Shown: piece by piece, positions 1-64,000 of the stretch
Position numbering within the stretch: the first letter of the stretch is position 1
Layout of the letters: every line of letters begins with the position of its first letter
DNA from: Candidatus Kuenenia stuttgartensis
GTDB lineage: Bacteria > Planctomycetota > Planctomycetia > Planctomycetales > Planctomycetaceae
Assembly: GCA_945904015.1 (NCBI GenBank)
Contig: CAMDPK010000013.1
Coordinates: 1 to 64,000 of the forward strand
DNA: 64,000 nucleotides
Direction of reading: 5' to 3'
Notes under the pieces: model-generated
The model's database searches: none
Told to the model about the DNA's origin: nothing
Seen by the model: the letters and a program-made list of their open reading frames with translations, nothing else
Program-made: the position numbers and the translations under genes

Positions 1-73
1 GATTCTGCGGTGAATGCACCGGGGGGCTGACGCCGCCCCGCTCGCCTCGTTCATTCATGGGTGCGCGGGTCAT
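1..73 (-). CDS. Start of a truncated ORF, possibly ABC permease
   Basis: An ATG at 73 overlaps the stop codon of the upstream ABC ATPase gene (ATGA), and the frame stays open to the window edge (24 codons; a second ATG lies at 58). In GntR/ABC-ATPase operons of the YtrA/YtrB type the next gene usually encodes the membrane permease, so that is the inferred product. The visible residues show no family signal. Much of the segment is a palindromic repeat (about 15-50, resembling the one at 32953-32980), so the N-terminus may be repeat-derived or the true start may lie outside the window. Confidence 0.35.
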   Translation of the reverse strand, partial: MTRAPMNERGERGGVSPPVHSPQN

Positions 74-981
74 TTACCAAGTGCCTCCGGCCGAGCACTC
101 GTCGACTTCAAGACTTCCACGAAGATGTCTTCAAGCGTCGGTTGTCGAATTTCAAACTCAATGAGCAATCCTTCGTCACGCAACGCAACCAGTCGCGAAT
201 CCTCGCCGCCGCGCAGCATGATTCGCCATTGCCGGTCGCGCTGATGCTGGCTGATGATCGTGCCGCCGAATTCCGGCAGAGTCGTTGATCCATTGCCGAG
301 CGTAAGTGTCAGCTCGCGGACTTCGGCCTTGAGTTTGTCGAGCCGCTCGACCAGCAGCAGTTCTCCTTGCCGGATGATCGCGATCACGTCGGCGATCCGT
401 TCAACCTCGGCGATTTGATGGCTGGAAAGCAGCACCGTCCGGCCGCGAGCAGCTACGTCCACCATGCTTTCCAAAAACTCGCGACGGACGACCGGATCGA
501 GACCAGAGGTCGGCTCGTCGAGCACGAGCAGTTCCGGTTCGTGGCCCATGCACAGCGCGAGCGACACTTTCGAGCGCATCCCTTTCGAGAGTGATTTGAT
601 TTTCTTGTCGATCGGCAATCCGAACTGGCCGACGTACTCGCAGAACCGCTGATAAAAACCGTCCGCGTAGAACCCGGCGGCGAACCAGCCAATTTGCTCG
701 ATGGTCATCCACTCGTACAGCGCGGGCCGATCCGGGACATAGCCGACGCGCTGCCGAATGACCTGCCCATTCGCCTGGCTGTCGAGTCCAAAGACGTGCG
801 ACCGACCGTTCGTCGGTTCCAGCAGGCCGAGTAAAATCCGAATCGCCGTCGTCTTGCCGGCCCCGTTGTCGCCAAGCAACGCGACGACCGATCCCGGCTC
901 CGACGACAGCGAGAAACCGTTCAACGCCACCTGATTGCCGAAGCGTTTTGTGACCTGATCCCAGGCAAAGACCTCGCTCAT
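70..981 (-). CDS. ABC transporter ATP-binding protein
   Basis: This 303-residue protein is the nucleotide-binding subunit of an ABC exporter and would act at the inner face of the cytoplasmic membrane. The Walker A motif GDNGAGKT is at about residues 37-44. It is followed by a divergent signature loop (LSKGMRSK), a Walker B LLVLDEPTSGLDP and a switch histidine in LLSSHQ. The start at 981 is chosen because this ATG overlaps the TGA of the GntR gene (ATGA), indicating translational coupling; the frame continues upstream only as a shadow of that gene. A C-terminal extension of about 80 residues follows the ATPase core, as in YtrB/CcmA-type proteins. The substrate is unknown. The permease is probably the gene cut off at the left edge. 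Confidence 0.92.
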   Translation of the reverse strand: MSEVFAWDQVTKRFGNQVALNGFSLSSEPGSVVALLGDNGAGKTTAIRILLGLLEPTNGRSHVFGLDSQANGQVIRQRVGYVPDRPALYEWMTIEQIGWFAAGFYADGFYQRFCEYVGQFGLPIDKKIKSLSKGMRSKVSLALCMGHEPELLVLDEPTSGLDPVVRREFLESMVDVAARGRTVLLSSHQIAEVERIADVIAIIRQGELLLVERLDKLKAEVRELTLTLGNGSTTLPEFGGTIISQHQRDRQWRIMLRGGEDSRLVALRDEGLLIEFEIRQPTLEDIFVEVLKSTSARPEALGK

Positions 982-1397
982 GTGTCCGCTCCCTTCTTGC
1001 CACGTTTTCCTTTGGCCGATCGTTCGAGCCGAACCAATTCGTCTTCGACCAGCGAGCGAATCTCGTCCGCTTCCAACCGGCTGCTGTGAGCTTCTTCCAG
1101 CACATGCCGCATTCGCTCGCGCAGCAGCACGAGCCGTTCTTTTTCGCAATGCGCGACCGCATCCTTGGTCACGTTCAAGCCGGTGCCTCGCACGGCTTCC
1201 AGAATCCCCTCGCTGGTCAGGTCGCGATACGCCTTTACGACCGTGTTTGGATTGACGGCCAGTTCTTTGGCAAGTTCGCGAACCGAGGGGACCATCTCGC
1301 CGGGGGGCAGAGTGCCATTGGCTACCGCGAATTTCACCTGCCGCACAATCTGGTCAAAGATCGCCAAGCCGTTCGTGGGATTGATCGAGAAAAACAT
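978..1397 (-). CDS. GntR-family (YtrA-type) transcriptional regulator
   Basis: This 139-residue protein has an N-terminal winged helix-turn-helix typical of the GntR superfamily (PSVRELAKELAVNPNTVVKA, about residues 39-58). A short helical tail follows in place of a large effector domain, which is the YtrA subfamily layout. It starts at the ATG at 1397; the upstream in-frame extension has no support. Its stop overlaps the start of the ABC ATPase gene. YtrA-type regulators usually repress their own ABC-transporter operon, and a palindrome 17 bases upstream of the start codon is the likely operator. The effector is unknown; cell-envelope stress or antibiotics are common for the family. Confidence 0.9.
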   Translation of the reverse strand: MFFSINPTNGLAIFDQIVRQVKFAVANGTLPPGEMVPSVRELAKELAVNPNTVVKAYRDLTSEGILEAVRGTGLNVTKDAVAHCEKERLVLLRERMRHVLEEAHSSRLEADEIRSLVEDELVRLERSAKGKRGKKGADT

Positions 1398-1413
1398 GGC
1401 CGCCGCCTCGAAG

Positions 1414-1433
1414 TGTTCTATCGTGATAGAACA
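1414..1433 (-). promoter_or_regulatory. Palindromic operator upstream of the GntR gene
   Basis: The sequence TGTTCTATCGTGATAGAACA is a near-perfect inverted repeat with 9-base arms around a 2-base centre. It lies 17 bases upstream of the GntR start codon. Its size and position fit autorepression by the YtrA-type regulator. Binding is inferred from location and symmetry only. Confidence 0.6.
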
Positions 1434-1466
1434 GTAAAACAATCCAGCTCGGATGGCAAGTCTCAT

Positions 1467-1552
1467 AAAACGGTTTCACGGCTGTCGGCGAACGGCGTTC
1501 GGCTCTCGGCCGGAAGCCGATCGCCGTCGGCGACAGCCGCGATACCGTTTTT
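1467..1552. repeat. Interspersed palindromic repeat (AAAACGG family)
   Basis: Imperfect inverted repeat. The left arm begins AAAACGGTTTCACGGCTGTC and the right arm ends GATACCGTTTT; the middle is rich in CGGC/GCCG. Related sequence occurs inside the sulfatase gene (about 55908-55952) and upstream of the acyltransferase gene (about 57077-57124). It lies between the divergent GntR and gamma-glutamyltransferase genes. Confidence 0.6.
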
Positions 1553-1621
1553 GGATGCGATTGTTACAAACCGCTCCGCGTCGAATGCTCGTGATCCACA
1601 CCGATCAAGAGAGGACAAACC

Positions 1622-3358
1622 ATGCACCACCGTTGGCTGCGGATTCTCGTCGTGGGAGGCTGCCTGATGTCGTTACCTCGATTCTCCGATTCGTATGGTT
1701 CAACCGCCGAGGCGGCTCCGCCAAAAGCGTTGCCGCATCCGGGACGTTCGGTCGTGATTGCCAAGAACGGCATCGTCGCGACCAGTCATCCGCTGGCGGC
1801 GCAAGCGGGCTTGGACATCCTCAAGGCTGGTGGCAACGCGGCTGACGCGGCGATCGCGACCAACGCGATGATCGGACTCGTCGAACCGATGAGCTGTGGG
1901 ATCGGCGGCGATCTGTTCGTGATCTACTGGGACGCCAAGACCAAGAAGCTGTACGGTCTGAATGCCTGTGGGCGGAGTCCGTACAAACTGAATCGCGAAG
2001 TGTTCGCGGCGAAGAAGCTCGACGAGATGCCGGAGACCGGGCCGCTGTCGTGGTCGGTGCCGGGTTGCGTCGATGGCTGGGAGATGTTGCGGTCGATGTT
2101 CGGCACGCTGTCGTACGACAAGCTGCTCGCATCGAGCATTCAGACGGCTGAAGAGGGATTCCCGATCAGCGAGATCATCGCCGGATATTGGTCGGGTTCT
2201 GCGAACAGCTTGTCGAAGTGGCCGGACTCGGCAAGGACGTACTTGCCGAACGGAAAGGCTCCGAAAGTTGGCGAGGTCTTCAAGAATCCGAATCTCGCGA
2301 CGACGTACCGTGCGATCGCGACGGGCGGGCGAGACGCTTTCTACGAAGGTGCGATTGCCGAGGAGATCGTGCGGTTCAGCGAGGCAAACGGCGGCTACTT
2401 CTCGAAACTGGATTTCAAGGATCACACGTCCGAGTGGGTGCAGCCGGTCAGCACGAACTACCGTGGCTACGACGTGTGGGAACTTCCGCCGAACGGGCAG
2501 GGGATCGCGGCCTTGCAGATGCTCAACGTGTTGGAGCGGCATGACCTCAAGTCGCTCGGCCCGTTTCATCCCGACTACCTGCACTTGCTGATCGAGTCGA
2601 AGAAGTTGGCGTTCGCGGATCGCTCGCGGTTTTATTTCGATCCGGCGTTCGGCGTGCCGCCGACGAAGGAATTGATCTCCAAAGAGTACGCCGTGAAGCA
2701 GGCCGCTCGGATCGACATGGCTCACGCGGCCAAGCAAGTTGTGCCGGGCGATGTCGATGCGAAGCTTGCTCACGGTGACACGATCTATCTGACGGTTGTG
2801 GACAAGGACCGTAACTGTTGCTCGTTTATTCAGAGCAACTATTTCGGCTTCGGTTCACAGATCGTTCCGGGCAACGTCGGCTTCGCGTTGCAGAATCGCG
2901 GCTGCTTGTTCGCGCTCGATGCCGAGCATCCGAACCGGCTGGAGCCTCACAAGCGCCCGTTTCACACGATCATTCCGGCGTTTGTCACAAAGGATGGCCA
3001 GCCGCATCTGGTGTTCGGCGTGATGGGTGGCGACTTCCAGCCGCAGGGGCATGTGCAGGTCTTGATTAACATGATCGACTTCGGCATGAACGTGCAGCAG
3101 GCGGGCGAGCATCCGCGCGTGCAACACACCGGCAGTGCGACCCCGACCGGTCGGCCGATGTCTGCGAACGGTGGCGGCGTTGGGCACGAGTACGGAATTC
3201 CGGCCGAGACATTGAAAGTGTTGACCGACCGCGGCCATCAACTCGCCGCGCCCGGCGGAGCGTTCGGCGGCTATCAAGCGATCCTGATCGACCACAAGAA
3301 CGGCGTCCTGCACGGCGGCACCGATCCACGCAAGGACGGCTGCGCGGCCGGGTATTGA
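1622..3358 (+). CDS. Gamma-glutamyltransferase (exported)
   Basis: This 578-residue Ntn-hydrolase precursor should transfer or hydrolyse gamma-glutamyl groups of glutathione and related peptides outside the cytoplasm. An N-terminal hydrophobic segment (residues 1-20) followed by an Ala-rich stretch looks like a signal peptide. Family landmarks are HPLAAQAGLDILKAGGNAAD near residue 56, GGDLFV near 95, and the processing site LAHGDTIYLTVVD, where Thr387 would be the autoproteolytic nucleophile. The usual second residue (Thr in DTTH) is Ile here. Near the C-terminus are a conserved FGVMGGDFQPQGHVQ motif and a terminal G-T/D-P-R segment. A GAGAGG ribosome-binding site lies just upstream. The length fits the family. 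The next gene on this strand is a sodium symporter. Confidence 0.93.
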   Translation: MHHRWLRILVVGGCLMSLPRFSDSYGSTAEAAPPKALPHPGRSVVIAKNGIVATSHPLAAQAGLDILKAGGNAADAAIATNAMIGLVEPMSCGIGGDLFVIYWDAKTKKLYGLNACGRSPYKLNREVFAAKKLDEMPETGPLSWSVPGCVDGWEMLRSMFGTLSYDKLLASSIQTAEEGFPISEIIAGYWSGSANSLSKWPDSARTYLPNGKAPKVGEVFKNPNLATTYRAIATGGRDAFYEGAIAEEIVRFSEANGGYFSKLDFKDHTSEWVQPVSTNYRGYDVWELPPNGQGIAALQMLNVLERHDLKSLGPFHPDYLHLLIESKKLAFADRSRFYFDPAFGVPPTKELISKEYAVKQAARIDMAHAAKQVVPGDVDAKLAHGDTIYLTVVDKDRNCCSFIQSNYFGFGSQIVPGNVGFALQNRGCLFALDAEHPNRLEPHKRPFHTIIPAFVTKDGQPHLVFGVMGGDFQPQGHVQVLINMIDFGMNVQQAGEHPRVQHTGSATPTGRPMSANGGGVGHEYGIPAETLKVLTDRGHQLAAPGGAFGGYQAILIDHKNGVLHGGTDPRKDGCAAGY

Positions 3359-3470
3359 TCTCGTGCCTTCGTCGGAAGTCCGTCGAGAAGTGTTGCTCCC
3401 TCGGCGAGGGGCGATAACATCCCGCCCGGTTTTTGGTAGACGGAGAATTGCGTTTCGTTGGGAGCTGACG

Positions 3471-4967
3471 ATGCTGGTTTTCTGCGTGATTGTGTACATG
3501 GTCGCCACGGTGGCCGTTGGTCTGTGGGCGGCGACGCGAGTGAAGGACTCGAAGGACTTCATGGTCGCGGGGCGATCGCTGCCGTTGTACATGAACTTCG
3601 CCTGCGTCTTCGCGACTTGGTTCGGGGCCGAGACGGTCTTGTCGGTGTCGGCGACGTTTGCCAAGGACGGTTTGGGTGCGGTGTCCGGCGATCCGTTTGG
3701 TGCGTCGGTGTGTCTGTGTCTTGTGGCGTTCTTTTTTGCGAGGACGTTTTATCGGTTGGAACTGATGACGATCGGCGACTATTACCACTTGCGCTACGGC
3801 AAGTTCGTCGAGGTCATCACGTCGCTGGGGATCGCCAGTTCGTACCTCGGTTGGACGAGTGCTCAATTGTCCGCGCTGGGGCTGGTGATCAACGTCCTCT
3901 TTCCAGAGTATCTGACTCTGAATCAGTCGATCATGGTCGGAGCGGCCATCGTCACGGTGTACACGATGTTTGGCGGCATGTGGTCGGTCGCTCTGACGGA
4001 CGTCATTCAAACGGTGGCGATCGTTGTGGGGCTGATCCTGGTCGCCGCGCTGCTCGGACATCGGGCCGGCGGCATCGATGTCGTGATCGACCATGCGTAT
4101 CGAGCAGGGAAGCTGAATCTCTTCCCGCATGTCACAGCGTCGGCTTGGCTGATCGCCATCGGTCAGTTCATCACGATGGCGTTGGGTTCGATCCCGCAGC
4201 AGGACGTCTTTCAGCGAGTGACCAGTGCCAAGAACGAAAAGACGGCACTCATCGGTACGTTTGGAGGCGGCGTCTTCTACTTCTTCTTTGCGTTCGTGCC
4301 GATGTTCATCGCCTATTCCGCCATGTTGATCGATCCGAGTCTGGTGGAGTTGTTTCAATCCGAAGACACCCGAGTCGTGCAGCAGATCCTGCCCTCGCTG
4401 GTGCTGAAGGCGACTCCGATTTGGTGCCAGGTGTTGTTCTTCGGAGCGTTGATGTCGGCGATCCTCTCAACCGCCAGTGGCACGCTGCTCGCCCCTGCGA
4501 GCGTGCTGACCGAGAACGTGCTGCGTGTCTTTCTGACGCGACTCAAGCTGACCGACCGCGCCATGCTGATGATGCTGCGCAGTCTGCTGGTCCTCGTGGC
4601 GATTGTGGCGACGACGATGGCGGTGAACTCCAACCAAACGATGTACGAGATGGTCGAAGCGGGCTACAGCGTGACACTGGTCGTCGCCTTCGTGCCGCTC
4701 GTCTTCGGCATCTACTGGAAACGAGCGACGACGCAAGGAGCGGTCTTCTCGATCTTGCTCGCTGTGCCGGTTTGGCTCGGTTTCAAATACTCGTATTTCG
4801 ACGAAGGGAGCCAGGAAATTTGGCGGTGCGTCCCGCCACAGCTCTACGGTTTGGCCGCGTCGATTCTCGGAATGCTGATTGGCTCAATGATGCCGAATTG
4901 GATTCAACACCGACAAGCAGATCACTCCGAGATCGCCAATCGTCGCAGCCCTGCGGCTGGGCATTGA
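3471..4967 (+). CDS. Sodium:solute symporter (SSS family)
   Basis: This 498-residue integral membrane protein has about 13 hydrophobic segments and the SSS-family layout: an N-terminal ARVKDSKDFMVAGR-like loop, then TWFGAETVLSVSATFAKDG and a GDYYHLRYGK loop. Such proteins import small organic solutes with Na+; the substrate cannot be read from sequence. The ATG at 3471 has a GGGAG ribosome-binding site seven bases upstream. The frame is open for 36 more codons upstream, but they are non-hydrophobic and look non-coding. It follows the gamma-glutamyltransferase gene by 112 bases, so uptake of a product of that enzyme is possible but only inferred. Confidence 0.9.
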   Translation: MLVFCVIVYMVATVAVGLWAATRVKDSKDFMVAGRSLPLYMNFACVFATWFGAETVLSVSATFAKDGLGAVSGDPFGASVCLCLVAFFFARTFYRLELMTIGDYYHLRYGKFVEVITSLGIASSYLGWTSAQLSALGLVINVLFPEYLTLNQSIMVGAAIVTVYTMFGGMWSVALTDVIQTVAIVVGLILVAALLGHRAGGIDVVIDHAYRAGKLNLFPHVTASAWLIAIGQFITMALGSIPQQDVFQRVTSAKNEKTALIGTFGGGVFYFFFAFVPMFIAYSAMLIDPSLVELFQSEDTRVVQQILPSLVLKATPIWCQVLFFGALMSAILSTASGTLLAPASVLTENVLRVFLTRLKLTDRAMLMMLRSLLVLVAIVATTMAVNSNQTMYEMVEAGYSVTLVVAFVPLVFGIYWKRATTQGAVFSILLAVPVWLGFKYSYFDEGSQEIWRCVPPQLYGLAASILGMLIGSMMPNWIQHRQADHSEIANRRSPAAGH

Positions 4968-4980
4968 CCGATTGCCCGAT

Positions 4981-5063
4981 CCGTAGGATGGCCGCCCCTG
5001 TTTGAGATCTGAAATTTGAGATTTGAAATTTCAAAGAGACGACCGAGGACCGCCATCCTACGG
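4981..5063. repeat. Inverted repeat between convergent genes
   Basis: Outer arms CCGTAGGATGGC (4981-4992) and GCCATCCTACGG (5052-5063) are complementary and enclose several copies of a GA-rich word (GAAATTTGAGATTTGAAATT). It fills the gap between the convergent symporter and permease genes and could act as a bidirectional terminator. Related CATCCTACGG sequence occurs near 22022. Confidence 0.65.
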
Positions 5064-5066
5064 TCC

Positions 5067-6401
5067 TCACCCGGACTTCCGCCGTCGCCACGCCGCGAGT
5101 GGGTACAGCACCGGCCCGCTCGCCATGATCGCAAGTGCCAGGCCGACGACCTTCCACAAACCGTCTTCCTGCACACAGTAATACGCTCCCGTGCCGATGC
5201 AGAGCAGCGGCAAGACACACAGCACGACGGCCACGCACCAGCCGCCGGGGACTCGGAAGGGGCGTGGCAGAGTTGGCTCGCGCCATCGCAGCACGAGGAA
5301 CGACAGTAATTCCAGCGACATCATCGCCGCATAGACCGTCACGGCCGCTGAGGCCAACTCTTCCAAGTCCCGAAAGACGAGGATGACGACCGTGTAGAGC
5401 GTCCCTGAAACAATCAGCGATACCCACGGTGCGTCCCAGCGATTCGTCTTCATCAGAGCCTTCGGCAAATACCCGTCTTGCCCCATCACGAATGGCACGC
5501 GGCTGTAGACCAACACGAGCGCGGAATACAACCCGATGGCGGAAATCATTCCCATCGCACTGGTGAATTGGCCGAGCCACGGCCCAGCGATTTGTTTGGC
5601 GGCGGTGCTCCATGCTCCGGTCGTCCACTCGAAGTTTTCGGTGCCGAGCAGTGCCAGTCCAACCATCGACGGCACGACATAGACTCCGGAGATCAAGAGG
5701 ACGCTGATCAGCAACGCTCGCGGATAATCGCGACGCGGGTTTTCCATTTCGCCGGCGATCGTCGAAATCGAATCCCAGCCCATGTAGTTCCACAGCACCA
5801 ACGGAATCGCGGTCGCCAATGCTGGCCCTAGCGTCGTGCCCGGAGTCAGCAAAGGTGTCACTGGGCTGAGCGGAAAACCTCGCGTCAAACCTTGGTACAA
5901 CCCGACCAACACCAGAATGAGGAATGGAGACATCACGAGCACGAAGAACAGCTTCGCGAATCTTCCAATCGTGCGCGAACCGAAAAGGTTCAGCAGCACG
6001 AAGCTCCAGATCATGCCAATGATCAGCCCTTTGCGGAGCCAGTAGTTTCCGTCCGTGGCGAATCTCGGATCGAGAAACGCCAGATAATCACAGAACATCG
6101 TGGGATAGAGTCCGATGTCGATGAACGTGTAAAGCCACGCCCACCATCCCTGACAGAATGCGCCGAACGGCCCCAAGGCCCGTTTCGACCAAGCGTAGTA
6201 GCCACCCTCTTCGGGGATTGCCGTTCCCAACTCCGCGCAGACCAGCGCGATCGGAACGCTCCACACCAACGGAGTCACCAGCATCAGCAGCACGGCGAAT
6301 CCGGGGCCGGCTGCCAAGATCTTTTCCACGGCGTACGCGCCGCCGCAGACATTGAAAAAGATGATGCTGACAATCGCCGATAACGACAATGCGCGTTTCA
6401 C
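5067..6401 (-). CDS. APC-superfamily amino acid permease
   Basis: This 444-residue membrane protein has about 12 hydrophobic helices. The N-terminus (SIIFFNVCGGAYAVEKI), the segment ELGTAIPEEGGYYAWSKRALG and the later WNYMGWDSISTIAGEMENP are characteristic of amino acid-polyamine-organocation transporters. It should act in the cytoplasmic membrane, by proton symport or substrate exchange. Substrate specificity is not evident. The ATG at 6401 leads directly into the first helix region. It ends against a palindromic repeat shared with the convergent symporter gene and begins 16 bases after the coiled-coil gene, so the two may be co-transcribed. Confidence 0.9.
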   Translation of the reverse strand: MKRALSLSAIVSIIFFNVCGGAYAVEKILAAGPGFAVLLMLVTPLVWSVPIALVCAELGTAIPEEGGYYAWSKRALGPFGAFCQGWWAWLYTFIDIGLYPTMFCDYLAFLDPRFATDGNYWLRKGLIIGMIWSFVLLNLFGSRTIGRFAKLFFVLVMSPFLILVLVGLYQGLTRGFPLSPVTPLLTPGTTLGPALATAIPLVLWNYMGWDSISTIAGEMENPRRDYPRALLISVLLISGVYVVPSMVGLALLGTENFEWTTGAWSTAAKQIAGPWLGQFTSAMGMISAIGLYSALVLVYSRVPFVMGQDGYLPKALMKTNRWDAPWVSLIVSGTLYTVVILVFRDLEELASAAVTVYAAMMSLELLSFLVLRWREPTLPRPFRVPGGWCVAVVLCVLPLLCIGTGAYYCVQEDGLWKVVGLALAIMASGPVLYPLAAWRRRKSG

Positions 6402-6417
6402 GGCAGGAGTCTTTCGG

Positions 6418-8295
6418 TTACTCGTAGACCGGCATCGACGGATGTGGCCACATCGAGACGGGCGAGGTCGGCTCGGTCAACGACGTGAGTTGTTGCAGCA
6501 GGTCGCGGATGACTGCTTCGGCTTCGATCTTTTCATTGATCCAACGCTGGCTGGCTGAACGCCAGGCTGACTCGCGGACGTTGAGTTGTTCAGCTTGCGT
6601 CTGCAAATCGCCTTCGAGTTCGCGGAGCGAGCGTTCTTGCGACGCGGCCCATTCGGAGAGCGTTTGTTGCTCGGAACGGAACTCATCGCGCTGCGTTTGG
6701 AAGAGTTGTCGCATCTCGTCGAGTTCACCGCGTTGCTCGATCAATGCGTCACGCAGCCCGCGATAGTGGCCGGAGAGTTGTTGCTGGGCTTGATCGAGCC
6801 GCTGCTGGGCAACGTCCACGCCGCAGGCTTGAGTCATCTGTGCCCACGCCTCCTCGATGGCCATGCGCATTTCGAGCGTTGTGCGGTGGGTCTCTTCCAA
6901 TTCGGCTCGCAGCTTGTCGAGCCGCTCGCGACGGCCTTCCAAGTTGTTCGCGTGTAGCGCGAGCATGTCCTGCTGGCGACGCAGGTCGGCCAGTTGGCCG
7001 CCCCGTTCGCGTTCCCAATCGTCACGTTCGCGTTTGATTTGTTCGCGGTCATGCTCGGTGAATTGCTCGAACGCTCGCTGCGATTTGAAGAGCATCTCCC
7101 GTTCGCGATTGACGGAGCGTTCTCGTTCTTCGAGCAACGCTCGCACGCGGTCGAGTTGCGATTGCCGCAACCGGATGATCGCGTCCCCTTCTTCGAGTTG
7201 CCCGCGTGCCCGCTGTGACTCTCGGCGGAATTCATTTTGGGCGGCTTCAATTTCCTGCCGCGCCTTCGCGAGATGCTCTTGCTGAAACCGCAAACGGTTT
7301 TCGAGGACCGCCCGTTCGTGCCTGAGTTCCGTGAGCTGCTGCTCACGCTGCCGAGCGAACGCTTCTTGGCCTTCTTGCAGTTTGGCCTCTTCCACACGCG
7401 TCGCGGCTTCCAGATCGGCGAGTTGCTGCTGACGTTGCGCGAGAAGTTCGTGACGAACTCGCGTAACGGCGGCCTCGTGGACTTCGCGCAAGTGATCGAG
7501 GTCAGCTCGTTCACGGTCTCGCTGTGCGAAAAATTGGGTGCGGACGTCGTCGAACTCGGTGCGTTCGCGGATCAGAGACTCACGCTCGGCACGCAATTCA
7601 ACGGTGAGAACTTCCTCGGTGACGTCCTGTCGGACTCGCGATTTCGCGGCGTCGAGGTCGAGCAGTTTGACTCGGTACGCTTCGTCGAGCAGTTGCCGCT
7701 GTCGGTCGAACTCGGCCTGCTGAACTTGTCGGTCAGCATCGACCGTCGCCAGAGCTTGCTGCAACCGTTCTCGTTCGGCAGCGACTTTGCTGCCAACTTC
7801 GGCTAGCAGGCGGATGCGGTCGGATTCGAGTTGCTCGCGGCGTTTGGCGAGATCGGTTTGCTCGGTACGAAGCTGCTCGATCACGGTTTGTTGCGATGCG
7901 ATCTGTTCCGCGAGCGTCGCGTCACGCTGCCGTAGGATGTCCTCTTTGGATTGCAGTTCTTGTTCAGCTTCCTGTTTCCAGAGCCGCAGTTCACGTCGCT
8001 CGTGTTCGAGTTGCTGAAGTTGATCGGCGAGAATTTGTTCGCGCCGGTCAAGTTCAGAGAACCTCGCTCCGAGATCATCGACCAATTTTCTGGCGTGCGC
8101 CAGCATCTCGTTGTGCCGTGGAGCGGGAGCGGTGTCGAATTCCGGCCTCGGGACCGCTGATCCGCCGGGATCAACCGGATCAAAGCGGGCGACTCGGCCA
8201 TCGGCGAGCGGCACAAAACGAGACGACGGCTCCAGGGAGCCGTCGTGAGCATGCGGTCTCAATTCAGAACGGTCGGCTTGCGTCTGGTCGCTCAT
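6418..8295 (-). CDS. Long coiled-coil protein, function unknown
   Basis: This 625-residue protein is almost entirely heptad-like helix rich in Glu, Arg, Gln and Leu from about residue 60 to 590, with many repeats of the type LEHERRELR / QREQQLTELR. The N-terminal 60 residues are Pro/Asp-rich and a short C-terminal tail ends in a Pro/Met-rich segment. There is no signal peptide, membrane helix or catalytic motif, so it is probably a cytoplasmic structural or scaffold protein. Composition resembles SMC/myosin-like coiled coils but no ATPase head is present. It sits upstream of the permease gene and downstream of thioredoxin on the same strand. Name-level function cannot be assigned. Confidence 0.85.
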   Translation of the reverse strand: MSDQTQADRSELRPHAHDGSLEPSSRFVPLADGRVARFDPVDPGGSAVPRPEFDTAPAPRHNEMLAHARKLVDDLGARFSELDRREQILADQLQQLEHERRELRLWKQEAEQELQSKEDILRQRDATLAEQIASQQTVIEQLRTEQTDLAKRREQLESDRIRLLAEVGSKVAAERERLQQALATVDADRQVQQAEFDRQRQLLDEAYRVKLLDLDAAKSRVRQDVTEEVLTVELRAERESLIRERTEFDDVRTQFFAQRDRERADLDHLREVHEAAVTRVRHELLAQRQQQLADLEAATRVEEAKLQEGQEAFARQREQQLTELRHERAVLENRLRFQQEHLAKARQEIEAAQNEFRRESQRARGQLEEGDAIIRLRQSQLDRVRALLEERERSVNREREMLFKSQRAFEQFTEHDREQIKRERDDWERERGGQLADLRRQQDMLALHANNLEGRRERLDKLRAELEETHRTTLEMRMAIEEAWAQMTQACGVDVAQQRLDQAQQQLSGHYRGLRDALIEQRGELDEMRQLFQTQRDEFRSEQQTLSEWAASQERSLRELEGDLQTQAEQLNVRESAWRSASQRWINEKIEAEAVIRDLLQQLTSLTEPTSPVSMWPHPSMPVYE

Positions 8296-8309
8296 TCCGG
8301 GAGTCCTTT

Positions 8310-8388
8310 CCCATTTTCGATTTTCGATTTGCGATAGAGAATGCCAAGGCGATTCAATCGAAAATCAAAAATCGGCAATCGAAAATCG
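8310..8388. repeat. AT-rich repeats between trxA and coiled-coil gene
   Basis: Words such as TCGATTTTCGATTTGCGAT and, inverted, ATCGAAAATCAAAAATCGGC alternate through this gap and can pair with one another. This low-complexity palindromic filler separates the thioredoxin gene from the downstream coiled-coil gene. Confidence 0.5.
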
Positions 8389-8715
8389 CTAGAGCGTCTT
8401 GTCGATCATGCTTGCCAGCTTGGCCTTGTTGACCAAGCCGACCGAACGATCGACCGGCTGGCCGCCCTTGAACAGGATCACGGTCGGGATGCCTTGAATG
8501 CCATATTGCGACGCGATGCCGCCGTCACTGTCCGTGTTCACTTTGCCGACGCGCGCCTTGCCGGCGTAGTCGTTGGCAATCTCTTCAACGGTTGGGCCGA
8601 GCATCTTGCAGGGGCCACACCACGGAGCCCAAAAATCGACGAGCACCGGCTGGCTGCTCTCCAAAACTTGCGCGGAGAAATTGGCTTCCGTGAACTCCAA
8701 AACATTTCCGGCCAT
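8389..8715 (-). CDS. trxA: Thioredoxin
   Basis: This 108-residue cytoplasmic thiol-disulfide oxidoreductase has the canonical active site WCGPC at residues 32-36 (redox Cys33 and Cys36). The fold landmarks VLVDFWAPWCGP and GIQGIPTVILFKGG, with the conserved cis-Pro, are present. Length is typical for TrxA. The ATG at 8715 is preceded by an AGAAGG ribosome-binding site; the longer in-frame extension to 8943 has no thioredoxin homology and is not used. It reduces protein disulfides using electrons from thioredoxin reductase, which is not in the window. Confidence 0.96.
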   Translation of the reverse strand: MAGNVLEFTEANFSAQVLESSQPVLVDFWAPWCGPCKMLGPTVEEIANDYAGKARVGKVNTDSDGGIASQYGIQGIPTVILFKGGQPVDRSVGLVNKAKLASMIDKTL

Positions 8716-8960
8716 GACAAGGAACCTTCTGCAAGTGGGATGCGATGAGGTCGGTCTCCGAACTTCAGTCCGTTCAGCCCTCAAAAGTCGCGGGATTATT
8801 GGGCAACACCGAAAACCTGTCAACGCGATGCTGCGGCCGCTGCTCGTCACGAGGTTCCTGTCGCGGACGAACTGGCCGCGATATTCTGTCTTCGCCGTTT
8901 GGGCGGAATTGCCACGGATTTTGAAGTTTGAGACTCCGGACACTTGGGAGCTTGCCGTTC

Positions 8961-10250
8961 ATGTCAGCCCAGTTGCAGCAACGCCTGCTTGGTGAGTTGG
9001 AAAAGCTCGTACTGATCGACCCGCACACGCACATCAACCAGCTTGATCCAGCGTCGCACACGTTGGCGGACATTCTGGGTTACCACTACTACACCGAGTT
9101 GGCGCATTCAGCCGGCCTGCCGCGCGAACAAATCGAGCAGCCGGGCATCGACCCCAAGGAGAAAGTCAAACGGCTGGTCCCGAAGCTGGCGGACATCGAA
9201 AACACCGCTCAATACAGTTGGCTGCTGGAGATGTGCCGCGTTTTCTTTGGCTTCGAGGATGACCGCATCACGCCGGCGAATTGGGAAGCGTTGTACGACT
9301 CAGCCGCCAAAAACATGGCGCAGCCCGATTGGGAAGAGCAGGTGCTGCGGATCAGCAAGCTCGAACAAATCTTCCTGACGAACAACTTTGACGACCCGCT
9401 GACCGGCTTCAACACGCAGCGGTACATCCCGTGTTTGCGGACGGACGACCTCGTCTTTCATCTGACGAAGCCGGAGACTCGCACGCGACTCGCGAAGGCG
9501 ACTGGCATCGAATTGAGTGGTGCCGCCTCGCTGAAGCAAGCGATCGGCAAGCTGTTTGACCATTTCGTCTCGAAGAATGCGAAAGCGTGCGCGATCTCGC
9601 TGCCGCCGGATTTTGAGCCGATTCGCATCGAAGCCGCCTCCGCCGATCCCATTTTGCGAGCAGTTGCCGCCGGCAAAGAGTTGTCCGCCGACGAGCAACG
9701 AACGCTTAGCCGCTTCGTCTTCTGGACGTTGGCCGAGCAGTGTGCGGATCACAAATTGCCGTTCGATTTGATGATCGGCGTCAATCGCCGCGTGTACGAA
9801 GCCGGTGTCTATCAGGGGCAAGACTTGTTCGACCAGCGCGTCTCGCTGATCCAGTACAAGGCATTGTTCAACGCGTTTCCGCAGGTGGTGTTCCCGATCT
9901 CGGTGCTCGCTCAGATCAGCAATCAAGAGCTGGTCAGCTACTCGTGGATCTTCCCGAACGTCGTGACCAACGGACACTGGTGGTACTCGAACATCCCGGC
10001 CTACATCGAGACCGATTGCCGAGCTCGCTTGCAGGCGGTGCCGCGAACCAAGCAGATTGGCTACTACAGCGACATGTACAAATTGGAATTCGCGCTGCCG
10101 AAATTTGGGATGTATCGCCGAATCCTGGCCAAAGTGCTGGCCGAGGACTTCGTCGTGGGACGTGGCTGGCCGGAAGAGCGAGCTCTGGAACTCGGCCGCC
10201 AAAATCTGCGGGGAAATGTCGAGACGATCTTCGGAGTGGGCGGCGAGTAA
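8961..10250 (+). CDS. Uronate isomerase-like amidohydrolase
   Basis: This 429-residue protein resembles the UxaC/glucuronate isomerase branch of the amidohydrolase superfamily. The metal-binding HxH motif appears near residue 23 in [13 protein letters not shown], and later segments ([43 protein letters not shown]) match the C-terminal part of that family. Isomerisation of a hexuronate to a ketouronate is the family reaction, but planctomycete homologues may have other substrates and no pathway partners are adjacent. The ATG at 8961 has a GGGAG site nine bases upstream. The gene stands alone between trxA (divergent) and a regulatory phosphatase gene. Confidence 0.75.
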
Positions 10251-10375
10251 CATCCATCCATCAGCGTTGCCTTGTTGCAGTGTCGCTCGGCGGCAAATAC
10301 CATCTTCGCCACTCTGTGGAAACGGCGTGTGTCAGTAATCACCCCGTCTTTGTTGGATGTTGGGGAACAGCAGTC

Positions 10376-12082
10376 ATGGCGACGTTGGTTGTGTTGCAGG
10401 GGGGGAAGGCGGTCGAACACCCGATCCCCGATGGGGAGACGGTTCTGGGTCGGCATCCGGGCTGCACCATTCAGTTGGATTCCAACACTGTGTCGCGGCG
10501 GCACGCGCAAGTGACCAAGGTCGATGGCAATTATTTCATCGAAGACTTGGGGAGCGGCAACGGCACGTTCGTCAATGGCAAGCAGATCGAGGGCAAAGCC
10601 CAACTCGTTCACGACGATCGCATCAAGCTTGGTCCGATCCTGCTGCGGTTTCAGAGCGAAGGCTCGGCGTTGGCTGCACCGGCACAACGGCCATCCATTC
10701 CTCGCCCCCAAGCGGTGGCTGAGACGAATCACGACATCGACTTCGTCGATGAAGCGGACGACGGTGCGACGATCACTGGAACCTTGGTCGGAGTTGGCGC
10801 TGGCGGCGGCGGCCAATACGGAATGTTGGATGTCCGGCCAGAAGTCAAACTCAAGGCCGTCATCGAGATCACGCGCAGCTTGGCCGGCGTTGTCGATGTG
10901 ACCGCGATTTGCCCGAGGATTCTGGATGCTCTGTTCGAGATCTTTTCGCAGGCCGACCGTGGTTGCATTCTGCTCAAGGATGAAAAAGCCAAATTGGTCC
11001 CGCGAGCCATGAAGCACCGCCGGGCCGGGGAAGATGCGACCGTTAAGCTCAGCAGGACGATTCTCAACAAAGTGCTCAGCGACAAGACGGGGATTCTGTC
11101 GGCCGATGCCGCCAACGATGCCGCGTTTTCCGCCAGCGAATCAATCTCCAGTTTGGATATCCGTTCGATGATGTGCGTGCCGTTGCTCAGCCACGAAGGC
11201 GAGCCGATGGGCGTGATCAGTATTGATACACAGAACCCGATTAGTCAGTTCAACGAAGAAGACCTTGATTTGTTGATGGCTGTCGCGGGACAAGCGGCGC
11301 TGTCGTACGAAGGTGCTCAACTGCTGGTCAGCTTCATGGAGAAGAAGAAGCAAGACGGCGAAATGGAAATCGCTCGCAACGTGCAACGCGCGTTGTTGCC
11401 GACCGATCTTCCCAAAGCCGAAGGCTACGAGTTCTACGCTTCGTATGATGCAGCCCAGGCGGTCGGCGGCGATTACTACGACGCCGGCATGTTGCCCGGA
11501 AACAAGATCTTTCTGTCATTCGGCGACGTGGCGGGCAAAGGCGTTCCCGGGGCGCTCATCATGTCGCGCATGTCGAGTTGTTGCCAAAGTACGATGCAAT
11601 TCGTCCACGAGGTCGGGCCTGCTGTCGAAGCGATCAATCACCACATGTGCGCGAACGCCGTCGAGGGGCGGTTTGTGACCTACGTGTTGGCGATCATCGA
11701 CTTGACGACCCACGAAATGACTCTGGTCAACGCCGGCCACATGTCGCCGATTATCCGCCGTGCCGATGGGTCGCTGTTCGAGTTCCCCGATGAGTCCGTC
11801 GGTGTGCCGATCGGTGTCGTGGATGGCTATCCGTTTGACGTGCTCAACTTCAAGTTGGAGCCAGGCGATCTCGCGGTTCTATTTACCGATGGTGTCAGCG
11901 AAGCGATGGCCCCCAATGACGACCTCTACACGCTGGAACACCTGCGAAAGTTCATCCTCAATGGTCCGAAGAAGGCGGATGAACTCGGCAAGGTGTTGCT
12001 GGCTGACGTCCGCCGTCACGCCAACGGACGCCCGCAGAATGACGACATCACGATCATGACCTTCGGTCGCAATCCGGTGTGA
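10376..12082 (+). CDS. FHA-GAF-PP2C (SpoIIE-type) phosphatase
   Basis: This 568-residue regulatory protein has three domains. An FHA phosphothreonine-binding domain spans about residues 5-95 ([26 protein letters not shown]). A GAF sensor domain spans about 160-315. A PP2C/SpoIIE serine-phosphatase domain spans about 335-565, with metal-ligand motifs GGDYYDA (364-370) and [12 protein letters not shown] and a late TDGVSEA segment. Such proteins act in partner-switching or Ser/Thr-kinase signalling by dephosphorylating anti-sigma-antagonist-like partners; no partner gene is adjacent. The ATG at 10376 follows a GGGGAA site; the 212 open codons upstream are an antisense-like extension across the uronate isomerase gene and are rejected. 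Confidence 0.92.
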
Positions 12083-12108
12083 TGTGTGTCGGTTCTTCCA
12101 AATGAATC

Positions 12109-12140
12109 AAGGCCCGCGTGTCGTGCAACACGCGGGCCTT
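12109..12140. terminator. Hairpin terminator between convergent genes
   Basis: A perfect 13-bp stem (AAGGCCCGCGTGT / ACACGCGGGCCTT) with a 6-base loop lies 26 bases after the stop codon of the FHA-GAF-PP2C gene and faces the convergent gene ending at 12204. There is no long U-tract, so it may be a weak or bidirectional terminator. Confidence 0.7.
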
Positions 12141-12203
12141 GTCGTTGGCAGAGAAGATTCGGCGATGCGAATGATCGCCGGCGGGGACGTTGGTCAAATT
12201 CGC

Positions 12204-12548
12204 CTATCGCGACTTGATGACGATTTCCGTCGTGGCCTCGACTTTGCGATAGCCGAGACTGCGAACGACTTCGAGAACTTCGCTCCAGGTTGGGAACGGT
12301 CGGCCGCTGCGGCGTTTGTAGGTGTCCATGGCATTCATGAACTCGACTTCGTCGAGCGAATAGTCGCGCTCGCAAGTGGTCGGATCAATTTCGCGTCGAC
12401 GTTGGGCCTTGCGGCGTGGGTCGCCGGCACGGCGCTCGACGCCATCTGACGGTGCTCCCTGAGACGGAAAGCTGCGGCGGTCGTTGACGCGGCGGTCCTT
12501 GCTCAAACGCTGTTGGACGACTTGATCCATTTCCATGGTGGCGGGCAT
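12204..12548 (-). CDS. Small conserved-looking hypothetical protein
   Basis: This 114-residue protein has a basic, charged N-terminal half ([15 protein letters not shown], several RR pairs) and a structured-looking C-terminal half containing [20 protein letters not shown] and [16 protein letters not shown]. That half reads like a short helical domain. There is no signal peptide or cysteine motif. A GGAG site seven bases before the ATG at 12548 supports this start. It is convergent with the FHA-GAF-PP2C gene, with a hairpin between them. I do not recognise the family; the coherent C-terminal half argues that it is a real gene. Confidence 0.75.
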
Positions 12549-12766
12549 AGCTGGCTCCGAGAGGGAAAACTGAGCGAACCGAATGGCTCAAAAACTTGAT
12601 GTGTCCGCAACGGCGATGTCCCAGAGGTGCGAGTCGTTGCTGAACGTTGAACTTTGTCACACAACCGCAGACTCGGCAAATTGTGCGGATCAAGAAGGGA
12701 GTAATTCTTGAGTGGAATTTGGAGATGGGGCAGTCTCGCCGGTCGTAGCGATTGTGCTGCGCTCGG
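12549..12766. other. Intergenic region, nothing identified
   Basis: This 218-bp gap lies upstream of the small hypothetical gene and downstream of the sigma/anti-sigma operon. Apart from presumed promoter sequence for the small gene, I see no repeat, hairpin or convincing ORF. Confidence 0.4.
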
Positions 12767-14554
12767 TCACCGCTGGAGCTCAAGCGTGACCGCTCCGACC
12801 GTCAGGCGAACCTCGCCGGGAGCGACTTTGGCTGCGAGAAATGCTGCGTCGAATGGCGTCAGCAACTCGCGCACTCGATCGAGCTGTGGTGCCACTGAAG
12901 GAGGGGCGAGCTTTCGCCAATGCGCGACTTGGCGGCTAAACGGCTCATGCTGATTGTTGAGAAACTCGTGAGCCGCGCGAGAGTTCACGAATAGCCAATG
13001 CGAATGGTCGGAGAAGTGTCGCGAGCGGACTGAGGCAAACAGCGGTTCGGAACTCAACGCGGAGTCTCCGGGGGATCGTTCGTGGAACGCCGAGATCAAC
13101 TGCGGATCCGTCGCCAGCAGGAGGTGCTCGGCCGCGATTCCGTAGGCGGGACGATACGGCGGCAGGGTGTCCAGCCATTTGATTGTCAGCGACTCGCGAT
13201 GCTGAATCTTCAACGTCGCTGGCGAATCGGGATTGCGACTGTTGTGAGCGACGGCGGCGAAGTTCAACAACGTCAGCAGCGCGCTGTCGAGCGATTCACG
13301 GAGATTCGGCTGATCGTCGGTGTTTGGTTGTCTGTTTGACAGATCGAATTGCCAAGCCAGCAGGCCATCGACCGGGGCCGAATGCTCTTCGACCGGAGTT
13401 TTCGGAACGATCGCTCCGCCCAGGCTCGGTCGCGCGTGCGGCAACACCTCGTCGAACAAGTCACGGCCGAGCAACCCGCGAGTGACTTTGCCGAACGTCT
13501 GCCAATCTCGCTGCGATTTCTCCGAGGGATCGAGCGTTTGGAGCCAACGGCACAAGTCGGGAGCGATCCGAGCCTCGCCCGCCAAGATCGCGTCGGCCGG
13601 CAACCGAGTCGCCAGATTGCTCGGTGATTCCGAAGCTTCGACGAATCGCTGCCAGATTGCCGGCAATTCGGTCGTGTCGTGATGCACGACAGAGTGGACG
13701 ACCAAGCCATCGCGGACCTCCAATCCGGCGGACAGCCATTCCAACTTTTGCCACAACGGCATCAACCAGGCTGCCGAATTCGAGTCTTTGGCAAGCTCAT
13801 CATCCCAGCGCCGCGGATCGACGAAAACACGGACGGCAGAACTTTCCGGCAACGACGACATTGCACGGCGATAGGTCAGCGCTTGATCGAGCGGCTTCAC
13901 GCGATTTTCATTCGCTGCCGACGCGGATCGTGTGATCACTTCGAGAATGAGCTCCTCGCGTTCGCTGATCGCGAGCGTGCGGCCGAGTTTCACGGTGAAG
14001 AGATCCGGGCCAGTGGTTTGACCATTCGTCTTCTTGCGGCGAATTTGAAAGCTGCGTCCGAACGCGGACTTCGTCTGCACGTCATGGGCTTCCAACTGAT
14101 CCCACAAGGCGAGGACTCGATCCCAAGTGTCCTCCTTCGCGGCACGAGACAACAGCATCCCCATCGGCGGGCCGGTCGGTGACGGCGAGACCACCAGCAG
14201 AACCGATTCGCCAAACAACTCGGAAACGAATTGATCGAGCGGCTGTCCCAGTAACGCGGACAAGCTTGCTTGTCCGAGTTGCCACTTGGCGAACTCCGGC
14301 CCTTGCTGCCATTGCTTGACCAGGGAAAGTTCACGCAGGCGGCGAAACCACTCCGCATTTGGCACATCACGAAGATGCGAACGGAGATCGCGAATCTCGA
14401 TGCTCAGTCCAACATTTTCGCCGATCAAACTGGTGAGTTCCGGTTCGTCGGCGCAGACTTGCGCCTGCCGCCATTCGCTCAGGATTGAGCACGCCAAAAA
14501 CAGTCCGGCGATCCATCTTGGAAAGGGACGTTGCAGAGAAAAGATGGTGATCAA
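12767..14554 (-). CDS. Secreted protein of unknown function in sigma-factor operon
   Basis: About 595 residues, with a signal peptide (PRWIAGLFLACSILS) and then a long soluble domain without cysteine clusters or a recognised catalytic motif. It contains repeated patterns such as SLPESSAVRVFVDPRRW and LTPFDAAFLAAKVAPGEVRL that resemble periplasmic DUF3352-type proteins, a weak resemblance only. A TTG at 14554 overlaps the anti-sigma TGA (TTGA) and gives a well-formed signal peptide, so it is preferred; a GTG at 14593 is the alternative. As third gene of an ECF sigma/anti-sigma operon it may be a target or modulator of that regulon. Confidence 0.75.
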   Translation of the reverse strand: MITIFSLQRPFPRWIAGLFLACSILSEWRQAQVCADEPELTSLIGENVGLSIEIRDLRSHLRDVPNAEWFRRLRELSLVKQWQQGPEFAKWQLGQASLSALLGQPLDQFVSELFGESVLLVVSPSPTGPPMGMLLSRAAKEDTWDRVLALWDQLEAHDVQTKSAFGRSFQIRRKKTNGQTTGPDLFTVKLGRTLAISEREELILEVITRSASAANENRVKPLDQALTYRRAMSSLPESSAVRVFVDPRRWDDELAKDSNSAAWLMPLWQKLEWLSAGLEVRDGLVVHSVVHHDTTELPAIWQRFVEASESPSNLATRLPADAILAGEARIAPDLCRWLQTLDPSEKSQRDWQTFGKVTRGLLGRDLFDEVLPHARPSLGGAIVPKTPVEEHSAPVDGLLAWQFDLSNRQPNTDDQPNLRESLDSALLTLLNFAAVAHNSRNPDSPATLKIQHRESLTIKWLDTLPPYRPAYGIAAEHLLLATDPQLISAFHERSPGDSALSSEPLFASVRSRHFSDHSHWLFVNSRAAHEFLNNQHEPFSRQVAHWRKLAPPSVAPQLDRVRELLTPFDAAFLAAKVAPGEVRLTVGAVTLELQR

Positions 14555-15273
14555 GTCGAAGAATCCTGGCTGTTGAAGACTTGTTGAAGCCACGAGTCAA
14601 CGGCCTCTCGCAGCTCTTTACCCAGCGGAGCCAGAGGTCGCGACAACGATTCCGAGACACCGTCCGTCGATCCTTCACCGCCGAAAAGATTCGGCGTGTC
14701 GGTCGGCGGCAAGAGCACGTTGGTGGCCGAAACTTGCTGCCACGCCTGCGAGGCCAACGCGGCGTAGGCGTCGCGAGCGTCATGCACCAGAACATCCAGT
14801 TGCCGATCACCGGTTGGTGCCGGATCACTGACTGGTTCGAGACGCTTCACCGGAGTGCTCGCGATCTGAGTCTGAGACGAAGTCTGACGCTTCGCGAACG
14901 AGACGTTGCTGGAAACTCGCCAACCGATTCCGACCGCACTCACCAGAGCCAACGCGGACGCGAGCAACGCCATCCATCCAGCCAGTGGCGAGTGCCGATG
15001 ACTTGGGATGCGCTGTCCATCCGAAGTCGATCGAGAAGCCGAGATGACGAGGTTGTGCTCAGTCTGCAGGCGTCGCAGGACAGTATCGGCCAGCTCGACG
15101 GTCGGCGATTGTTTTCGCCAGTCCGCAACGGCGACATGCAATTGCTGAAAGCGTTCCTGCATCTCTCGGCACGCAGGGCAGTGAGCGATGTGCGTGCAGA
15201 GTTCGTTCGGCAATTCTTGTTGCCGAAGATCGAAGAGCTCTTGCAGTCGGTTTTCAAAATCAAAACAGGTCAT
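14551..15273 (-). CDS. Anti-sigma factor, zinc-finger type
   Basis: This 240-residue membrane protein should bind the ECF sigma factor encoded just upstream. The N-terminal zinc-binding anti-sigma motif HxxxCxxC is present as H28, C32 and C35. A transmembrane helix follows at about residues 97-118 (LAGWMALLASALALVSAVGIGW), then a roughly 120-residue extracytoplasmic domain with no recognised fold. The topology implies signal sensing outside the membrane and sigma sequestration inside. The ATG at 15273 lies 44 bases after the sigma stop codon, consistent with one transcript. Confidence 0.9.
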   Translation of the reverse strand: MTCFDFENRLQELFDLRQQELPNELCTHIAHCPACREMQERFQQLHVAVADWRKQSPTVELADTVLRRLQTEHNLVISASRSTSDGQRIPSHRHSPLAGWMALLASALALVSAVGIGWRVSSNVSFAKRQTSSQTQIASTPVKRLEPVSDPAPTGDRQLDVLVHDARDAYAALASQAWQQVSATNVLLPPTDTPNLFGGEGSTDGVSESLSRPLAPLGKELREAVDSWLQQVFNSQDSST

Positions 15274-15317
15274 GATCGCAACACATCAATGGACTGGATT
15301 GTGGATTTCTCGGATCG

Positions 15318-15908
15318 TCAGCTCATGTCGAATTTCGGATTATGGGAGTGATCATTCAATTCCTGCCGAGGGTCAAGGCCGCGCTTTCGCAGATACTCGG
15401 CCATTTCCTTCCGAGCACGGTGTAACCAAGTTTTGACGGTCCCTTCGGGACAGTCGAGAACTTCGGCAACCTCTTCGACGGACAACTCCTGCTGATAGAA
15501 CAAGACGAAGCACTGTTGATATTCGGGACGCAAGGTGGCTAACGCTCGCTGAATTTCCTCGGCATCATCGCGCGAGTCCGTTCGAGTCCGCTCCGGCAAC
15601 CAGTCGGCTTGCAAGTCCGTCGGCATCGGCCGTCGGCCACGTTCCTCCAAATGGGTCCGGCAGCGATTCGCTGCGATTGTCAACAGCCAAGGTCGCAACG
15701 GACGTTCGCCGTCCCAGCGATGCAAGTTGCGGAAGGCTCGCAAGAAGACTTCTTGCGCGACGTCCTCGGCATCGTGGCGACGGCTGAGCATTCTCAGGCA
15801 GAGTCCGAAGATCATGCCTTCAAAACGCTCAACGAACAGCCGCTGGCAGGCGACATCGCCCGCCAAACAACCTTGGACTAACTCGACCTCGCTGACGTCC
15901 ACGCTCAA
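15318..15908 (-). CDS. ECF (sigma-70 family) RNA polymerase sigma factor
   Basis: This 196-residue protein has the two-domain ECF layout. Region 2 includes DAEDVAQEVFLRAFRNLHRW and the RPWLLTIAANRCR segment; region 4 is a helix-turn-helix with LSVEEVAEVLDCPEGTVKTWLHRARKEM. It directs RNA polymerase to the promoters of its regulon, probably including its own operon. The farthest start is TTG at 15908; a GTG two codons later (15902) is an alternative, and no ATG is available before region 2. It is followed by its zinc-finger anti-sigma gene and a secreted protein gene. Confidence 0.93.
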   Translation of the reverse strand: MSVDVSEVELVQGCLAGDVACQRLFVERFEGMIFGLCLRMLSRRHDAEDVAQEVFLRAFRNLHRWDGERPLRPWLLTIAANRCRTHLEERGRRPMPTDLQADWLPERTRTDSRDDAEEIQRALATLRPEYQQCFVLFYQQELSVEEVAEVLDCPEGTVKTWLHRARKEMAEYLRKRGLDPRQELNDHSHNPKFDMS

Positions 15909-16152
15909 GCCGGCATCCCATCGTGGAGCAGATTCTTTGTTCGATCAGGTCTGACGCACTCCGTCTCACGGTTTCAAGTCCACAAGACCGTGCCCATCTT
16001 GACGCGGACAAAAGACACCGTCGATGGTTGACGTCACCGAAACCGAGTCAATCGTCCGACATACCGGCAACGCTCCACGAGGGTTTCGAGAACACCTCAA
16101 ACCGTCAGAAAAAGCCGCAGCTCAAGGGCGGTGGGATCGAGCCATCTCTGAT
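15909..16152. other. Intergenic region before the sigma operon
   Basis: This 244-bp gap lies between the small gene ending at 16153 and the sigma factor gene. It should hold the sigma operon promoter, but I can read no clear promoter boxes, repeats or ORFs in it. Confidence 0.35.
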
Positions 16153-16371
16153 CTATTGCCGCTGAATGTAATCTCTGGCCAATTGTCGCGCGAATTTGAA
16201 GGCGTGACGAACGGTGTTGGCCCGCAATTCCATCTGCTCTTCGGTGTAGTAGCGAGTCCCTTCGCTGTGCGGCAGCCCAGCCAGAGTGATCGCCAAAGGG
16301 AGCAAGTCGACAAGTTCTCGGTAGCGTCGTTGTTGATCGGCGGCAGCAGCGGCGGGATTCGGTTCGGACAC
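16153..16371 (-). CDS. Small hypothetical protein (72 aa)
   Basis: A short, Ala-rich N-terminus is followed by a compact helical region: RYRELVDLLPLAITLAGLP, then a charged stretch and RANTVRHAFKFARQLARDYI. The start is a GTG at 16371 with a strong AAGGAG site seven bases upstream. It lies 42 bases downstream of the FHA-protein gene on the same strand, so the two are probably co-transcribed. The ribosome-binding site and sequence character support a real gene. The function is unknown. Confidence 0.7.
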   Translation of the reverse strand: MSEPNPAAAAADQQRRYRELVDLLPLAITLAGLPHSEGTRYYTEEQMELRANTVRHAFKFARQLARDYIQRQ

Positions 16372-16413
16372 GAAGATGCTCCTTCAATCGATAAGTTTGC
16401 AATGACTTGCTGG

Positions 16414-17511
16414 CTAACGGCGATTCTTGAACTTGTTGAGAATGTCGGCCGCCAACTGCCGATTCGGGACTTCTGCCGCGATGACGGCGGTAGAGCCTTC
16501 GGTCCTGGCTGGCGGCGGAGCCTCAGGCGGCGGCTTAGCTCCGGTTTCTTCCGGTGGCGGCAACGAAATTGCAGGAACGTTGACCATCTTCGACTTGGTT
16601 TCCGGTTCCGATTCTTCCACGTCAGCGACCGGTGCAGGCTGAGCGGCATACTGTGCCATCATCGCTTGTTGAGCCATTTGTTGTTGATATGCCATTTGCT
16701 GCTGGAAGGCCGGATCCATGTACCCCGGTTGCGGCATAAAGGGCTGTTGCATGCCGTAGGGATTTGGCATGTATTGTGGCGCGTAGTTGGCAAACGGAGC
16801 CTGAACGTATGCCGGCTGTGGCGGGTAAGTGCCGGGCATCGCTCCTGGCATTCCGTAGGGAGACATCATCGCCGCATTTGGCATGGGCATTCCCGGCGGC
16901 ATGACCGGAATCGTCTGAGCTAAAGGGTCAACGGTCGAGCCGACCGGCAAGGCATCGTCAGGCTTCGTCTCGATCGGCAATGCAGCGGGCGCGGCTGGAG
17001 GGAACAGACTGGTGTTGTCGGCACTCATCACCGTTGTGTCATTGCCGGCGGCATTGTGGACGTGTTCGAGAATCTTCGTCGGTCCGCTGTCCACCAACGT
17101 CTGATCCAACGGAGCTGCTTCCGGCGTTTCAGCGAGATCGCTCAGCAAAAAACCAGCGTCGGACGCCGATCCCACGGAAGCCTCGCCCCGCGCGTGCTGG
17201 ACAGCAGCGACCGCGCCTTCAATGACGATTTCAAATTCCAGCTTGCCGATCAGAATACGGTCGCCAAGTTGCAGGATCGCTTGGCCTTGAACGCGCTGGC
17301 CGTTGACGAATGTGCCGTTCGTACTGCCCAAGTCGCGCAGACGGACGCTGAAATCATCCAGCGTGAAAACACAGTGATGTCGGCTGACCGACTCACTGGA
17401 TGGACGCAACTGACAATCCTGTTCGCGCCCGACCAAAAACTTTTTCGTCTGAAGCGGGATGAGCGAGCCATCTTGCTTGCCACCCACCACTTTCAGTTCC
17501 GCACTCAACAT
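16414..17511 (-). CDS. FHA-domain protein with Pro/Gln/Met-rich tail
   Basis: This 365-residue protein has an N-terminal FHA domain at about residues 20-95 (VGREQDC, SVSRHHCVF, DLGSTNGTFVNGQRV), which binds phosphothreonine peptides. A long low-complexity region from about 195 to 300 is rich in Met, Pro, Tyr and Gln (PYGMPGAMPGTYPPQP, QQQMAYQQQMAQQAMM). The tail is Pro/Glu-rich and ends in a basic helix. There is no signal peptide. It probably serves as an adaptor in Ser/Thr-kinase signalling, which is extensive in planctomycetes. The start at 17511 has a GGGAGTG site. Confidence 0.85.
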   Translation of the reverse strand: MLSAELKVVGGKQDGSLIPLQTKKFLVGREQDCQLRPSSESVSRHHCVFTLDDFSVRLRDLGSTNGTFVNGQRVQGQAILQLGDRILIGKLEFEIVIEGAVAAVQHARGEASVGSASDAGFLLSDLAETPEAAPLDQTLVDSGPTKILEHVHNAAGNDTTVMSADNTSLFPPAAPAALPIETKPDDALPVGSTVDPLAQTIPVMPPGMPMPNAAMMSPYGMPGAMPGTYPPQPAYVQAPFANYAPQYMPNPYGMQQPFMPQPGYMDPAFQQQMAYQQQMAQQAMMAQYAAQPAPVADVEESEPETKSKMVNVPAISLPPPEETGAKPPPEAPPPARTEGSTAVIAAEVPNRQLAADILNKFKNRR

Positions 17512-17728
17512 GACGCACTCCCTGCCCGTGACGACACAATCTTATCGAGCCGACTCCGAAATCCAATGAAGACTGCTGTGAGAAAGTTGCCGCATGGAAA
17601 CAGAAATCATTTCACGTCACAACGGAACCAACTCGCCGAATGTCCATTGCCGTCACGATGGAGGCAGCTCAGAAAGGGATGATCGTCAGAAGTGTTGCAG
17701 GGAACGCTAGTCTCGACGCAAACGACTG

Positions 17729-18502
17729 TCAATCGGTCGAAATTTGATCGATCGGCACTTTCCAATTTGGCGCGATCGAACTGTCGGTTGCGACACGTTC
17801 ATTCGCCAACTTCGTAGCCTTGGCTCGAACTGGTCCCGGGAGTTCGCCGGTAACAAACACATCTCCCAAACAACTGGCCAACCGCTTTGCAAATTGATCC
17901 GCTGCCACGATCGTGTCAGGAAACTTCGGATTCAATTCGCAAAGTCCAAACAACTCAGGTGTGTGTTCCGAGGCTCGGAGCAGCAAGCTGCCGTGCTGGA
18001 GCACCGCTCCTCGCCGCCGCCGTTGAGCACTTCCCAAGATCTTGTGCCCACGCACGATCAAATCCGGCGCGGCTTCTCGCAGGAAGCACAGAAACGGTTC
18101 CTCTTTCCGGTCGGAGTTGCTGCCACGAGGCGTGATTTGGACACCGCATTCGGTCAGCCATGCGGCGAAGATGGCATGAATTTCAACGTAAAGCTGATAC
18201 GGCTGCTGAGCGAGTCGATGTGACGGCGGCAGGCTGCATGAGTAAGTCTGCTCGTGATGATGCAAGATCGCGCCGCCGCCGGAGAGCCGCCGCACGCTCG
18301 GCAAGTTTGCGAATCTTGGGTCGTGACGCAGTTCGGTTTCTTTTTGAAAATAGCCCAAAGAGACCGTCGGCTCGGACCAGCGATAGAGACGCAAGAAAAC
18401 CGTCCCGCTGCGGAGCGACTCCTCCAGCAGCGCTTCATCGACCGCCATATTCCAGACGCCGGATTGCGGCTCGTCGAGAATCACATGGACGAGGTCGTTC
18501 AT
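17729..18502 (-). CDS. Lipoate-protein ligase A family protein
   Basis: This 257-residue protein of the biotin/lipoyl ligase superfamily shows LGYFQ, then RRLSGGGAILHHHEQTYS (the substrate-binding Arg/Gly-rich loop), and RGHKILGSAQRR with a candidate catalytic lysine. It should attach lipoate or octanoate to lipoyl domains. The gene lies three bases downstream of gcvPB in an operon that includes gcvH, so the H protein (lipoyl Lys62) is the likely acceptor. Whether it is LplA-like (free lipoate) or LipM-like (octanoyl transfer) cannot be decided by eye. Confidence 0.88.
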   Translation of the reverse strand: MNDLVHVILDEPQSGVWNMAVDEALLEESLRSGTVFLRLYRWSEPTVSLGYFQKETELRHDPRFANLPSVRRLSGGGAILHHHEQTYSCSLPPSHRLAQQPYQLYVEIHAIFAAWLTECGVQITPRGSNSDRKEEPFLCFLREAAPDLIVRGHKILGSAQRRRRGAVLQHGSLLLRASEHTPELFGLCELNPKFPDTIVAADQFAKRLASCLGDVFVTGELPGPVRAKATKLANERVATDSSIAPNWKVPIDQISTD

Positions 18503-18505
18503 CGA

Positions 18506-19966
<1,461 letters not shown>

Positions 19967-19978
19967 CTTTTCGACGAT

Positions 19979-21337
19979 CTACTTTCGGAGGGCGTTCACC
20001 AAGTTGTCGATTTGATTCTTCGTTCGAGATTCCGTGACGGCGACCAACAGCCACTCGTTGGCGGATGAACCGAATTCGACGGCAAGTGCCGGGAAGCGGC
20101 TCAGTGCGGGCCCGATGTCGAAGCCGGCGGATCGAGCGTGCTGAGCGACTTCGGCGGCGTTGCCTCGGCAGCGAACGAGAAACTCTTTGAAGAACGGGCG
20201 GTTGAAGGCGAGTTCCATGCCGGAAGCCGCCGCCAATTGCTCGGCGGCGTAGTGGGCTTTTTGGCAACTCAACTCGGCGACTTCACGCAGCCCGCGCGGG
20301 CCGAGCAGTGAGAGGTAGACAGTCGCTCGCAGCGCGAGTAATCCTTGGTTGGTGCAGACATTGGATGTCGCTTTCTCGCGGCGGATGTGTTGCTCGCGAG
20401 TCCCCAGCGTCAGCACGAAGCAGCGTTTGTCATTGCGATCGACCGTCTCGCCGACGAGTCGGCCGGGCATCTGTCGCACGAATTCTTGCCGGCAAGCGAG
20501 GATGCCGAGATACGGCCCGCCGTATTGCAACGGGATGCCAAGCGATTGCCCTTCGGCGACCGCGATGTCGGCACCGTCCTCGGCCGGACGTCGCAGCACG
20601 CCGAGGCTGATCGGGTCGAAGACGGAAATCGACAGCGCTCCACGTTGTTTCGCAGCGGCGAAAATTTCGCGGGGGCTTTCGAGGCAACCGAAGAAGTTCG
20701 GATGCTGCACGACGACGGCGGCGGTACGGTCATCGATCAGTCGCGCGACGTCGTTCGGATCGGCGGTCCCCTGCGGTGTCGGCACGGTGACGATCTCGCA
20801 GCCGAGATGCCGGACGTAGGTCGTCAGCGTGTCGCGGTACTCTGGATGCACGGAACCGAGCACGACCACCTTGCCGCGTCGCTGCGTGACGCGCATGGCC
20901 ATCAAAACCGCTTCGACCATCGCCGACGCCCCTTCGTAGAGGCTCGCGTTCGAAACATCCATGCCGGTCAGTTCGCAGATCAGCGTTTGATATTCGAAGA
21001 ACGCTTGCAAGCTCCCTTGGCTGGCTTCGGCTTGGTACGGCGTGTAGGCGGTGTAGAACTCGCTGCGTCCGGCAATCGCATCGACCGCGGCGGGGACGAA
21101 GTGATCGTAGATGCCACCGCCGAGAAAGCTGACTCGCCCCGATGCCCCGACGTTCTGGCTTGCGAGGTCTCGCAAGTGCGATTCGAGTTCGATCTCGCTC
21201 AGAGGCGGCGGCAAATTCAGCGGCCGATCCAGTCGCAGCTCGCGCGGGATTTGGTCGAAAAGTTCGTCGACCGATTTCACGCCGACGGTCTTGAGCATCG
21301 CTTGCTGAGATTCATCGGTATTGAAGAGGTACGGCAC
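19979..21337 (-). CDS. gcvPA: Glycine dehydrogenase (decarboxylating) subunit 1
   Basis: This 452-residue subunit of the two-chain P protein pairs with GcvPB. Characteristic segments are FLGGGIYDHFVPAAVD, YTPYQAEASQGSLQAFFEYQT and NASLYEGASAMVEAVLMA. Subunit 1 lacks the PLP lysine and contributes to dimer structure and the active site. The start is a GTG at 21337; no better ATG exists near the N-terminal consensus (PYLFNTDESQQAML). The gene lies between gcvH and gcvPB on the same strand. A palindromic repeat occupies the 136-base gap to gcvH. Confidence 0.96.
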   Translation of the reverse strand: MPYLFNTDESQQAMLKTVGVKSVDELFDQIPRELRLDRPLNLPPPLSEIELESHLRDLASQNVGASGRVSFLGGGIYDHFVPAAVDAIAGRSEFYTAYTPYQAEASQGSLQAFFEYQTLICELTGMDVSNASLYEGASAMVEAVLMAMRVTQRRGKVVVLGSVHPEYRDTLTTYVRHLGCEIVTVPTPQGTADPNDVARLIDDRTAAVVVQHPNFFGCLESPREIFAAAKQRGALSISVFDPISLGVLRRPAEDGADIAVAEGQSLGIPLQYGGPYLGILACRQEFVRQMPGRLVGETVDRNDKRCFVLTLGTREQHIRREKATSNVCTNQGLLALRATVYLSLLGPRGLREVAELSCQKAHYAAEQLAAASGMELAFNRPFFKEFLVRCRGNAAEVAQHARSAGFDIGPALSRFPALAVEFGSSANEWLLVAVTESRTKNQIDNLVNALRK

Positions 21338-21387
21338 GAGTCACCTTGTTGAAACCGAGTCTGAACTGTTCCGAGAGTCAGCTTTTG

Positions 21388-21463
21388 AAAACCAGCACGA
21401 CGCGCAAGCGAGTGGTTGAACTTCCGAAAACTCGATCACTCGCCGGCGCGTCGTGCTGGTTTT
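21388..21463. repeat. Inverted repeat between gcvH and gcvPA
   Basis: Arms beginning AAAACCAGCACGACGCGC (21388) and ending GCGCGTCGTGCTGGTTTT (21463) are complementary over about 27 bases with a few mismatches. The same family occurs at 31832-31892 between mutS and the selenoprotein gene. It lies within the gcv operon and could form a strong RNA hairpin that tunes expression of gcvPA relative to gcvH. Confidence 0.75.
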
Positions 21464-21473
21464 GAGTTCCAAA

Positions 21474-21857
21474 TCAATGTCCTGCCGCACATTCTCGCTC
21501 GTACGCGGCGGCATCCAGGAGTGACGCTACTTCCGCTGGATTGCTCAGCCGAATCTTGATCAACCAGCCTTTGCCGAAGGCGTCTTTCGAGAGCAGGTCG
21601 AGATCGTTCGGCAAGTTGGAATTCACTTCGATGACCTCGCCGCTGACGGGCGCGTACAGGTCGCTCACCGCTTTGACGCTTTCGATTTCGCCGAAGACCT
21701 CGCCGGCGTTCAGCTTCTTGCCGACGTTCGGCAGGCCCATGTAGACGAGGTCCGTCAGTTCCTTCACGGCGAAGTCGCTGATGCCGATCGTGCCCACGTC
21801 GCCGTTGAGGCTGAGCCACTCGTGAGTCTTGGCGTATTTCAAATTCGCGGGAGCCAT
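21474..21857 (-). CDS. gcvH: Glycine cleavage system H protein
   Basis: This 127-residue lipoyl carrier shuttles the aminomethyl intermediate between P, T and L proteins. The lipoylation site is Lys62 within FGEIESVKAVSDLYAP. The start at 21857 is chosen because an AGGAGG ribosome-binding site lies just upstream and MAPANLKYAKTHEW begins the family N-terminus; the 20-codon upstream extension has neither. Length is normal. It is the first gene of the gcv operon. Confidence 0.97.
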   Translation of the reverse strand: MAPANLKYAKTHEWLSLNGDVGTIGISDFAVKELTDLVYMGLPNVGKKLNAGEVFGEIESVKAVSDLYAPVSGEVIEVNSNLPNDLDLLSKDAFGKGWLIKIRLSNPAEVASLLDAAAYERECAAGH

Positions 21858-22026
21858 GCTGTTCCTCCTGAGCGAGAAATCCCAATCTCCAAAACCCAAT
21901 GACCAAGGAAATCCCAAGGTCCAAGTCCCAAATATTGTCGCCTTATTTCTTGGACATTGAGATTTTGGATTTCATTGGACATTGGAGTTTGGAACTTGGT
22001 GCTTAGATCTTTGTGACACCGTCATC
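21858..22026. repeat. Repeat-rich gap between rpiB and gcvH
   Basis: The gap contains repeated words around CCCAA/TTGGG (AAATCCCAATCTCC, GAAATCCCAAGGTCC) and inverted counterparts (TTTCATTGGACATTGGAG), then CATCCTACGG as at 5054. It separates the rpiB group from the gcv operon and probably contains the gcv promoter or a terminator, but I see no clear boxes. Confidence 0.5.
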
Positions 22027-22473
22027 CTACGGTTTGCCAGTCGCGTTCTGATCAATCTTCTCAATCCGGCGTTGATGCCGACCACCTTCAAACTGCGTTT
22101 TCACCCAGACATCGACCATGCGAGTGATGAGCTGCTCGCCCAGCAAGTCGGCCGAGAGGCACATGACGTTGGCGTCGTTATGACGGCGACTCATCTCTGC
22201 GGTGAAATCGTCGTGAACGAGAGCCGCACGCACGCCGGCGAAGCGGTTGGCGGCGATGCACATGCCGATGCCGCTGCCGCAAATCAGGATGCCGCGGTCG
22301 GCCTCGTGATTGGCGACGGCGTTCGCCACCTTCGCGGCGTAGTCCGGGTAATCGACGCTCTCCGGCGAGTTCGGACCGAGATCGACCCCCTCTTGGCCGA
22401 GGTCGGCAAGTTGCCGCAGGATGCGTTCCTTGACGGTGAGTCCTCGATGGTCACTGGCGACTGCGATTTTCAT
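22027..22473 (-). CDS. rpiB: Ribose-5-phosphate isomerase B
   Basis: This 148-residue cytosolic enzyme of the RpiB/LacAB family interconverts ribose 5-phosphate and ribulose 5-phosphate. It begins MKIAVASDHRG, contains the active-site loop GILICGSGIGMCIAANR with its catalytic cysteine, and the late basic segment FEGGRHQRRI that binds phosphate. Length is typical. It lies 26 bases downstream of the TsaC/phosphatase fusion gene on the same strand, matching the order of ywlC-ywlE-ywlF in Bacillus subtilis, where ywlF is rpiB. Confidence 0.95.
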   Translation of the reverse strand: MKIAVASDHRGLTVKERILRQLADLGQEGVDLGPNSPESVDYPDYAAKVANAVANHEADRGILICGSGIGMCIAANRFAGVRAALVHDDFTAEMSRRHNDANVMCLSADLLGEQLITRMVDVWVKTQFEGGRHQRRIEKIDQNATGKP

Positions 22474-22499
22474 GATCGTGTTCCGGGAAAAGGAGTTCG

Positions 22500-23585
22500 T
22501 CAGACGATGTCGTCGAGGATGCGGGTGAGGTGTTGCTCGATGCTCGCCGCACAGGCCGCGTATTCGTTCATGCCGCCGCCGATCGGGTCGGAGACGTCCT
22601 TGCCATCGCGAGCGAGCACCTGCACGCGGTCGGCGAGTTCGGGGTGGCTGTCAAGAATCGCCGAGCGGTGGCTGTTGGTCATCGTGTAGCAGCGGTCGAT
22701 CTGCTCGATCAGCCGATCGGTGAGCGGCTGGCTGGTGTGCGATCGCAGATTGAGCCCACGGCGCTTCATCATCTCAACCGATTCGTGGCTGGCCGGGCTG
22801 CCGTAGTCAGCGGCGAGTCCCGCCGATGCCACCAGGAACCCGCGCTTCGTCAAATCTTCCGGCGAGCATTTCAGCCGCTCGGCCAACAGATGTCGGAACA
22901 GCGATTCGGCCATCGGGCTGCGACAGGTGTTGCCGGTGCAGCAGAAAAGGATCACTTCGCAGGCGGCGACTTGCAGTCGGTTTTCCGGAGTCGCTCCGAT
23001 TCGCTCGGTCGTCCAGACCCCTTGCGAGTTGATTTGTACGATCGACGTCCGCGCGTCGGCGTTCGACTCGGCCGCGGCACTGTCCTTCACGACGAGCGCG
23101 GCGTCTGTCCACGGAGCGACCGTGAAATCCAGGTTCTTCGCCGAGGCATCGATCTCACGGATCAGCAGCGGCCCGCGCGAGATCTTCGCGACTTCGCTGA
23201 GCACCGGATGACTCGAAACTCGCACGGCCAACTGCCCGTTCGCGATGACGGCGGCTCGGCTGCTGTCCGGCAGGGCGGCCACAAATCCATTTGTCGCCGA
23301 CGCTGGAGCACGCAGGACGAGCGGCCCCGGCCAGCAGCGTCGAGCGATTCGCAGTCCGGCTTTCGGCAGATGCGGCAGGAAATCCGCCACTTCATCGGCA
23401 GCTCGCAGCAGCAGTGTTGCCGCCTGGAACCGGCGGCCGGCCGTCTCCACGAGTGCCGCGCCTGCCAAAACGTAACCTGCTTCGGAAGGGAGCGCGACCA
23501 AATCGCCCGACGACAACCGCTGCACGGCGCGATGAATGACATCACGTCGATCCGTGACCTCGCGCAGTTCGACGACCTCCGGCAT
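22500..23585 (-). CDS. TsaC/Sua5-like domain fused to YwlE-type phosphatase
   Basis: This 361-residue fusion has two parts. Residues 1-200 resemble the YrdC/Sua5 fold (tRNA threonylcarbamoyladenosine synthesis) but are divergent; the usual PTETVYGL-like loop reads ALPSEAGYVLAG. Residues 210-361 are a low-molecular-weight phosphatase with P-loop CTGNTCRS (Cys216, Arg222) and a late DPIGG carrying the general-acid Asp. The Thr in GNTCRS is the residue that distinguishes the B. subtilis arginine phosphatase YwlE from tyrosine phosphatases, which usually have Ile. Gene order with rpiB parallels ywlC-ywlE-ywlF. Phosphoarginine as substrate is inferred; the Sua5-like half may be inactive. Confidence 0.85.
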   Translation of the reverse strand: MPEVVELREVTDRRDVIHRAVQRLSSGDLVALPSEAGYVLAGAALVETAGRRFQAATLLLRAADEVADFLPHLPKAGLRIARRCWPGPLVLRAPASATNGFVAALPDSSRAAVIANGQLAVRVSSHPVLSEVAKISRGPLLIREIDASAKNLDFTVAPWTDAALVVKDSAAAESNADARTSIVQINSQGVWTTERIGATPENRLQVAACEVILFCCTGNTCRSPMAESLFRHLLAERLKCSPEDLTKRGFLVASAGLAADYGSPASHESVEMMKRRGLNLRSHTSQPLTDRLIEQIDRCYTMTNSHRSAILDSHPELADRVQVLARDGKDVSDPIGGGMNEYAACAASIEQHLTRILDDIV

Positions 23586-23672
23586 TGTCGGGAAACTCCA
23601 AGAGTGAAAGAACGAGGGGAAATATAGTGGGATGCCTCACTGCTCCGCTACGATCCCGCCTGGAGGTGCAGG

Positions 23673-25355
23673 ATGCGCGTGTCATGGATTTTGCGAAAGG
23701 TTTGGATCAGCTTATGCGTCTGCGGATTATTGAGCCTTCCGGCGTGCCAGCAGACTACGACTTCTCAGCCCGCGATCCGGGTTGGTGACTCCGAATCGGC
23801 CGATCGTGGAGCCAAAGAACCGGCCCAGCCGCCGCGCGACGCCAGCGACGACTTCTTCGACAACGGCGTCATCCCGCAACTCAAGATCGAGTTGAAAGAG
23901 TCGCAGGCGAAAAAACTCCGGGAGGACGCTCGCCGCTACGCGAAGTGCAAGCTGATCGAGACGACTGCCGACGGCGAGACGACCTACACCGATGTCGCCA
24001 TCAAGCTCAAAGGAGCCGCCGGCAGCTTTCGCGAGTTCGACGATCGTCCCGCCTTCACGCTCAACATGCACAAGCATTTGAAAGGCCAAACCTTTCATGC
24101 AATGGAAAAGCTGCATCTCAACAACTCGGTGCAAGACGAGTCGTACTTGTGCGAGTGGTTGTGCTCCGACCTCTGCCGTGACGCGAAAGTGCCGGCCACG
24201 CGAGTCACTCACGCCCGCGTCTGGCTGAACGATCGCGACCTCGGTCTGTATGTGTTGAAGGAGGGCTTCGATCAGCCGTTCCTCAAACGTCACTTCGGCG
24301 ATGCGACCGGCAACTTCTACGACGGCGGCTTTGTGCAGGACATCGACGCCGATCTCGAAAAGGATTCCGGCCAAGGCCCCGACGATCACAGCGACCTGCG
24401 AGCCTTGCAAGCCGCGTGCCTCGAACCCGATCCCGAAAAACGCTGGCCCGTAATCGAAGAGCGGTTGGACGTGAACGCCTTCGTCAGCTTCATGGCCCTC
24501 GAACTGATGACGTGCCATTGGGACGGCTACACGCCCAACAAAAACAACTACCGGATTTATTTCGAGCCTCCGCACGGCAAGGCCCGCTTCCTACCGCACG
24601 GCATGGATCAGATGTTCGGCGATCCCGGCTTCCCGATCCTGGAGTACTTCGAGCCGATGGTCGCCAGCGCGGTGATGCACAATCCCGACTGGCGAAAGCG
24701 CTACCGCGAGCGAGTCGCCGAATTGCTGCCGCTCTTCGAGCCAAAGCGACTGCACGACAAACTCGACGCGGTCCTCGCCCGCCTGCAACCGGTCGTGGCC
24801 ACGATGGGCGAAGAGTTCGTGAACGCTCATGCCGACCGAGTCCGTGAACTCAAGGAACGGATAGCCGCGCGTGAGCCGAATCTCCGCGAGCAACTCCAAA
24901 ACGGCGACCCGACGCCGCTGGAGTTCGAGGGCAACACTCCGATCGAACTCGCCGACTGGTTCCCCGCTCAAGAGATCGACGACACGAAGGTCGAAGAGGT
25001 CGAGATCGACGGCCAGAAACGCTACTCGATCCAAGCCGACGACTCCGGCCAGTGCGTCGCCTCATGGCGTCGCAAAGTGCTGCTCGCCAAAGGCCGCTAC
25101 CGCATCGAAGCGCGAATGCGCACCGAATCGGTCGAACCGCGCGAAGACGAACAAGGCACCGGAGCTGGCCTCCGCATCTCCGGCGGCAAACGCGACAACA
25201 AACTCACCGGCGACACCGACTGGCAAATGGTCAGCCACGAATTCGAAGTGCTCGAAGACGTGCGCGACGTGATCCTCGTCGCCGAACTTCGAGCGACTCG
25301 CGGACGAGTCTGGATCGAGCCGATCGCACACCTATTCCGCATTGAGGTTCCGTAG
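23673..25355 (+). CDS. CotH-like kinase-family lipoprotein
   Basis: This 560-residue protein has a lipoprotein signal ending LLSLPAC (lipobox cysteine at about residue 25). The central region (about 65-380) matches the spore-coat CotH family: LKGAAGSFREFDDRPAF, LNNSVQDESYLCEWL, and PHGMDQMFGDPGFP carrying a candidate metal-binding HGMDQ. CotH proteins are atypical kinases that phosphorylate secreted proteins; planctomycetes have many homologues of unknown substrate. A C-terminal domain of about 150 residues looks like a beta-sandwich or carbohydrate-binding module. A TGGAGGTG ribosome-binding site precedes the ATG at 23673. Confidence 0.85.
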   Translation: MRVSWILRKVWISLCVCGLLSLPACQQTTTSQPAIRVGDSESADRGAKEPAQPPRDASDDFFDNGVIPQLKIELKESQAKKLREDARRYAKCKLIETTADGETTYTDVAIKLKGAAGSFREFDDRPAFTLNMHKHLKGQTFHAMEKLHLNNSVQDESYLCEWLCSDLCRDAKVPATRVTHARVWLNDRDLGLYVLKEGFDQPFLKRHFGDATGNFYDGGFVQDIDADLEKDSGQGPDDHSDLRALQAACLEPDPEKRWPVIEERLDVNAFVSFMALELMTCHWDGYTPNKNNYRIYFEPPHGKARFLPHGMDQMFGDPGFPILEYFEPMVASAVMHNPDWRKRYRERVAELLPLFEPKRLHDKLDAVLARLQPVVATMGEEFVNAHADRVRELKERIAAREPNLREQLQNGDPTPLEFEGNTPIELADWFPAQEIDDTKVEEVEIDGQKRYSIQADDSGQCVASWRRKVLLAKGRYRIEARMRTESVEPREDEQGTGAGLRISGGKRDNKLTGDTDWQMVSHEFEVLEDVRDVILVAELRATRGRVWIEPIAHLFRIEVP

Positions 25356-25438
25356 TCGGTTGTCCCGGCGTTTGCGTCTGCTGAATGGCTCGCGTCGGGG
25401 AGGCTGTCTCCTGGCCACCGGATGCAGCCTAGTATATT

Positions 25439-25497
25439 GCTAGGCCGCACGCGTCGCGATTGGTGCTAGCTCGCACGCGGCCTATCTCGGAATTCCA
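25439..25497 (-). other. Degenerate attC-like remnant (inverted)
   Basis: This stretch contains GCACGCGGCCTAT followed by CTCGGAATT, words that occur in the same order on the plus strand of the attC-like site at 61994-62068. It is therefore a partial copy in the opposite orientation to the cassette array that starts at 25554. A nearby GGCCGCACGCG word makes it locally palindromic. Confidence 0.45.
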
Positions 25498-25553
25498 CTC
25501 GCAGTCTCGTCAAACCACGATAGCTTGATTTCCCGGCACAACAGAGGCACTCT

Positions 25554-25627
25554 GCCGTTCCATTCCAAGTGACACCGCTGACGGCCCTCTCGTACTAGGC
25601 CGCGTGCGGCTCACTTAACTGTTCGGC
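25554..25627 (+). other. attC-like recombination site A
   Basis: The right (R'-like) end is GTTCGGC at 25621-25627. The left end GCCGTTC (25554) is a degenerate counterpart of GCCGAAC. The arms share AAGTGA..CCGC with the complement of the right arm. The right arm (TAGGCCGCGTGCGGCTCACT) is nearly identical to the arm of the site at 61994-62068. The first cassette ORF begins eight bases after the site. Confidence 0.6.
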
Positions 25628-25634
25628 AACAACC

Positions 25635-26153
25635 ATGAATCACCATTTGCTAATGGCCGCATGGCTTGTGACGGCGGTCATTGCCGGCTGCGGCGCGTCG
25701 TCTCCCCACGACGATCGCGCGCGAACCGACGTTTCGGAACGGCAATTGGACGATGCGACGTTCAACGCGGGACTTGATCCGAGCGACAACCGAATCGTGG
25801 CGTTGGTGGCGTGGCTAAAGCACAAGGGCGTCACGCTCGAATACACGGGCTCCGCCGAGGGTGGCGGGTGGTGGCGGGTCACCGAGCCGAAGACCCCGCC
25901 TGATTACGATGTGGTGTTCAGCATCCGCAGCTTTCCCGCCTGGGCGTCGGAAGAACAGATGCGTGAGGCCCTCGATATCAATCTGGCGTACCAGCTCAAC
26001 GCCACGGCACATCTTGCAATGTCCTTCGGAGGTTGCAGCGGGACGCAGGCGGAGGCAGAACTTCCGAAATCCGACGAGGCATTGCCCAAGGTCAAAGGTT
26101 TGCCAGTCACGAAAGCGGTGGAACAATGGTTCATGGAATACAAAGCCCGCTAA
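25635..26153 (+). CDS. Cassette 1: small putative lipoprotein
   Basis: This 172-residue protein has a lipoprotein signal (LVTAVIAGC, lipobox Cys near residue 19) and a Ser/Asp-rich linker. Its soluble domain includes IVALVAWLKHKGVTLEY, WWRVTEPKTPPDYDVVFS and a tail of charged helices. No catalytic motif is visible and I do not recognise the family. The ATG at 25635 lies eight bases after the attC-like end GTTCGGC, and the next attC-like site begins at the stop codon, so the gene fills its cassette exactly. It probably encodes an envelope lipoprotein. Confidence 0.8.
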   Translation: MNHHLLMAAWLVTAVIAGCGASSPHDDRARTDVSERQLDDATFNAGLDPSDNRIVALVAWLKHKGVTLEYTGSAEGGGWWRVTEPKTPPDYDVVFSIRSFPAWASEEQMREALDINLAYQLNATAHLAMSFGGCSGTQAEAELPKSDEALPKVKGLPVTKAVEQWFMEYKAR

Positions 26154-26225
26154 CAATGCCATCGCGCTCTGGTTGCAATGGAACGTCCTATCGAGCCGGG
26201 TTACGGAGCCTGGGCCGTTCAGTGA
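26150..26225 (+). other. attC-like recombination site B
   Basis: Left end CGCTAAC (26150-26156) overlaps the stop codon of cassette 1; right end is GTTCAGT (26219-26225). Complementarity between the arms is weak, so this is the least certain site in the first array, but its length (76 bases) and placement between two cassette ORFs fit. Confidence 0.45.
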
Positions 26226-26233
26226 ATCAGGCT

Positions 26234-26788
26234 ATGCTGAATCTCAAAACGGCTGTTTCATCGTTGTTGCTGACGATGGTCATAGGGGGCTGTGGTTCAC
26301 CCACGGAATCACCGGTGGCAGGCAACACATGGGTGACTTCGGATGATGGAAAGCTGGCACTGCGATTGTCAGTGATGACGCCGCGCGTCAAGGCGAACGG
26401 GATCATTCAAGTGGCCGCTGAGATCCGAAACGCGAGCCAGCAGAAAATCACGATTCTCCGACCGTTTGGCGACCGGTACGCTGCGAAAACGCCCGGTATG
26501 AAGATGTGGGACGGGAAACGCCAGATCGGCTACACGGGACCGGCGGTGACTTACGTGATTGGGTCGAGTGCCTTTGCGGTCATCGGTCCCGGCGAGGTCG
26601 TTGAAGACAAGCTGGAATTGGGGATCGATAACTTCGCGGGCATGGAATCGCCGGGTCGATACACGTTGCGATACGACTATTCCTATGATGGCTATTGGGA
26701 TACGACAGCAGCCGCAGGAAACAGCGGTATCAAAGACGCTTGGCGTGGCACGATCAGCAGCCGCGAGGTTCAGGTTTTCAGGGAATGA
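26234..26788 (+). CDS. Cassette 2: small putative lipoprotein
   Basis: This 184-residue protein begins with a clear lipoprotein signal (MLNLKTAVSSLLLTMVIGGC, lipobox Cys20). The rest looks like a single beta-rich domain: LALRLSVMTPRVKANGIIQV, AEIRNASQQKITILRPF and a late YTLRYDYSYDGYWD, reminiscent of immunoglobulin-like or intracellular-proteinase-inhibitor-type folds. That resemblance is weak. The start at 26234 is chosen for the signal peptide; the frame runs open upstream through cassette 1. It lies between attC-like sites B and C. Confidence 0.8.
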   Translation: MLNLKTAVSSLLLTMVIGGCGSPTESPVAGNTWVTSDDGKLALRLSVMTPRVKANGIIQVAAEIRNASQQKITILRPFGDRYAAKTPGMKMWDGKRQIGYTGPAVTYVIGSSAFAVIGPGEVVEDKLELGIDNFAGMESPGRYTLRYDYSYDGYWDTTAAAGNSGIKDAWRGTISSREVQVFRE

Positions 26789-26802
26789 ACTGCGTTGGAA
26801 TC

Positions 26803-26892
26803 GCCGAACCATCGCATGCACCGGAGCCGGCGGTCGGCTCGGTTTCAAGTGGAGAGTCATCGCCGCCGGCCCGGTGATGCGTGTCGTTAGCG
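26803..26892 (+). other. attC-like recombination site C
   Basis: Left end GCCGAAC (26803-26809), right end GTTAGCG (26886-26892). The left arm CATCGCATGCACCGGAGCCG pairs with the right arm CGCCGGCCCGGTGATGCG over most positions, with a roughly 25-base central spacer. It begins 14 bases after the stop codon of cassette 2. This is one of the clearest sites. Confidence 0.75.
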
Positions 26893-26909
26893 GTTTCGAT
26901 CACACCAAA

Positions 26910-28079
26910 ATGATGAGCGATAAAATAATGTCCAAGACTGTGATTAACGCGAACTTGTTCCGATTCCCTTTCGTGTTGCTGTTCCTGTCCGCTCCTGCCG
27001 CTGTAGCCGCAGACTGGGCTCCGATGCTTGACGTTGAGGTCTACGAGCGGGCGGACTGGATCGTGGTGGGGACACTGCACGAGCAGGGTAAGGCCCCGGA
27101 CTTTACCTGGCGAATCACGGTGGAAGACACGATCAAGGGACGTCCTCCCAAGTCCTTTTCGGTGGCGGCGAACAAGTTCCTGTTCGGTGACATCGCCGGG
27201 AATCGCTCCCTATTCGCGGTGAGCACGGCGGCGGACCGGCAGTACCTGTTCCATCCCGCCTGCGTGCGCGATGCCGCGAAGGGCAAGGCGGACATGGCTG
27301 CGGCGAAGAAGCTGCTTGACGATCCGGCCGCCGCGATCCTAAACCCGACCCGGCCGCCAGATGCCAACCTGGCCTACATAATCGGGGAACGTTACGCACT
27401 CGGTGCCAACATATGGACGCAGCCAGTGACCCGCATCCAGGCTATGGACTATTTGCGACACGCCCTGGACACCGACGATGCGAACGCCAAGCTGCAAGTA
27501 CTCAAGGCCCTGCGCCGCACTGGCGACCGTTCGCTGGAAGCGGACATCATCATGCGGCTGAATGTGGAGACTCCAGCGTACGCGATCGATCCAATGGTCG
27601 GATACCTCGAGGAAGGCGGTACGACGTCCGGGCGCAAGCACCTGGAAGCACTGCTTGAACTTAGCGCGCCGGGCTACCCGAAGGCTCACCAACTCGCCAA
27701 TCCCTGCGCGCAGGCCCTCGGCCGCATCGGCCACCCCGACAGTATCCCGTTCATCAAGCGCGCCGCAGCACACGGGGTGCAGCGTGCGATCGAAGCGCTG
27801 ATCCATCACGGCGATATGGATTCGTTCGACATGTTGTTCCAGACCTACATTGCCGCGAAGCAACCAGGCTCCCAGCCGAACGCGCTGCATTGGCTCGTCC
27901 GCCGGTCGAACCGGCCGGTTGAGGCGTGGATGCATCCCTCATCCTACACTACCGACGATGGCATCGAGATGAAGTCAAAGTGGACGGCATGGTGGGAGAA
28001 ACACCGGAAGGGGATGGAGATCGTGGCGGATATCCACGCAGCGCAAAGGGCGTGGAAACGGGAGCGTGCTTCGCCGTAG
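26910..28079 (+). CDS. Cassette 3: exported HEAT-repeat-like protein
   Basis: This protein of about 389 residues has a signal peptide (NLFRFPFVLLFLSAPAAVAADW) and a mature part rich in paired helices from about residue 170 onward (AKLQVLKALRRTGDRSLEAD, AQALGRIGHPDSIPFIKRAA). That is the pattern of HEAT/PBS-lyase-like repeats. The N-terminal 130 residues contain ERADWIVVGTLHEQGKAPDF and look like a separate beta-rich domain. In-frame ATGs at 26910, 26913 and 26928 are all possible starts; none has a clear ribosome-binding site. It occupies the largest cassette and probably functions as an extracytoplasmic protein-binding scaffold. Confidence 0.78.
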   Translation: MMSDKIMSKTVINANLFRFPFVLLFLSAPAAVAADWAPMLDVEVYERADWIVVGTLHEQGKAPDFTWRITVEDTIKGRPPKSFSVAANKFLFGDIAGNRSLFAVSTAADRQYLFHPACVRDAAKGKADMAAAKKLLDDPAAAILNPTRPPDANLAYIIGERYALGANIWTQPVTRIQAMDYLRHALDTDDANAKLQVLKALRRTGDRSLEADIIMRLNVETPAYAIDPMVGYLEEGGTTSGRKHLEALLELSAPGYPKAHQLANPCAQALGRIGHPDSIPFIKRAAAHGVQRAIEALIHHGDMDSFDMLFQTYIAAKQPGSQPNALHWLVRRSNRPVEAWMHPSSYTTDDGIEMKSKWTAWWEKHRKGMEIVADIHAAQRAWKRERASP

Positions 28080-28138
28080 CTAGCCCGTGAATGGTGAATG
28101 GCCGATTCGCCTAATTTGTAACGCGACGAAGCCGGTTC

Positions 28139-28228
28139 CGCTAACCATCGGATGCACGGGAGACCTCGGCGCAGTCGATTCTGAAATCATAATCAACTCC
28201 TCGGTCCCCGTGATCCAGGTCGTTCGGC
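28139..28228 (+). other. attC-like recombination site D
   Basis: Left end CGCTAAC (28139-28145), right end GTTCGGC (28222-28228). Left arm CATCGGATGCACGGGAGACC and right arm GGTCCCCGTGATCCAGG are complementary with few bulges. The spacer is AT-richer. It lies 59 bases after cassette 3 and 10 bases before the cassette 4 start. Confidence 0.75.
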
Positions 28229-28238
28229 GGGCAATCGA

Positions 28239-28877
28239 ATGAGACCATCGCCAATCCTCTTCATTTACGTAGCTCTGGTCGGTTGCAGCCCTGCGCCACA
28301 GAAGGCAACGCCAGCCCCATTACGATTGACGGTGCGGCAACCGGTGTTGGACGTGAATCGATCTCACATCGCCGACATTCTACAGGTCGCAGCGTCCTAC
28401 CCCGACCGGACGACGTTTTTTCGTGATTCGGCAGGATCAATGGTGGCTCCAAAATACGGTGACCCGATGCTCGACCGAGCCGCTGAAGCGTTGTCGGACA
28501 TCGCCCGCCCATGGACTTTGAAAAAGATCCAGATGGCTTATGAATCCGAAACGGAGTTGGACCGCCGCTGTCACTTACTTCGAGCCCTAGCTGCAAGCCG
28601 TGATCCGCGTGTGGCTATCCGACTGCACGATTTGCAGGGTGACCCTTCGCTGGAGATCCGCATGGCAGCTCTAACCGGACTCTGGGATCACTTTGTTCAA
28701 TACGATGGTATATGGGCAGGCGGAACGGAACAGATGTTCGAGACGGAAGCAGATTGGTGGACTGAAAACAAGGATCGGTTGAGCACGGCGGCACGTGCGC
28801 TCGCCGAACAAGATGATGCATCGGAGTTGCCGACTGGGCGCAATCTGGAATCAACGGCACCGGCGGCAACCCGGTGA
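28239..28877 (+). CDS. Cassette 4: small putative lipoprotein
   Basis: This 212-residue protein begins MRPSPILFIYVALVGCSPAP, a short lipoprotein signal with lipobox Cys16. The body includes YPDRTTFFRDSAGSMVAP, paired helices (LDRRCHLLRALAASRDPRVA, LQGDPSLEIRMAALTGLWDH) like one or two HEAT-type repeats, and a WWTENKDRLS segment also seen in spirit in cassette 3 (AWWEKHRKG). The last 24 or so codons lie within attC-like site E, a common feature of cassette ORFs. I do not recognise the family. The HEAT-like helices suggest distant kinship with cassette 3. Confidence 0.78.
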   Translation: MRPSPILFIYVALVGCSPAPQKATPAPLRLTVRQPVLDVNRSHIADILQVAASYPDRTTFFRDSAGSMVAPKYGDPMLDRAAEALSDIARPWTLKKIQMAYESETELDRRCHLLRALAASRDPRVAIRLHDLQGDPSLEIRMAALTGLWDHFVQYDGIWAGGTEQMFETEADWWTENKDRLSTAARALAEQDDASELPTGRNLESTAPAATR

Positions 28878-28892
28878 TCATTGTCGTTCGGC
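28803..28892 (+). other. attC-like recombination site E
   Basis: Left end GCCGAAC (28803-28809), right end GTTCGGC (28886-28892), perfectly complementary. Arms AAGATGATGCATCGGAGTTG and CAACCCGGTGATCATTG pair over most positions. It overlaps the 3' end of the cassette 4 gene and closes the array 73 bases before the convergent mutS stop. Confidence 0.78.
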
Positions 28893-28965
28893 GGTATGAG
28901 CGCCCTAAGAAGTCATTCAATCTCGCGGTGAGCTCCGCTGTCGGAATCGCCACTCCTGGGCGCGG

Positions 28966-31722
28966 TCACTTCGCCAACTCTTGCCGAAACTCATTCAATT
29001 TCTGCAAGGCCGCGATCGGCGTGAGTTGCTCGATGTCGAGCGACTTTAACTTCTCGATCACCGGATGATCCGGTTCGATGAACAATGAGCGTTGGCGGTC
29101 GCGCGATCTCGTTTTGCGTTCGGGGATTTTGACTTTTCCCGATTCGTCGACGTGGTCGGATTCGAGTTGGGCGAGGACGACTTGAGCACGCTCGACGACG
29201 TCGCGTGGCAGGCCGGCGATTTTGGCGACGTGGATGCCGTAGCTCTTGTCGGCCGGGCCTTCCACGATCTTGTGCAGGAACACGATGTCGTCACCGTGCT
29301 CGCGGATCGCGACGTTCCAGTTGCTGGTTTCGGGGAGCGTCTTGGTCAGTTCGGTCAGTTCGTGGTAGTGCGTGGCGAACAGCGTGCGGCAGCGGATTTG
29401 ATCGTGCAGGAATTCCGTGACGGCCCAAGCCAGGGAGATGCCATCGTAGGTGCTCGTGCCGCGGCCGATCTCGTCGAGGATCACGAGGCTGCGGTCGCTG
29501 GCGGAGTTCAGAATCCGCGCGGTCTCGGTCATCTCGACCATAAACGTGCTCTGGCCTTTGGACAGTTCGTCGCTTGCTCCGACGCGAGCGAAGATGCGAT
29601 CGGCGATCCCGATGCGAGCCTCGCTGGCCGGGATGAAGCTGCCCATCTGAGCCATGATCGTCAGCAGCGCGGCTTGGCGGATGTAGGTGCTCTTGCCGGC
29701 CATGTTCGGGCCGGTGATGAGCTGGACGCGACCGTGGCGAGGGGTGAGAGAGGAAACTGGATCATTGCTGGGCAAAGTGGCATGCGGTTCGGAGTGTGGA
29801 CCCTCTACTTCCGAATTCGGCGTTCCTCGCCCCTCGCCCCTCGCCCCTTGCCCCTTGCCTAGTCGCACGTCGTTTGGCACGAACGACCCAGACGGCATCA
29901 GCTTGTCGAGGACTGGATGCCGGCCTTCGCTGATGTCGAGGATCGGATCGGTCGTCAGTTCTGGGCGGCAATAGCCTTGGTTGACAGCGAGCGTGGCCAG
30001 CGCAGCGAGGACATCGACTTCGGAGAGCACATCGGCCGTTTGCTTGAGTCGCGCGGTGGCGGCGGCGACTCGTTCGCGGAGGGCGGCGAAGAGTTCTTGT
30101 TCCAGCGAGATCGCGCGTTCTTCGGCTCGCAGGACTTTGTCTTCGTACTCTTTCAGTTCCGGCGTGATGAATCGTTCTTGGTTTTTGAGCGTTTGCTTGC
30201 GGATGTACTCTGGCGGAATCTTCGCGGCCTGAGCGGCGGTGACTTCCAGGTAGTAGCCGAAGACTTTGTTGAACCCGACCTTCAAATTCGGCAGGCCGAG
30301 CCGTTCGGATTCCTTCGCCTGATAACCGGCGATCCACTCTTTGCCGCCGCGTGCGAGGTCTCGCAATTCGTCGAGCGTCCCGTTGAAGCCGGGGCGAATC
30401 ACGCCGCCGTCGGTGGTCAGCAGCGGCGGTTCATCGACGAGCGTGGCGTCGATGACGGCGCGGATTTCGGCATTCAGATCAAGGTCCGCTTCGAGCATTT
30501 TCAACAACTCGCACTGTCGCCCAGCGAGCTTGGCCTTGAGCTTCGGCAACAGTGCGAGCGAGCGGGTCAGGCTGCCGAGATCGCGCGGGCTGGCTCGGCC
30601 GGTGGCGACCTTCGCGGTCAGGCGTTGCAGGTCGTAGGTCTCGGCGAGGATCTCGCGCAGGTCGCGGCAGAACATCGTGTCGCGCGTCAATTCCTCGACG
30701 GCATCCAGTCGGCGATTGATCGCGGCGATGTTGGTCAGCGGATTCGACAGCCAATCGGCCAACAGCCGTGCTCCCATCGGCGAGACAGTTTCGTCGAGGA
30801 CCGACAGCAGGCTGTTGTCCCGTTTCCCTTCACGGATCGTGCGAGTCAGTTCGAGGCTCGCTCGCGTCGCTTCGTCGATGATGAGCGACGTGCCGCGGCG
30901 ATACGGTTCCAATCGGCTGATGTGAGCCAGCGAAGACTTCTGCATCTCCTGGACGTATTCGAGCAACGCTCCGGCGGCTGTCACGCCGGCGGAGTTCGCG
31001 TCGATATCCATGCCTTCGAGCGTCGACGTGCCGAAGTGTTTCAGCAGTGCTGATCGGCACGCCTCCTCCGCCCAACACCACGGAGCACGCGGCGTTGCCA
31101 GCAAACCGCTGCGAGCGAACAGCGGGCGCAGCCGTTCGTCGTTGGTGAGATGTTCGGGGTGCAAACACTCGCTTGGCCGGATGCGGGCGAGTTCGTCCGC
31201 GAGTTGAGCCGGTTCCAAATCGGTCGTGACGAATCGGCCGGTCGAAACTTCCAGCCAGGCGAGACCGACGGTTCCGGCTCGGCTCGGCCACACGCTGGCG
31301 AGGAAATTCGATTCGCGCGGGTCGAGCAGCGCTTCGTCGGTCAGCGTGCCAGGCGTGACGACTTGCGTGACCTCGCGCTTGATCATCCCCTTGGCGAGCT
31401 TCGGGTCTTCCATCTGCTCGCAGACGGCGACGCGGTGTCCGGCGACGATCAACTTTCGCAGATAGCCTTCGAGGGCGTGATACGGAAACCCCGCCATCGG
31501 GATCGGGTTGGGCGAGCCTTTGTCGCGACTGGTCAGCGTCAGGCCGAGCACTTTGGACGAGACGACCGCGTCCTCGAAGAACAGTTCGTAGAAGTCTCCC
31601 ATCCGAAACAGCAGGATCGAGCCGGGGTTCTGCCGTTTGACTTCGAGGTAACGCTCCATCGCCGGCGTGAGATTGTGCGGCGCGGGATTCGTGGCAGAAG
31701 TTTTCTCCGGCGGCTGGCTCAT
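28966..31722 (-). CDS. mutS: DNA mismatch repair protein MutS
   Basis: This 918-residue mismatch-recognition ATPase has its mismatch-binding Phe-x-Glu at 44-46 (GDFYELF), the core and clamp domains, Walker [10 protein letters not shown] at 671-679, Walker [17 protein letters not shown] and the helix-turn-helix dimerisation end. It recruits MutL to mispaired DNA. The ATG at 31722 has a GAGGA site; a TTG nine codons upstream is a poorer choice. An insertion of about 43 residues (622-664, low-complexity GARGEGRG at its start) sits just before Walker A and is encoded by a repeat element (29731-29859). mutL is not in the window. Confidence 0.97.
29731..29859. repeat. Repeat element inserted in frame in mutS
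   Basis: One end carries tandem GAGGGGC-type units (read on the minus strand as GGCGAGGGGCGAGG) and the other end carries the complement (CTCACCCCTCGCC). Translated it gives a Gly/Arg/Ser/Pro-rich insert of about 43 residues not expected in MutS at this position. Confidence 0.7.
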
Positions 31723-31831
31723 GTCGTCCTCAAGGGGAGAGTCTTGCAATGCGACGGCAGAATAACGGGCTTGCTCGCAAGATTCTCGTCCGCTGGGAGG
31801 CTAAGAACTGAGCCAGGCGGGTCAACACAGT

Positions 31832-31892
31832 CAGCACGAAGCGCCAGCGAGTGGTTGTGCCCGTCGAACCACTCGCTGGCGCGTCGTGCTGG
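31832..31892. repeat. Inverted repeat between mutS and the selenoprotein gene
   Basis: Arms CAGCACGAAGCGCCAGCGAG (31832 onward) and its complement ending at 31892 pair over about 25 bases. It is the same family as 21388-21463. It abuts the stop codon of the SelW-like gene and precedes mutS by about 110 bases, so it may end or attenuate the upstream transcript. Confidence 0.75.
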
Positions 31893-32108
31893 TTACGCGA
31901 GCTTCGACAACACTTCGTCGTGAGTCGGAAAGCAACCGGTCTGATGCTTGCTGTAGATCAACTTCCCATCAGCGGTGACATCGAAGATGCCCCCGCCGCC
32001 GGGGATGAGCGTTGGCTCAACACTGAATCGCTGCTGGATCGCGGCCGCCAGACTGGTGGCCTGTGGTTTGTAGTTTCACTGCATGCAGTAAGTGATGCGA
32101 ATTTCCAT
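31893..32108 (-). CDS. SelW/Rdx-family selenoprotein (UGA = Sec11)
   Basis: A 72-codon frame starts at ATG 32108 and reads through one in-frame TGA (32076-32078) to TAA at 31893. The product, 71 residues, begins MEIRITYCMQ, then selenocysteine, then NYKPQATSLA, followed by PGGGGIFDVTADGKLIYSKH and QTGCFP. This is the Rdx (SelW/SelT/SelH-like) thioredoxin fold, with redox motif CxxU at residues 8-11 exactly at the TGA. Homology continues without a break across the TGA, and a hairpin fitting a bacterial SECIS lies 14 bases downstream. Rdx proteins are small thiol/selenol oxidoreductases. Decoding by SelB/SelC is inferred; those genes are not in the window. A conventional ORF call loses this gene. 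Confidence 0.85.
32043..32061 (-). promoter_or_regulatory. Candidate bacterial SECIS hairpin
   Basis: In the mRNA the sequence GGCCACCAGUCUGGCGGCC folds into a stem GGCC/GGCC, an A-C mismatch, CCA/UGG and a G-containing apical loop (GUC, or AGUCU if the last pair is open). It starts 14 bases after the UGA codon. A G in the first loop positions, and this distance, fit known bacterial SECIS elements such as that of E. coli fdhF. It is read by eye; no folding energy was computed. Confidence 0.65.
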
Positions 32109-32231
32109 GAGAGGTTCCGTTCCGAGGACTGAGTCGCGTGTCCCAACAAGTGAAGTCGTGTTGTGGCCTGTCGAGGTGCGGCGTACGTTGTCCGACCCTC
32201 GAACGAAGTGATTTGACAGCGGAGGCTCGGC

Positions 32232-32897
32232 GTGAGCAACTTGGAGTCGGGAATTATCGGTTCGTCGCCGGTTCGGCGAATTCCCGTGTGGCTGAAAGTG
32301 CTCTACACGGCGTTCGTCTGCGTGCTTGTGCCAGTTTATTGGCGAGACTACGGGCCGTCGAACTTTTTGTATTTCTGCGACGTGGCGATGTTCTTTGCGC
32401 TCGCGGCGGTGTGGACCGAGTGGCCGTTGCTGGCGTCGATGCCGGCGGTGGGAATTCTGGCTCCGCAGTTGTTGTGGATGGTGGACTTCCTGGGCGAGTG
32501 CGTGGGGCTGTCGCTGATGGGGATGACGGCGTACATGTTTGAGGAGCGGATTCCGTTCTTCACACGCTGCTTGTCGTTCTTTCACTTCTGGCTTCCGATT
32601 TTGGTCGTCTGGCTGGTGTGGCGACTGCGCTACGACAGCCGAGCCTTCCGTGGTTGGACTGTCTTGGCCTGGGGCTTGATGCTGATCTGCTACTTCGGCT
32701 TGCCCGCTCCGCCGCCTCCGAAGACGAACCCGAATTTGCCGGTCAACATCAACTATGTTTACGGGCTGAGCAGAGAACGGCCACAGGATTGGATGCCGCC
32801 GTTGGTGTATTTCGGTTTGATGCTCGTGGGTTTGCCGCTGGTGATTTTTCTGCCGACGCACCTCGTGCTGAAGAAACTGCTCGGCCATCGGCAGTAG
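32232..32897 (+). CDS. Multi-spanning membrane protein, function unknown
   Basis: This 221-residue protein has about six hydrophobic segments (YTAFVCVLVPVYW, VAMFFALAAVW, LLASMPAVGILAPQLLWMV, FWLPILVVWLVW, TVLAWGLMLICYFGL, LVYFGLMLVGLPLVIFL) joined by short loops, with a Pro-rich loop (APPPPKTNPNLPVN). There is no obvious active-site motif. The start is GTG at 32232 with a GGAGG site. It is divergent from the SelW-like gene and convergent with the cytochrome gene. The sequence is coherent enough to be a real gene, but I cannot assign a function. Confidence 0.8.
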   Translation: MSNLESGIIGSSPVRRIPVWLKVLYTAFVCVLVPVYWRDYGPSNFLYFCDVAMFFALAAVWTEWPLLASMPAVGILAPQLLWMVDFLGECVGLSLMGMTAYMFEERIPFFTRCLSFFHFWLPILVVWLVWRLRYDSRAFRGWTVLAWGLMLICYFGLPAPPPPKTNPNLPVNINYVYGLSRERPQDWMPPLVYFGLMLVGLPLVIFLPTHLVLKKLLGHRQ

Positions 32898-32946
32898 TAC
32901 CAATTGGCGAGTGGGGAACGTCAGTCCTCCGAGCGATCCAGCCGAG

Positions 32947-32980
32947 ATTTTCGGGGGATTTACATCCCCCGCTCGCCGAG
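32947..32980. repeat. Palindromic repeat supplying the cytochrome gene's stop
   Basis: The core CGGGGGATTTACATCCCCCG is a palindrome flanked by CTCGCC. Read on the minus strand it encodes the last residues (LGERGM) and the stop codon of the multiheme cytochrome gene. A related CGGGGGGCTGACGCC..CCCCGCTCGCC element lies at about 19-47. Confidence 0.7.
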
Positions 32981-34873
32981 TGGGACGGCGCGGCGTTTGT
33001 GCCAGTCGGCTTGTTGTTGGTCGCCGGCTTTTGCGAATCGCTCGGCCAATGCCTGATGGATCCTCCACAATCGCGGGTTGATGCGAGTGGCGGTCAGCAG
33101 CGCCTGCTGCACGGCATCCGAGTGCGCCAATCGTTGTTCGCACTCGGCCAAGAGCAGCCAATCGACATGGTGACGACGCAAGCGGGTCAACTTCTGAAGT
33201 GCCGCAACCGCCTCCGGCCATCGGCCTGCCTGGAAGTGCGCATCTGCCAGTAGAAACAGGGCATTGGAACGATCCTGGCCATCCAGCCCCTTCAGTGACA
33301 GCGCGTTCTCGGCCAGTGATTGCCCACCGGGGATTTCCAATTCGAAGTGCAATCGAGCCAATGCGGCGTCCAGCGCGGGATCTTGCAGACCCGTCGAACG
33401 GACGTTTGTCATCAATTCCATCGCGCGCTGGCGGTAGTTGTCGGCCAGCTCTGGTTGAGACTCTCGATTCGCCGCCTCCAAATAGCCGAGTCCGAATGTT
33501 CGCTGCTGGTCGAGTTCACTGGGCCACGACTCCGTCAGAAACGGACGCAGCACGCCAGGACGATTGGCAGGGGGCGGACTGGTGTTCGACGACTTTTCGA
33601 CCGGCTTGTGAATTCCGATCCGGTGGTGCGTGAAGGCGAGATGCGGAATTTCGGTGTCCGAACTGGGCATGTGGCAGAGCACGCAATCGTTGTCCGGGCT
33701 GACTTTCCGCCGCTGCGATTCCTCCTCGCGGCAGTGTTCAGGACGATGGCAGCTCAGGCAGATGGTTTGATGAGGTTCCGATTTCCTTTCGCCTCCGACA
33801 TCGTGCGGGGTGTGACACGTCAGGCAAGTCAGCTTGTCCGACTTTTGATAGCAGCGGCTGAGATGCAACTGCTCGACATGCCCGACCACAGTCATCGGCT
33901 TATCGGGAACGTCGAGCCAAAAGTCCGTGCGAAAATCCTGCAACGGCAGACCGGGGCGGAAGTCGGCGATCTGTCGGCCTCGCACGGGAATGGTGGCGGT
34001 GCTGCGCAGATGGCATTGCTGACAGACCGCCTCGGCGAGTTCCCGCGACAAGTGGCTCGGATTGACGATTGTGTGGTCGATTTCTGGTTGTGAATCCGCA
34101 GCCACCTCTGTTCGCTCGCGGTGCTTTTCGACATGCAACGCGCCGGGTCCGTGACAGCGTTCACAGCCGATGGCCGCCTCGGTGATGTGCATGCGATGCA
34201 GGCTTTTGTCGACGGCTTTCGCGCGGCTGGCGTGGCACGTCAGACAACCCTCGCCGGTGGCTCGTTCAAAGCCTGAGTGTTCAGCCACGTCATAGCCCGG
34301 CGACATGTCCCAGGCTTTGCGCGACGTGTACCACGTCACGGGCGACTCGACCAAAAAGCCGTCTGCTTCGATTAAATACGTCAGCGAGTGATGCCCTGAA
34401 CCGACGACGAATTTCACGGGGAACTCGGCCAGCAGCACCTCGGCAGGATCCTCGACGAGCAGCAATTCACGATGCCATAACTGTCCGTCGTGTCGTCGGA
34501 CTTCGTAGCGACGCTGAGAAATCGGATGCTCGAACTCGCCGTCGGGCGGCTCGCGAGTCAGATCGACTTCCGCCATCGAGCGGCCCATGCCCGTGTGATG
34601 AAATGCCGAGTCATGGTCCGCGTGACACGTTCGACACGCTTCGCTGCCGACGTAGGTGACGTCCAGTTTCGTGTTGAGAAATGGACTCTCGGAAATCGTC
34701 GGCAGTGGAAATAGCTCCGACGCCGTCGGTTTGGGTTTGTTGGCCGGCGGCTGCGGCGGGCGGCGCGCCCAGACGGCCAACGACACAATGACCACGACCG
34801 TGAAAGAGCCGGTGAACCACCAACGCCATTCTTGAACCGCTTTCACCGAATCGCGACGCGAGGGTTCTTTCAT
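32960..34873 (-). CDS. Seven-heme cytochrome c with TPR-like C-terminus
   Basis: This 637-residue exported electron-transfer protein has an N-terminal membrane anchor (WFTGSFTVVVIVSLAVWA). Seven CxxCH heme-binding motifs follow: CRTCH, CLTCH, CERCH, CQQCH, CLTCH, CLSCH and CVLCH. The C-terminal 200 residues contain helical repeats such as NALFLLADAHFQAGRWPEAV, resembling TPRs. Multiheme-TPR fusions of this kind are common in planctomycetes, but substrates are unknown. The ATG at 34873 follows a partner gene by 23 bases. The final residues and stop lie in a palindromic repeat. Heme attachment and extracytoplasmic location are inferred from the motifs and anchor. Confidence 0.9.
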   Translation of the reverse strand: MKEPSRRDSVKAVQEWRWWFTGSFTVVVIVSLAVWARRPPQPPANKPKPTASELFPLPTISESPFLNTKLDVTYVGSEACRTCHADHDSAFHHTGMGRSMAEVDLTREPPDGEFEHPISQRRYEVRRHDGQLWHRELLLVEDPAEVLLAEFPVKFVVGSGHHSLTYLIEADGFLVESPVTWYTSRKAWDMSPGYDVAEHSGFERATGEGCLTCHASRAKAVDKSLHRMHITEAAIGCERCHGPGALHVEKHRERTEVAADSQPEIDHTIVNPSHLSRELAEAVCQQCHLRSTATIPVRGRQIADFRPGLPLQDFRTDFWLDVPDKPMTVVGHVEQLHLSRCYQKSDKLTCLTCHTPHDVGGERKSEPHQTICLSCHRPEHCREEESQRRKVSPDNDCVLCHMPSSDTEIPHLAFTHHRIGIHKPVEKSSNTSPPPANRPGVLRPFLTESWPSELDQQRTFGLGYLEAANRESQPELADNYRQRAMELMTNVRSTGLQDPALDAALARLHFELEIPGGQSLAENALSLKGLDGQDRSNALFLLADAHFQAGRWPEAVAALQKLTRLRRHHVDWLLLAECEQRLAHSDAVQQALLTATRINPRLWRIHQALAERFAKAGDQQQADWHKRRAVPLGERGM

Positions 34874-34896
34874 CGAGCGCTCTCCGCGATGCCTGC

Positions 34897-35640
34897 TCAG
34901 CGTGTCGCGATGGCTTGTGCCAGCGGACGCAGAATGGGATCGACCACCAATTCCTCGATCAGTTCGTCGCAGCGGCTGCGGAGCGTCAGCAGCGTTTGCT
35001 CGAACGAGGCGCCCGGTTCGAGGCTGCCGTACTGCCGCAGCGTGAAATAGACGCTGATGTTCTCTTCGGGGTATTCGCCGCGGCGGACGTGGTAGGCGTT
35101 GGTCCGCGTCTCGATCAACAGCCGAGCTTGCATCCGGCAGGACTCGTCGAGCGTCAGAGTGATCGCCGGCTCGTAGTTGAGGACGCGTGCGCCGGGGATG
35201 CGTACCAAGCCGTCGATGGCCGGGCAGCCGCCGAGCGCTTCGGCGACCAGTTCGTCGTGGTTGCCGCGATAGGCCATGTCGAAGCCCATCATGAAGTCGA
35301 GCGCTTCGCAGTCCAACGGGCTGACTGAGAGCATGTACGGCAGAAGTTCGAGCGTCAGTCGGTGCTGCTCGACGGCGGTGTCGATGTCCGGCGGATTCAG
35401 GAATCCGCTGCAAACTCGTTTCGGTTCGACCGAGACCCAGCGTTGATGGCCGAGGTCTTTGTCTTCTTCCAGCACGCAGTCGCCGGTCTCGCGGGTGTAG
35501 AAGTTCCGCATCATCGGGTACGACTTTTGGACTCGCTCGAAAAACCCCAGGATGGTTTCGCGAGCGGCCGGCAGAGGCATCTCGGTGCTGAGGTTCATAT
35601 TGCAGTAGAAGTCATCGACGTAGGAGTCGAAGGCCAACAT
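34897..35640 (-). CDS. Hypothetical protein upstream of multiheme cytochrome
   Basis: This 247-residue soluble protein starts MLAFDSYVDDFYCNMNLSTE. It has several charged motifs (MMRNFYTRETGDCVLEEDKD, VEPKRVCSGFLNPPDIDTAV, MMGFDMAYRGNHDELVAEAL) and no signal peptide or membrane helix. The start at 35640 is preferred because the upstream in-frame extension crosses a repeat region. It is the first gene of a two-gene operon with the multiheme cytochrome. I do not recognise the family; the consistent sequence texture supports a real protein, possibly a planctomycete-specific one. Confidence 0.8.
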   Translation of the reverse strand: MLAFDSYVDDFYCNMNLSTEMPLPAARETILGFFERVQKSYPMMRNFYTRETGDCVLEEDKDLGHQRWVSVEPKRVCSGFLNPPDIDTAVEQHRLTLELLPYMLSVSPLDCEALDFMMGFDMAYRGNHDELVAEALGGCPAIDGLVRIPGARVLNYEPAITLTLDESCRMQARLLIETRTNAYHVRRGEYPEENISVYFTLRQYGSLEPGASFEQTLLTLRSRCDELIEELVVDPILRPLAQAIATR

Positions 35641-35652
35641 GATTCGGTCCTC

Positions 35653-35764
35653 TGACGAGAAAAGCACTGACGAGAAAAGCGTGAGGTCCATTTCGCACCG
35701 AGCGGCGTCTGCGAGGCCCTCACGCTTGTGGTGTTCGCCGGAGGCTGGCAATCAACCTCCGGCG
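35653..35764. repeat. Tandem repeat plus two hairpins upstream of ogt
   Basis: Two direct copies of CTGACGAGAAAAGC (35652 and 35666) are followed by an inverted pair AAGCGTGAGG / CCTCACGCTT (35677-35727) and a hairpin CGCCGGAGG / CCTCCGGCG (35736-35764). The last could terminate upstream transcription or shape the ogt leader. Confidence 0.6.
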
Positions 35765-35836
35765 TCGTTAATCGTCGGCGACATTCTAGGGGTGCTCCGG
35801 GACGAGGTCAAAGAATGCTTTTCGGAGGAGGCAGTC

Positions 35837-36352
35837 ATGTCACTTCAGGCGTGTGTATTTTCGACACGGCTCGGTTGGTTCGGCTCGGTCGGACAAGAGC
35901 GGCGCGTGTGGCGGTTGGTGATGGGACATCGGACTGCTGCTGAGGCTTGGGCCGCTCTGTATCACCACTTTGCCGACGAGAAGTTGGTCGAGTCCGACTG
36001 GTATCCGGCACTGCGAAAGAAGTTGGAAGAGTTCGCGGCGGGAAAGCGGGTTTCGTTCGACAACATCAACGTGCGAACCGAGCATCGCACCGAGTTTCAG
36101 CAAAAAGTGATCCTCGCCACGCGAGCGGTTGGTTTTGGCGAGACCGTCAGTTACGGAGAACTCGCCGCGCGAGCCGGTTCACCGAATGCCGCACGAGCCG
36201 CAGGGACGGTGATGGCCAACAACGAAGTTCCGATCATCATTCCCTGTCATCGAGTGCTGGCCAGCGGCGGAAAAATCGGCGGCTTCTCGGCTCCGCAAGG
36301 CATCGATCTCAAGCGGCGACTGCTGGAACTGGAATCGAGTGCCAAAAGTTGA
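35837..36352 (+). CDS. ogt: Methylated-DNA-protein cysteine methyltransferase
   Basis: This 171-residue suicide repair protein removes O6-methyl groups from guanine onto its active-site cysteine. The signature PCHRV places that Cys at residue 137 (VPIIIPCHRVLASGGKIGGF), and the preceding GETVSYGELAARAG is the DNA-binding helix-turn-helix with its arginine-finger region. Length fits Ogt rather than Ada. The start at 35837 has a GGAGG site; the in-frame extension upstream overlaps a repeat region and is rejected. It is transcribed alone, divergent from the cytochrome operon. Confidence 0.93.
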   Translation: MSLQACVFSTRLGWFGSVGQERRVWRLVMGHRTAAEAWAALYHHFADEKLVESDWYPALRKKLEEFAAGKRVSFDNINVRTEHRTEFQQKVILATRAVGFGETVSYGELAARAGSPNAARAAGTVMANNEVPIIIPCHRVLASGGKIGGFSAPQGIDLKRRLLELESSAKS

Positions 36353-36518
36353 TGCGGTGCTGCGACGGCATGCCTGTCAATAGTCGAAACGCTGGTCGCG
36401 ACGAAGTTCATCACCTTCGAGAAATCGTCCGCTCGTCCGCTTCCGTGCTGTCGAAAGTGATGACTAGAATCGCTGCCGTCCCGCTCTCGTCAATTTCGGG
36501 TTCAACGAAAGTGCGGTC

Positions 36519-37073
36519 ATGAATGTTGGCATTGTCAGACCAGATGTCTCGGAGTTGAATCTCGCGATTCTAGGCCGCTCCGTGCATCCAGAATTGTTTG
36601 CGATTTACGAGCGTACCTCGGTGGTTCGAGACGGCTTCCAGATGCACCTCGCGATCTGCGAAGCGGGCCATCTTCTGGAACTGCGCACGCCTCATCAAAC
36701 GCTGTGCGAGATCGTCGCCCCCAAAGGCCAATCGCTGCCGCACCGCGATCGGTTGTTTGACAAGAAGCTGCGAGGCAGCCGCGACGAATCGCTCTGGCTA
36801 CCGGGAGGCATCGGCTATCAGGTCAGCTTTCAGGTCGAGCGGTTGGACCCGGAGATTTACCTCCAACTGCACGAGGAATTCTCCATCGACTGCCGCAAGG
36901 CGACGCTCGGCCGCATGTTCGACCCGCCGAATCGGCTGGCTCCCGCCGCCGTGAGCTATTTGCAACTGGACCTGTTCCCGCGCAGCCTCTTGATCCATGC
37001 GTTTCACACGTTCCCGGAAAACTGCGCCGTCGTCAAAACGCAAACGCTGATCGAACTGCCGGGAACCAAGTAG
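36519..37073 (+). CDS. Hypothetical protein (possibly DUF2617-like)
   Basis: This 184-residue soluble protein begins MNVGIVRPDVSELNLAILGR. It continues with VHPELFAIYERTSVVRDGFQ, AGHLLELRTPHQTLCEIVAP and a late YLQLDLFPRSLLIHAFHTFP. The layout resembles the DUF2617 family of unknown function found in planctomycetes and actinobacteria; that match is from memory and needs confirmation. There is no signal peptide. The stop codon TAG at 37071 is the first three bases of a 79-base palindromic repeat. A histidine phosphatase gene follows. Confidence 0.75.
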   Translation: MNVGIVRPDVSELNLAILGRSVHPELFAIYERTSVVRDGFQMHLAICEAGHLLELRTPHQTLCEIVAPKGQSLPHRDRLFDKKLRGSRDESLWLPGGIGYQVSFQVERLDPEIYLQLHEEFSIDCRKATLGRMFDPPNRLAPAAVSYLQLDLFPRSLLIHAFHTFPENCAVVKTQTLIELPGTK

Positions 37074-37149
37074 GTCAGGCTTCCCAGCCTGACCCGAACG
37101 CTGGACGAATTCACGATTCGGATTTGTCAGCCTGGGAAGGCTGACCTAC
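37071..37149. repeat. Inverted repeat abutting a stop codon
   Basis: Arms TAGGTCAGGCTTCCCAGCCT (37071 onward) and its complement ending TGACCTA at 37149 pair over 23 bases, with one internal mismatch. The first TAG is the stop codon of the preceding gene. The histidine phosphatase gene starts 11 bases after the element. Confidence 0.8.
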
Positions 37150-37159
37150 AAATCGCCGC

Positions 37160-37783
37160 ATGACTGCCACTCAACTGCTGCTTGTCCGTCACGGCACGAC
37201 CGATGCCAATGTCCGAGTCCCGTACATCTTGCAAGGGAGCAGTATTGATTTGCCGCTCAACGACAACGGTCGCCGACAAGCTCAGCAGGTCGCTCAGTTC
37301 TTGTCCGACTTGCCGATCAAGCACGTCTATTCCAGCCCGCTGCAACGAGCCTCCGAGACCGCCGGTGCCATCGCCGAGCGACACGATCTGAGCGTGCATC
37401 AAATTGCCGAGATCACCGAATGCCACGTCGGCGTCTGGGAAGGCAAGGACTGGGGCACGATCGCTCGCGAAGCTCCGGAAGCGTATCGGCTGTTCCACGA
37501 GGATCCGTCCACGCATCCGTATCTGGGCGGAGAGACCTACTCGGACGTCCTGCGTCGCGCGTGGCCGGCGTTCGAGCGACTGCTGCACCAGCACGTTGGC
37601 GAAACGGTCGTCGTGGTGGCTCACAACATTGTGAACCGCGCGCTGTGTGCCCACTTGATGGGGCTGGAGCTTCGCAAGGCGAAGGGACTGGCCCAAGACA
37701 ATTGCTGCGTGAACATCATCCAGCACGTTGAGGGCAAGAGCACGCTGGTCACGATGAATTCGGTATTCCACCTACGTGGCTGA
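37160..37783 (+). CDS. Histidine phosphatase family protein
   Basis: This 207-residue enzyme of the phosphoglycerate-mutase-like branch has the catalytic RHG motif at residues 10-12 (LLLVRHGTTDAN), a second conserved segment VYSSPLQRASETAGAIAER, and the late VVAHNIVNRAL supplying the second catalytic His. It could be a cofactor-dependent mutase or a broad phosphatase such as a cobalamin or PhoE-type enzyme; the substrate is not evident. It begins 11 bases after a palindromic repeat and is followed by a DinB-like gene and an aminotransferase gene on the same strand. Confidence 0.92.
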   Translation: MTATQLLLVRHGTTDANVRVPYILQGSSIDLPLNDNGRRQAQQVAQFLSDLPIKHVYSSPLQRASETAGAIAERHDLSVHQIAEITECHVGVWEGKDWGTIAREAPEAYRLFHEDPSTHPYLGGETYSDVLRRAWPAFERLLHQHVGETVVVVAHNIVNRALCAHLMGLELRKAKGLAQDNCCVNIIQHVEGKSTLVTMNSVFHLRG

Positions 37784-37855
37784 CACTTGCCGAAACTTCG
37801 CGACTTTGGTCGGATGCTCGGCGCTTCCGCCACTTCTCGATTTCAGGAGACCACC

Positions 37856-38347
37856 ATGAGCCTGTTGACCTGCATCAAAGACATTTGGGAATTCAATCGG
37901 TCGCGCACGCTGATGACCCTGGATGATATCGCCAAGCAGCCCGATCCGACGGCCGTGCTCGGCTGGCGGCCTGGGCCGGGGCGAGCACACATCGCCTGGC
38001 AACTGATGCACGTCGGCATCACGGAAGAACTGTTCGCAACCGAGCGATTGTTCGGTTCGACGGCAGGCTTTTTGGATTTGATCCCGCGCTTCAAAGGGGG
38101 CAGCACGCCAGACGACAGCATTCCCTCAGCGGATCAGATTCGCGAAGTGCTCAATGCCTCGCGACAACATCTGCTGGAAGGACTCGGCCGTTTGACCGAC
38201 GCAGACCTCGCTCGCATCCCGGAATCCGGTCTGCTGAAGGACCGAGGCTGGACGATCGCGAAAGCGCTGCACGTCATCAATTGGCACGAGGCTCATCACC
38301 AGGGCCAAGCTCACATCACTCTCAACTTGTGGAAGAACCGCGCATGA
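37856..38347 (+). CDS. DinB/YfiT-family protein
   Basis: This 163-residue four-helix-bundle protein has the histidines that typically bind a metal in the DinB superfamily: one near residue 52 (LMHVGITEELF) and a cluster in NWHEAHHQGQAH. Family members include thiol-dependent transferases and proteins of unknown role; no more specific function is supported. The start at 37856 has an AGGAG site; an upstream extension to 37787 lacks one. The stop overlaps the ATG of the aminotransferase gene (ATGA), showing translational coupling. Confidence 0.85.
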   Translation: MSLLTCIKDIWEFNRSRTLMTLDDIAKQPDPTAVLGWRPGPGRAHIAWQLMHVGITEELFATERLFGSTAGFLDLIPRFKGGSTPDDSIPSADQIREVLNASRQHLLEGLGRLTDADLARIPESGLLKDRGWTIAKALHVINWHEAHHQGQAHITLNLWKNRA

Positions 38348-39651
38348 CCCTCTCCGCTGATTATCTCGCACTCATCGAACGCGGTCGCAAAGTTTTTCCG
38401 GGTGGTGTTTGTTCGAGCACTCGCTTCAACCAAGCCTGGGGCGCGCCGGTGTACGCCTCGCGAGCGAAAGGTTCTCGCTTTTGGGATGTCGATGGCCGCG
38501 AGTTCCTGGACATGTCGATGAGTCACGGCGCGACGCTGCTCGGTCACGCGCCGAAGTGTCTGCGCGAGGTGTTCGACAAGGTCTGGGAACTCGGCGTACT
38601 GTGCAGTCTCGATGGCCATTACCCGATCGAACTGGCCGAGCAGATTTGCGAAATCGTGCCGTGTGCGGAGCGAGTTCGCTTCACTGGTTCCGGCACCGAA
38701 GCGACTTTGCACGCGCTGCGACTCTGCCGAGCGGTCAGCGGTCGGGACAAGATCATTCGCTTTCACGGGCACTTCCACGGCTACCACGAATTCACGTTCG
38801 TCGGCGGGCATCCACCGGCCGATCAACTCGACGCGAGGCCGCCGTATCGCGAGTCCGCCGGCATCCCAAAGTCGCTCGCCGAACTTGTCATCGCCGCCGA
38901 GTACAACGACCTCAACGTACTCGAAAAGCTGGTCAAACAGCACAAGCACGAAGCCGGCACAATTTTGATCGAGCCAGTCGATTACAACTGCGGTGCGATC
39001 CTGCCAGAGCCAGGATTCCTCGAAGGAGCCCGCCGGCTCGCGACCGAACATGGATTAATACTTTTCTTCGACGAGATTCAATCGTTCGCCAAAAAGTCTC
39101 CCGGTGGAGCACAGCAAGATTTCGGCGTCACTCCCGACATTTGCACGATTGGCAAGTCTCTCGGAGCGGGCTTGCCGCTGTCGGCCATCGCCGGAAAAGC
39201 GGAGTTGATGGACCGCTTCAAGCCAGTCGGAGACGTGGCTCATTCCGGGACATTCAACGCTCCGCTGCCGAGCATCTTGGCTGGTCTCGCCTTCGTGCGG
39301 ACGATCCGCACGCCAGAGTTCTGGCAGACCATTCATTCGCTTTCGACGCAATTGTCTCGCGGATTAGCCGACATCTCGAATCGCAGCCTGGTGCCGTGTC
39401 GCTTCCAAGTTCACGGCAGCCGCTTTGGATTGACCTTTGGCACTCGCGAGCCGGTCAAATGCTATCGCGACAGTCTGTGCCACCGTCGCGAAACCATGCT
39501 GGAGTTCTGCCGGCAGACGACGGCTCGCGGTGTCTACTTCCACGACTACGGCGGCGGTCCATGCCATCACGGGTTTTCGTCGGTTCACACGCCGGCAGAC
39601 ATCGACCGCGTCCTGCAAGTTGTCGAAGACTCCCTGAAGGTGATGGGATGA
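38344..39651 (+). CDS. Class III aminotransferase (GSA-aminomutase-like)
   Basis: This 435-residue PLP enzyme is similar to glutamate-1-semialdehyde 2,1-aminomutase. The PLP lysine is K271 (TIGKSLGAGLPLSA) and the Asp of FFDEIQSF at about 243 binds the pyridine nitrogen; SGTEATLHALRLCRA forms the phosphate loop. Because it is coupled to a DinB-like gene and not near heme genes, it may be a GSAM-related transaminase of another pathway rather than hemL. The start overlaps the DinB-like stop (ATGA). The length is normal. Confidence 0.85.
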   Translation: MTLSADYLALIERGRKVFPGGVCSSTRFNQAWGAPVYASRAKGSRFWDVDGREFLDMSMSHGATLLGHAPKCLREVFDKVWELGVLCSLDGHYPIELAEQICEIVPCAERVRFTGSGTEATLHALRLCRAVSGRDKIIRFHGHFHGYHEFTFVGGHPPADQLDARPPYRESAGIPKSLAELVIAAEYNDLNVLEKLVKQHKHEAGTILIEPVDYNCGAILPEPGFLEGARRLATEHGLILFFDEIQSFAKKSPGGAQQDFGVTPDICTIGKSLGAGLPLSAIAGKAELMDRFKPVGDVAHSGTFNAPLPSILAGLAFVRTIRTPEFWQTIHSLSTQLSRGLADISNRSLVPCRFQVHGSRFGLTFGTREPVKCYRDSLCHRRETMLEFCRQTTARGVYFHDYGGGPCHHGFSSVHTPADIDRVLQVVEDSLKVMG

Positions 39652-39762
39652 TGAACTCCTCGCGGGGCAGGCCGCTGGCGAATGTTGCAACTTGAAAGCG
39701 GCTTGTTAGAGTACGCCCCACACATCGAAGTCTCAAAAACGTTTTGGTTTAGGAAAGGTCCA

Positions 39763-40032
39763 ATGCCGCTGACAAAAGAACGAAAAACGGAGCTGATTCG
39801 TGGCCACGCGCGATCCGATGCGGACACAGGTTCGCCGGAAGTTCAGATCGCCATGCTGACCGATCGGATCACTCAACTGACTGACCACCTGAAGGGCCAT
39901 GTGAAAGATCACTCTGGCCGACGTGGGTTGTTGATGGCGGTTAGCCGCCGTCGCCGCCTGTTGGATTATCTCAAGCGAACCGAAATTGCTCGCTATCAGT
40001 CGATCCTCGAAAAGCTCGAGTTGCGCAAGTAG
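39763..40032 (+). CDS. rpsO: 30S ribosomal protein S15
   Basis: This 89-residue protein is the normal length for S15, which binds 16S rRNA early in 30S assembly. Diagnostic segments are [40 protein letters not shown] and [12 protein letters not shown]. The start at 39763 has an AGGAAAGG site; the frame opens further upstream without support. It precedes pnp, the arrangement found in many bacteria. Confidence 0.98.
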
Positions 40033-40341
40033 CCCCGGCCGACAAGGTGACGTTGTTTTGGAGGCTTCGGCCGGTGCGTCAGTCAGGGGATTGACGCAGA
40101 CATGCACGCCAGCCGGCGAATTCGGTTGGGTGTCGGTCCGAGGAAAATTGCTTGAGCCTGCGCGGTAGGTCCACGCGAAACGACGTTCGCCCTTGCTTCG
40201 GCCGCCGGCCTGGAAGTTGGCGTCGCTGTCGTTGCGACGCCGTGGATCAAAGTCGTTAGGACGTATCGGCTCGCTGTCGTTTGTCACTCATGGTGAGTGG
40301 TCTCGCTGGCTGGCGTCCGTTGAAGTGGAAAGAGAACAAAA
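40033..40341 (+). promoter_or_regulatory. rpsO-pnp intergenic leader with hairpins
   Basis: This 309-base spacer contains hairpins at 40036-40074 (CCGGCCGA / TCGGCCGG, long loop), 40219-40241 (GGCGTCGC / GCGACGCC) and 40285-40299 (CACTCA / TGAGTG). In E. coli the equivalent region carries a terminator, the pnp promoter and an RNase III cleavage stem that controls PNPase autoregulation; a similar role is inferred here. No ORF is convincing. Confidence 0.5.
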
Positions 40342-42465
40342 ATGAAAGTCTCAGTCGAACGAGAAATTGGCGGCAGAATTCTGAAGTTGGAAACCGGCGA
40401 GTTGGCGAAACAAGCCCACGGTGCCGTCGTGGTGCAATTCGGCGAGACGTGGGTCTTCGTCGCCTCGGTCAGTGGTCCGCCGCGATTCGCGGATCAGGAT
40501 TTCTTCCCGTTGACGGTCGATTACCGTGAGCGCTTCGCCGCCGCTGGCAAGTTCCCCGGTGGATTCCTCAAGCGTGAGTCCCGCCCATCGACGCGCGAAA
40601 TTCTGACAGCCCGGCTCACCGATCGTCCGATTCGTCCGCTGTTCCCGGAAGGCTACTACGACGAAGTGCAGATCATGTCGAACGTGTTGTCGTTCGACGG
40701 TGTCAATGATCCGGACGTCCTCTCGATCAACGGTGCGAGTGCCGCGCTGATGCTGGCTCCGCTGCCGTTCAATGGCCCGATCGGAGCCGTGCGGATCGGT
40801 CAAGTTGATGGTCAATTCGTCGTGATGCCGACGCAGGAACAACTGAAGACGAGCAAGCTCGATCTCATCGTCGCCGGCAGCAAAGACTCGGTGCTGATGA
40901 TCGAAGGCTTCGGCGATCAAGTGCCGGAAGAGCAGATGCTCGAAGCCATCCTGCTGGCTCAAGGCGAGATCGCGAAGATTTGCGAACTCCAATTGGAACT
41001 GTGTGCGAAGGTCGGCAAGGCTCGCACGCCGAACCCGGTGCCTGTCGAGAATAAGTTCACGGCGTTGCTCAGCGGGGAGTCGTACTCCGCGTTGAAAACA
41101 GCCAAAGCCAACACGAAGAAGGCCGAACGCCACGCTGGCACTGACGCGATCAAGAAGGGACTCAAAGCGAAATACTTCCCGGAAGGTGGCGAAGCCGCGA
41201 CGGGCACTCCGCGACAGTTTTCGGAAGCGTTCGGGGCGCTTGAATCCAAGGTCGTACGCGACCTGATCCAAGAGGGCACGCGACTCGACGGTCGCAAGCC
41301 CGATGAAATGCGAACAATCACCTGCTCGGTCGGCGTGGTGCCGCGGATTCACGGTTCGGCCGTGTTCACACGCGGCGAGACGCAATCGCTGGCACAGATT
41401 ACGCTGGGTACCGGCCGCGATACGCAGAAGGTCGATGGTCCGGTCGAGGAATACGAGAAGCGGTTCATGCTGGACTACAACTTTCCGTCGTACTCGGTCG
41501 GCGAGTGCCGTCCGATTCGCGGTCCTGGCCGGCGCGAGATCGGTCACGGAATGTTGGCCGAACGCTCGGTGCATTGGGTCATCCCGCCGGCCGAGAAGTT
41601 CCCGTACACGATCCGCACGATCTCGGACATCATGGAATCGAACGGTTCCAGTTCGATGGCTTCGGTTTGCAGTGCGACGCTGGCTTTGATGGATGCCGGC
41701 GTGCCGATCACTCAACCGGTGGCGGGCATCTCGATCGGCTTGGTCAAGGACGGCGACAAGTACACGCTGCTGACCGACATCATGGGCGACGAGGATCACT
41801 TCGGCGACATGGACTTCAAAGTCGCCGGCACGGGCAAGGGCATCACCGGCATTCAGCTTGACCTGAAGATCGCCGGCATCACCGAGCCGATCATTCGCGA
41901 CACGCTCGCGCAAGCCAAGGAAGCTCGCCGCGTGTTGCTCAAGACGATGTTGACCGCGATCGGCCGCCCGCGAGCGGACATCTCCGCAAATGCTCCGCGC
42001 TTGCATCAGATCAAGATCGACCCGGAGAAGATTGGTCTTTTGATCGGCCCCGGCGGCAAGACGATCCGCGCGATCCAAGAAGAATCGCAAACGACGCTCG
42101 ACGTCGGCGAAGACGGCACGGTCACAATCGCCGGCATGAACGCCGCTTGTTTGGAAGCCGCGATCGCTCGCATCGAAGCCCTGACCGCCGAGATCAAAGT
42201 CGGCCGCGTCTACACCGGCAAAGTGGCGTCGATCAAGGATTTCGGAGCCTTCATCGAAATCGCCCCTGGCAAGGACGGCCTGTGCCACATCAGCGAGCTG
42301 GCCGAAGGCTACGTCAAGTCGGTTCACGACGTCGTCAAGATCGGTGACATCATCGAAGTGAAGGTCATCGCCGTTGACGATCAAAATCGAGTGAAGCTGT
42401 CTCGCAAGGCAATCCTTGTGGAGAAAGCCCAAGCGACTGGTGGCGGCGAGAGCCCGGCAGAATAG
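40342..42465 (+). CDS. pnp: Polyribonucleotide nucleotidyltransferase (PNPase)
   Basis: This 707-residue 3'-5' phosphorolytic exoribonuclease of the degradosome/RNA-turnover machinery has two RNase PH domains (first about 1-220; second about 310-560, with SYSVGECRPIRGPGRREIGH), an intervening helical domain, a KH domain (LIGPGGKTIRAIQEES near 565) and a C-terminal S1 domain (VASIKDFGAFIEIAPGKDGL) ending near 695. The DIMGDEDHFGDMDFKVAGT segment holds catalytic Asp residues. The start at 40342 is preceded by GGAAAGAG. A strong hairpin terminator follows the gene. Confidence 0.98.
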   Translation: MKVSVEREIGGRILKLETGELAKQAHGAVVVQFGETWVFVASVSGPPRFADQDFFPLTVDYRERFAAAGKFPGGFLKRESRPSTREILTARLTDRPIRPLFPEGYYDEVQIMSNVLSFDGVNDPDVLSINGASAALMLAPLPFNGPIGAVRIGQVDGQFVVMPTQEQLKTSKLDLIVAGSKDSVLMIEGFGDQVPEEQMLEAILLAQGEIAKICELQLELCAKVGKARTPNPVPVENKFTALLSGESYSALKTAKANTKKAERHAGTDAIKKGLKAKYFPEGGEAATGTPRQFSEAFGALESKVVRDLIQEGTRLDGRKPDEMRTITCSVGVVPRIHGSAVFTRGETQSLAQITLGTGRDTQKVDGPVEEYEKRFMLDYNFPSYSVGECRPIRGPGRREIGHGMLAERSVHWVIPPAEKFPYTIRTISDIMESNGSSSMASVCSATLALMDAGVPITQPVAGISIGLVKDGDKYTLLTDIMGDEDHFGDMDFKVAGTGKGITGIQLDLKIAGITEPIIRDTLAQAKEARRVLLKTMLTAIGRPRADISANAPRLHQIKIDPEKIGLLIGPGGKTIRAIQEESQTTLDVGEDGTVTIAGMNAACLEAAIARIEALTAEIKVGRVYTGKVASIKDFGAFIEIAPGKDGLCHISELAEGYVKSVHDVVKIGDIIEVKVIAVDDQNRVKLSRKAILVEKAQATGGGESPAE

Positions 42466-42491
42466 TCCTGGCAGATCCAAGCCAAAGAAAA

Positions 42492-42526
42492 CAGACCTCC
42501 GAAGTCTTCGCGACTTCGGAGGTCTG
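42492..42526 (+). terminator. Rho-independent-like terminator after pnp
   Basis: Perfect 15-bp stem CAGACCTCCGAAGTC / GACTTCGGAGGTCTG with a 5-base loop (TTCGC), followed four bases later by TTTT. It lies 26 bases after the pnp stop codon and faces the convergent DUF1559 locus ending at 42550. Confidence 0.85.
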
Positions 42527-42549
42527 CTCGTTTTATGGAGTGAGAAAAG

Positions 42550-43557
42550 TTACGGGCTGGAGAACTCACCCAAGGGCAACCCATCGTCACGGATTTGCAG
42601 CCTTTGGTAAGTGCCCCAAAAGTCGCGGTTGTAGAAATCGACCGGATCGGCGGTGCTGTAGATATTCTCGCTGATGAAGCGGACTGATCCATCGGCCATC
42701 ACGAACTGTGAACCACCGGAATGCTCGCTGGAGAACGCCCACCGGGCGATCGGATTCACGGCCCCTCAGCCAGGGGCCGCTGAACCCGTTGGTGCGTTGA
42801 GCATTTGCCCGGTCTGCATCTGCACGAAGGCACTGCCATACGGCGTTTCGAGTGTCGCCTGGGGGATCACATACGGATCGCGGAAAATCGCTCCGGCCCA
42901 GACCGACGCATCACCCTCTTTGACGAATCGTCGTTCGCCCACCAGAAACGTGTTGGCCGTGCCATCGGTGATTTCGGAAATGCGAACGTGGCTTTCACCG
43001 GTGAAGATTCCGCGATTGATGAATCCGAAAGGGCCAGGGTTGGAGAGGTCCGAGACGTTGGCATTCGGAGCCGACGCCACATAGTTCGACTGCGCGACCT
43101 CCAGCGTGTCGAACATGCGACGCGAGTTCATTGACGAACTCGAATCCGCCGGGCAAACGAATACCGGCAGCACCTGACGTGCGAGATCGGGGCGATTTGC
43201 CAAGACCTGTCCGAGCGTTTGCGCTTTCGAATTGAGTTGACGGTACAACGGTGACGCTTCGAGATACGGCAGTAGTGCGACTCCCCAAGCCCAAGCCGGT
43301 TCGGTGGGGGCGGTGCCTCGCAGACCAGCCTCAACGGTTCCCGGAGGAAAACCATTGTTGGGATCGTGGTAGTTGTGCAGGGCGAGACCGATTTGACGCA
43401 GGTTGTTGGAACACTGCGTCCGCCTCGCTGCCGCCCGCGACTTTTGCACGGCTGGCAACAGCAGCGCGACCAGAATTGAAATAATCGCAATCACCACCAG
43501 CAATTCGATCAGGGTGAAGCCGCGACGATTTCGGAATCGCAGAGAACGTTGCGTCAT
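42550..43557 (-). pseudogene. DUF1559 protein gene broken by in-frame TGA
   Basis: The N-terminal 263 codons encode a type IV pilin-like methylation segment (RRGFTLIELLVVIAIISILV) and the DUF1559 domain (CSNNLRQIGLALHNYHDPNN, GESHVRISEITDGTANTFLV). A TGA at 42766-42768 then ends the frame, yet the same frame continues with the expected DUF1559 C-terminus ([20 protein letters not shown]) for 70 more codons. The TGA lies inside a short palindrome GGCCCCT / AGGGGCC (42760-42778) that looks like an inserted repeat. The likeliest reading is a recent disruption of one 330-residue gene; readthrough is possible. In planctomycetes these proteins are abundant and thought to be surface or pseudopilin-like. 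Confidence 0.8.
42760..42778. repeat. Short palindrome creating the TGA in the DUF1559 gene
   Basis: GGCCCCT and AGGGGCC flank CAGCC. On the coding strand the left half of the loop carries CTGAGG, which gives the in-frame stop. Sequence on both sides remains in the DUF1559 frame. Confidence 0.6.
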
Positions 43558-43706
43558 CCTTCGCTCCTTCTGTGGAAGCTATCAAGCCCAACGGCGAGTA
43601 GCTCACCGATTGCGGTGGGAAATGTCAACTTAAATTTGCATGACACTCGGAGTATGCTGTGTGTGGGGCTGGCTCATTGGCCGTTCGAATCGGGAGTCGA
43701 GAGTTC

Positions 43707-44984
43707 ATGTCCGCCGCCAAGTCATGGTTTGTGCAAACGGGATTTGGCACCCGGCTGGGGCCAATGCCCGGTGATGCTTTGCTGGAACTGGTGCGTACCG
43801 GCGCATTGATCAGCACCGACGAAGTACGCGATTCGGTTGACGGCGACTGGCAGCGTGCGGCCGAGATTCCCGGACTTTTCGATGCCGCAAGCACGCCGAA
43901 CTCGGAGACGGCTACGGCACCATCACCACTTCTGGGCGATGTCGACATTGCCTCGCCAGCGATGCCCGTTTCGGCAATCTCATCGGCGGGGCTGATTCCG
44001 CCAGATCCAGCGAGGACTGCGAACCACACTGACTTGCCAATCCTTGCGGAGCCAACTGTGGAGTTGCCGAACTCTGCGGCCCCGACCCGCACTCCGGTGT
44101 TGGACGAGCCGGCAGTTGCGCCACCCGTTTCGTCTGAGGACGACCTCGTTAACGCCTGGAGGTTGGAGCGCAGACGCTCGAAAGAAGATCTTGGCATGGT
44201 GTCACTCGCAGCCGAAGTGACGCAGTCGCAGATCGAAGAGGATCTCGCGTCAGAATTGCCGACCGAGTTATTCGGCGACAAATTGGCGACTCCCAGCGAC
44301 GCAGTTGTTCGCGCGAACAAGGCGTCGCGGTCGTCGTTGAAACGGCCGGCGTTTCTCGATCAAGTCGCTGGCTTGGAGGACAGTCCACGGACGCTGGCCG
44401 AGACGCCTCTTCAAACGTGGAATCGTTGGCGACGCAGCTTGCCAAGCGGGCCGATTGTGGCGGTCCTCGTCGTTGTGATCTTGTCGGCTTGGTGGATGTG
44501 GCCGCGTTCGCAGCGAGCCATCTACGACCGGTACGTTGATCTCTGGTCCGATTGGAAAGTTCGCCGAGTCGACTTGAAAGATAAAGCAGGTTGGGAACAC
44601 TTTCTCTTGCATGTGGATGCGGAGTTGGACGCCATCGTTCCGTGGTTGGAAAAAAACACGCAGGCGGGAGATCAAGAAAAGCGACTGCTATTGTTCATCG
44701 GCCGCGACTGTCTTCGACAAATGCGGGTGCAGCCACGGCAACCAGGCACCTCGCAGGAGAAGAAATTGGAATCTATGTTGGCTGAGCTTCGTGAGCGTTA
44801 TGAACCGTCGGTTCCGGCCGCACCGCGCGAGGCATTCATCGGGGCCAAGAGTGTTTCACCCAAAAACTCCACCACAAGGAGCCGTTCGTCGGACGAGATT
44901 CCTGTCGAGCACGCCCCAGCGGAGTTGAAGCCGGAACCGCCCATTTCCACTCCAGTGCCCACCGAAGCGAGCAAGCGACCCTGA
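43707..44984 (+). CDS. Membrane protein with GYF_2-like N-terminal domain
   Basis: This 425-residue protein has an N-terminal domain, SWFVQTGFGTRLGPMPGDAL, continuing to DSVDGDWQRAAEIPGLF, with the pattern of the GYF_2/DUF4339 domain. A Pro/Ala-rich linker follows, then a single transmembrane helix at about 258-275 (GPIVAVLVVVILSAWWMW) and a C-terminal charged, partly helical region. The tail is Ser/Pro-rich. Such proteins are frequent in planctomycetes and of unknown role; the GYF-like domain may bind Pro-rich peptides. The start at 43707 has a GGGAG site. The stop is the first base of a long palindromic element. Confidence 0.8.
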   Translation: MSAAKSWFVQTGFGTRLGPMPGDALLELVRTGALISTDEVRDSVDGDWQRAAEIPGLFDAASTPNSETATAPSPLLGDVDIASPAMPVSAISSAGLIPPDPARTANHTDLPILAEPTVELPNSAAPTRTPVLDEPAVAPPVSSEDDLVNAWRLERRRSKEDLGMVSLAAEVTQSQIEEDLASELPTELFGDKLATPSDAVVRANKASRSSLKRPAFLDQVAGLEDSPRTLAETPLQTWNRWRRSLPSGPIVAVLVVVILSAWWMWPRSQRAIYDRYVDLWSDWKVRRVDLKDKAGWEHFLLHVDAELDAIVPWLEKNTQAGDQEKRLLLFIGRDCLRQMRVQPRQPGTSQEKKLESMLAELRERYEPSVPAAPREAFIGAKSVSPKNSTTRSRSSDEIPVEHAPAELKPEPPISTPVPTEASKRP

Positions 44985-45085
44985 GTGGACCCGCATCGTG
45001 GGATAGGCTTCCAGCCTGTCAAAGTTGCCGAGAAGTGACAGGCTGGAAGCCTATCCCACTGCCTACCGATCTCTGCGGGTCCACT
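44984..45085. repeat. 102-bp nested inverted repeat between two stop codons
   Basis: Outer arms AGTGGACCCGCA / TGCGGGTCCACT (44984-44995, 45074-45085) enclose inner arms GTGGGATAGGCTTCCAGCCT.. / ..AGGCTGGAAGCCTATCCCAC (24 bp, 44998-45059). The element starts at the last base of one gene's stop and ends at the first base of the other's stop, exactly filling the convergent gap. Confidence 0.85.
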
Positions 45086-46701
45086 TAGCCCATTCGGCAC
45101 TGGATCGGTGCGAACGTGCGAACGAGTTGCTTCGCACTCAGCAGGCCATCGACCGCCGCGCTGATGATGCCTCCGGCGAAGCCCGCGCCTTCGCCGACCG
45201 GATACAATCCGCGGCAACCGAGCGATTGCCGCGTCGGAACGTCGCGGTCGATTCGCACCGGCGAACTGCCGCGCATTTCCGGACCGATCAGATTCGCGTT
45301 CTTCAAAAAGTCGCCGCGCCATTTGAGGTCCATCAGCGGCAGACCGGATCGAATCGCGGACAGCGCGGCCGGAGGCAACACGTTGTCGAGACTCAGCGGC
45401 GCAAGCCCGCGCGGGTACGAACTCTCAAAACGTTGATCGGGTGACGGCGACTGGCCGGCGAGAAAGTCGGTCGCCGTTTGAATCGGACAAAAGTAATTGC
45501 GGCCGGCCAACTCGAACGCGGCCGACTCGAAGCGGCGTTGCAGTTCGACGCCGGCAAGCGGATGCGAGCCGCCGAACTCGTGCGGTTCGAGCGTGACCAT
45601 GACTCCGCTGTTCGCGAACGGCGTGTCGTGCCGCGAGTTGCTCATGCCGTTCGTCGCGAAACAATTTGGCTCGGAGATGCTGGGGATCGCGATGCCGCCG
45701 GCACACATGCAGAACGAATACACGTCCCGTTCGCCACGAGCGGTCAGCGTGTAGTCGGCCGCGCCCAGCAATTCGAGATACTCCGGCCGCCCGTACTTGT
45801 GCCGGTTGACTTGTTCTTGTGGCTGTTCGATCCGCAGGCCGAGTTGAAATGCTTTCTGCGTCATCGGGATGCCAGCGTCGAGCAACATGCGATACGTGTC
45901 ACGAGCGCTGTGCCCGATGCCGAGGATCGCCTGTGTCGTCGCGATGTGGCCGCTCGACGTGTGCAACCCGCGAAGGTGCCCGTCGGCGATGTCGAGTCCT
46001 TCGAGCCGGCAGCCGAAGCGATACTCGCCGCCGAACTCTTCGATTTTGCGACGCAGATTGCGGACGATCAACGGCAATCGGTTGCTGCCCAGATGCGGCC
46101 GTTGCTCGTAGATCAGCGACGGCTTACCGCCGCACTCGACGAATCGCGCGAGCACCCAATCGACATCGGGACCGTTCAACCGGCAGGTCAGCTTGCCGTC
46201 GCTGAACGTGCCGGCCCCGCCTTCACCGAAGAGATAATTGTTTTCGGGATCGTGCGGGCCGCCGGAATCGAAGAAACGAATCGCGGGGACTCGCTCTTTG
46301 ACCGCCTGACCGCGTTCGAGGATCAGCGGTCGATAGCCCCTCGCCGCGAGAAAATATCCCGCCAGCAATCCGGCCGGCCCGGAGCCGATCACGACCGGCC
46401 GTTGTTCGAGCGGTGTCGCACCCGATGCGACGTCTTCAAATACGGGAGCCGCGAACAGTTCGACGTTGGGCGGCTTCTTCGCGAGCAGCGCCGCGATCTG
46501 TTCGCTGTCCGGTAACTCGACGAGCAGTGTGTAGACGAACTTCAAATCGCGCCGCGATCGAGCGTCGAGGCTCTTGCGCAGAATCCGCCAGCGAGCAACG
46601 TCCGCTTCGCTGACGCTCAATGTTCGAGCGAGCCGTTTCGGAATCTCAGATTCCGGCTCGAACACGTCGGTCGTCAAGTTGGCGATGCGGATGGATGGCA
46701 T
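45085..46701 (-). CDS. FAD-dependent oxidoreductase (COG2509-like)
   Basis: This 538-residue flavoprotein has the dinucleotide-binding motif GSGPAGLLAGYFLAARGYRP near residue 107 and a second conserved run NNYLFGEGGAGTFSDGKLTC. The late YPVGEGAGFAGGIISAAVDG closes the FAD site. The N-terminal 90 residues form a small additional domain with a DxxRRDLKFVYT motif. This matches the uncharacterised FAD-dependent dehydrogenases related to BaiN/HI0933-type proteins; substrate and electron acceptor are unknown. The ATG at 46701 starts MPSIRIANLTT. Palindromic repeats lie at both ends of the gene. Confidence 0.85.
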   Translation of the reverse strand: MPSIRIANLTTDVFEPESEIPKRLARTLSVSEADVARWRILRKSLDARSRRDLKFVYTLLVELPDSEQIAALLAKKPPNVELFAAPVFEDVASGATPLEQRPVVIGSGPAGLLAGYFLAARGYRPLILERGQAVKERVPAIRFFDSGGPHDPENNYLFGEGGAGTFSDGKLTCRLNGPDVDWVLARFVECGGKPSLIYEQRPHLGSNRLPLIVRNLRRKIEEFGGEYRFGCRLEGLDIADGHLRGLHTSSGHIATTQAILGIGHSARDTYRMLLDAGIPMTQKAFQLGLRIEQPQEQVNRHKYGRPEYLELLGAADYTLTARGERDVYSFCMCAGGIAIPSISEPNCFATNGMSNSRHDTPFANSGVMVTLEPHEFGGSHPLAGVELQRRFESAAFELAGRNYFCPIQTATDFLAGQSPSPDQRFESSYPRGLAPLSLDNVLPPAALSAIRSGLPLMDLKWRGDFLKNANLIGPEMRGSSPVRIDRDVPTRQSLGCRGLYPVGEGAGFAGGIISAAVDGLLSAKQLVRTFAPIQCRMG

Positions 46702-46705
46702 GGGG

Positions 46706-46801
46706 AGAGTGGCGAGTTGTTAGTGGCGAGTGGCGAGCATGAGAGTTGACGCCCGGCTTTGTTTTTCAACTCGCCACTCGCCACTAACAACTCGCCACTC
46801 T
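46706..46801. repeat. 96-bp inverted repeat, 32-bp perfect arms
   Basis: Arms AGAGTGGCGAGTTGTTAGTG.. (46706-46737) and the exact complement (46770-46801) flank a 32-base centre. The repeating word is GTGGCGAG. It fills the gap between the oxidoreductase start and the molybdopterin-fold gene stop. Confidence 0.85.
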
Positions 46802-46803
46802 TC

Positions 46804-47277
46804 CTACCGATGCAACGCTTCGTGTTCCTGCTCGTCGTGTGGGCGGTTGTCGCGGCCTCTGCCGGCGGTGAGTTCGATACGGTCCACAAACTTCACGTTC
46901 GCGCAGTCGTCGAGTTCATCGGTGTGACACACGGCCGGATTCTTGATGAGGAATCGAAACGGCCCGCCTTTCGCTTCCGGGTACGGCGTCCCGTCAAGCT
47001 GATAGACGACGACCGCTTCGTCCACGATCGCTGCCAGCGGGATGCTCGCCGCGAAGTCGTCGCGCGTGGCGTGCAGAGTCAGATAGGTGGCGTCGGTGGT
47101 GGGGACCACTCGGTCCAAGATCGCTCGCAAGGTGACGCCGTCTCCCGGTCGCTTCGGATGGAAGCGAGTGAAGTCCCGAACGTGCTCGGCCTCCGAGAAC
47201 GCTCGCAAGTCGTCGAAGGAAAAGGATTGAGGCGACGCCACCAAACCGTCCACTCGCAATGTCGCTGACTGAGTCAT
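46804..47277 (-). CDS. Molybdopterin-binding oxidoreductase-like protein
   Basis: This 157-residue protein has the fold signature of the sulfite-oxidase-type molybdopterin-binding domain (LRVDGLVASPQSFSFDDLRA, RFHPKRPGDGVTLRAILDRV, GTPYPEAKGGPFRFLIKN). At this length it has only a minimal domain and no C-terminal dimerisation domain; the usual molybdenum-coordinating cysteine is not evident, so it may not bind the metal. The next gene downstream of its start is a Rieske protein on the same strand, suggesting a redox pair. The ATG at 47277 is the likely start. Confidence 0.75.
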   Translation of the reverse strand: MTQSATLRVDGLVASPQSFSFDDLRAFSEAEHVRDFTRFHPKRPGDGVTLRAILDRVVPTTDATYLTLHATRDDFAASIPLAAIVDEAVVVYQLDGTPYPEAKGGPFRFLIKNPAVCHTDELDDCANVKFVDRIELTAGRGRDNRPHDEQEHEALHR

Positions 47278-47337
47278 GCAATATTCCTGTCTGCGTTGTC
47301 GCTGAATTGTCAGATTTGAAATCTGAGATTTGAGACT

Positions 47338-47685
47338 TCAGATTGTCGTGTTTGGCACCGGAGTCGGCGCTTCGGGTACCAGCACTTGAACTTCTTGCCC
47401 CGCGACTCGCACATCGAACGTTTCGGTGCGAGTCTTCGCATTCGGATTGTCCAACCAAATTCCGGTTTTGACACAAAACCGCCAAGCATGCCACGGACAG
47501 GTCACTCCGCCATCTTCGACATACCCGGCCGCCAACGAGGCTCCCATGTGCGGGCACAGATCGTTGATCGCCGAGTACTCGCCGTTGGTCAAGAACACGG
47601 CGACCATCTTGCCGTTGACGCAGAAAGCTCGACCTTCGCCTTCGGGGATGTCGCCCACATGAGCGACTGTCTGAAAATCTGCCAT
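47338..47685 (-). CDS. Rieske [2Fe-2S] ferredoxin-like protein
   Basis: This 115-residue protein has the two Rieske motifs CPHMGA (C44, H46) and CPWHAWRF (C63, H66), which ligate a 2Fe-2S cluster through two Cys and two His. There is no signal peptide, so it is a soluble small ferredoxin of the nitrite-reductase-NirD/dioxygenase-ferredoxin type. The start at 47685 is chosen because the homologous region starts MADFQTVAHVGD; the upstream in-frame codons derive from a palindromic repeat. It lies upstream of the molybdopterin-fold gene on the same strand with a 60-base gap. Confidence 0.92.
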   Translation of the reverse strand: MADFQTVAHVGDIPEGEGRAFCVNGKMVAVFLTNGEYSAINDLCPHMGASLAAGYVEDGGVTCPWHAWRFCVKTGIWLDNPNAKTRTETFDVRVAGQEVQVLVPEAPTPVPNTTI

Positions 47686-47710
47686 CGAATGCCTCGTGGT
47701 GGTTGATCTT

Positions 47711-47803
47711 GTAACCCGCCGCGTCAGCAAGGGCGAACACTTCCGCACATGTTGAAACCGACTGTCGCTTGAAGCGTCCGCCCTTGCTGACGCGGCGGGT
47801 TAC
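47711..47803. repeat. 93-bp inverted repeat, 25-bp perfect arms
   Basis: Arms GTAACCCGCCGCGTCAGCAAGGGCG-type (47711-47735) and exact complement (47779-47803) flank a 43-base centre. It lies between the divergent Rieske and DUF58 genes, partly in the leader of each. Confidence 0.85.
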
Positions 47804-47867
47804 GAAGACAAACAAACGCAGAGTAGAGCCTCGCTCGTGTGGCCTCAATCGTACTACGATCCCGCTC

Positions 47868-48746
47868 ATGCCGCTGTTCGATTCCGATTTTCTGAAGAAG
47901 CTCGAATACCTGTCGCTCGTCTCGCGGCGGTTGTTTCGCGGTTCGTTGCTGGCTCAGCGGCGGACGATGCAAACCGGAGGCGGCATCGAGTTCGCCGATC
48001 ATCGCGAGTACTCGCACGGAGATGACTTTCGGCATTTGGATTGGAACGTGTTCGCTCGGCATGGGCAGTTGCTGCTGAAGCGGTTTCAAGAAGAAGAGGA
48101 CTTGCACGTCTACCTGCTGCTGGATTGTTCGCGAAGCATGGCGTTCGGTTCGCCGCCGAAGTTCGATCTAGCTCGGCAAATCGTCGCCGCGCTGGCGTAC
48201 ATCGCACTGTCCGATTTGGACCGAGTCGCCGTGATCGCCTTCGCGGACGACATCGTCGCCGACTTTCCGTTGACTCGCGGCAAGGACCGGATTCTCTCGC
48301 TGCTGAAATTTCTCGACGGGCTTGAGGTGCAAGGCGAGGCCACGGACCTGGGCCGCGTCGTCAAAGCCTTCACGCAACGCCCGCAGCGACGCGGGTTGGC
48401 CATCGTCGTCAGTGATCTCTTCGACCCCAACGGCTACGAGCGAGGCTTCGATCAGCTTCGCTACCGCAACTACGAACTGCACGCCGTCCAACTGCACGAC
48501 CGGCTCGAAGCCGAACCAAGTTTGCTGGGCGAGTTGGAGCTCGTGGACATCGAATCCGATGGCGGACAAAAGGTGACGATCACCGAGAACGCCTTGAAGA
48601 AGTACCGGATATTGTTCGAGGACTTCCAAGAATCGCTGCGAAAGTACGGCCGCAAATACGGCGTCGGCCTGACGCAGACGCGATGCGAGGTGCCGTTTGA
48701 CGAATTGATTTTAAAGATGATGCGTGCTTCGGGAGCGGTGAGATGA
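47868..48746 (+). CDS. DUF58 / VWA-like domain protein
   Basis: This 292-residue cytoplasmic or membrane-associated protein has the DUF58 signature QTGGGIEFADHREYSHGDDF.RHLDWNVFARHG and a degenerate von Willebrand factor A MIDAS motif DCSRS (D86). DUF58 genes typically neighbour MoxR-type AAA+ ATPases and VWA membrane proteins (Bat/aerotolerance operons), and here the next genes are VWA proteins. No MoxR gene is in the window. The start at 47868 gives the family N-terminus; a longer frame begins in the palindromic repeat and is rejected. Confidence 0.9.
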   Translation: MPLFDSDFLKKLEYLSLVSRRLFRGSLLAQRRTMQTGGGIEFADHREYSHGDDFRHLDWNVFARHGQLLLKRFQEEEDLHVYLLLDCSRSMAFGSPPKFDLARQIVAALAYIALSDLDRVAVIAFADDIVADFPLTRGKDRILSLLKFLDGLEVQGEATDLGRVVKAFTQRPQRRGLAIVVSDLFDPNGYERGFDQLRYRNYELHAVQLHDRLEAEPSLLGELELVDIESDGGQKVTITENALKKYRILFEDFQESLRKYGRKYGVGLTQTRCEVPFDELILKMMRASGAVR

Positions 48747-48750
48747 AGAG

Positions 48751-48864
48751 GCAGTGCAAAGTGCCGAGTGCCGAGTGCAAAGTGAAAAATGACCTGGCAG
48801 GTCACTGCTGGCGCAGGTGCCTGCACTTTGCACTTTGCACTTTGCACTCTGCACTTTGCACTGC
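48751..48864. repeat. Repeat with GTGCAAAGT / ACTTTGCAC units
   Basis: The left part carries GTGCAAAGTGCCGAGTGCC units, and the right part carries four or five ACTTTGCAC copies that are their complement. It lies between the DUF58 and BatA-like genes and partly precedes the latter's CAGGAGACC ribosome-binding site. Confidence 0.75.
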
Positions 48865-48885
48865 CCAACACCAGGAGACCTGCGA

Positions 48886-50859
48886 ATGTCGCTAGCCTCC
48901 CCGCTCGCACTGCTCTGGCTCGCCGCTCTGATCCCGGTCGTGGTCTTCTACATTCTGAAGATTCGGCTACGGCGAGTACCGGTCTCGACGATTTTGTTCT
49001 GGCGGCAGATCTACGACGAGCACCGGCCCCGTTCGATCTGGCAGCGGCTGAGACATTGGTTGTCTCTGTTGGCTCAGATCGTGTTGATCTTGTTACTGGT
49101 GGGAGCACTCACCGATCCGTTCTTTGCCTGGGAGACTCGGCAACTGCGGCGAATCGTGTTGATCGTGGATAACTCGGCCAGCATGAATGCAGCGGATATC
49201 TCGCCGTCGCGCCTGGCCGCCGCGAAGGACGAAGCGTTGCGAGTCATTCACGGGATGCGATTCCGTGACGAACTGGCCGTGGTCGTGGCCGGTGGATCGC
49301 CGCGAGTCGTCTGCGGGTTTTCGAGCCACGGCCGCACACTGGCCCACGCCGTTGATGATGTCGTGCCCACCGACAACCCCACGCGAGTGACAGAGGCGGT
49401 CGAGCTTGCTCGCCGCTTGCTTGGCGAACGACAAGACGAGCATCTGCGTGAGATCGTCGTGCTGACCGACGTGGGGCAGGTTTCCAACCTGCCCGGCCCG
49501 AATGCAGTGGAAGAGTCACGGGCAGGTTGGAAACCTGCCCCACGAGTCATCATCCGCCGCTTCGGTACGAACACTGGCAACGTGGGCATCACGCGGTTTC
49601 AGGTGCGGCGGAGTTTGATCGATCCGCTCGGCTACGAGATTCTCGCGGAGGTCACGAACGCCTCGAATGAGCCGGTCGAGTGTCGCTTGGAGATTGATCT
49701 GAATGAGGACGTCGTCGATGTCGTGCCGTTGAAGCTGACACCGGGTCAGCGTTGGAGCCAGACTTTTGAAAAGACCTCGGCCGACGGCGGACACCTTTTG
49801 GCGAAGCTGGATCGAGCAGATGCTCTCGCGGCGGACAATCGCGCGTGGGCCGTGTTGCCGAAACGCGAGTTGATGCCCGTGACGCTTGTGTCTGAAGGAA
49901 ATCTGTTTCTCCAAAAAGTCTTCGAGTCGAATCCGCTGGTCGTGCTGACTCGCGTCGAGCCGGCGGCATGGAAGCCAACTTCCGAGCCGAGCGTGGGCAT
50001 CACCGTCTTGCATCACCACGTTCCCGAAAAACTGCCGGCGGGTTCGCTGCTGGTGATCGATCCGCGTGGCGGCTGCGATCTTTGGCAGCTTGGCGAACCG
50101 GTGCAGAATCCGATCGTCAATCAACAAGACAAGGACTCGCCGCTGCTCAGTCATGTGCGGCTGGATAACGTCGTGATGCCGGAGGCTCGGCAGGTAAAAG
50201 TCGCCAGCGACGAGGGAGTCAAAGTGCTGGCCCGTTCGCTTGCAGGCGATCCACTGTTGGCGACCATCGAGCGGCCAGGACAGAAGGTGTTGCTGCTGAC
50301 AGTCAATCTCGATGAAGGCGACCTGCCGCTGCGGACAGCGTTTCCGATCTTGATGATGAACGCCCTGAATTGGTTCACCGAAAACCGCGGCGAGCTGCGC
50401 GAGTCGTTGCCGACCGGGGCGATCACCGAGATTGATGTCGCGGTATTGAACGGCAGTCGGGGTCTGAGCGGCACCGCGCTAGCCGCCGGTGTTCCCGCAG
50501 TACCGGCGGCTAGCGCCGGCCCGCTCACGAGTTCTCAAATCCGCTTGATCGCGCCCGACGGACGTCGCTCAGCGTTACCGATACAGTCTGAGCGGCTGTC
50601 GCTGGGACCGTTCTATCAATGCGGCGTTTGGAGCGTCGTCGCCGCAGAGGACGACACGACGTTGCTCGAACTGGCCTGCAACCTCGCGGATCGGAATGAG
50701 TCGGACGTGCGAGTGCCGAAATCCGAAGAGGCGACGCAGACGTCCGTAGTCTCGGCGAGCGTGCTCGGCAATCAGCCGGTGTGGTTTTGGTTGATCGCAT
50801 CCGCGTGGCTGCTGATGGCGATCGAGTGGTGGGCGTATCAGCGACGAGTGATTGAATAG
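48886..50859 (+). CDS. BatA-like VWA membrane protein
   Basis: This 657-residue protein has two N-terminal membrane segments (LALLWLAALIPVVVFYI, LSLLAQIVLILLLVGAL) that match the BatA N-terminus, then a VWA domain with MIDAS DNSAS (D95) and a long C-terminal region ending in a hydrophobic helix (WFWLIASAWLLMAIEWW). It belongs to the DUF58/BatA group, implicated in membrane-associated MoxR complexes. Two palindromic repeats are translated within it: residues about 196-219 (49471-49543) and about 531-543 (50476-50516). The start at 48886 has a CAGGAG site. Confidence 0.9.
   Translation: MSLASPLALLWLAALIPVVVFYILKIRLRRVPVSTILFWRQIYDEHRPRSIWQRLRHWLSLLAQIVLILLLVGALTDPFFAWETRQLRRIVLIVDNSASMNAADISPSRLAAAKDEALRVIHGMRFRDELAVVVAGGSPRVVCGFSSHGRTLAHAVDDVVPTDNPTRVTEAVELARRLLGERQDEHLREIVVLTDVGQVSNLPGPNAVEESRAGWKPAPRVIIRRFGTNTGNVGITRFQVRRSLIDPLGYEILAEVTNASNEPVECRLEIDLNEDVVDVVPLKLTPGQRWSQTFEKTSADGGHLLAKLDRADALAADNRAWAVLPKRELMPVTLVSEGNLFLQKVFESNPLVVLTRVEPAAWKPTSEPSVGITVLHHHVPEKLPAGSLLVIDPRGGCDLWQLGEPVQNPIVNQQDKDSPLLSHVRLDNVVMPEARQVKVASDEGVKVLARSLAGDPLLATIERPGQKVLLLTVNLDEGDLPLRTAFPILMMNALNWFTENRGELRESLPTGAITEIDVAVLNGSRGLSGTALAAGVPAVPAASAGPLTSSQIRLIAPDGRRSALPIQSERLSLGPFYQCGVWSVVAAEDDTTLLELACNLADRNESDVRVPKSEEATQTSVVSASVLGNQPVWFWLIASAWLLMAIEWWAYQRRVIE
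49471..49543. repeat. Inverted repeat translated within the BatA-like gene
   Basis: 24-bp perfect arms (GTGGGGCAGGTTTCCAACCT.. and complement) around a 25-base centre. In frame it codes VGQVSNLPG..RAGWKPAP, a peptide that interrupts the VWA-family sequence between a beta strand (EIVVLTD) and the next (RVIIRRF). This repeat sequence is typical of planctomycete interspersed repeats. Confidence 0.85.
50476..50516. repeat. Second inverted repeat translated in the BatA-like gene
   Basis: 15-bp perfect arms GCGCTAGCCGCCGGT / ACCGGCGGCTAGCGC around an 11-base centre, coding ALAAGVPAVPAASAG. The same GCGCTAGC core occurs in the repeat at 59580-59638. Confidence 0.8.
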
Positions 50860-50879
50860 ACTCGATGTCGGAGTGACAC

Positions 50880-51509
50880 ATGCAACACGTTGTTCTTCTC
50901 GGTGATTCGATTTTTGACAACGCGTCGTACGTGCCGGGTGGCGATCCGCTGATTGAACAACTTCGGTCAAGGCTCCCGCGCGGATGCCGTGCTACGCTGC
51001 TCGCTGCGGACGGGGCGTGCATCAGCAATATCGCCAGACAACTCTCAAATGTGCCGAGTGACGCGAGTCACTTAGTGGTCAGCGTCGGTGGCAACGACGC
51101 TCTTCAGTGCAGTCCCGTTTTGAACGCAAGCATCACTTCCTCATCCGAGTTATTTGAGGAACTGGCTCAAATTCAAACGGAGTTTTTCGACGAGTATCGG
51201 TCAATGCTTCAATTGGTTGCGGCAGCTCAACGCCCAACCGTGATCTGCACAATCTATGATGCGATTCCCGACATCGGTCGAGATGCCGTCACGGCGCTGT
51301 CGATCTTCAACGACTCCATCATTCGAGCTGGAATTGACGCGGGCCTTCCGATCCTTGATCTACGGTTCGTTTGCAACGAGTCGCGAGACTACTCATCCAT
51401 TTCGTCGATTGAACCGTCGGAGATCGGCGGTTCCAAGATTGCGCGTGAAATCGCATACGTGTTGAAAAGCCATGATTTCTCAAGAGCGGAAACCGTCATT
51501 TACCGTTAG
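50880..51509 (+). CDS. SGNH-hydrolase-like protein
   Basis: This 209-residue protein has block I GDSIFDN (nucleophile Ser10), block III GGNDAL (oxyanion Gly/Asn) and a late segment where the catalytic Asp/His would lie, although no clear DxxH is visible. It would be a small esterase or lipase of the GDSL/SGNH type without a signal peptide. It lies 21 bases after the BatA-like gene and 6 bases before the VWA gene on the same strand, so it is co-transcribed with them. Its codon usage is richer in A and T than the neighbours, suggesting later acquisition. Confidence 0.75.
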   Translation: MQHVVLLGDSIFDNASYVPGGDPLIEQLRSRLPRGCRATLLAADGACISNIARQLSNVPSDASHLVVSVGGNDALQCSPVLNASITSSSELFEELAQIQTEFFDEYRSMLQLVAAAQRPTVICTIYDAIPDIGRDAVTALSIFNDSIIRAGIDAGLPILDLRFVCNESRDYSSISSIEPSEIGGSKIAREIAYVLKSHDFSRAETVIYR

Positions 51510-51515
51510 CCAACT

Positions 51516-54311
51516 ATGACACGACTTCAGTGGGGATTGGAATTCACACATCCGGGCTGGCTGGCCGCGGTGGTCGCCGTGCCGTGGGTGGTGTGGTATT
51601 TCCGACAGAGCTTGGTGGACTTCGCGCGGTGGCAGCGGGCTGTCTCGACGGGAGTTCGTGTCGCAATTGTGTTGCTGCTGGTATTAGCTCTGGCGGGGCT
51701 GACGCTGTTGCGGCCGACGGCTCGGCAGTTTGTGATTGTGGCTGTGGATCAGAGTTTGAGTGTTGGTGAGGAGCCGCTGCTGGGAGTCGTGGACGCAAGC
51801 GCGACGAAGAAGACCTCGGTGGCGGATCGGTTTCTCGATGAGCTGTTGGCGGCGAGGGTGATTGGGGCTGATGACCGTATTGCATTCGTGCCGTTTGGAT
51901 CGCGTCCGGCTGCGGTATCGGACCAGCCGTCTTGGCGAGCGGAGGGTGTCAACCCTCCGAGTGACGCAACATCGCCCAAAGCGGAAACACTCGGAGGGTT
52001 GACACCCTCCGCTCGCCGAGACGAATTCCGTGATGGCACCGACATCGCGGCGGCGATTGAAGCGGCGGCGGCGGCGATGCCTCCGGATTATGTGCCGAGG
52101 ATTTTGCTGCTGACCGACGGCAATCAGACGAAGGGGGATGCGTTGCAGGCGGCGTTGGCCACGGCGAATCGAGAGCGGCGGCGCGAGGCGATTCCGATCA
52201 CCACGATTCCTCTGCCGACGCGCGATGATCCCGAAGTGCAGTTGTCGGCCGTGAAGGTGCCGGCACAGGTGCGCGAGGGTGAGCCGTTTTATGTCGAGGT
52301 CGTGATCGATTCGAACCACGACGACGAAGGGTTGATCGAGGTTTTTCGCGGTGCTCACAAAGTGCTGTCAGAAACGAAGCCGCTCAAAAAGGGGGAGAAC
52401 CGGTTTCGGTTCCCGCAGTCGATTCAGCGCGAACGTCTGGCGGAGTACGCCGCGCGAATCAGCGGGCTGAAGCAGGACACGCTGGTCGACAACAACAGCG
52501 ACAACGGATTGGTCTTCACGGCGGGACAGCCGCGTGTGTTGCTGATCGACAGTGATCCCAAACAGACCGAGCATCTCGTGTTCGCGTTGCAGCAGGAGGA
52601 CATTCAAGTCGATGTCCGGCCTCCGCAGGGAATGCCGGAGGACTTGGCCGACTTGCAGAACTATGAATTGCTGGCGCTGTCGAACGTGCCGGCGACGTCG
52701 CTGACTCAGCGGCAAATGGAACTTGCTCGGACGTACGTGCAAGACCTCGGCGGCGGATTCGTGATGCTCGGCGGCGATCAGTCGTTCGGGCTGGGCGGGT
52801 ACTACAAAACGGTGCTCGAAGAAATCCTGCCGGTGCGATCCGACTTCGAGAAGGAAAAAGAAAAGCCGAGCCTGGCGATGGTCCTGGTCGTCGATCGGTC
52901 GGGGTCGATGGCCGGACAAAAACTGGAAATGGCGAAAGAAGCCGCGAAGGCCGCCACCGAACTGCTGGGACCGAAAGACCAAATCGGCGTGATCTGCTTC
53001 GACGAGACGCACTACTGGGTCAGCCAACTGCAATCGGCATCGAACAAGGGCCGCATCTTGGACGAGATCAGCGGCATTCAAGTCGGCGGCGGCACGAGCC
53101 TCTATCCGCCGATGGAAGAGGCGTATCAATCGTTGGTCAACGCGGTGTCGAAACTGAAGCACGTTATCGTGCTGACCGACGGCATCTCGAACCCCGGCGA
53201 CTTCGAGGGACTCGCGCAGAACATGGCTTCGGCCCGGATCACCTGCTCGACAGTCGGCGTCGGCGACGGTGCCGCGGGCGATTTGTTGGAGACGATCGCT
53301 CGCATCGGCCAAGGCAGGTACTTCATCGCGACCGATCCGGCTTCGCTGCCGCAAATCTTTGCCAAGGAAACGCTGACCGTCAGCAAAGCCGCGATCAACG
53401 AGCAGCCATTTATCCCGCAAGTCATCCGACCAACGCAGGCACTCGCGGGCATCGACTTCGAGTCCGCTCCGTTTCTGCTGGGATATGTGATGACTCGGCC
53501 GAAGCCGACGTGCGAGCTGATCCTCGCCAGCGAGCAGGGTGATCCGGTGCTGGCGTGGTGGCGATACGGACTCGGCACGACGGTCGCGTTCACGAGCGAC
53601 GCGAAAAGCCGCTGGGCTGCCGAGTGGCTGACGTGGCCCGGCTTCAGCAAGTTCTGGGCACAGACGATTCGTCACGCGATGCGCAAGAACGACGCGAAGG
53701 GAGTGACGGTCGAGGTCGCTCAACGCGCTCGCCGCGCGACGGTGACGCTCGACGCCGTCGATCCGAGCGGCCGATTTCTGAACGGAGCCGAATCCGAAAT
53801 CACGGTCATCGACCCACGACTCGGCGAGCGAAAGCTGCCGCTGATTCAAACCGCTCCCGGCCGCTACGTCGCCGAGTTCGATACGCCCAACCCCGGTTCG
53901 TACCACTTGAATCTGTCGCAACGCGCGGCCAACGGCGGTCCGATCATTCATCAACAAACTCGCGGTCTGACGGTCGGCTACTCCGACGAATTCCGCCTGC
54001 GACCGACGAACACCGAACTGCTGCAACAGATCGCGACCGCGACCGGAGGGCGATTCAATCCGCAGCCCAGCGAAGCGCTGCTCGACGCGCCGAGCGTTTC
54101 GGCACTGCAACGCATGGCTCAGCAAACTCGGCCACTGTGGCCGGAGTTGGTGATGCTGGCGCTGGTCCTGTTCGTGTTTGACGTCGCGCTGCGGCGCATC
54201 GACTTGTCCGTTTGGTTCCCGTCGGCCAACACGGCAGTGACGACGGTCGTCAAACGTGCGGCGGCGAAGCGTACCAGTCCTCCGAAACAAGCCGAGTCAC
54301 GAGCACTCTGA
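51516..54311 (+). CDS. Large VWA membrane protein (BatB/BatC-like context)
   Basis: This 931-residue protein has two N-terminal hydrophobic segments (GWLAAVVAVPWVVWYF, VRVAIVLLLVLALAGLTLL). A glutamine-amidotransferase-like fold region (RVLLIDSDPKQTEHLVFALQ, GGGFVMLGGDQSFGLGGYY near residue 415) and a VWA domain with MIDAS DRSGSMAG (D460) follow. The C-terminus has a final hydrophobic helix. Planctomycete homologues of this architecture accompany DUF58/BatA genes. A palindromic repeat (51931-52020) is translated at about residues 139-168. It probably forms an envelope complex with the BatA-like protein, with ligands unknown. Confidence 0.88.
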   Translation: MTRLQWGLEFTHPGWLAAVVAVPWVVWYFRQSLVDFARWQRAVSTGVRVAIVLLLVLALAGLTLLRPTARQFVIVAVDQSLSVGEEPLLGVVDASATKKTSVADRFLDELLAARVIGADDRIAFVPFGSRPAAVSDQPSWRAEGVNPPSDATSPKAETLGGLTPSARRDEFRDGTDIAAAIEAAAAAMPPDYVPRILLLTDGNQTKGDALQAALATANRERRREAIPITTIPLPTRDDPEVQLSAVKVPAQVREGEPFYVEVVIDSNHDDEGLIEVFRGAHKVLSETKPLKKGENRFRFPQSIQRERLAEYAARISGLKQDTLVDNNSDNGLVFTAGQPRVLLIDSDPKQTEHLVFALQQEDIQVDVRPPQGMPEDLADLQNYELLALSNVPATSLTQRQMELARTYVQDLGGGFVMLGGDQSFGLGGYYKTVLEEILPVRSDFEKEKEKPSLAMVLVVDRSGSMAGQKLEMAKEAAKAATELLGPKDQIGVICFDETHYWVSQLQSASNKGRILDEISGIQVGGGTSLYPPMEEAYQSLVNAVSKLKHVIVLTDGISNPGDFEGLAQNMASARITCSTVGVGDGAAGDLLETIARIGQGRYFIATDPASLPQIFAKETLTVSKAAINEQPFIPQVIRPTQALAGIDFESAPFLLGYVMTRPKPTCELILASEQGDPVLAWWRYGLGTTVAFTSDAKSRWAAEWLTWPGFSKFWAQTIRHAMRKNDAKGVTVEVAQRARRATVTLDAVDPSGRFLNGAESEITVIDPRLGERKLPLIQTAPGRYVAEFDTPNPGSYHLNLSQRAANGGPIIHQQTRGLTVGYSDEFRLRPTNTELLQQIATATGGRFNPQPSEALLDAPSVSALQRMAQQTRPLWPELVMLALVLFVFDVALRRIDLSVWFPSANTAVTTVVKRAAAKRTSPPKQAESRAL
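51931..52020. repeat. Inverted repeat translated within the VWA gene
   Basis: 30-bp arms (CTTGGCGAGCGGAGGGTGTC.. and its complement, one mismatch) flank a 30-base centre. The frame is open throughout and codes AEGVNPPSD..GGLTPSAR. The GGCGAGCGG end is shared with elements near 30 and 32970. Confidence 0.85.
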
Positions 54312-54333
54312 CCCCTCTTGGAGTCATTCGCCG

Positions 54334-56373
54334 ATGCGCAATTCTCTGATGTTTCCGAAGTCGTTCCTCGTCGCAGGAATGTTGCACCTGGCCGTTTCCT
54401 CTGCGGGCGGAGTGAAAGCTTCTGAAGCCGTGGCGGGCCGATCACTCGAAGGATGGACTGCCGAGTTGCAGTCGCCGTCGCCGGTGGCGCGACGTCGAGC
54501 GGTGCTGTCGGTTGGAGCTTTCGGTAAGTCGGCGGTGACGGCGCTGAAGCAGGCGTTGTCTCACAAAGACGCGGTGGTGCGGTACTGGGCGGCGAGCGAG
54601 TTGGGCGATCTTGGCGACGATTCGCAGCCCGCGCTGGAGGCCCTGCGAAAGTTGCACGGTGAGAAACCAATCGGAGTGCGAATCGCAGCGGCGTATGCGT
54701 TGTGCCGCATCGGCCATGTCGAAGAAGGCTTGCCGACGTTGCTCGAAGGGTTGCAGCACAGCGAGCGCGGTGTGTGGAATTCGTCGGCCGATTTTCTGGC
54801 TCGGATCGGTCCGCCGGCGAAGGCCGCGATTCCGACGCTGGAAGCGGAAGGGAAACGGGGAGCCGATCACATCGCCGACATTTGCAACGAGGCGCTGCGG
54901 CGGATTCGTGGCGTTGATCAACCGGTGCAGTCGAGGACGGCGAACCAGACGCAAGGGGACGCGGCCGGAGGCAAAGCGAACAATAAAATGACGGCGGCTG
55001 CGGTGTTCTCGAAGGCGTTCCTCGACGAAGACGTCGGACGGTTTGCCAAATCGGTTGAGAAACGAAAACATCCGAACGTCCTGTGGATCAGCGCGGAGGA
55101 CATCTCGCCGAGTCTCGGCTGTTACGGCGATTCGTATGCGATGACTCCGCGACTGGATCAGCTCGCGAGCGAGGGAATGCGGTTCACGCGGTGCTTCACT
55201 CATGCTGGCGTGTGCGCGATCTCGCGGTCGGGGCTGATCACGGGGATGTATCCCGTGTCGATCGGCAGCCAGCACATGCGGTCGCAGATCGTGTTGCCGC
55301 CGCAGGTGAAGGCGTTTCCGGAATACCTGCGAGCGGCCGGGTACTGGACGACGAACCGCTCGAAGACGGACTACAACTTTCCGCCGCCGAAGGCCGCGTG
55401 GGATGAGAACAGCGCTCAGTCTCGTGATTGGCGTGGGCGAGCGGCCGGGCAGCCGTTCTTCAGCGTGATCAATCTCGTGACGACGCACGAGAGTCAGATT
55501 CGTGGCAAGTTCGGCGAGACACTGCACGACCCGGCGAAAGCTCAGTTGCCGCCGTACATCCCGGACACGCCGGTGACTCGGCGAGATTGGGCGCGGTACG
55601 CCGACTTGCTGACGACGCTCGATCAACAAGTCGCCGCGATCTTGGATCAGTTGCAGGCCGACGGACTCGCGCAGGACACGATCGTCTTCTTTTGGGGCGA
55701 TCACGGTCAGGGCCTGTCGCGCGGCAAACGCTGGCTGTACGACTCGGGGACGCGCACGCCGTTGATCATTCGCTGGCCGGGGAAGCTGGAGGCGGGATCG
55801 GTTTGCGAGGACTTGGTCTGCTTCTTGGATTTCGCGCCGACGATGTTGCGGCTGGCGGGCGTTGATGTGCCTTCGCATTTGCATGGGCGGGTCTTGCCGC
55901 CGATTGAAAACGGTATCACGGCTGTCGGCTCGCGGCCCTCGGCTGTCGGCCGGGAATACATTTTCGGGCATCGGGATCGGATGGATGAGACGTACGACTT
56001 GATTCGGTCGGCTCGCGACGCGCGTTTCAGATATCTCCGCAATTACGCGCCGCGGCGGTCCTACGCTCAGAATATCACCTACATGAATCAAATGCCGACG
56101 ATGCGCGAGATGCGGCGGCTGAATGCCGAGGGATCGTTGACCGGCGCACCGGCGCTGTACTTCCGCGAGTCCAAGCCGGTCGAAGAGTTGTTCGACACGG
56201 AGGCCGATCCGCACGAAGTCGTGAATCTTGCGGATCGGCCCGAACATGCCGAGACATTGAAGCGGATGCGAGCGGCTCTGGAACGCTGGCAAGAGGACGT
56301 CGGCGATTCGGGTTTGATCCCGGAACCGCTGCTCGTCACGCCGTTGGATCTAGCCGGCAGCAAATCTAATTGA
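54334..56373 (+). CDS. Sulfatase with N-terminal HEAT-like repeats
   Basis: This 679-residue exported protein has a signal peptide (FLVAGMLHLAVSSAGG). HEAT-like repeats follow at about residues 40-195 (VARRRAVLSVGAFGKSAVTA, VRYWAASELGDLGDDSQPAL). The sulfatase domain spans about 245-670: NVLWISAEDISPSLGCYGD with metal-binding Asp residues, the formylglycine site CAISR at 294-298, and WGDHG. The usual motif is CxPSR or CxASR; here the third position is Ile. A palindromic repeat is translated at about 525-540 (TAVGSRPSAVGR). It would hydrolyse sulfate esters, probably of polysaccharides; planctomycetes encode many. Confidence 0.9.
   Translation: MRNSLMFPKSFLVAGMLHLAVSSAGGVKASEAVAGRSLEGWTAELQSPSPVARRRAVLSVGAFGKSAVTALKQALSHKDAVVRYWAASELGDLGDDSQPALEALRKLHGEKPIGVRIAAAYALCRIGHVEEGLPTLLEGLQHSERGVWNSSADFLARIGPPAKAAIPTLEAEGKRGADHIADICNEALRRIRGVDQPVQSRTANQTQGDAAGGKANNKMTAAAVFSKAFLDEDVGRFAKSVEKRKHPNVLWISAEDISPSLGCYGDSYAMTPRLDQLASEGMRFTRCFTHAGVCAISRSGLITGMYPVSIGSQHMRSQIVLPPQVKAFPEYLRAAGYWTTNRSKTDYNFPPPKAAWDENSAQSRDWRGRAAGQPFFSVINLVTTHESQIRGKFGETLHDPAKAQLPPYIPDTPVTRRDWARYADLLTTLDQQVAAILDQLQADGLAQDTIVFFWGDHGQGLSRGKRWLYDSGTRTPLIIRWPGKLEAGSVCEDLVCFLDFAPTMLRLAGVDVPSHLHGRVLPPIENGITAVGSRPSAVGREYIFGHRDRMDETYDLIRSARDARFRYLRNYAPRRSYAQNITYMNQMPTMREMRRLNAEGSLTGAPALYFRESKPVEELFDTEADPHEVVNLADRPEHAETLKRMRAALERWQEDVGDSGLIPEPLLVTPLDLAGSKSN
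55908..55952. repeat. Repeat translated within the sulfatase gene
   Basis: GAAAACGGTATCACGGCTGT begins a stretch with CGGCTGTCGGC words that matches the left arm of the repeat at 1467-1552. It is translated in frame as NGITAVGSRPSAVGR, which does not match expected sulfatase sequence. Confidence 0.6.
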
Positions 56374-56378
56374 AGCGG

Positions 56379-57047
56379 CTAGCGATGATCGCGCCAGTCG
56401 CGCGCCTGCGTCATGCACTCTTCGAGTCGCGTGCGGATCAATTCGAGAATCGCCGCTTCGCCGAGCTTCAACGTCTCGACGACTTGCTCGGCGGAGATCG
56501 GTTCGCCGAAGACAACTCGCACGGTGGAGAAGTGCGGAACCTTGTGGTTGCGGCCGAGCGCACGATCGGCTCCCGCGATGCCGACGGGGCAGACCGGGAC
56601 GTTGGCTCGGCGGAGCATCGCCAGGAAGCCCGGTTTGATCTCGCCCAGTTTTCCATCAGCACTGCGCGTCCCTTCGGGAAAGATGCCGACCCAGAAGCCG
56701 GCGTTGAGTCGCGCGATCATTTCGCGCAGAGCAGCGGTGCCGGCGGACTCGCGATTGATCGGCAAGACGTACATGTTTCGCAGCAGCCGGCCGATGAACG
56801 GGACTCGAAACAGATTCTCACGAGCCAGAAAACTGACCGGCCGACGCAGCGGCAGGCCGACAAGTGCCGGGTCGAGAAAGCTCTGATGATTGATGACCAG
56901 CAGCATCCCGCCGCGATGCGTGATGCGGTCGTGTCCGCGTGCTCGGTAACGCAGCCACAACGCGAAGACCAGCCGCAACACGAGTTGAAGACCGAGCCAC
57001 ACCCATTTCCGCCGCTCGGGCTGTGTTTCGGTCGGGAAGTCAGACAT
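56379..57047 (-). CDS. 1-acyl-glycerol-3-phosphate acyltransferase-like
   Basis: This 222-residue membrane-associated enzyme of the PlsC family has catalytic HxxxxD as NHQSFLD (H54, D59) and the glycerol-phosphate site FPEGTRS. It transfers an acyl chain to lysophosphatidic acid in phospholipid synthesis; planctomycetes have several paralogues and the exact acceptor is uncertain. The ATG at 57047 gives MSDFPTETQPERR; an ATG at 57071 is possible but lies near a repeat, and neither has a clear ribosome-binding site. It is convergent with the sulfatase gene. Confidence 0.87.
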   Translation of the reverse strand: MSDFPTETQPERRKWVWLGLQLVLRLVFALWLRYRARGHDRITHRGGMLLVINHQSFLDPALVGLPLRRPVSFLARENLFRVPFIGRLLRNMYVLPINRESAGTAALREMIARLNAGFWVGIFPEGTRSADGKLGEIKPGFLAMLRRANVPVCPVGIAGADRALGRNHKVPHFSTVRVVFGEPISAEQVVETLKLGEAAILELIRTRLEECMTQARDWRDHR

Positions 57048-57076
57048 AAAAACAATTCGCGTGAGTGACATGCGCC

Positions 57077-57124
57077 CGGCCAATCGCCGAGAGCCGATGG
57101 CCGAAAGCCGTGATACCGTTTTTC
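57077..57124. repeat. Repeat upstream of the acyltransferase gene
   Basis: The sequence ends GAAAGCCGTGATACCGTTTT, the complement of the AAAACGGTATCACGGCT family end, with GCCGAGAGCCGATGGCC before it. It is the third member of that family in the window (with 1467-1552 and 55908-55952). Confidence 0.6.
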
Positions 57125-57235
57125 AAACTGAGCGACATGATGATGTCACATGCCTGTCTTGCAAATCGAAGGCACGGGGATAGTCTCTGCCGACTCGCCG
57201 ATCCGCTTCCTTTTTCTCCGCAGAAAGACTCGCTG

Positions 57236-58948
57236 ATGAGAAACATTGCTGCCCCAATCGCCTGTTGGATGTTGTTGCTGTTCGGAGCCATCGAACTTCA
57301 AGCTCAGGAGACGCCGAAGGGCGAGGTCACGAAATACACGTTTGAGAGCAGCAAGATCTTTCCCGGTACGTTTCGCGATTATTGGGTCTATGTGCCGAAG
57401 CAGTACGCCCCGGCGAAACCGGCGTGCGTCTTCGTCTGCCAGGACGGCATTCAATACAACGCTCCGGCGGTCTTCGATGACTTGATCGCCAAGAAGGAGA
57501 TGCCGGTCACGATCGGCGTCTTCGTGATGCACGGCCGAGTGAAAGCGCAGTCGGACCAAGCTCTCGACCGGTTCAACCGCAGCTTCGAGTACGACGGACT
57601 CGGTGACGGGTACGCGCGGTTCATCCTCGACGAGATTCTGCCGGAAGTCGAAAAGAAAAAGACGTCCGATGGCCGCGAGATCAAGCTGTCGAAGGACGGC
57701 AACGACCGCTGCATCGCCGGCAATAGCAGTGGAGCGATCTGTGCTTTCACGGCGGCTTGGGAACGCCCCGATGCATTCCGCCGAGTCTTCAGCGCGATTG
57801 GCACCTACGTCGGACTGCGCGGCGGGCAAAACTATCCGACGCTGATCCGCAAGTACGAGCCGAAGCCGATTCGCATCTTTCTGGAAGACGGCACCAACGA
57901 CAACAACATTTACGCGGGCGATTGGTGGATCGCGAATCAGGCGATGGAACGTTCGCTGGTCTTCGCCGGATATGAAGTGGATCACAAGTGGGGCGAAGGC
58001 GGGCACAGCGGCAAGCATGCGGGCGAGATCTTCCCGGACGTGATGCGTTGGATTTGGAAGGATTACCCGGCACCGGTGAAGGTCGGCAAAGGTTCGCCAC
58101 AGATTCAAGAGATTCTGATTCCCGGCGAGGACTGGCAACTCGTCGGCGAAGGCTACAAATTCACCGAAGGCCCGGCGGTCAACGCGAAAGGGGAGGTCTT
58201 TTACAACGACGTCGGCGCGAGCAAGACGTTCAAGGTCGGACTCGACGGCAAGGTGATCGAGTTCCTCGCCGACTCGAAGCGTGGCGATGGTCAAGCGATT
58301 GGCCCGGACGGCCGGCTTTACGCGAACGCCGGTGCGACCGAGCAACTGCTCGCCTGGGATGCTGACGGAAAATCGACGGTCTTCGCCGACGGCTTCAAGG
58401 GAAACGATCTTGTCGTGCGACACGACGGCAGCGTCTACGCGACCGCTCCGTTCAAGACCCTCAACAACAGCGAGATTTGGTACGTCTCACCGAAAGGGGA
58501 GAAGAAGATCGTCGATACCGGTTTGAAGTTCGCGAACGGCATCTGTTGTTCGCCGGATCAGTCGCTGCTGTACGTGGCCGACAGCCGGACGCATTGGGTC
58601 TACAGCTATCAGATTCAGGCGGATGGCTCGTTGGCTCACAAACAGAAGTATTTCCATCTGCACGTGCGCGACGTTGACGAGGACAGCGGCGTGGACGGTC
58701 TGCGCACGGATCGCGACGGCCGCTTGTGGGCGGCGACTCGCATGGGGCTGCAAGTCTGCGATCAACCGGGCCGAGTCAACTGCATCATCCCGACTCCAAA
58801 CGGAAAGCTCGCCAACCTGACGTTCGGCGGAGTGGACTTCGACACGATCTACGCCTGTTGTGGCGACAAGGTCTATCGCCGCAAAGTCAAAGTGAAGGGT
58901 GCCAACGGCTGGGCCGCTCCGATCAAGCCGGGGACGCCGCGGCTTTAG
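57236..58948 (+). CDS. Esterase-SMP-30/gluconolactonase fusion (exported)
   Basis: This 570-residue protein has a signal peptide (IAAPIACWMLLLFGAIELQA). The first domain (about 25-285) is an alpha/beta-hydrolase of the Fes/esterase-D type with GNSSG (Ser164) and HSGKHAG as candidate His region. The second (about 295-565) is an SMP-30/gluconolactonase-like beta-propeller (TEGPAVNAKGEVFYNDVGAS, DGQAIGPDGRLYANAGAT, SPDQSLLYVADSRTHWVYSY). The pairing suggests sequential cleavage of an ester and a lactone from one substrate, which is inferred. The start at 57236 gives the signal peptide; longer frames upstream are shadows. Confidence 0.87.
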   Translation: MRNIAAPIACWMLLLFGAIELQAQETPKGEVTKYTFESSKIFPGTFRDYWVYVPKQYAPAKPACVFVCQDGIQYNAPAVFDDLIAKKEMPVTIGVFVMHGRVKAQSDQALDRFNRSFEYDGLGDGYARFILDEILPEVEKKKTSDGREIKLSKDGNDRCIAGNSSGAICAFTAAWERPDAFRRVFSAIGTYVGLRGGQNYPTLIRKYEPKPIRIFLEDGTNDNNIYAGDWWIANQAMERSLVFAGYEVDHKWGEGGHSGKHAGEIFPDVMRWIWKDYPAPVKVGKGSPQIQEILIPGEDWQLVGEGYKFTEGPAVNAKGEVFYNDVGASKTFKVGLDGKVIEFLADSKRGDGQAIGPDGRLYANAGATEQLLAWDADGKSTVFADGFKGNDLVVRHDGSVYATAPFKTLNNSEIWYVSPKGEKKIVDTGLKFANGICCSPDQSLLYVADSRTHWVYSYQIQADGSLAHKQKYFHLHVRDVDEDSGVDGLRTDRDGRLWAATRMGLQVCDQPGRVNCIIPTPNGKLANLTFGGVDFDTIYACCGDKVYRRKVKVKGANGWAAPIKPGTPRL

Positions 58949-58955
58949 AAGTTTT

Positions 58956-59020
58956 GTAGCCACGTTTCGCCAGAACGTGGGAAGCATGGAGTGGCCCGCG
59001 TTCTGGCGAAACGCGGCTAC
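58956..59020. repeat. Inverted repeat after the esterase fusion gene
   Basis: Arms GTAGCCACGTTTCGCCAGAACG-type (58956-58977) and complement (58999-59020), 22 bp with one mismatch, 21-base centre. It begins seven bases after the stop codon and ends just before the CCGGAGGAC ribosome-binding site of the next gene. Confidence 0.8.
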
Positions 59021-59037
59021 GACCGGAGGACTTTTTC

Positions 59038-59580
59038 ATGCTGCTGAGTCTGTGTATTCCGATCATCGCCGCCACGGTGGCGTTGTTCTTCGCCAGCTAT
59101 TTGTCGTGGATGGTCTTGCCGTTTCACCGCAAGGATTGGGTCAAACTCGCCAAGGAGGATCAGTTCATGCAGGCCGTGCGCGACTGCGAGATTCCGATTG
59201 GCAGCTACATGTTTCCCGGCTGTGATTCGCCGGAGGAAATGAAAAGCGAGGCGTACAACAAAAAGTGGGAAGCCGGGCCGTGTGGAATCCTCTCGGTCTA
59301 TCCGAAGGTCAACATGGGGAGAAATTTGGGACTCACGTTTTTGTACTTTCTCGTGGTCAACTTCTGTTTGGCGTATCTCGCGACGCTGGCTCTTCAGCCG
59401 GGAGCGAATTTCATGGCGGTCTTCCGGTTCGTCTCAACTGCCGGGTTGATGACGTTCTTGGCGGCGATCGTGCAGCACGCGATTTGGTTTCACAGTCGCA
59501 TCGTCGGACACATTCTGGAATCAATCGCGTACGCGGCGATCAGCGGATCGATCTTCGCGGCGATGTGGCCCAAGCTATGA
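59038..59580 (+). CDS. Membrane protein, function unknown
   Basis: This 180-residue protein has an N-terminal helix (IPIIAATVALFFASYLSWMV) and three more hydrophobic segments (LTFLYFLVVNFCLAYLATLAL, FVSTAGLMTFLAAIVQ, IAYAAISGSIFAAMW). A central loop contains FPGCDSPEEMKSEAYNKKWE and YPKVNMGRN. The same layout is common among small planctomycete inner-membrane proteins of unknown function. The ATG at 59038 has a strong GGAGG site. The stop codon is directly followed by a perfect palindrome. Confidence 0.82.
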   Translation: MLLSLCIPIIAATVALFFASYLSWMVLPFHRKDWVKLAKEDQFMQAVRDCEIPIGSYMFPGCDSPEEMKSEAYNKKWEAGPCGILSVYPKVNMGRNLGLTFLYFLVVNFCLAYLATLALQPGANFMAVFRFVSTAGLMTFLAAIVQHAIWFHSRIVGHILESIAYAAISGSIFAAMWPKL

Positions 59581-59638
59581 GCCGCAGGGCGCTAGCCCCG
59601 GTTCGGATGACACAAACCGGGGCTAGCGCCCTGCGGCT
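59580..59638. repeat. Perfect inverted repeat at a stop codon
   Basis: 24-bp perfect arms AGCCGCAGGGCGCTAGCCCC.. (59580-59603) and complement (59615-59638). It starts at the last base of the preceding TGA. The GCGCTAGC core is shared with 50476-50516. It may act as a transcription terminator. Confidence 0.85.
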
Positions 59639-59689
59639 GATCAGGAAGTCATCACAGCCCCGTTCCTAAGTGGCGGAATCGAGACAGTT

Positions 59690-60763
59690 ATGTTGCACGC
59701 GGTCATTCTGGCGGGGGGCAGCGGAACTCGGTTCTGGCCGCAGAGCCGGCGGGCGTTGCCCAAACAGTTCCTGCGGTTTGGCAGTGATCGCACGTTGTTG
59801 CAAGAGACCGTCGACCGCTGCCGTGTGATTGTCCCGATCGAACGCACTTGGATCGTGACTGGCGAGTCGCACTTGGCTGAGACCGTTCGGCAATTACCGG
59901 AATTGGCCTCCGAGCATGTCCTGGTCGAGCCGTGTGGACGCAACACGGCTCCTTGCATTGGACTCGCCGCGATGCAGTTGCTCGCGGTTGATCCAGACGC
60001 CGTGATGTTGGTCATGCCGGCGGATCATGTGATTCGCACGGCCGAACAATTTCAGCGGACGGTCGAGCAAGCCGCGGCTGTGGTTGCGAATGCCCCGCAG
60101 TCATTGGTGCTGTTCGGAGCGACGCCGAGTTATCCGGCGACCGGATTCGGATACATTCAGCGTGGTGCTGAGTTGAGCGATCAGCCCGGAGCGTTTCGAG
60201 TCGCGGCATTTCGCGAGAAGCCGGACTTGGCGACCGCTCAGCGATACGTCGCCGCGAAAGAATACTTCTGGAACTGCGGCCTGTTTGTGTGGCGAGCGGC
60301 CACGATTCTCGAACAGATCGAACTGCATTCTCCGGAAATCGGAACGCGGCTCAAGCGGCTGCAAGCGGCGATCGGAACGGCGAAATGGAACGAGACGCTG
60401 GCGGCGGAGTTTCCACAGATGCCGTCGATCTCGATCGACTACGCGGTGCTGGAACGAGCGGACTCGGTGGCCGTCGTGCCTGCGGCATTTGAGTGGGACG
60501 ACGTCGGCAGTTGGCAGGCCCTGGCGCGTTTATTGCCAGCCGATGCGGACGGAAACGCGATCTCCGGACGATTCTGCGGACTCAATTCGACCGGCTGCAT
60601 CGTGCGGTCCTCGGAGGAACATCTCGTCGCGACGTTCGGCGTGCGCGATCTCATCATTGTGCAAACGCCGGACGCAACGCTGGTCGCTGACAACCGAGAT
60701 GAGAATTCCTTGCGACAGTTGATTGCGGAGTTGGAACGGCGCGGGCTGACAGGATTTTTGTAG
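59690..60763 (+). CDS. Mannose-1-phosphate guanylyltransferase
   Basis: This 357-residue enzyme should make GDP-mannose from mannose 1-phosphate and GTP for polysaccharide or glycoprotein synthesis. The nucleotide-binding motif LAGGSGTRFWPQSRRALPKQ opens the protein. Later landmarks are MPADHVI, FREKPD, NCGLFVWRA and the substrate-binding EWDDVGSW. It lacks the C-terminal phosphomannose-isomerase-like cupin, so it is a ManC/RfbM-type single-function enzyme. The ATG at 59690 is the first available. No mannose pathway partners are adjacent. Confidence 0.93.
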   Translation: MLHAVILAGGSGTRFWPQSRRALPKQFLRFGSDRTLLQETVDRCRVIVPIERTWIVTGESHLAETVRQLPELASEHVLVEPCGRNTAPCIGLAAMQLLAVDPDAVMLVMPADHVIRTAEQFQRTVEQAAAVVANAPQSLVLFGATPSYPATGFGYIQRGAELSDQPGAFRVAAFREKPDLATAQRYVAAKEYFWNCGLFVWRAATILEQIELHSPEIGTRLKRLQAAIGTAKWNETLAAEFPQMPSISIDYAVLERADSVAVVPAAFEWDDVGSWQALARLLPADADGNAISGRFCGLNSTGCIVRSSEEHLVATFGVRDLIIVQTPDATLVADNRDENSLRQLIAELERRGLTGFL

Positions 60764-60835
60764 GACTTGAATTCCAAAACACGATGGCCAGTTTAGCATT
60801 CGCGATGCGCTACGGAATCGCTTTCACCGTGCGCC

Positions 60836-60934
60836 GCCTAACGACAAAGTTCAGTTGCCGGGGCCGCCAGCAAGGACATGACGTTGTGTAAAACCAATAT
60901 TGCGGTCCCGGTAAACTGCAACGCTTTGTTGAAC
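60836..60934 (-). other. attC-like recombination site H
   Basis: On the minus strand the site opens GTTCAAC and closes with the canonical core GTTAGGC (60842 down to 60836). The arms align well: CAACAAAGCGTTGCAGTTTA pairs with the complement of CAACTGAACTTTGTCGTTA, with CCGGGACCGC / CCGGGGCCGC inside. It begins 16 bases after the HNH stop codon. Confidence 0.75.
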
Positions 60935-60949
60935 CCGGCCCCAAACTCT

Positions 60950-61600
60950 TCAGATGTCGCAGTCATCTGCTGTTGGAACCCGCGCCACCAAGTCAACCGG
61001 GTCCGGGAATCTGTGAGGGATCAGCCCGATGGCAAAAGGCCAAGCGGGGCTGGCTCCTTCACTGCGTTCCGAAATGCTGTTCTTATCGAGGTCGTCGAAA
61101 AGTGACGCCAGCTTTGGACGGGCACCTTCTCTGGGCTCCAGCATGACGTCCATAAGTCCGTTCTCGACACAGTACTGGATAGCGAGTTTGAGATAACGGC
61201 GGAGGAGTCTCAACGGCGGGAATTTCTTCTTCTTGGCCATCCACTCCATGAGATCGAGCGCGTTCTTCGAACTGTTGCAAGAGCGGCACGCCACGACCAG
61301 ATTGTCTGCGGAGTGTTTTCCGCCTTTGAACTGCGGGATCAAGTGGTCAAGCGTTAAATACGACTGGCTGCCGCAGTAGCAGCAAGCATCGGAAGCGTCC
61401 AATTTCTCCATCTCGTCTTTGAGGAAAGTTGCGATCTGGTGCGTGCCGCGCAACAAACCGTAATAGAGCTTGTTCCGAACGATATAGTCGATCTGCTGGT
61501 ATTTGGGTTTGTCGTGTCGGTCTCCCGTGAAGGCCATCGCGAGGTTGGCATACGACCAAAATAACGATTCACCGACGGTCCTCGGAATGACAGTTGCCAT
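60950..61600 (-). CDS. HNH endonuclease-like protein (cassette)
   Basis: This 216-residue protein has an HNH motif in a zinc-ribbon setting: CCYCGSQSYLTLDHLIPQFK, then GGKHSADNLVVACRSCNSSK and a following helix. The Cys pairs (CYC.. and CRSC) and LDH..P.. give a typical HNH nuclease core at about residues 72-122. The N-terminal 65 residues and C-terminal 85 are unassigned. The start at 61600 is used because an upstream 37-codon extension crosses the attC-like site. The role may be DNA restriction, phage defence or cassette-borne nuclease; there is no partner methylase. Confidence 0.82.
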   Translation of the reverse strand: MATVIPRTVGESLFWSYANLAMAFTGDRHDKPKYQQIDYIVRNKLYYGLLRGTHQIATFLKDEMEKLDASDACCYCGSQSYLTLDHLIPQFKGGKHSADNLVVACRSCNSSKNALDLMEWMAKKKKFPPLRLLRRYLKLAIQYCVENGLMDVMLEPREGARPKLASLFDDLDKNSISERSEGASPAWPFAIGLIPHRFPDPVDLVARVPTADDCDI

Positions 61601-61623
61601 GATTGCCTCAGCCGTGAAATAGG

Positions 61624-61730
61624 GCCGAACGTCAAAGCTAACCCGACGGCACAACCGGGCGCGAGAGACTTCCAATTCTGAATGCGAAGCGTATTTTGAA
61701 TTGTGCGACAAGTGATGTCGTGTTTTCGGC
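61624..61730 (-). other. attC-like recombination site G
   Basis: On the minus strand it runs from GCCGAAA (61730 down to 61724) to GTTCGGC (61630 down to 61624). The arms share AAC.CGAC..CAC in complementary positions but pairing is interrupted, so this is a weaker site. It begins two bases after the stop of the 81-residue gene and ends 23 bases before the HNH start. Confidence 0.5.
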
Positions 61731-61731
61731 G

Positions 61732-61977
61732 TTACGCAATGGCGTCCTGTGTCCTCTGAAGAACCGTTTCGTTCCGCTGAGGAAGTGAGTATTTAACGCC
61801 ATCGAAGTTTACATGAAGGCCGGTTGAAGTTTGAAACGCGTATCCGTTATCCATCCAGTCGGTGCCTTGGAGATCATTGACGGCGATCTGAATAAGATAC
61901 TTATGGACGGTGTATTTCGTGCCTTTGTCGTCACAAAGGATGAACGTTTCGGCTAGCTGTCTACGCTCTCTTGCCAT
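61732..61977 (-). CDS. Small hypothetical protein (cassette)
   Basis: This 81-residue protein reads MARERRQLAETFILCDDKGT and continues YTVHKYLIQIAVNDLQGTDW, GYAFQTSTGLHVNFDGVKYS. It looks like a small all-beta or alpha/beta domain. There is no signal peptide or catalytic motif. The ATG at 61977 has an AAAGGA site six bases upstream, better than ATGs at 61983 or 61992, which would place the start nearer the attC-like end. It occupies one cassette, and its family is unknown. Confidence 0.72.
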   Translation of the reverse strand: MARERRQLAETFILCDDKGTKYTVHKYLIQIAVNDLQGTDWMDNGYAFQTSTGLHVNFDGVKYSLPQRNETVLQRTQDAIA

Positions 61978-61993
61978 GTGCATTCCTTTCATT

Positions 61994-62068
61994 GCCCAAC
62001 AGTTTAAGTGAGCCGCACGCGGCCTATTTCTAGCTGGCCAAGTCGAGGTTCACTCGGAATTGTTCGGC
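61994..62068 (-). other. attC-like recombination site F
   Basis: On the minus strand it opens GCCGAAC (62068 down to 62062) and closes with the canonical GTTGGGC (62000 down to 61994). The arms align GCC.AACA.TT..AGTGA.CC.C with few mismatches. The right arm TAGGCCGCGTGCGGCTCACT is shared with site A at 25554-25627. Confidence 0.78.
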
Positions 62069-62193
62069 AGATTGCCTTGGTTGCTCCGGAAAAACAAGAC
62101 TCAACAGCCACAGGAATCGGCGGCTTGAATGTCGTCGGCCACGCGCGGTCGAACACGGTCGGCTGATCGACTGATTTCAGTTCGTTCTGCGTT
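62069..62193. other. Intergenic stretch, nothing identified
   Basis: 125 bases lie between attC-like site F and the nested repeat. No ORF, hairpin or repeat is evident. Confidence 0.35.
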
Positions 62194-62429
62194 CATCCCG
62201 GAGGGATTGCAGCTATTAGCCGGGGGTTGAGTCCGCAGCGGCGGACGATACCCCCGGATGGGACGGGTTCAAGTTGTCTCGCATCCCGGAGGGATGCCAG
62301 CAATGACATGTACTGGCACGCATCTTCCGTAGCTGGCATCCCTCCGGGATGCAAATCCGATCGCTGACTCTGAACCGGGGGTATCGCTCCGCTCAACCCC
62401 TGGCTAATGGCGGCGATCCCTCCGGGATC
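62194..62429. repeat. 236-bp nested palindromic element
   Basis: Four copies of ATCCCGGAGGGAT-type words occur in mirrored order. The inner 21-bp arms GCATCCCGGAGGGATGCCAGC (62281-62301) and complement (62332-62352) are perfect. Outer arms (about 62194-62258 and 62374-62429) share CCGGGGGT..GATACCCCCGG and TTGAG..CTCAA words. No transposase or ORF is present, and the element resembles a miniature non-autonomous repeat. Confidence 0.75.
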
Positions 62430-62484
62430 AACACAATCGACCGCGCCCAGCGCCGGCACGGATCACAGGCCAACCGCCAAACAT

Positions 62485-64000
62485 TTACTCGGTCAATTCC
62501 AAGCACGGATCGAGGCCCATCCGTTTATACATCTGCATGCGGTGACGCTCGGCTTTGAGCAGATCTTTGCGTTGGCGGAGGTGTGTCTTCTCCAGGAACT
62601 TTTGCGTCTTCTTGAAGAAGGCGATCCAAGTGCGCGGTAGTTCGCCGATGGAATCCGGACGGGCTTGGCGGCGCTCGGCGTCGAGGTCTTCGGGTTCGAG
62701 GCAGCGGAGCAATTCGTCTTCGAGCGACAGGAAGAATTGGTAGCTGCCGGGGTCGCCTTGCCGAGCGGCGCGGCCGATGAGCTGGCGGTCGATGCGGGCG
62801 GAACTGTGCATCTCGGTGGCGATCACATGCAGGCCGCCGTTCTTGACGAGTTGCTCTTCCAATTGGATGTCGGTGCCTCGGCCGGCCATGTTGGTCGCCA
62901 CGGTGACTTTGCCGACTCGGCCTGCGCGGGAGATGATCTCCGCTTCCTGTTCGTGGAAGTGCGCGTTGAGGATTTCAAACTCGATGCCTTTGTCGCTCAG
63001 CAGCTTGCCGAGTGCTTCAGACGCCTCGACCGACGGAGTGCCGAGGAGGATTGATCGGCCGGCAGCGATGATTTCCTCAATGCTCTTGAGGATCGCGGTC
63101 CGTTTGGCGTCCATCGTGCCGAAGACGCGGGTGGGCCAGCCGCTTCGGATGCAGGGCTTGTTCGTGGGGATCGGCGTGACGATCAGGCCGTAGGTTCGTT
63201 TGATCTCGCCGATGCCTTGCACGGCGGTGCCGGTCATGCCACTGATGTAATTGTAGAGTCGGAAGTAGCTCTGCACGGTGATGCGTGCCGCCTCGCCCGA
63301 CGCGGCGGTGACGGGGACGAGTTCTTTCGCTTCGATGGCTTGATGCAGGCCGTCTTGCCACTTGCGGCCGTCCATGACTCGGCCGGTCCCCTCGTCCACG
63401 ATTTTCACTTCGTTGTTGACGATGACGTAGTCCTTGTCGCGAATGAATGCGAACCGCGCGGTCAGCGATTGCTCGACGTGTTTGTAGATGCGTTCGGTAT
63501 CGACCGAGTCGATCAGGGCAGGCTTCGCGAGCAGCAGCACTTTGCGGCAGCCGGCGTCGGTCAGATATGCGGAGCGGCGTTGCGGCTCGTAGACGAAGTC
63601 TTCGTTGGCTTCGAGATGCGAGATCGCTCGCTGACACCAACGGAAGAGGCTGACCGTGGCCGCGTCGTTGTGCATCGTCAGGCCGATGATCAGCGGCGTT
63701 CGAGCTTCGTCGATCAGGATGCTGTCCGCCTCGTCGATGAGCACTCCGTAGTGGCCGCGTTGCACGGGACGTTCGCCGTCGCCGCCTCCAGTCCCCTTCT
63801 GGACGAAGACGTTGGGCTTTTGATCGTCTTGAGCACCCACTCCCAGCCGCAGTCGATCGCGGAGGTAATCGAAGCCGAACTCTTTCGCGGTGCCGTAGGT
63901 GATGTCTTGAGCGTAGGCTCGCCGGCGATCATCGGTTTGATCGGGAGAAGTCACACAGCCGACGGACATCCCGAGTGCGGCATAGACCGGGGCCATCAAT
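62485..64000 (-). CDS. SecA-like translocase ATPase (partial, short C-terminus)
   Basis: At least 504 residues are visible, starting within the first nucleotide-binding domain (ITYGTAKEFGFDYLRDRLRL) and passing the DEAD-type Walker B (IDEADSILIDEARTPLII) and the second domain (TNMAGRGTDIQL, RIDRQLIGRAARQGDPGSYQ). It ends about 95 residues after the last motif. The N-terminus lies beyond the window. Normal SecA continues for about 250 residues (helical scaffold, wing domain, zinc-binding end), so this is a C-terminally short SecA paralogue; such proteins are known in planctomycetes. Whether it works in export or another process is unknown. Confidence 0.88.
   Translation of the reverse strand, partial: LMAPVYAALGMSVGCVTSPDQTDDRRRAYAQDITYGTAKEFGFDYLRDRLRLGVGAQDDQKPNVFVQKGTGGGDGERPVQRGHYGVLIDEADSILIDEARTPLIIGLTMHNDAATVSLFRWCQRAISHLEANEDFVYEPQRRSAYLTDAGCRKVLLLAKPALIDSVDTERIYKHVEQSLTARFAFIRDKDYVIVNNEVKIVDEGTGRVMDGRKWQDGLHQAIEAKELVPVTAASGEAARITVQSYFRLYNYISGMTGTAVQGIGEIKRTYGLIVTPIPTNKPCIRSGWPTRVFGTMDAKRTAILKSIEEIIAAGRSILLGTPSVEASEALGKLLSDKGIEFEILNAHFHEQEAEIISRAGRVGKVTVATNMAGRGTDIQLEEQLVKNGGLHVIATEMHSSARIDRQLIGRAARQGDPGSYQFFLSLEDELLRCLEPEDLDAERRQARPDSIGELPRTWIAFFKKTQKFLEKTHLRQRKDLLKAERHRMQMYKRMGLDPCLELTE

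Follow-up and report, generated by a model that had tools for sequence, protein, structure and literature searches.

The cassette row analyzed here lies between two ordinary genes of a freshwater planctomycete, on contig C13 of a draft genome of 286 contigs. The stretch of DNA analyzed, hereafter the window, comprises 64,000 nucleotides of this contig. The left neighbor of the row is a CotH-like gene and the right neighbor is mutS, with 3,610 bp between them. The features of this locus, and of a second unit in the same window, are listed below with their coordinates in the window. Fold z-scores compare the bottom strand with dinucleotide shuffles; the models and profiles are described in the text.

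23673..25355, plus strand: CotH-like gene, left neighbor (Pfam CotH PF08757, E 2e-33)
25356..25440, no strand: left margin of the inserted DNA, as far as the leader; present in congener G006, not in G005, G009, or G011
25441..25627, plus strand: leader, predicted attI with Pc, containing site 25554; homologous to intI-attI regions of congeners
25525..25553, plus strand: putative Pc-like promoter TTGATT-N17-CACTCT; TTGAYN-N17-CATTCT at the same position in the attI regions of G004, G006, and G010
25597..25627, plus strand: attI-like core AGGCCGCGTGCGGCTCACTTAACTGTTCGGC, with the candidate crossover GTT at 25621-25623; 27 bp identical ahead of the C187 attC unit, similar ahead of others
25635..26153, plus strand: ORF 1, open reading frame of 172 aa, first of cassette 1, lipoprotein-like start
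26234..26788, plus strand: ORF 2, open reading frame of 184 aa, second of cassette 1, lipoprotein-like start
26803..26892, plus strand: attC of cassette 1 (fold z -4.3; R2 83 bits, site in the R2 training set)
26910..28079, plus strand: ORF 3, 389 aa, cassette 2, HEAT-repeat-like (HEAT_2 E 6e-5, under the Pfam cut-off), signal-peptide-like start
28139..28228, plus strand: attC of cassette 2 (fold z -3.0; R2 76 bits, site in the R2 training set)
28239..28877, plus strand: ORF 4, 212 aa, cassette 3, lipoprotein-like start; stop codon within the attC
28803..28892, plus strand: attC of cassette 3 (fold z -3.1; R2 92 bits, site in the R2 training set)
28893..28965, no strand: right edge of the inserted DNA; missing from congeners with an empty site, and dissimilar to the right flanks of other units
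28966..31749, minus strand: mutS, right neighbor; orthologues in 58 of 59 genomes
60834..60932, minus strand: attC closing the second unit (R2 39 bits, E 6.5e-8, outside the training set)
61994..62135, minus strand: second leader, predicted attI with Pc (E 9.9e-22 with the leader profile, whose training set includes it; 1e-6 with the intI-linked profile)

The four same-strand genes reported in a preliminary description of this DNA are present, and the spacing of 8 to 18 bases that it gave from each site to the next start is correct. These genes are cassette genes as described; they make up three cassettes, not four, with ORF 1 and ORF 2 together in cassette 1, an arrangement consistent with a two-gene cassette as well as with two cassettes that lost the attC separating them. 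None of the four genes has a match in 11 congeners, and elsewhere there are sporadic distant homologues only. ORF 1 has no match in Pfam or NCBIfam and weak homologues in three other genera, while homologues of ORF 2 (43-44%) were found only in G079, G130, and G136, in G079 and G130 in an attC context. ORF 3 and ORF 4 had no match among the 197 relatives searched. No Rfam families or tRNAs were found over the region. In three congeners (G005, G009, and G011), the cotH-like gene and mutS converge, their stop codons lying ~7 bp apart. The gene trees for cotH and mutS are at odds, placing the window genome with G006 or with G009, so that the array between them could represent either a gain or a loss.

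Three sites, at 26803, 28139, and 28803, share the pattern AAC..ATGCAccGGAG..CCggTGAT..GTCGTT with two extrahelical bases on one arm, and each has R''/R' and L''/L' arms, an unpaired spacer, and one-sided extrahelical bases. Two further sites had been described as attC-like. At 26150 there is no fold (z +0.9), and the R2 score is just 6.9 bits; the site at 25554 does fold (z -3.0), but AAC is missing from its R'', and its R2 score of 7.8 bits is on the wrong strand. Both R2 scores are in the chance range for this stretch. When all five sites were aligned using MAFFT, the alignment was poor because these two are not attC sites. A strict attC DNA pattern had no match, and a hand-made hairpin scan, in which ordinary palindromes outranked the attC sites, was replaced by covariance models. 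The sites at 26803, 28139, and 28803 are integron attC sites, and we propose that they are recombined by IntI as folded bottom strands.

The attC calls rest on covariance models built here (R1 and R2) and not on that of IntegronFinder. Searching the genome with R1, which was built from the three attC sites of the window, gave eight more sites at E < 1e-3. When 13 distinct sites from the genome were compared in an alignment that was fitted to the structure, both sides had changed in 18 of the 26 pairs; compensatory cells numbered 72, whereas shuffles averaged 26 and slid versions never exceeded 24. With R2, we identified 21 sites in the genome at E < 1e-3, i.e., the three in the window and 18 more; of the 59 genomes searched, its own included, 47 have such sites (46 of 58 relatives). 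In congeners G003, G004, and G010 as well as in G014, G015, G017, G021, and G022 from other genera, attC sites adjoin genuine intI genes in divergent orientation; the sites found by the model are integron attC sites. An attC model for Planctomycetes has already been published, and the site type is known (PMC8352920). The R boxes, described earlier as plausible for planctomycetes, are ordinary in this lineage, and the expectation that at least three of the five reported sites would be called attC held, with three called by covariance model. Strong hairpins unrelated to attC do occur elsewhere in the window, as they would if the locus were an ordinary gene cluster with terminator or REP-like palindromes. 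The conserved one-sided extrahelical bases, the covariation, the linkage to intI in relatives, and exact cassette units that are common to or swapped between species make this reading scarcely credible.

Site 25554 is instead part of a leader that precedes the first gene. When the sequence from 25441 to 25634 was aligned with the G006 intI-attI region, none of 200 shuffles scored as high; for 25402 to 25640 and the G010 intI-attI region, the score was 146, and permutation gave 53 at most. The latter alignment extends to 6 bp before the start codon of the G010 intI. A leader of ~145-190 bp sits in the attI position adjoining intI in G004, G006, and G010. Features in common are TTGAYN-N17-CAYTCT at a fixed place, GGCCGCGYGCG repeats in both orientations, and the core CACTTAACTGTTNNGC directly before the first gene. 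Using a profile trained solely on the intI-linked regions of G010, G004, and G006, we identified ten places at E < 0.01 in 1.17 Mb, with C247 at 8e-32 and the leader at 25441..25627 next at 4.8e-10, while reversed sequence gave none below 0.4. Based on homology and position, the segment from 25441 to 25627 is predicted to be an attI with Pc, and the Pc-like promoter at 25525..25553 is putatively active. With site 25554 in this leader, the locus, for which the tail of an array had been suggested, would be an array head with its own integration site.

The genome contains about a dozen further copies of the leader, and almost every one is followed by an attC cassette. The search combined a genome-wide scan with ~1.2 Mb of contig sequence. 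Leaders precede attC units on C187, C65, C256, C233, C160, C70, and C247 and in the second unit of the window, and C19 contains three leaders in a tandem leader-gene-attC arrangement. C6 has a leader and a gene with no recognizable attC, and C96 has the core. At nine of the ten places detected at E < 0.01 with the intI-linked profile, an attC lies downstream on the same contig, the exception being C6. In 972 kb of other contigs, we found the C6 leader, one marginal match, and no attC at E < 0.1. Four attC loci (C135, C5, C96, and C242) are without a full leader in the DNA examined, and two of these are near contig ends. The leader also occurs at attC loci of congeners outside the training set (G007:C409, G008:C77, and G006:C528) and is absent from the attC loci examined in other genera. 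An exact-pattern scan of GTDB species genomes returned six places, of which four are in congeners, one in a lake draft genome, and one in a groundwater draft genome; four of the six have an attC downstream within the locus, and for G002:C230 an attC is in L113. We saw no clearly empty leader. Transposon-like shared ends flanking the units were not found, and the right flanks are dissimilar.

Comparisons between sister loci reveal natural breakpoints at these leaders. C233 and G009:C25, which are from two species, have leaders that are 88% identical and right flanks that are 94% identical, while their cassettes are unrelated; the breakpoints fall at two GTT triplets, that of the core and that of the attC R'. 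Conversely, C19a and G007:C299 have one cassette in common with 91% identity from the core to the end of attC, and in the flanks identity falls to 50-60%. The primary attI behaves in the same manner, with C247 diverging at the core GTT from both G004 and G007:C409. It is these natural breakpoints that most strongly indicate that the dispersed leaders act as attI. They also bear on the possibility that cassettes were inserted at non-classical, attG-type sites and that the leader is a shared promoter/operator with no role in recombination. IntI inserts cassettes at scattered attG sites, according to the account of Loot et al. (2024) in PMC12901181, and some attC loci in this genome do lack a leader. 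Exchange at the leader GTT, the presence of the same ~145-190 bp leader in the attI position by intI in G004, G006, and G010, and a conserved promoter, which is not expected at attG sites, all argue against this possibility, which we consider improbable.

The preliminary description found no IntI in the 64 kb and looked to an intI gene elsewhere in the genome; the first point is correct, and a single IntI above the family cut-off is encoded in the genome, on C36. This protein scores 416-421 bits against a cut-off of 265 for TIGR02249 and, at 346, falls short of the 435 required by the narrower NF011946. As it has the tyrosine-recombinase residues and the IntI-specific insertion, we regard it, at the level of its sequence, as a genuine IntI. 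C36, C233, and C247 open with a common sequence of ~130-147 bases, apparently an insertion-sequence end. Beyond this common start, C247 has an attI leader followed by five attC sites. The primary integron is probably composed of intI on C36, the insertion sequence, and the attI and five attC sites on C247, with the joining of the contigs inferred; the flank downstream of intI is common to G000, G004, and G003. The window leader is closer to the attI of G010 than to the attI type paired with the C36 IntI, and the C36 IntI is of a different lineage from, and 48% identical to, the IntI of G010, to whose attI the leader is closest. The C36 IntI may, therefore, recognize the window leader poorly.

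The window locus lacks intI and is not a complete integron; by homology and position, it does have a predicted attI with Pc before the first cassette. We consider it rather probable that the locus is an integrase-less integron module, consisting of attI-Pc and three attC-ended cassettes, that it is one of about a dozen, that its cassettes are exchangeable at the leader GTT, and that the C36 IntI is the most likely recombinase in trans. The attC sites, the homology and dispersal of attI-Pc, the exchange between sister loci at GTT, and the intI gene can be read from the DNA; action of the C36 IntI in trans, activity of Pc, and the route by which the leader multiplied are what we infer. In the proposed mechanism, cassettes would be recognized via the folded bottom strands of their attC sites and would recombine at the GTT of the dispersed attI sites, where they could be swapped; Pc would drive the genes nearest the leader, and the C36 IntI, as the sole evident recombinase of its kind, would act in trans. 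Extended to the whole genome, this amounts to a distributed integron in which one IntI serves about a dozen scattered attI-Pc docking sites, each expressing its own first cassette, with the leader having multiplied within the genome. We see the chances of this extension as even.

Alternatively, a complete second integron of the G010 lineage between cotH and mutS may have lost its intI, and the other units would be relics of former integrons that are now inert. The homology to G010 stops 6 bp before the intI start, as if intI had been cut off there, the intI of G010 is itself truncated, and a degraded-integron origin of CALINs has been proposed (PMC9024848). Decay would, nevertheless, require that intI was lost independently about a dozen times in a single genome, and a search to the left of the window leader found no intI remnant. 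In addition, the tandem units on C19 and the exchange at loci without intI indicate activity without a local intI. On this evidence, decay appears unlikely, and we favor the integrase-less module served in trans.

If the latter is true, many cassettes would hold the strongly expressed first position simultaneously, and the limit set by a single attI would be lifted. Integrons typically have one attI, beside intI, and it is mainly the Pc-proximal cassettes that are expressed (PMC9024848). Some CALINs would then originate as modules served in trans instead of as decayed integrons, and the leaders would enrich the poor record of attI outside class 1 with natural variants. Annotation that seeks attC and intI alone overlooks the leader as a third component. 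In the open-access literature, we found no report of several or dispersed attI or attI-Pc sites.

CALINs, chromosomal integrons, attG insertions, and delta-attI cassettes are already known (PMC9024848, PMC8352920, PMC12901181). Like a CALIN, which is defined by at least two attC sites close together with no nearby intI, the window locus combines three attC sites in 2 kb with a lack of nearby intI and with cassettes that have few relatives, and this part of the preliminary description stands. Unlike the CALIN definition, which considers only attC and intI, the locus keeps an attI-Pc leader, of which there are about a dozen in the genome. It shares with the sedentary chromosomal integrons of G003, G004, and G010 the attC model, a homologous attI-Pc, and the order of attI followed by cassettes; it differs in having no intI and a short array, and its genome has many attI sites and not one. 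As in attG insertion, as far as this is described in PMC12901181, cassettes are at scattered chromosomal places away from intI. However, attG sites are described there as diverging from classical att sites and provide an insertion point without classical att architecture, whereas the cassettes here follow a conserved attI-like site with a promoter. The delta-attI cassettes of class 1 and 2 integrons (PMC12901181) similarly carry attI sequence outside its usual place, but as short, partial attI pieces that replace the 3' attC; the window cassettes have a long leader 5' of the genes and keep attC at the 3' end. By definition, the window locus is a CALIN, and in its architecture of dispersed attI-Pc modules it appears to be a new variant.

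All four cassette proteins of the main locus (window 25635-28877) have, as judged by eye, a lipobox- or signal-peptide-like start (e.g. VIAGC, VIGGC and ALVGC), and because of these starts, the cassettes seem to code for exported proteins. The window contains a second leader-genes-attC unit at 60834-62135 on the minus strand, which was absent from the preliminary description.

60950-61711, minus strand: 253-aa ORF of the second unit; visual inspection shows a CxxC..DHL..C..C stretch resembling an HNH endonuclease

In the leader of the main locus (window 25441-25627) as well as in other leaders, Pc is surrounded by repeated GGCCGCGYGCG motifs that are inverted relative to each other, and in congeners, they are also present upstream of intI. 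These motifs could be operators common to intI and the cassettes, or they could be additional IntI-binding sites.

25472-25484 and 25596-25608: inverted GGCCGCGYGCG arms of the window leader

Elsewhere in the source genome, three leader-gene-attC units lie in tandem on contig C19 (L089, G000:C19:52000-64810, at 6716-9485), and two of their leaders are nearly identical; the tandem cassettes thus seem to carry their own attI-Pc. We also noticed long, near-perfect intergenic hairpins of one common type, GTAACCC..GTCAGC..GGGTTAC, which are not attC and perhaps represent a dispersed repeat.

Window 47709-47805: hairpin of this type, between genes
Window 21386-21465: hairpin of this type, between genes
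L009:4526-4621 (G000:C36): hairpin of this type, between genes

In the IntI encoded on contig C36 (L009:205-1602), an N-terminal extension of ~100-150 residues precedes the usual SAM-like domain. IntI proteins of the relatives G003, G004, G006, G007, G017 and G021 have the same type of extension (~100-150 residues), while most of it is missing in those of G015 and G022. The intI gene of G010 (L191:3511-4509, on G010:C52) is shortened to 332 aa and the catalytic C-terminal part is missing; despite this, its attI and three attC are still present. Contig G047:C1, from a same-class relative, has at least 70 attC matches together with one intI and is a large planctomycete integron.

Follow-up and report, generated by a model that had tools for sequence, protein, structure and literature searches.

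The window (the whole 64,000-nucleotide stretch of DNA that was analysed) carries on its minus strand, at positions 31893–32108, a SelW-like gene of the Rdx family with an in-frame UGA. Its product is almost certainly a thioredoxin-fold selenoprotein in which this UGA is read as selenocysteine (Sec), by way of SelB and a hairpin, and in which Cys8 and Sec11 would form a redox pair. The reading frame starts with an ATG at 32108 and proceeds to 31893 as MEIRITYCMQ-UGA-NYKPQATSLAAAIQQRFSVEPTLIPGGGGIFDVTADGKLIYSKHQTGCFPTHDEVLSKLA-TAA, giving 71 residues when the UGA is read as Sec. The UGA occupies 32076–32078 (minus strand) and corresponds to residue 11 of C8-M-Q-U11, while the codon of its CxxU partner Cys8 lies at 32085–32087 (minus strand). 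The product is recognised by Pfam Rdx (PF10262; 72.3 bits against a cut-off of 22.6, E = 3.8e-20) over residues 2–69, a match that spans the UGA, and by the NCBIfam models TIGR02174 CXXU_selWTH (56.6 bits, cut-off 34.2) and NF041051 SelTWH_Campy (88.1 bits, residues 3–70). The name of the latter points to Campylobacter, and the score lies right at its cut-off of 88. These profile scores, together with the predicted fold, bear out the SelW/Rdx assignment made by the sequence-only reading. Its statement that ordinary annotation misses the gene was too strong, because NCBI's own curated models recognise the protein at or above their cut-offs. Nor does the plain ORF list contain, in this frame, the two small ORFs that had been expected. 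Listed instead are a run-on ORF of 381 aa, which stops at the UGA, and one of 22 aa at the opposite end. The difficulty of annotating this gene was thus overstated.

An AlphaFold2 model of the product, built on an alignment of 48 homologues, reaches a pLDDT of 95.7 and places a strand at residues 3–8 and a helix at 14–28, with C8-M-Q-U11 at the end of the first strand. The predicted fold is the thioredoxin-like SelW fold. In a Foldseek search, the top 21 PDB matches are all chains of 2fa8, 2obk, 2oka, 2p0g, 2ojl and 3dex, followed by MIEN1 and mouse SelW. The model superimposes on 2fa8 with a TM score of 0.92 and an rmsd of 1.1 at 38% identity. This structure is that of Atu0228, a Cys-type Rdx protein that shares the fold but has a Cys (CTQC) where the selW product has Sec. 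Positions 8 (Cys) and 11 are invariant in the homologue alignment, in which the UGA is written as Cys. The sole unusual residue noticed is Cys59 in TGCFP (codon at 31932–31934, minus strand), which among the aligned rows occurs only in the selW of the window and in locus L055; in most aligned relatives this position is taken by Arg or another residue. Cys59 might act as a third redox residue together with Cys8 and Sec11, unlike in the Arg-bearing relatives, but we consider such a role unlikely.

The UGA recurs in homologues from many assemblies. A scan of genome contigs, which leans towards the Sec form as the Sec-form protein served as the query, returned 61 loci with TGA at codon 11 in 57 cases and TGC in one (L107), codon 11 not being reached in the remaining three. 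After pooling with the loci from the family search, 84 rows carry TGA at codon 11 (78 with distinct 60-base stretches), and Cys takes this position in L021–L023 and L107. This alignment to Sec- and Cys-containing homologues, which the sequence-only reading had proposed, together with the reading frame confirms that the UGA sits at the second position of CxxU. The named records with matches are mostly from planctomycetes, others being from Gammaproteobacteria, Deltaproteobacteria, Verrucomicrobiales, Chloroflexi and further groups. As the nearest relatives with a name are planctomycetes, the genome of the window most likely belongs to a planctomycete too. In the plasmid collection, a selW search gave 17 records, every one below 60% identity. 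Behind the UGA, 13 synonymous and 6 non-synonymous codon changes separate the gene from L026, its orthologue from the same genus, and the first, second and third codon positions differ 6, 1 and 15 times, respectively; this part of the gene is therefore under coding selection.

These data bear directly on the question whether the TGA is a sequencing error or a mutated Cys codon, or the gene dead. TGA is one base away from TGC and TGT, Cys forms do exist (the four loci named above), and the front of selW is missing in L061, a close relative. Nonetheless, the same TGA stands at codon 11 in 84 rows from many assemblies, coding selection continues behind it and the hairpin covaries (see below). An error, a mutated codon or a dead gene is accordingly extremely improbable, and the comparative data rule out sequencing error, pseudogene and ordinary stop codon alike; the error that the sequence-only reading had named as its possible undoing finds no support.

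In L061, a regional deletion has removed the start, the UGA and the first half of the hairpin from selW (at about 692–871), while both mutS (91% identical) and orf284, which lies upstream, are retained. A similarly broken selW match, with a TAG, is present in G122, a genome of the same genus as L061. The genome of the window itself encodes a second Rdx protein, of the Cys type (G000:C143:5885–6118, locus L020; 32.2 bits), which has CRTCG and no in-frame UGA.

The hairpin lies directly behind the UGA, at 32043–32061 on the minus strand, with the sequence GGCC-ACCAGUCUGG-C-GGCC. It comprises seven base pairs with one A.C mismatch (A22.C32) and a GUC loop (32053–32051), and has a minimum free energy (MFE) of -11.3 kcal/mol. 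The stem begins 14 bases behind the UGA, and the distance from the UGA to the apical loop is 22 nt. The available text of PMC13188914 limits a bSECIS element to a loop of 3–9 nt, a stem of 4–16 bp and a G in the first two loop positions, with a spacing of 16–37 nt and an MFE of at most -7.5. The window hairpin lies within these limits as given there. For the relatives, the limits tested (loop size, loop G, spacing and MFE, from the same text) hold in the MFE fold of 69 of the 78 rows, whereas the other nine fail one published limit.

Taken alone, the energy of the window hairpin is unremarkable (z = -0.32 against dinucleotide shuffles). With synonymous-codon shuffles, the mean z over the 78 rows is -0.69, and the window hairpin is matched by 20% of the shuffles. 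Such single-hairpin energies are weak evidence, and the significance of the putative bSECIS comes from comparison, that is, from covariation and from the loop codon. Covariation was assessed for an eight-pair stem in an alignment of 78 sequences (74 distinct rows) with 500 shuffles. A standard pair is present in 85.8% of the cells compared to 75.8% after shuffling, and cells changed on both sides number 56 compared to 14.7 ± 3.0. The covariation score of 0.348 (0.156 shuffled) is matched by none of the 500 shuffles, and no slid version of the stem comes close. Without guidance, RNAalifold selects the core of this stem. U is the last base of the loop codon in 76 of the 78 rows, with AGU in all 56 rows with Ser and GGU in all 18 rows with Gly; further down the same genes, AGT accounts for only 20 of 185 Ser codons and GGT for 83 of 446 Gly codons. 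Published limits, covariation and loop-codon bias thus all agree with the bSECIS candidate that had been proposed 14 bases behind the UGA.

The genome of the window is a draft of 7.43 Mb in 286 contigs, estimated at 91.7% completeness, and was searched for the Sec machinery. A tRNA-Sec scores 73 bits (cut-off 47) and is also called by ARAGORN, and SelB scores 348 bits. SelA is present as two fragments, one at an end of contig C254 and one at an end of C172. The overlapping part (ends of L014 and L015) is nearly identical by eye, and the pieces are probably one gene that strain variation split in the assembly. Of the four genes that the sequence-only reading had singled out for this check, selA, selB and selC are consequently present, but a profile search of the contigs of this draft genome found no selD above the cut-off. 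Two weak SelD matches, on C281 and C74, were rejected, being ThiL-like and HypE-type as judged by eye from neighbours and sequence.

The missing SelD opens the way to a reading in which the UGA is decoded as Cys or another residue, since no selenophosphate would be made without SelD. Yet SelD is present in all ten same-genus genomes of the family sample, and one and the same gene adjoins it in both same-genus relatives that were opened. A search run without a positive control did not find this adjoining gene in the draft genome of the window either. An assembly gap is likely because SelD occurs in 10/10 same-genus genomes and its adjoining gene is missing too, so that SelD would lie in sequence that the assembly lacks. 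SelA, SelB and tRNA-Sec are all present, and decoding as another residue is very unlikely. A changed genetic code, with UGA as a normal sense codon and nothing specific to selenium, would likewise leave the selW frame open, as the frame is open whenever TGA stands for a residue. Such a code would not account for a tRNA-Sec and SelB, for a conserved hairpin behind the UGA or for the same UGA in distant phyla, and it retains a negligible probability. Decoding of the UGA as Sec remains the preferred reading. As a side observation, SelD of the two same-genus relatives that were opened is an oxidoreductase-SelD fusion of about 750 residues (L114 4011–6269, minus strand; L115 2491–4713, plus strand). 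The fusion of L114 scores above the NCBIfam cut-offs for selD and Nterm_to_SelD, and below that for 'fusion_not_SelD'. Such oxidoreductase-SelD fusions have already been described, according to the text available from PMC2398784.

Across the family, genomes with the Sec form of selW also tend to have the Sec machinery. Rdx matches occur in 50 of 150 sampled genomes (counting that of the window), and matches with an in-frame TGA in 36. SelB is present in 33 of these 36 Sec-form genomes and in 27 of the 114 others (Fisher p 2e-13), SelD in 34 and 33 (p 8e-13) and tRNA-Sec in 27 and 31 (p 5e-7), respectively, p-values that overstate independence because the genomes are related. All 36 Sec-form genomes contain at least one of SelB, SelD and tRNA-Sec, compared to none of the three in 80 of the 114 others. 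The Sec-form genomes in which a match was not found (nine for tRNA-Sec, with stricter filters applied in the tRNA search of more than 40 genomes, three for SelB and two for SelD) are mostly drafts.

In the E. coli fdhF SECIS, the hairpin stands just behind the UGA, and a G and a U of the loop are contacted by SelB; this element belongs to another gene and has another stem than that of selW. We infer Sec insertion and redox activity for the window protein as follows. SelB carrying Sec-tRNA(Sec) would bind the hairpin just behind the UGA via the loop G and U, and this binding would cause the UGA to be read as selenocysteine. Cys8 and Sec11 would then act as a thiol/selenol pair, able to form a selenenylsulfide and to reduce a partner.

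The gene is a well-supported, ordinary addition to a long-known and widespread bacterial family. With other bacterial SelW-like selenoproteins (PF10262) it shares the family, the length, a CxxU motif with Sec at its second position and a bSECIS directly behind the UGA; it differs as a planctomycete member with Cys59 where Arg is usual. SelW-like CxxU proteins are listed as a predicted prokaryotic selenoprotein family in the portions available of PMC13188914 and PMC9312934, and, according to the text at hand, no other selenoproteins were as abundant in the Sargasso Sea (PMC1088965) or in ocean sampling data (PMC2398784). In epsilonproteobacteria, SelW genes have been missed by annotation (PMC4607533, in part). 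Selenoproteins were reported for two planctomycetes, and the full Sec machinery for planctomycetes, in the main-text extract of PMC4807772. A planctomycete SelW selenoprotein is named in none of the papers found by our literature search, as far as their available text goes, and table S9 of PMC4807772 may list SelW. The analysis confirms the recoded gene and documents SelW in its Sec form across one planctomycete family (36/150 genomes). The mapped Sec machinery and the covarying bSECIS alignment (78 distinct sequences) are useful for annotation, while the view of selenoprotein function is unchanged.

The next gene downstream of selW is mutS (28966–31749, minus strand), which is not part of the Sec mechanism. 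It is also found downstream of selW in close relatives (L019, L026, L048–L054 and L061), but not at the other selW loci of that search, for which roughly 1.5 to 3 kb of flanking sequence was available. A functional (operon) link between selW and mutS was therefore rejected, as the adjacency is confined to close relatives and looks like local synteny. An ORF of 817 aa (32963–35413, minus strand), conserved beside selW and mutS in close relatives, contains several CxxCH-like motifs and gives weak TPR matches; by eye, it appears to encode a multihaem cytochrome-like protein.

Finally, a SelW whose motif has UGA in both places (UxxU) was observed at L093 3001–3216, L094 313–528 and L118. Its host is genome G150, the Verrucomicrobiales MAG CPC300, in which SelB is present. 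Matches of any kind occur in 26 of 236 genomes from its class, and two-UGA matches in G150 alone. The SelW motif is given as CxxU only in two review tables, of PMC13188914 and PMC9312934, in the portions available. The loop of the UxxU hairpin follows the two UGAs at distances of 30 and 21 nt, which are both inside the 16–37 nt range quoted above from the available text, and its fold of -7.2 kcal/mol narrowly misses the limit of -7.5 from that same text. The two contigs are slightly different versions, agreeing at 305 of 312 bases upstream and, beginning with the gene itself, at 731 of 733, and both UGAs are present in both.

Follow-up and report, generated by a model that had tools for sequence, protein, structure and literature searches.

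How do two long palindromic repeats come to lie, both in the reading frame, inside a single bacterial protein gene, and what becomes of the peptides that they encode? This question is raised by a BatA-like gene of Candidatus Kuenenia stuttgartensis in the window (the whole stretch of DNA that was analysed, 64,000 nucleotides long). The features of the window that are referred to below are as follows.

44998 to 45059, between genes, no strand assigned: intergenic relative of the site-1 family, GTGGGATAGGCTTCCAGCCTGTCA
48886 to 50859, + strand: BatA-like gene carrying both inserts, with BatA N-terminal and VWA_2 domains, 657 aa
49470 to 49495, + strand: site 1, left REP-like arm CGTGGGGCAGGTTTCCAACCTGCCCG, translated VGQVSNLP (repeat analysis)
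49496 to 49518, + strand: site 1 spacer, common to the congener G005 and unrelated to the spacers of other copies
49519 to 49544, - strand: site 1, right inverted REP-like arm, translated RAGWKPAPR (repeat analysis)
50465 to 50527, + strand: site 2, palindrome of the GCGCTAGC..CCGGT family, translated LSGTALAAGVPAVPAASAGPL, with a perfect core at 50476-50516
51516 to 54311, + strand: next gene, a VWA-domain protein of 931 aa (domain search), carrying a third in-frame palindrome
51928 to 52023, + strand: third in-frame palindrome, of the GGCGAGCGGAGGGTGTCAACCCTCC family, translated PSWRAEGVNPPSDATSPKAETLGGLTPSARRDE, missed by the sequence-only reading
59577 to 59641, between genes, no strand assigned: intergenic relative of the site-2 family, AGCCGCAGGGCGCTAGCCCCGGTT

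Palindromes in the BatA-like gene and its surroundings

Sites 1 and 2 are both located within the open reading frame 48817-50859, which contains the BatA-like gene and in which the probable start is at 48886. This is in agreement with the sequence-only reading, which had described two in-frame palindromes inside one gene and had given the insert peptides correctly. The two arms of site 1 (49470-49544) are each 26 bp long, are 100% complementary and are separated by a spacer of 23 nt; the site is an inverted pair of 25-bp hairpins, GTGGGGCAGGTTTYCAACCTGCCCG, each arm itself being a hairpin, GGCAGGTT-TCC-AACCTGCC, with GTGG in front. At site 2, the perfect 15-bp arms (50476-50490 and 50502-50516) can be extended to 26 bp at 88% (50465-50490 and 50502-50527). 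The two intergenic relatives in the list above bear out the earlier statement that these repeats are also found elsewhere as non-coding elements. The proposal that the inserts break conserved regions does not hold, as site 1 begins exactly at the end of the VWA_2 match (residue 195) and site 2 falls in a variable stretch. In the AlphaFold model of BatA, which is of low quality (mean pLDDT of 49), it can be seen only that site 1 lies in a low-confidence loop between two strands, and no Rfam match is obtained for the region 48600-54400 of the window.

Other palindromes are also present in the window. The palindrome at 47700-47814 overlaps the called start of ORF 47769-48746, whose N-terminal MKRPPLLTRRVTKTNKRR is probably palindrome derived, the true start being further in. 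The inverted repeats at 46703-46804 and 48750-48865 are made of short tandem words (AGTGGCGAGT, AGTGCAAAGTGC), and repeats of the same style occur inside genes elsewhere (L074:9422 and L284). Yet another in-frame family, translated SLSPWERAGVR...HPSPLPVGE or RGLLPLGEGGRRSDEG, is seen at L284:12197-12347 and in L039 (third site).

Abundance, reading phase and strand of the inserts

The arms are high-copy repeats of the genome. When one mismatch is allowed, the 23-mer arm of site 1 has 407 genome-wide matches, the exact site-1 19-mer has 60 and the site-2 core, GCGCTAGCSNCCGGT, has 113, and the controls, which for the site-1 patterns are the reversed patterns, have none. The genome thus holds about 400 arms of the site-1 type, or about 200 pairs. 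The exact 19-mer is present in nine of the 12 genomes of the genus (counting the genome studied here); outside the genus, it is found in one further genus and, as a single occurrence, in another.

The repeat census covers 1.6 Mb of the genome, with genes called by a simple codon-model script, and is composed of two samples: a selected sample of 40 stretches around exact site-1 arms (795 kb, including the window) and an unselected sample of 40 further stretches taken by contig number, ignoring the element (800 kb). Strong inverted repeats number 207 in the 795 kb of the selected sample and zero in 224 kb of Markov-simulated sequence, and therefore the palindromes of site 1 and site 2 are not the product of chance. 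In the selected sample, the site-1 family is represented by 66 inverted pairs compared with three lone arms (allowing up to three mismatches), and 52 of these 66 pairs are inside a called gene. The corresponding value of 79% was dropped as a family-wide estimate, as this sample had been chosen by its TCC-type arm and the value in the unselected sample is 33% (6 of 18 pairs, in sequence that is 81% coding). Such an under-representation of gene copies is as expected if selection removes most of the hits in genes. The unselected sample contains 147 strong palindromes of many families; 32 are located deep within genes that are 600 nt or longer, and all 32 are stop-free. Extrapolation from 800 kb to 7.4 Mb gives roughly 300 in-gene palindromes in this genome. 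These data support the view that in-frame hairpin elements are present inside hundreds of ordinary protein genes and that the phenomenon is genome wide and genus wide.

The host proteins are functionally unrelated to one another. Those assigned by NCBIfam include QueG, MnmG, DNA polymerase I, polyamine aminopropyltransferase, HflC, MurA and valine-tRNA ligase (ValRS); the RNase R host is just below the curated NCBIfam cut-off, and the FtsK host has a strong but partial match. When the hosts are aligned to solved structures, MnmG and MurA have their inserts in gaps between well-aligned segments, and the RNase R insert aligns poorly.

The inserts have a preferred phase and a preferred strand. 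In 48 of the 52 in-gene copies, the 5' end of the element coincides with a codon boundary (p of about 1e-11 when compared with a null in which 47.8% of the C|G steps in genes are on codon boundaries). Among the asymmetric pairs, having TCC in the loop of one arm and TTC in the loop of the other, when read on the coding strand, the 5' arm encodes Ser and the 3' arm Glu in 23, and the two arms encode Phe and Gly in two (p = 2e-5), and this count is independent of the way in which the sites were picked, because either orientation holds one picked arm. Of the 42 pairs with an exact TCC arm, 38 are located in genes, compared with 20 of the 42 other pairs (p = 4e-5). The in-gene call required an open reading frame, such that a net length that is a multiple of three is partly there by construction; the phase and the strand bias are not. 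An insert that is translated, and is then filtered as part of the protein, would be expected to depend on frame and on coding strand in this way, and translation in the cell is therefore probable. It is hardly credible, by comparison, that ribosome bypass or RNA removal takes the inserts out before or during translation, leaving a normal protein: such removal would suit the presence of stable hairpin-forming inserts in essential enzymes, but the kept frame, the lack of stops and the strand-dependent choice of Ser/Glu over Phe/Gly are expected only of translated sequence.

The constraint on the translated inserts is relaxed. In 19 comparisons, dN/dS is 0.86 in shared inserts versus 0.12 in their flanks, these values being approximate since some of the comparisons are duplicated and some are between subfamilies. 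The divergence at shared sites is 9% in the arms and 31% at the four-fold sites of the flanks. A single insertion followed by simple neutral decay would not give such a difference; homogenisation, a recent re-insertion or constraint acting on the DNA has to be invoked. The two arms have, at several sites, changed together between species (GGCAGG versus GGCACG), with a spacer that is recognisably shared at L060. The paired changes, together with the difference of 9% versus 31%, point to homogenisation or renewed insertion, rather than to constraint at the protein level. The conservation of the arms relative to the four-fold sites and the strong phase and strand bias could also be taken as signs that the peptides or the mRNA hairpins are functional, for example by slowing translation or binding something, and are kept by positive selection. 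This interpretation is improbable when considering the insert dN/dS of 0.86, the unrelated functions of the hosts and the finding, described below, that orthologues can have an unrelated palindrome, a short loop or nothing at the same place.

The same loops in related species

Flank-only protein queries were used for retrieving the orthologous DNA of 24 sites from three congeners, and of the window gene from eight. In the resulting 65 comparisons at the 24 sites, the congener has a palindrome of the same family in 25 cases, a different palindrome in 17, a long palindrome-free loop in 11 and a short loop in 12. At control positions of the same genes, 15-100 residues away, none of 442 comparisons has a palindrome, and 438 are without an insert of at least 20 nt. 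At site 1 of BatA, the GTGG pair is found in three species, degenerate in two; the site-1 element is common to two congeners, and most of the others hold another palindrome at the same codons. The third palindrome site has been compared in six congeners, most of which have different palindromes or repeats; the outgroup has a long repetitive loop. Outside the genus, the BatA loop is mostly shorter and of unrelated sequence in the more distant homologues. In the BatA orthologue of another genus (L016), a different inverted pair, GTGGCCGACGCTGCTAGCGTCGGT, is seen at this same loop.

Clear short-loop states are found for HflC (L061, with the sequence IGQSDANH), for L058:246, for L060 and, in the congeners G003, G011 and G041, for L067. 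The sequence-only reading had expected homologues to lack exactly these peptides, with a clean join of the DNA; this is only partly the case, as short loops do occur, but a simple empty site is rare in the congeners. Distant planctomycetes carrying the same peptides with divergent DNA, which would have refuted that reading, were not seen. The C before and the G after the element were considered as a CG target site, and this was rejected: in short-loop orthologues the base is often not C, and the flanking C and G are therefore more likely part of the element. Single hairpins of 27 nt are present in the G005 and G009 orthologues of L051:5621, L052:9903, L053:6894 and L087:11880, where the genome of the window has pairs of 57-60 nt; these forms are possibly deletion derivatives or precursors.

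The comparison with the congeners bears on two simpler explanations. According to the first, these are ordinary hypervariable loops, in which low-complexity sequence merely seems palindromic. Some orthologues and outgroups do have a long palindrome-free loop at the same place, but the arms are high-copy genomic repeats that also occur between genes, simulated sequence yields none of them and the 442 nearby control comparisons have no palindrome. This explanation is very unlikely overall and is refuted for the palindromic loops; the 11 long palindrome-free loops may fit it. According to the second, the inserts are artefacts of metagenome assembly, or the genes are pseudogenes. The members of the genus are indeed draft assemblies, but the same inserts, with open frames, are found again in assemblies that are independent of one another, and the flanks, with a dN/dS of 0.12, are under purifying selection; the probability of this explanation is practically negligible, the artefact being refuted by the recurrence across genomes.

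The reading that we prefer, with a probability of about 0.8, is that site 1 and site 2 are members of two REP-type palindrome families that have spread through this planctomycete genus, the in-gene survivors being translated and tolerated in loops that are hit repeatedly. Short REP-type hairpins, mostly as inverted pairs, would be mobile within the genus; copies that land in a gene would survive only if the frame is kept, if they are stop-free and if they are in a tolerant loop; and the surviving insert would be translated as a peptide of roughly 15-60 residues, which is carried along and drifts almost neutrally. The different palindromes at the same codons in congeners would then follow from the activity of the elements and the small number of tolerant loops, such that the same loops are hit repeatedly by different families.

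Arms, spacers and the mode of spread

How the pairs arrive in the loops is a separate matter, for which two modes can be considered. In the first, a complete REPIN or MITE is pasted in a single step, with its own spacer, by a RAYT transposase, as in the REPINs of Pseudomonas. This is in agreement with the near absence of lone arms, with the modal spacer length of 7 nt and with the RAYT genes that are flanked by pairs of other families. The spacers, however, range from 2 to 125 nt and are unrelated from copy to copy; a search for spacers held in common by the copies, which would have indicated cassette transposition, gave no more than a few short words, several of them of low complexity. Moreover, in FtsK (L069:9884-10058) the 125-nt spacer is host coding sequence, and the 40-odd residues concerned are also in place in a congener that lacks the arms; the spacer of L083 resembles this case, less certainly. 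At least some pairs are therefore two arms flanking host DNA and not one cassette, which is a poor fit to the insertion of a single cassette. The arms of one pair can also belong to different subfamilies, as found at L084:8374 and in the G005 orthologue of L075. Considering both sides, single-step insertion is a real possibility, though not the one to be expected. The second mode, which we put forward more tentatively still, is that certain loops are landing pads at which palindrome families are exchanged arm by arm in a hairpin-directed manner, by insertion into existing hairpins or by their conversion, such that a piece of host sequence can end up between two inverted arms.

Several of the eight Y1_Tnp matches in the genome are flanked by palindrome pairs, and for those families a spread that is driven by RAYT transposases is plausible. 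This does not extend to the site-1 family: at 35 loci of the genus (eight of this genome and 27 further ones, among the matches listed), no site-1 arm adjoins a RAYT gene, and at one of the RAYT loci (L205) a single pair of the site-1 type is about 1.4 kb away. Palindrome pairs of families other than site 1 are observed near RAYT (Y1_Tnp) genes, in a REPtron-like arrangement, at L095:1321-1448 and 2198-2329 and at L096:1233-1326 and 1855-1974.

The elements share properties with three systems described previously. With the REPIN/RAYT systems, they share the inverted orientation of two REP hairpins (in all 66 pairs) and the occurrence, for several palindrome families of this genome, of flanked Y1_Tnp genes. 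They differ in that no cognate RAYT gene flanked by the same repeat was found for the site-1 family at the 35 loci, whereas other families have one, in that the spacers are not conserved between copies (being host sequence in FtsK) and in their location, which is not strictly extragenic (52 of 66 pairs in genes in the selected sample and 6 of 18 in the unselected one).

The Rickettsia palindromic elements (RPEs) are repeated palindromes of several families, which lie in frame in unrelated, apparently functional genes and also between genes (PMC10969869; PMC3733652). The process proposed in the sequence-only reading as comparable to that of the RPEs is so in one respect, namely the in-frame insertion of repeated palindromes into unrelated protein genes, genome wide and genus wide; the elements themselves resemble REP pairs more than RPEs. 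They are from a different phylum, are pairs of 25-bp hairpins rather than elements of about 150 bp with a conserved peptide, and have unrelated spacers, and one loop can be reoccupied by different families in congeners. The RPEs of R. conorii are reported with a terminal CGTC (PMC3733652), whereas the terminus of the site-1 family is (C)GTGG.

Intragenic REP dimers tagged with GTAG or CGTC, adding about 20-30 residues to open reading frames, have been described for Opitutus terrae, Rickettsia conorii and others, and different REPs are present at about the same recB site of two Xanthomonas species (PMC3733652). The similarity concerns the inverted REP pairs in open reading frames, including those of the PVC superphylum. 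The tag at the foot of the hairpin is GTGG in the site-1 family, not GTAG, although several other families of this genome have GTAG. The present analysis adds measurements of the systematic reuse of the same sites, of the phase and strand bias, of the relaxed dN/dS and of host sequence enclosed by the arms. In the literature searched, no description of comparable in-frame inserts was found for planctomycete genes. In-frame palindromes (in Rickettsia) and intragenic REP dimers are thus already known; new are the scale, the repeated occupation of one loop by different families, the bias in frame and strand and the host sequence between the arms.

In-frame palindromes have so far mostly been taken as a curiosity of Rickettsia, together with scattered REP cases; here, some 300 are estimated for one planctomycete genome, some of which are in essential enzymes. 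For planctomycete annotations this is a warning, since such peptides are repeat derived. The sets of congeners in which a loop is short, filled or filled by another family are a natural insertion scan, by which the movement of REPs, the number of protein loops that tolerate 20-60 extra residues and the possible role of repeats as a source of new protein sequence become testable. Exchange at landing pads, if true, would mean that REPs can spread other than as cassettes, altering the same loops of essential proteins over and over. Related species of this genus hold different hairpins at the same loops, such that the same places in essential proteins are rewritten again and again by repetitive DNA.
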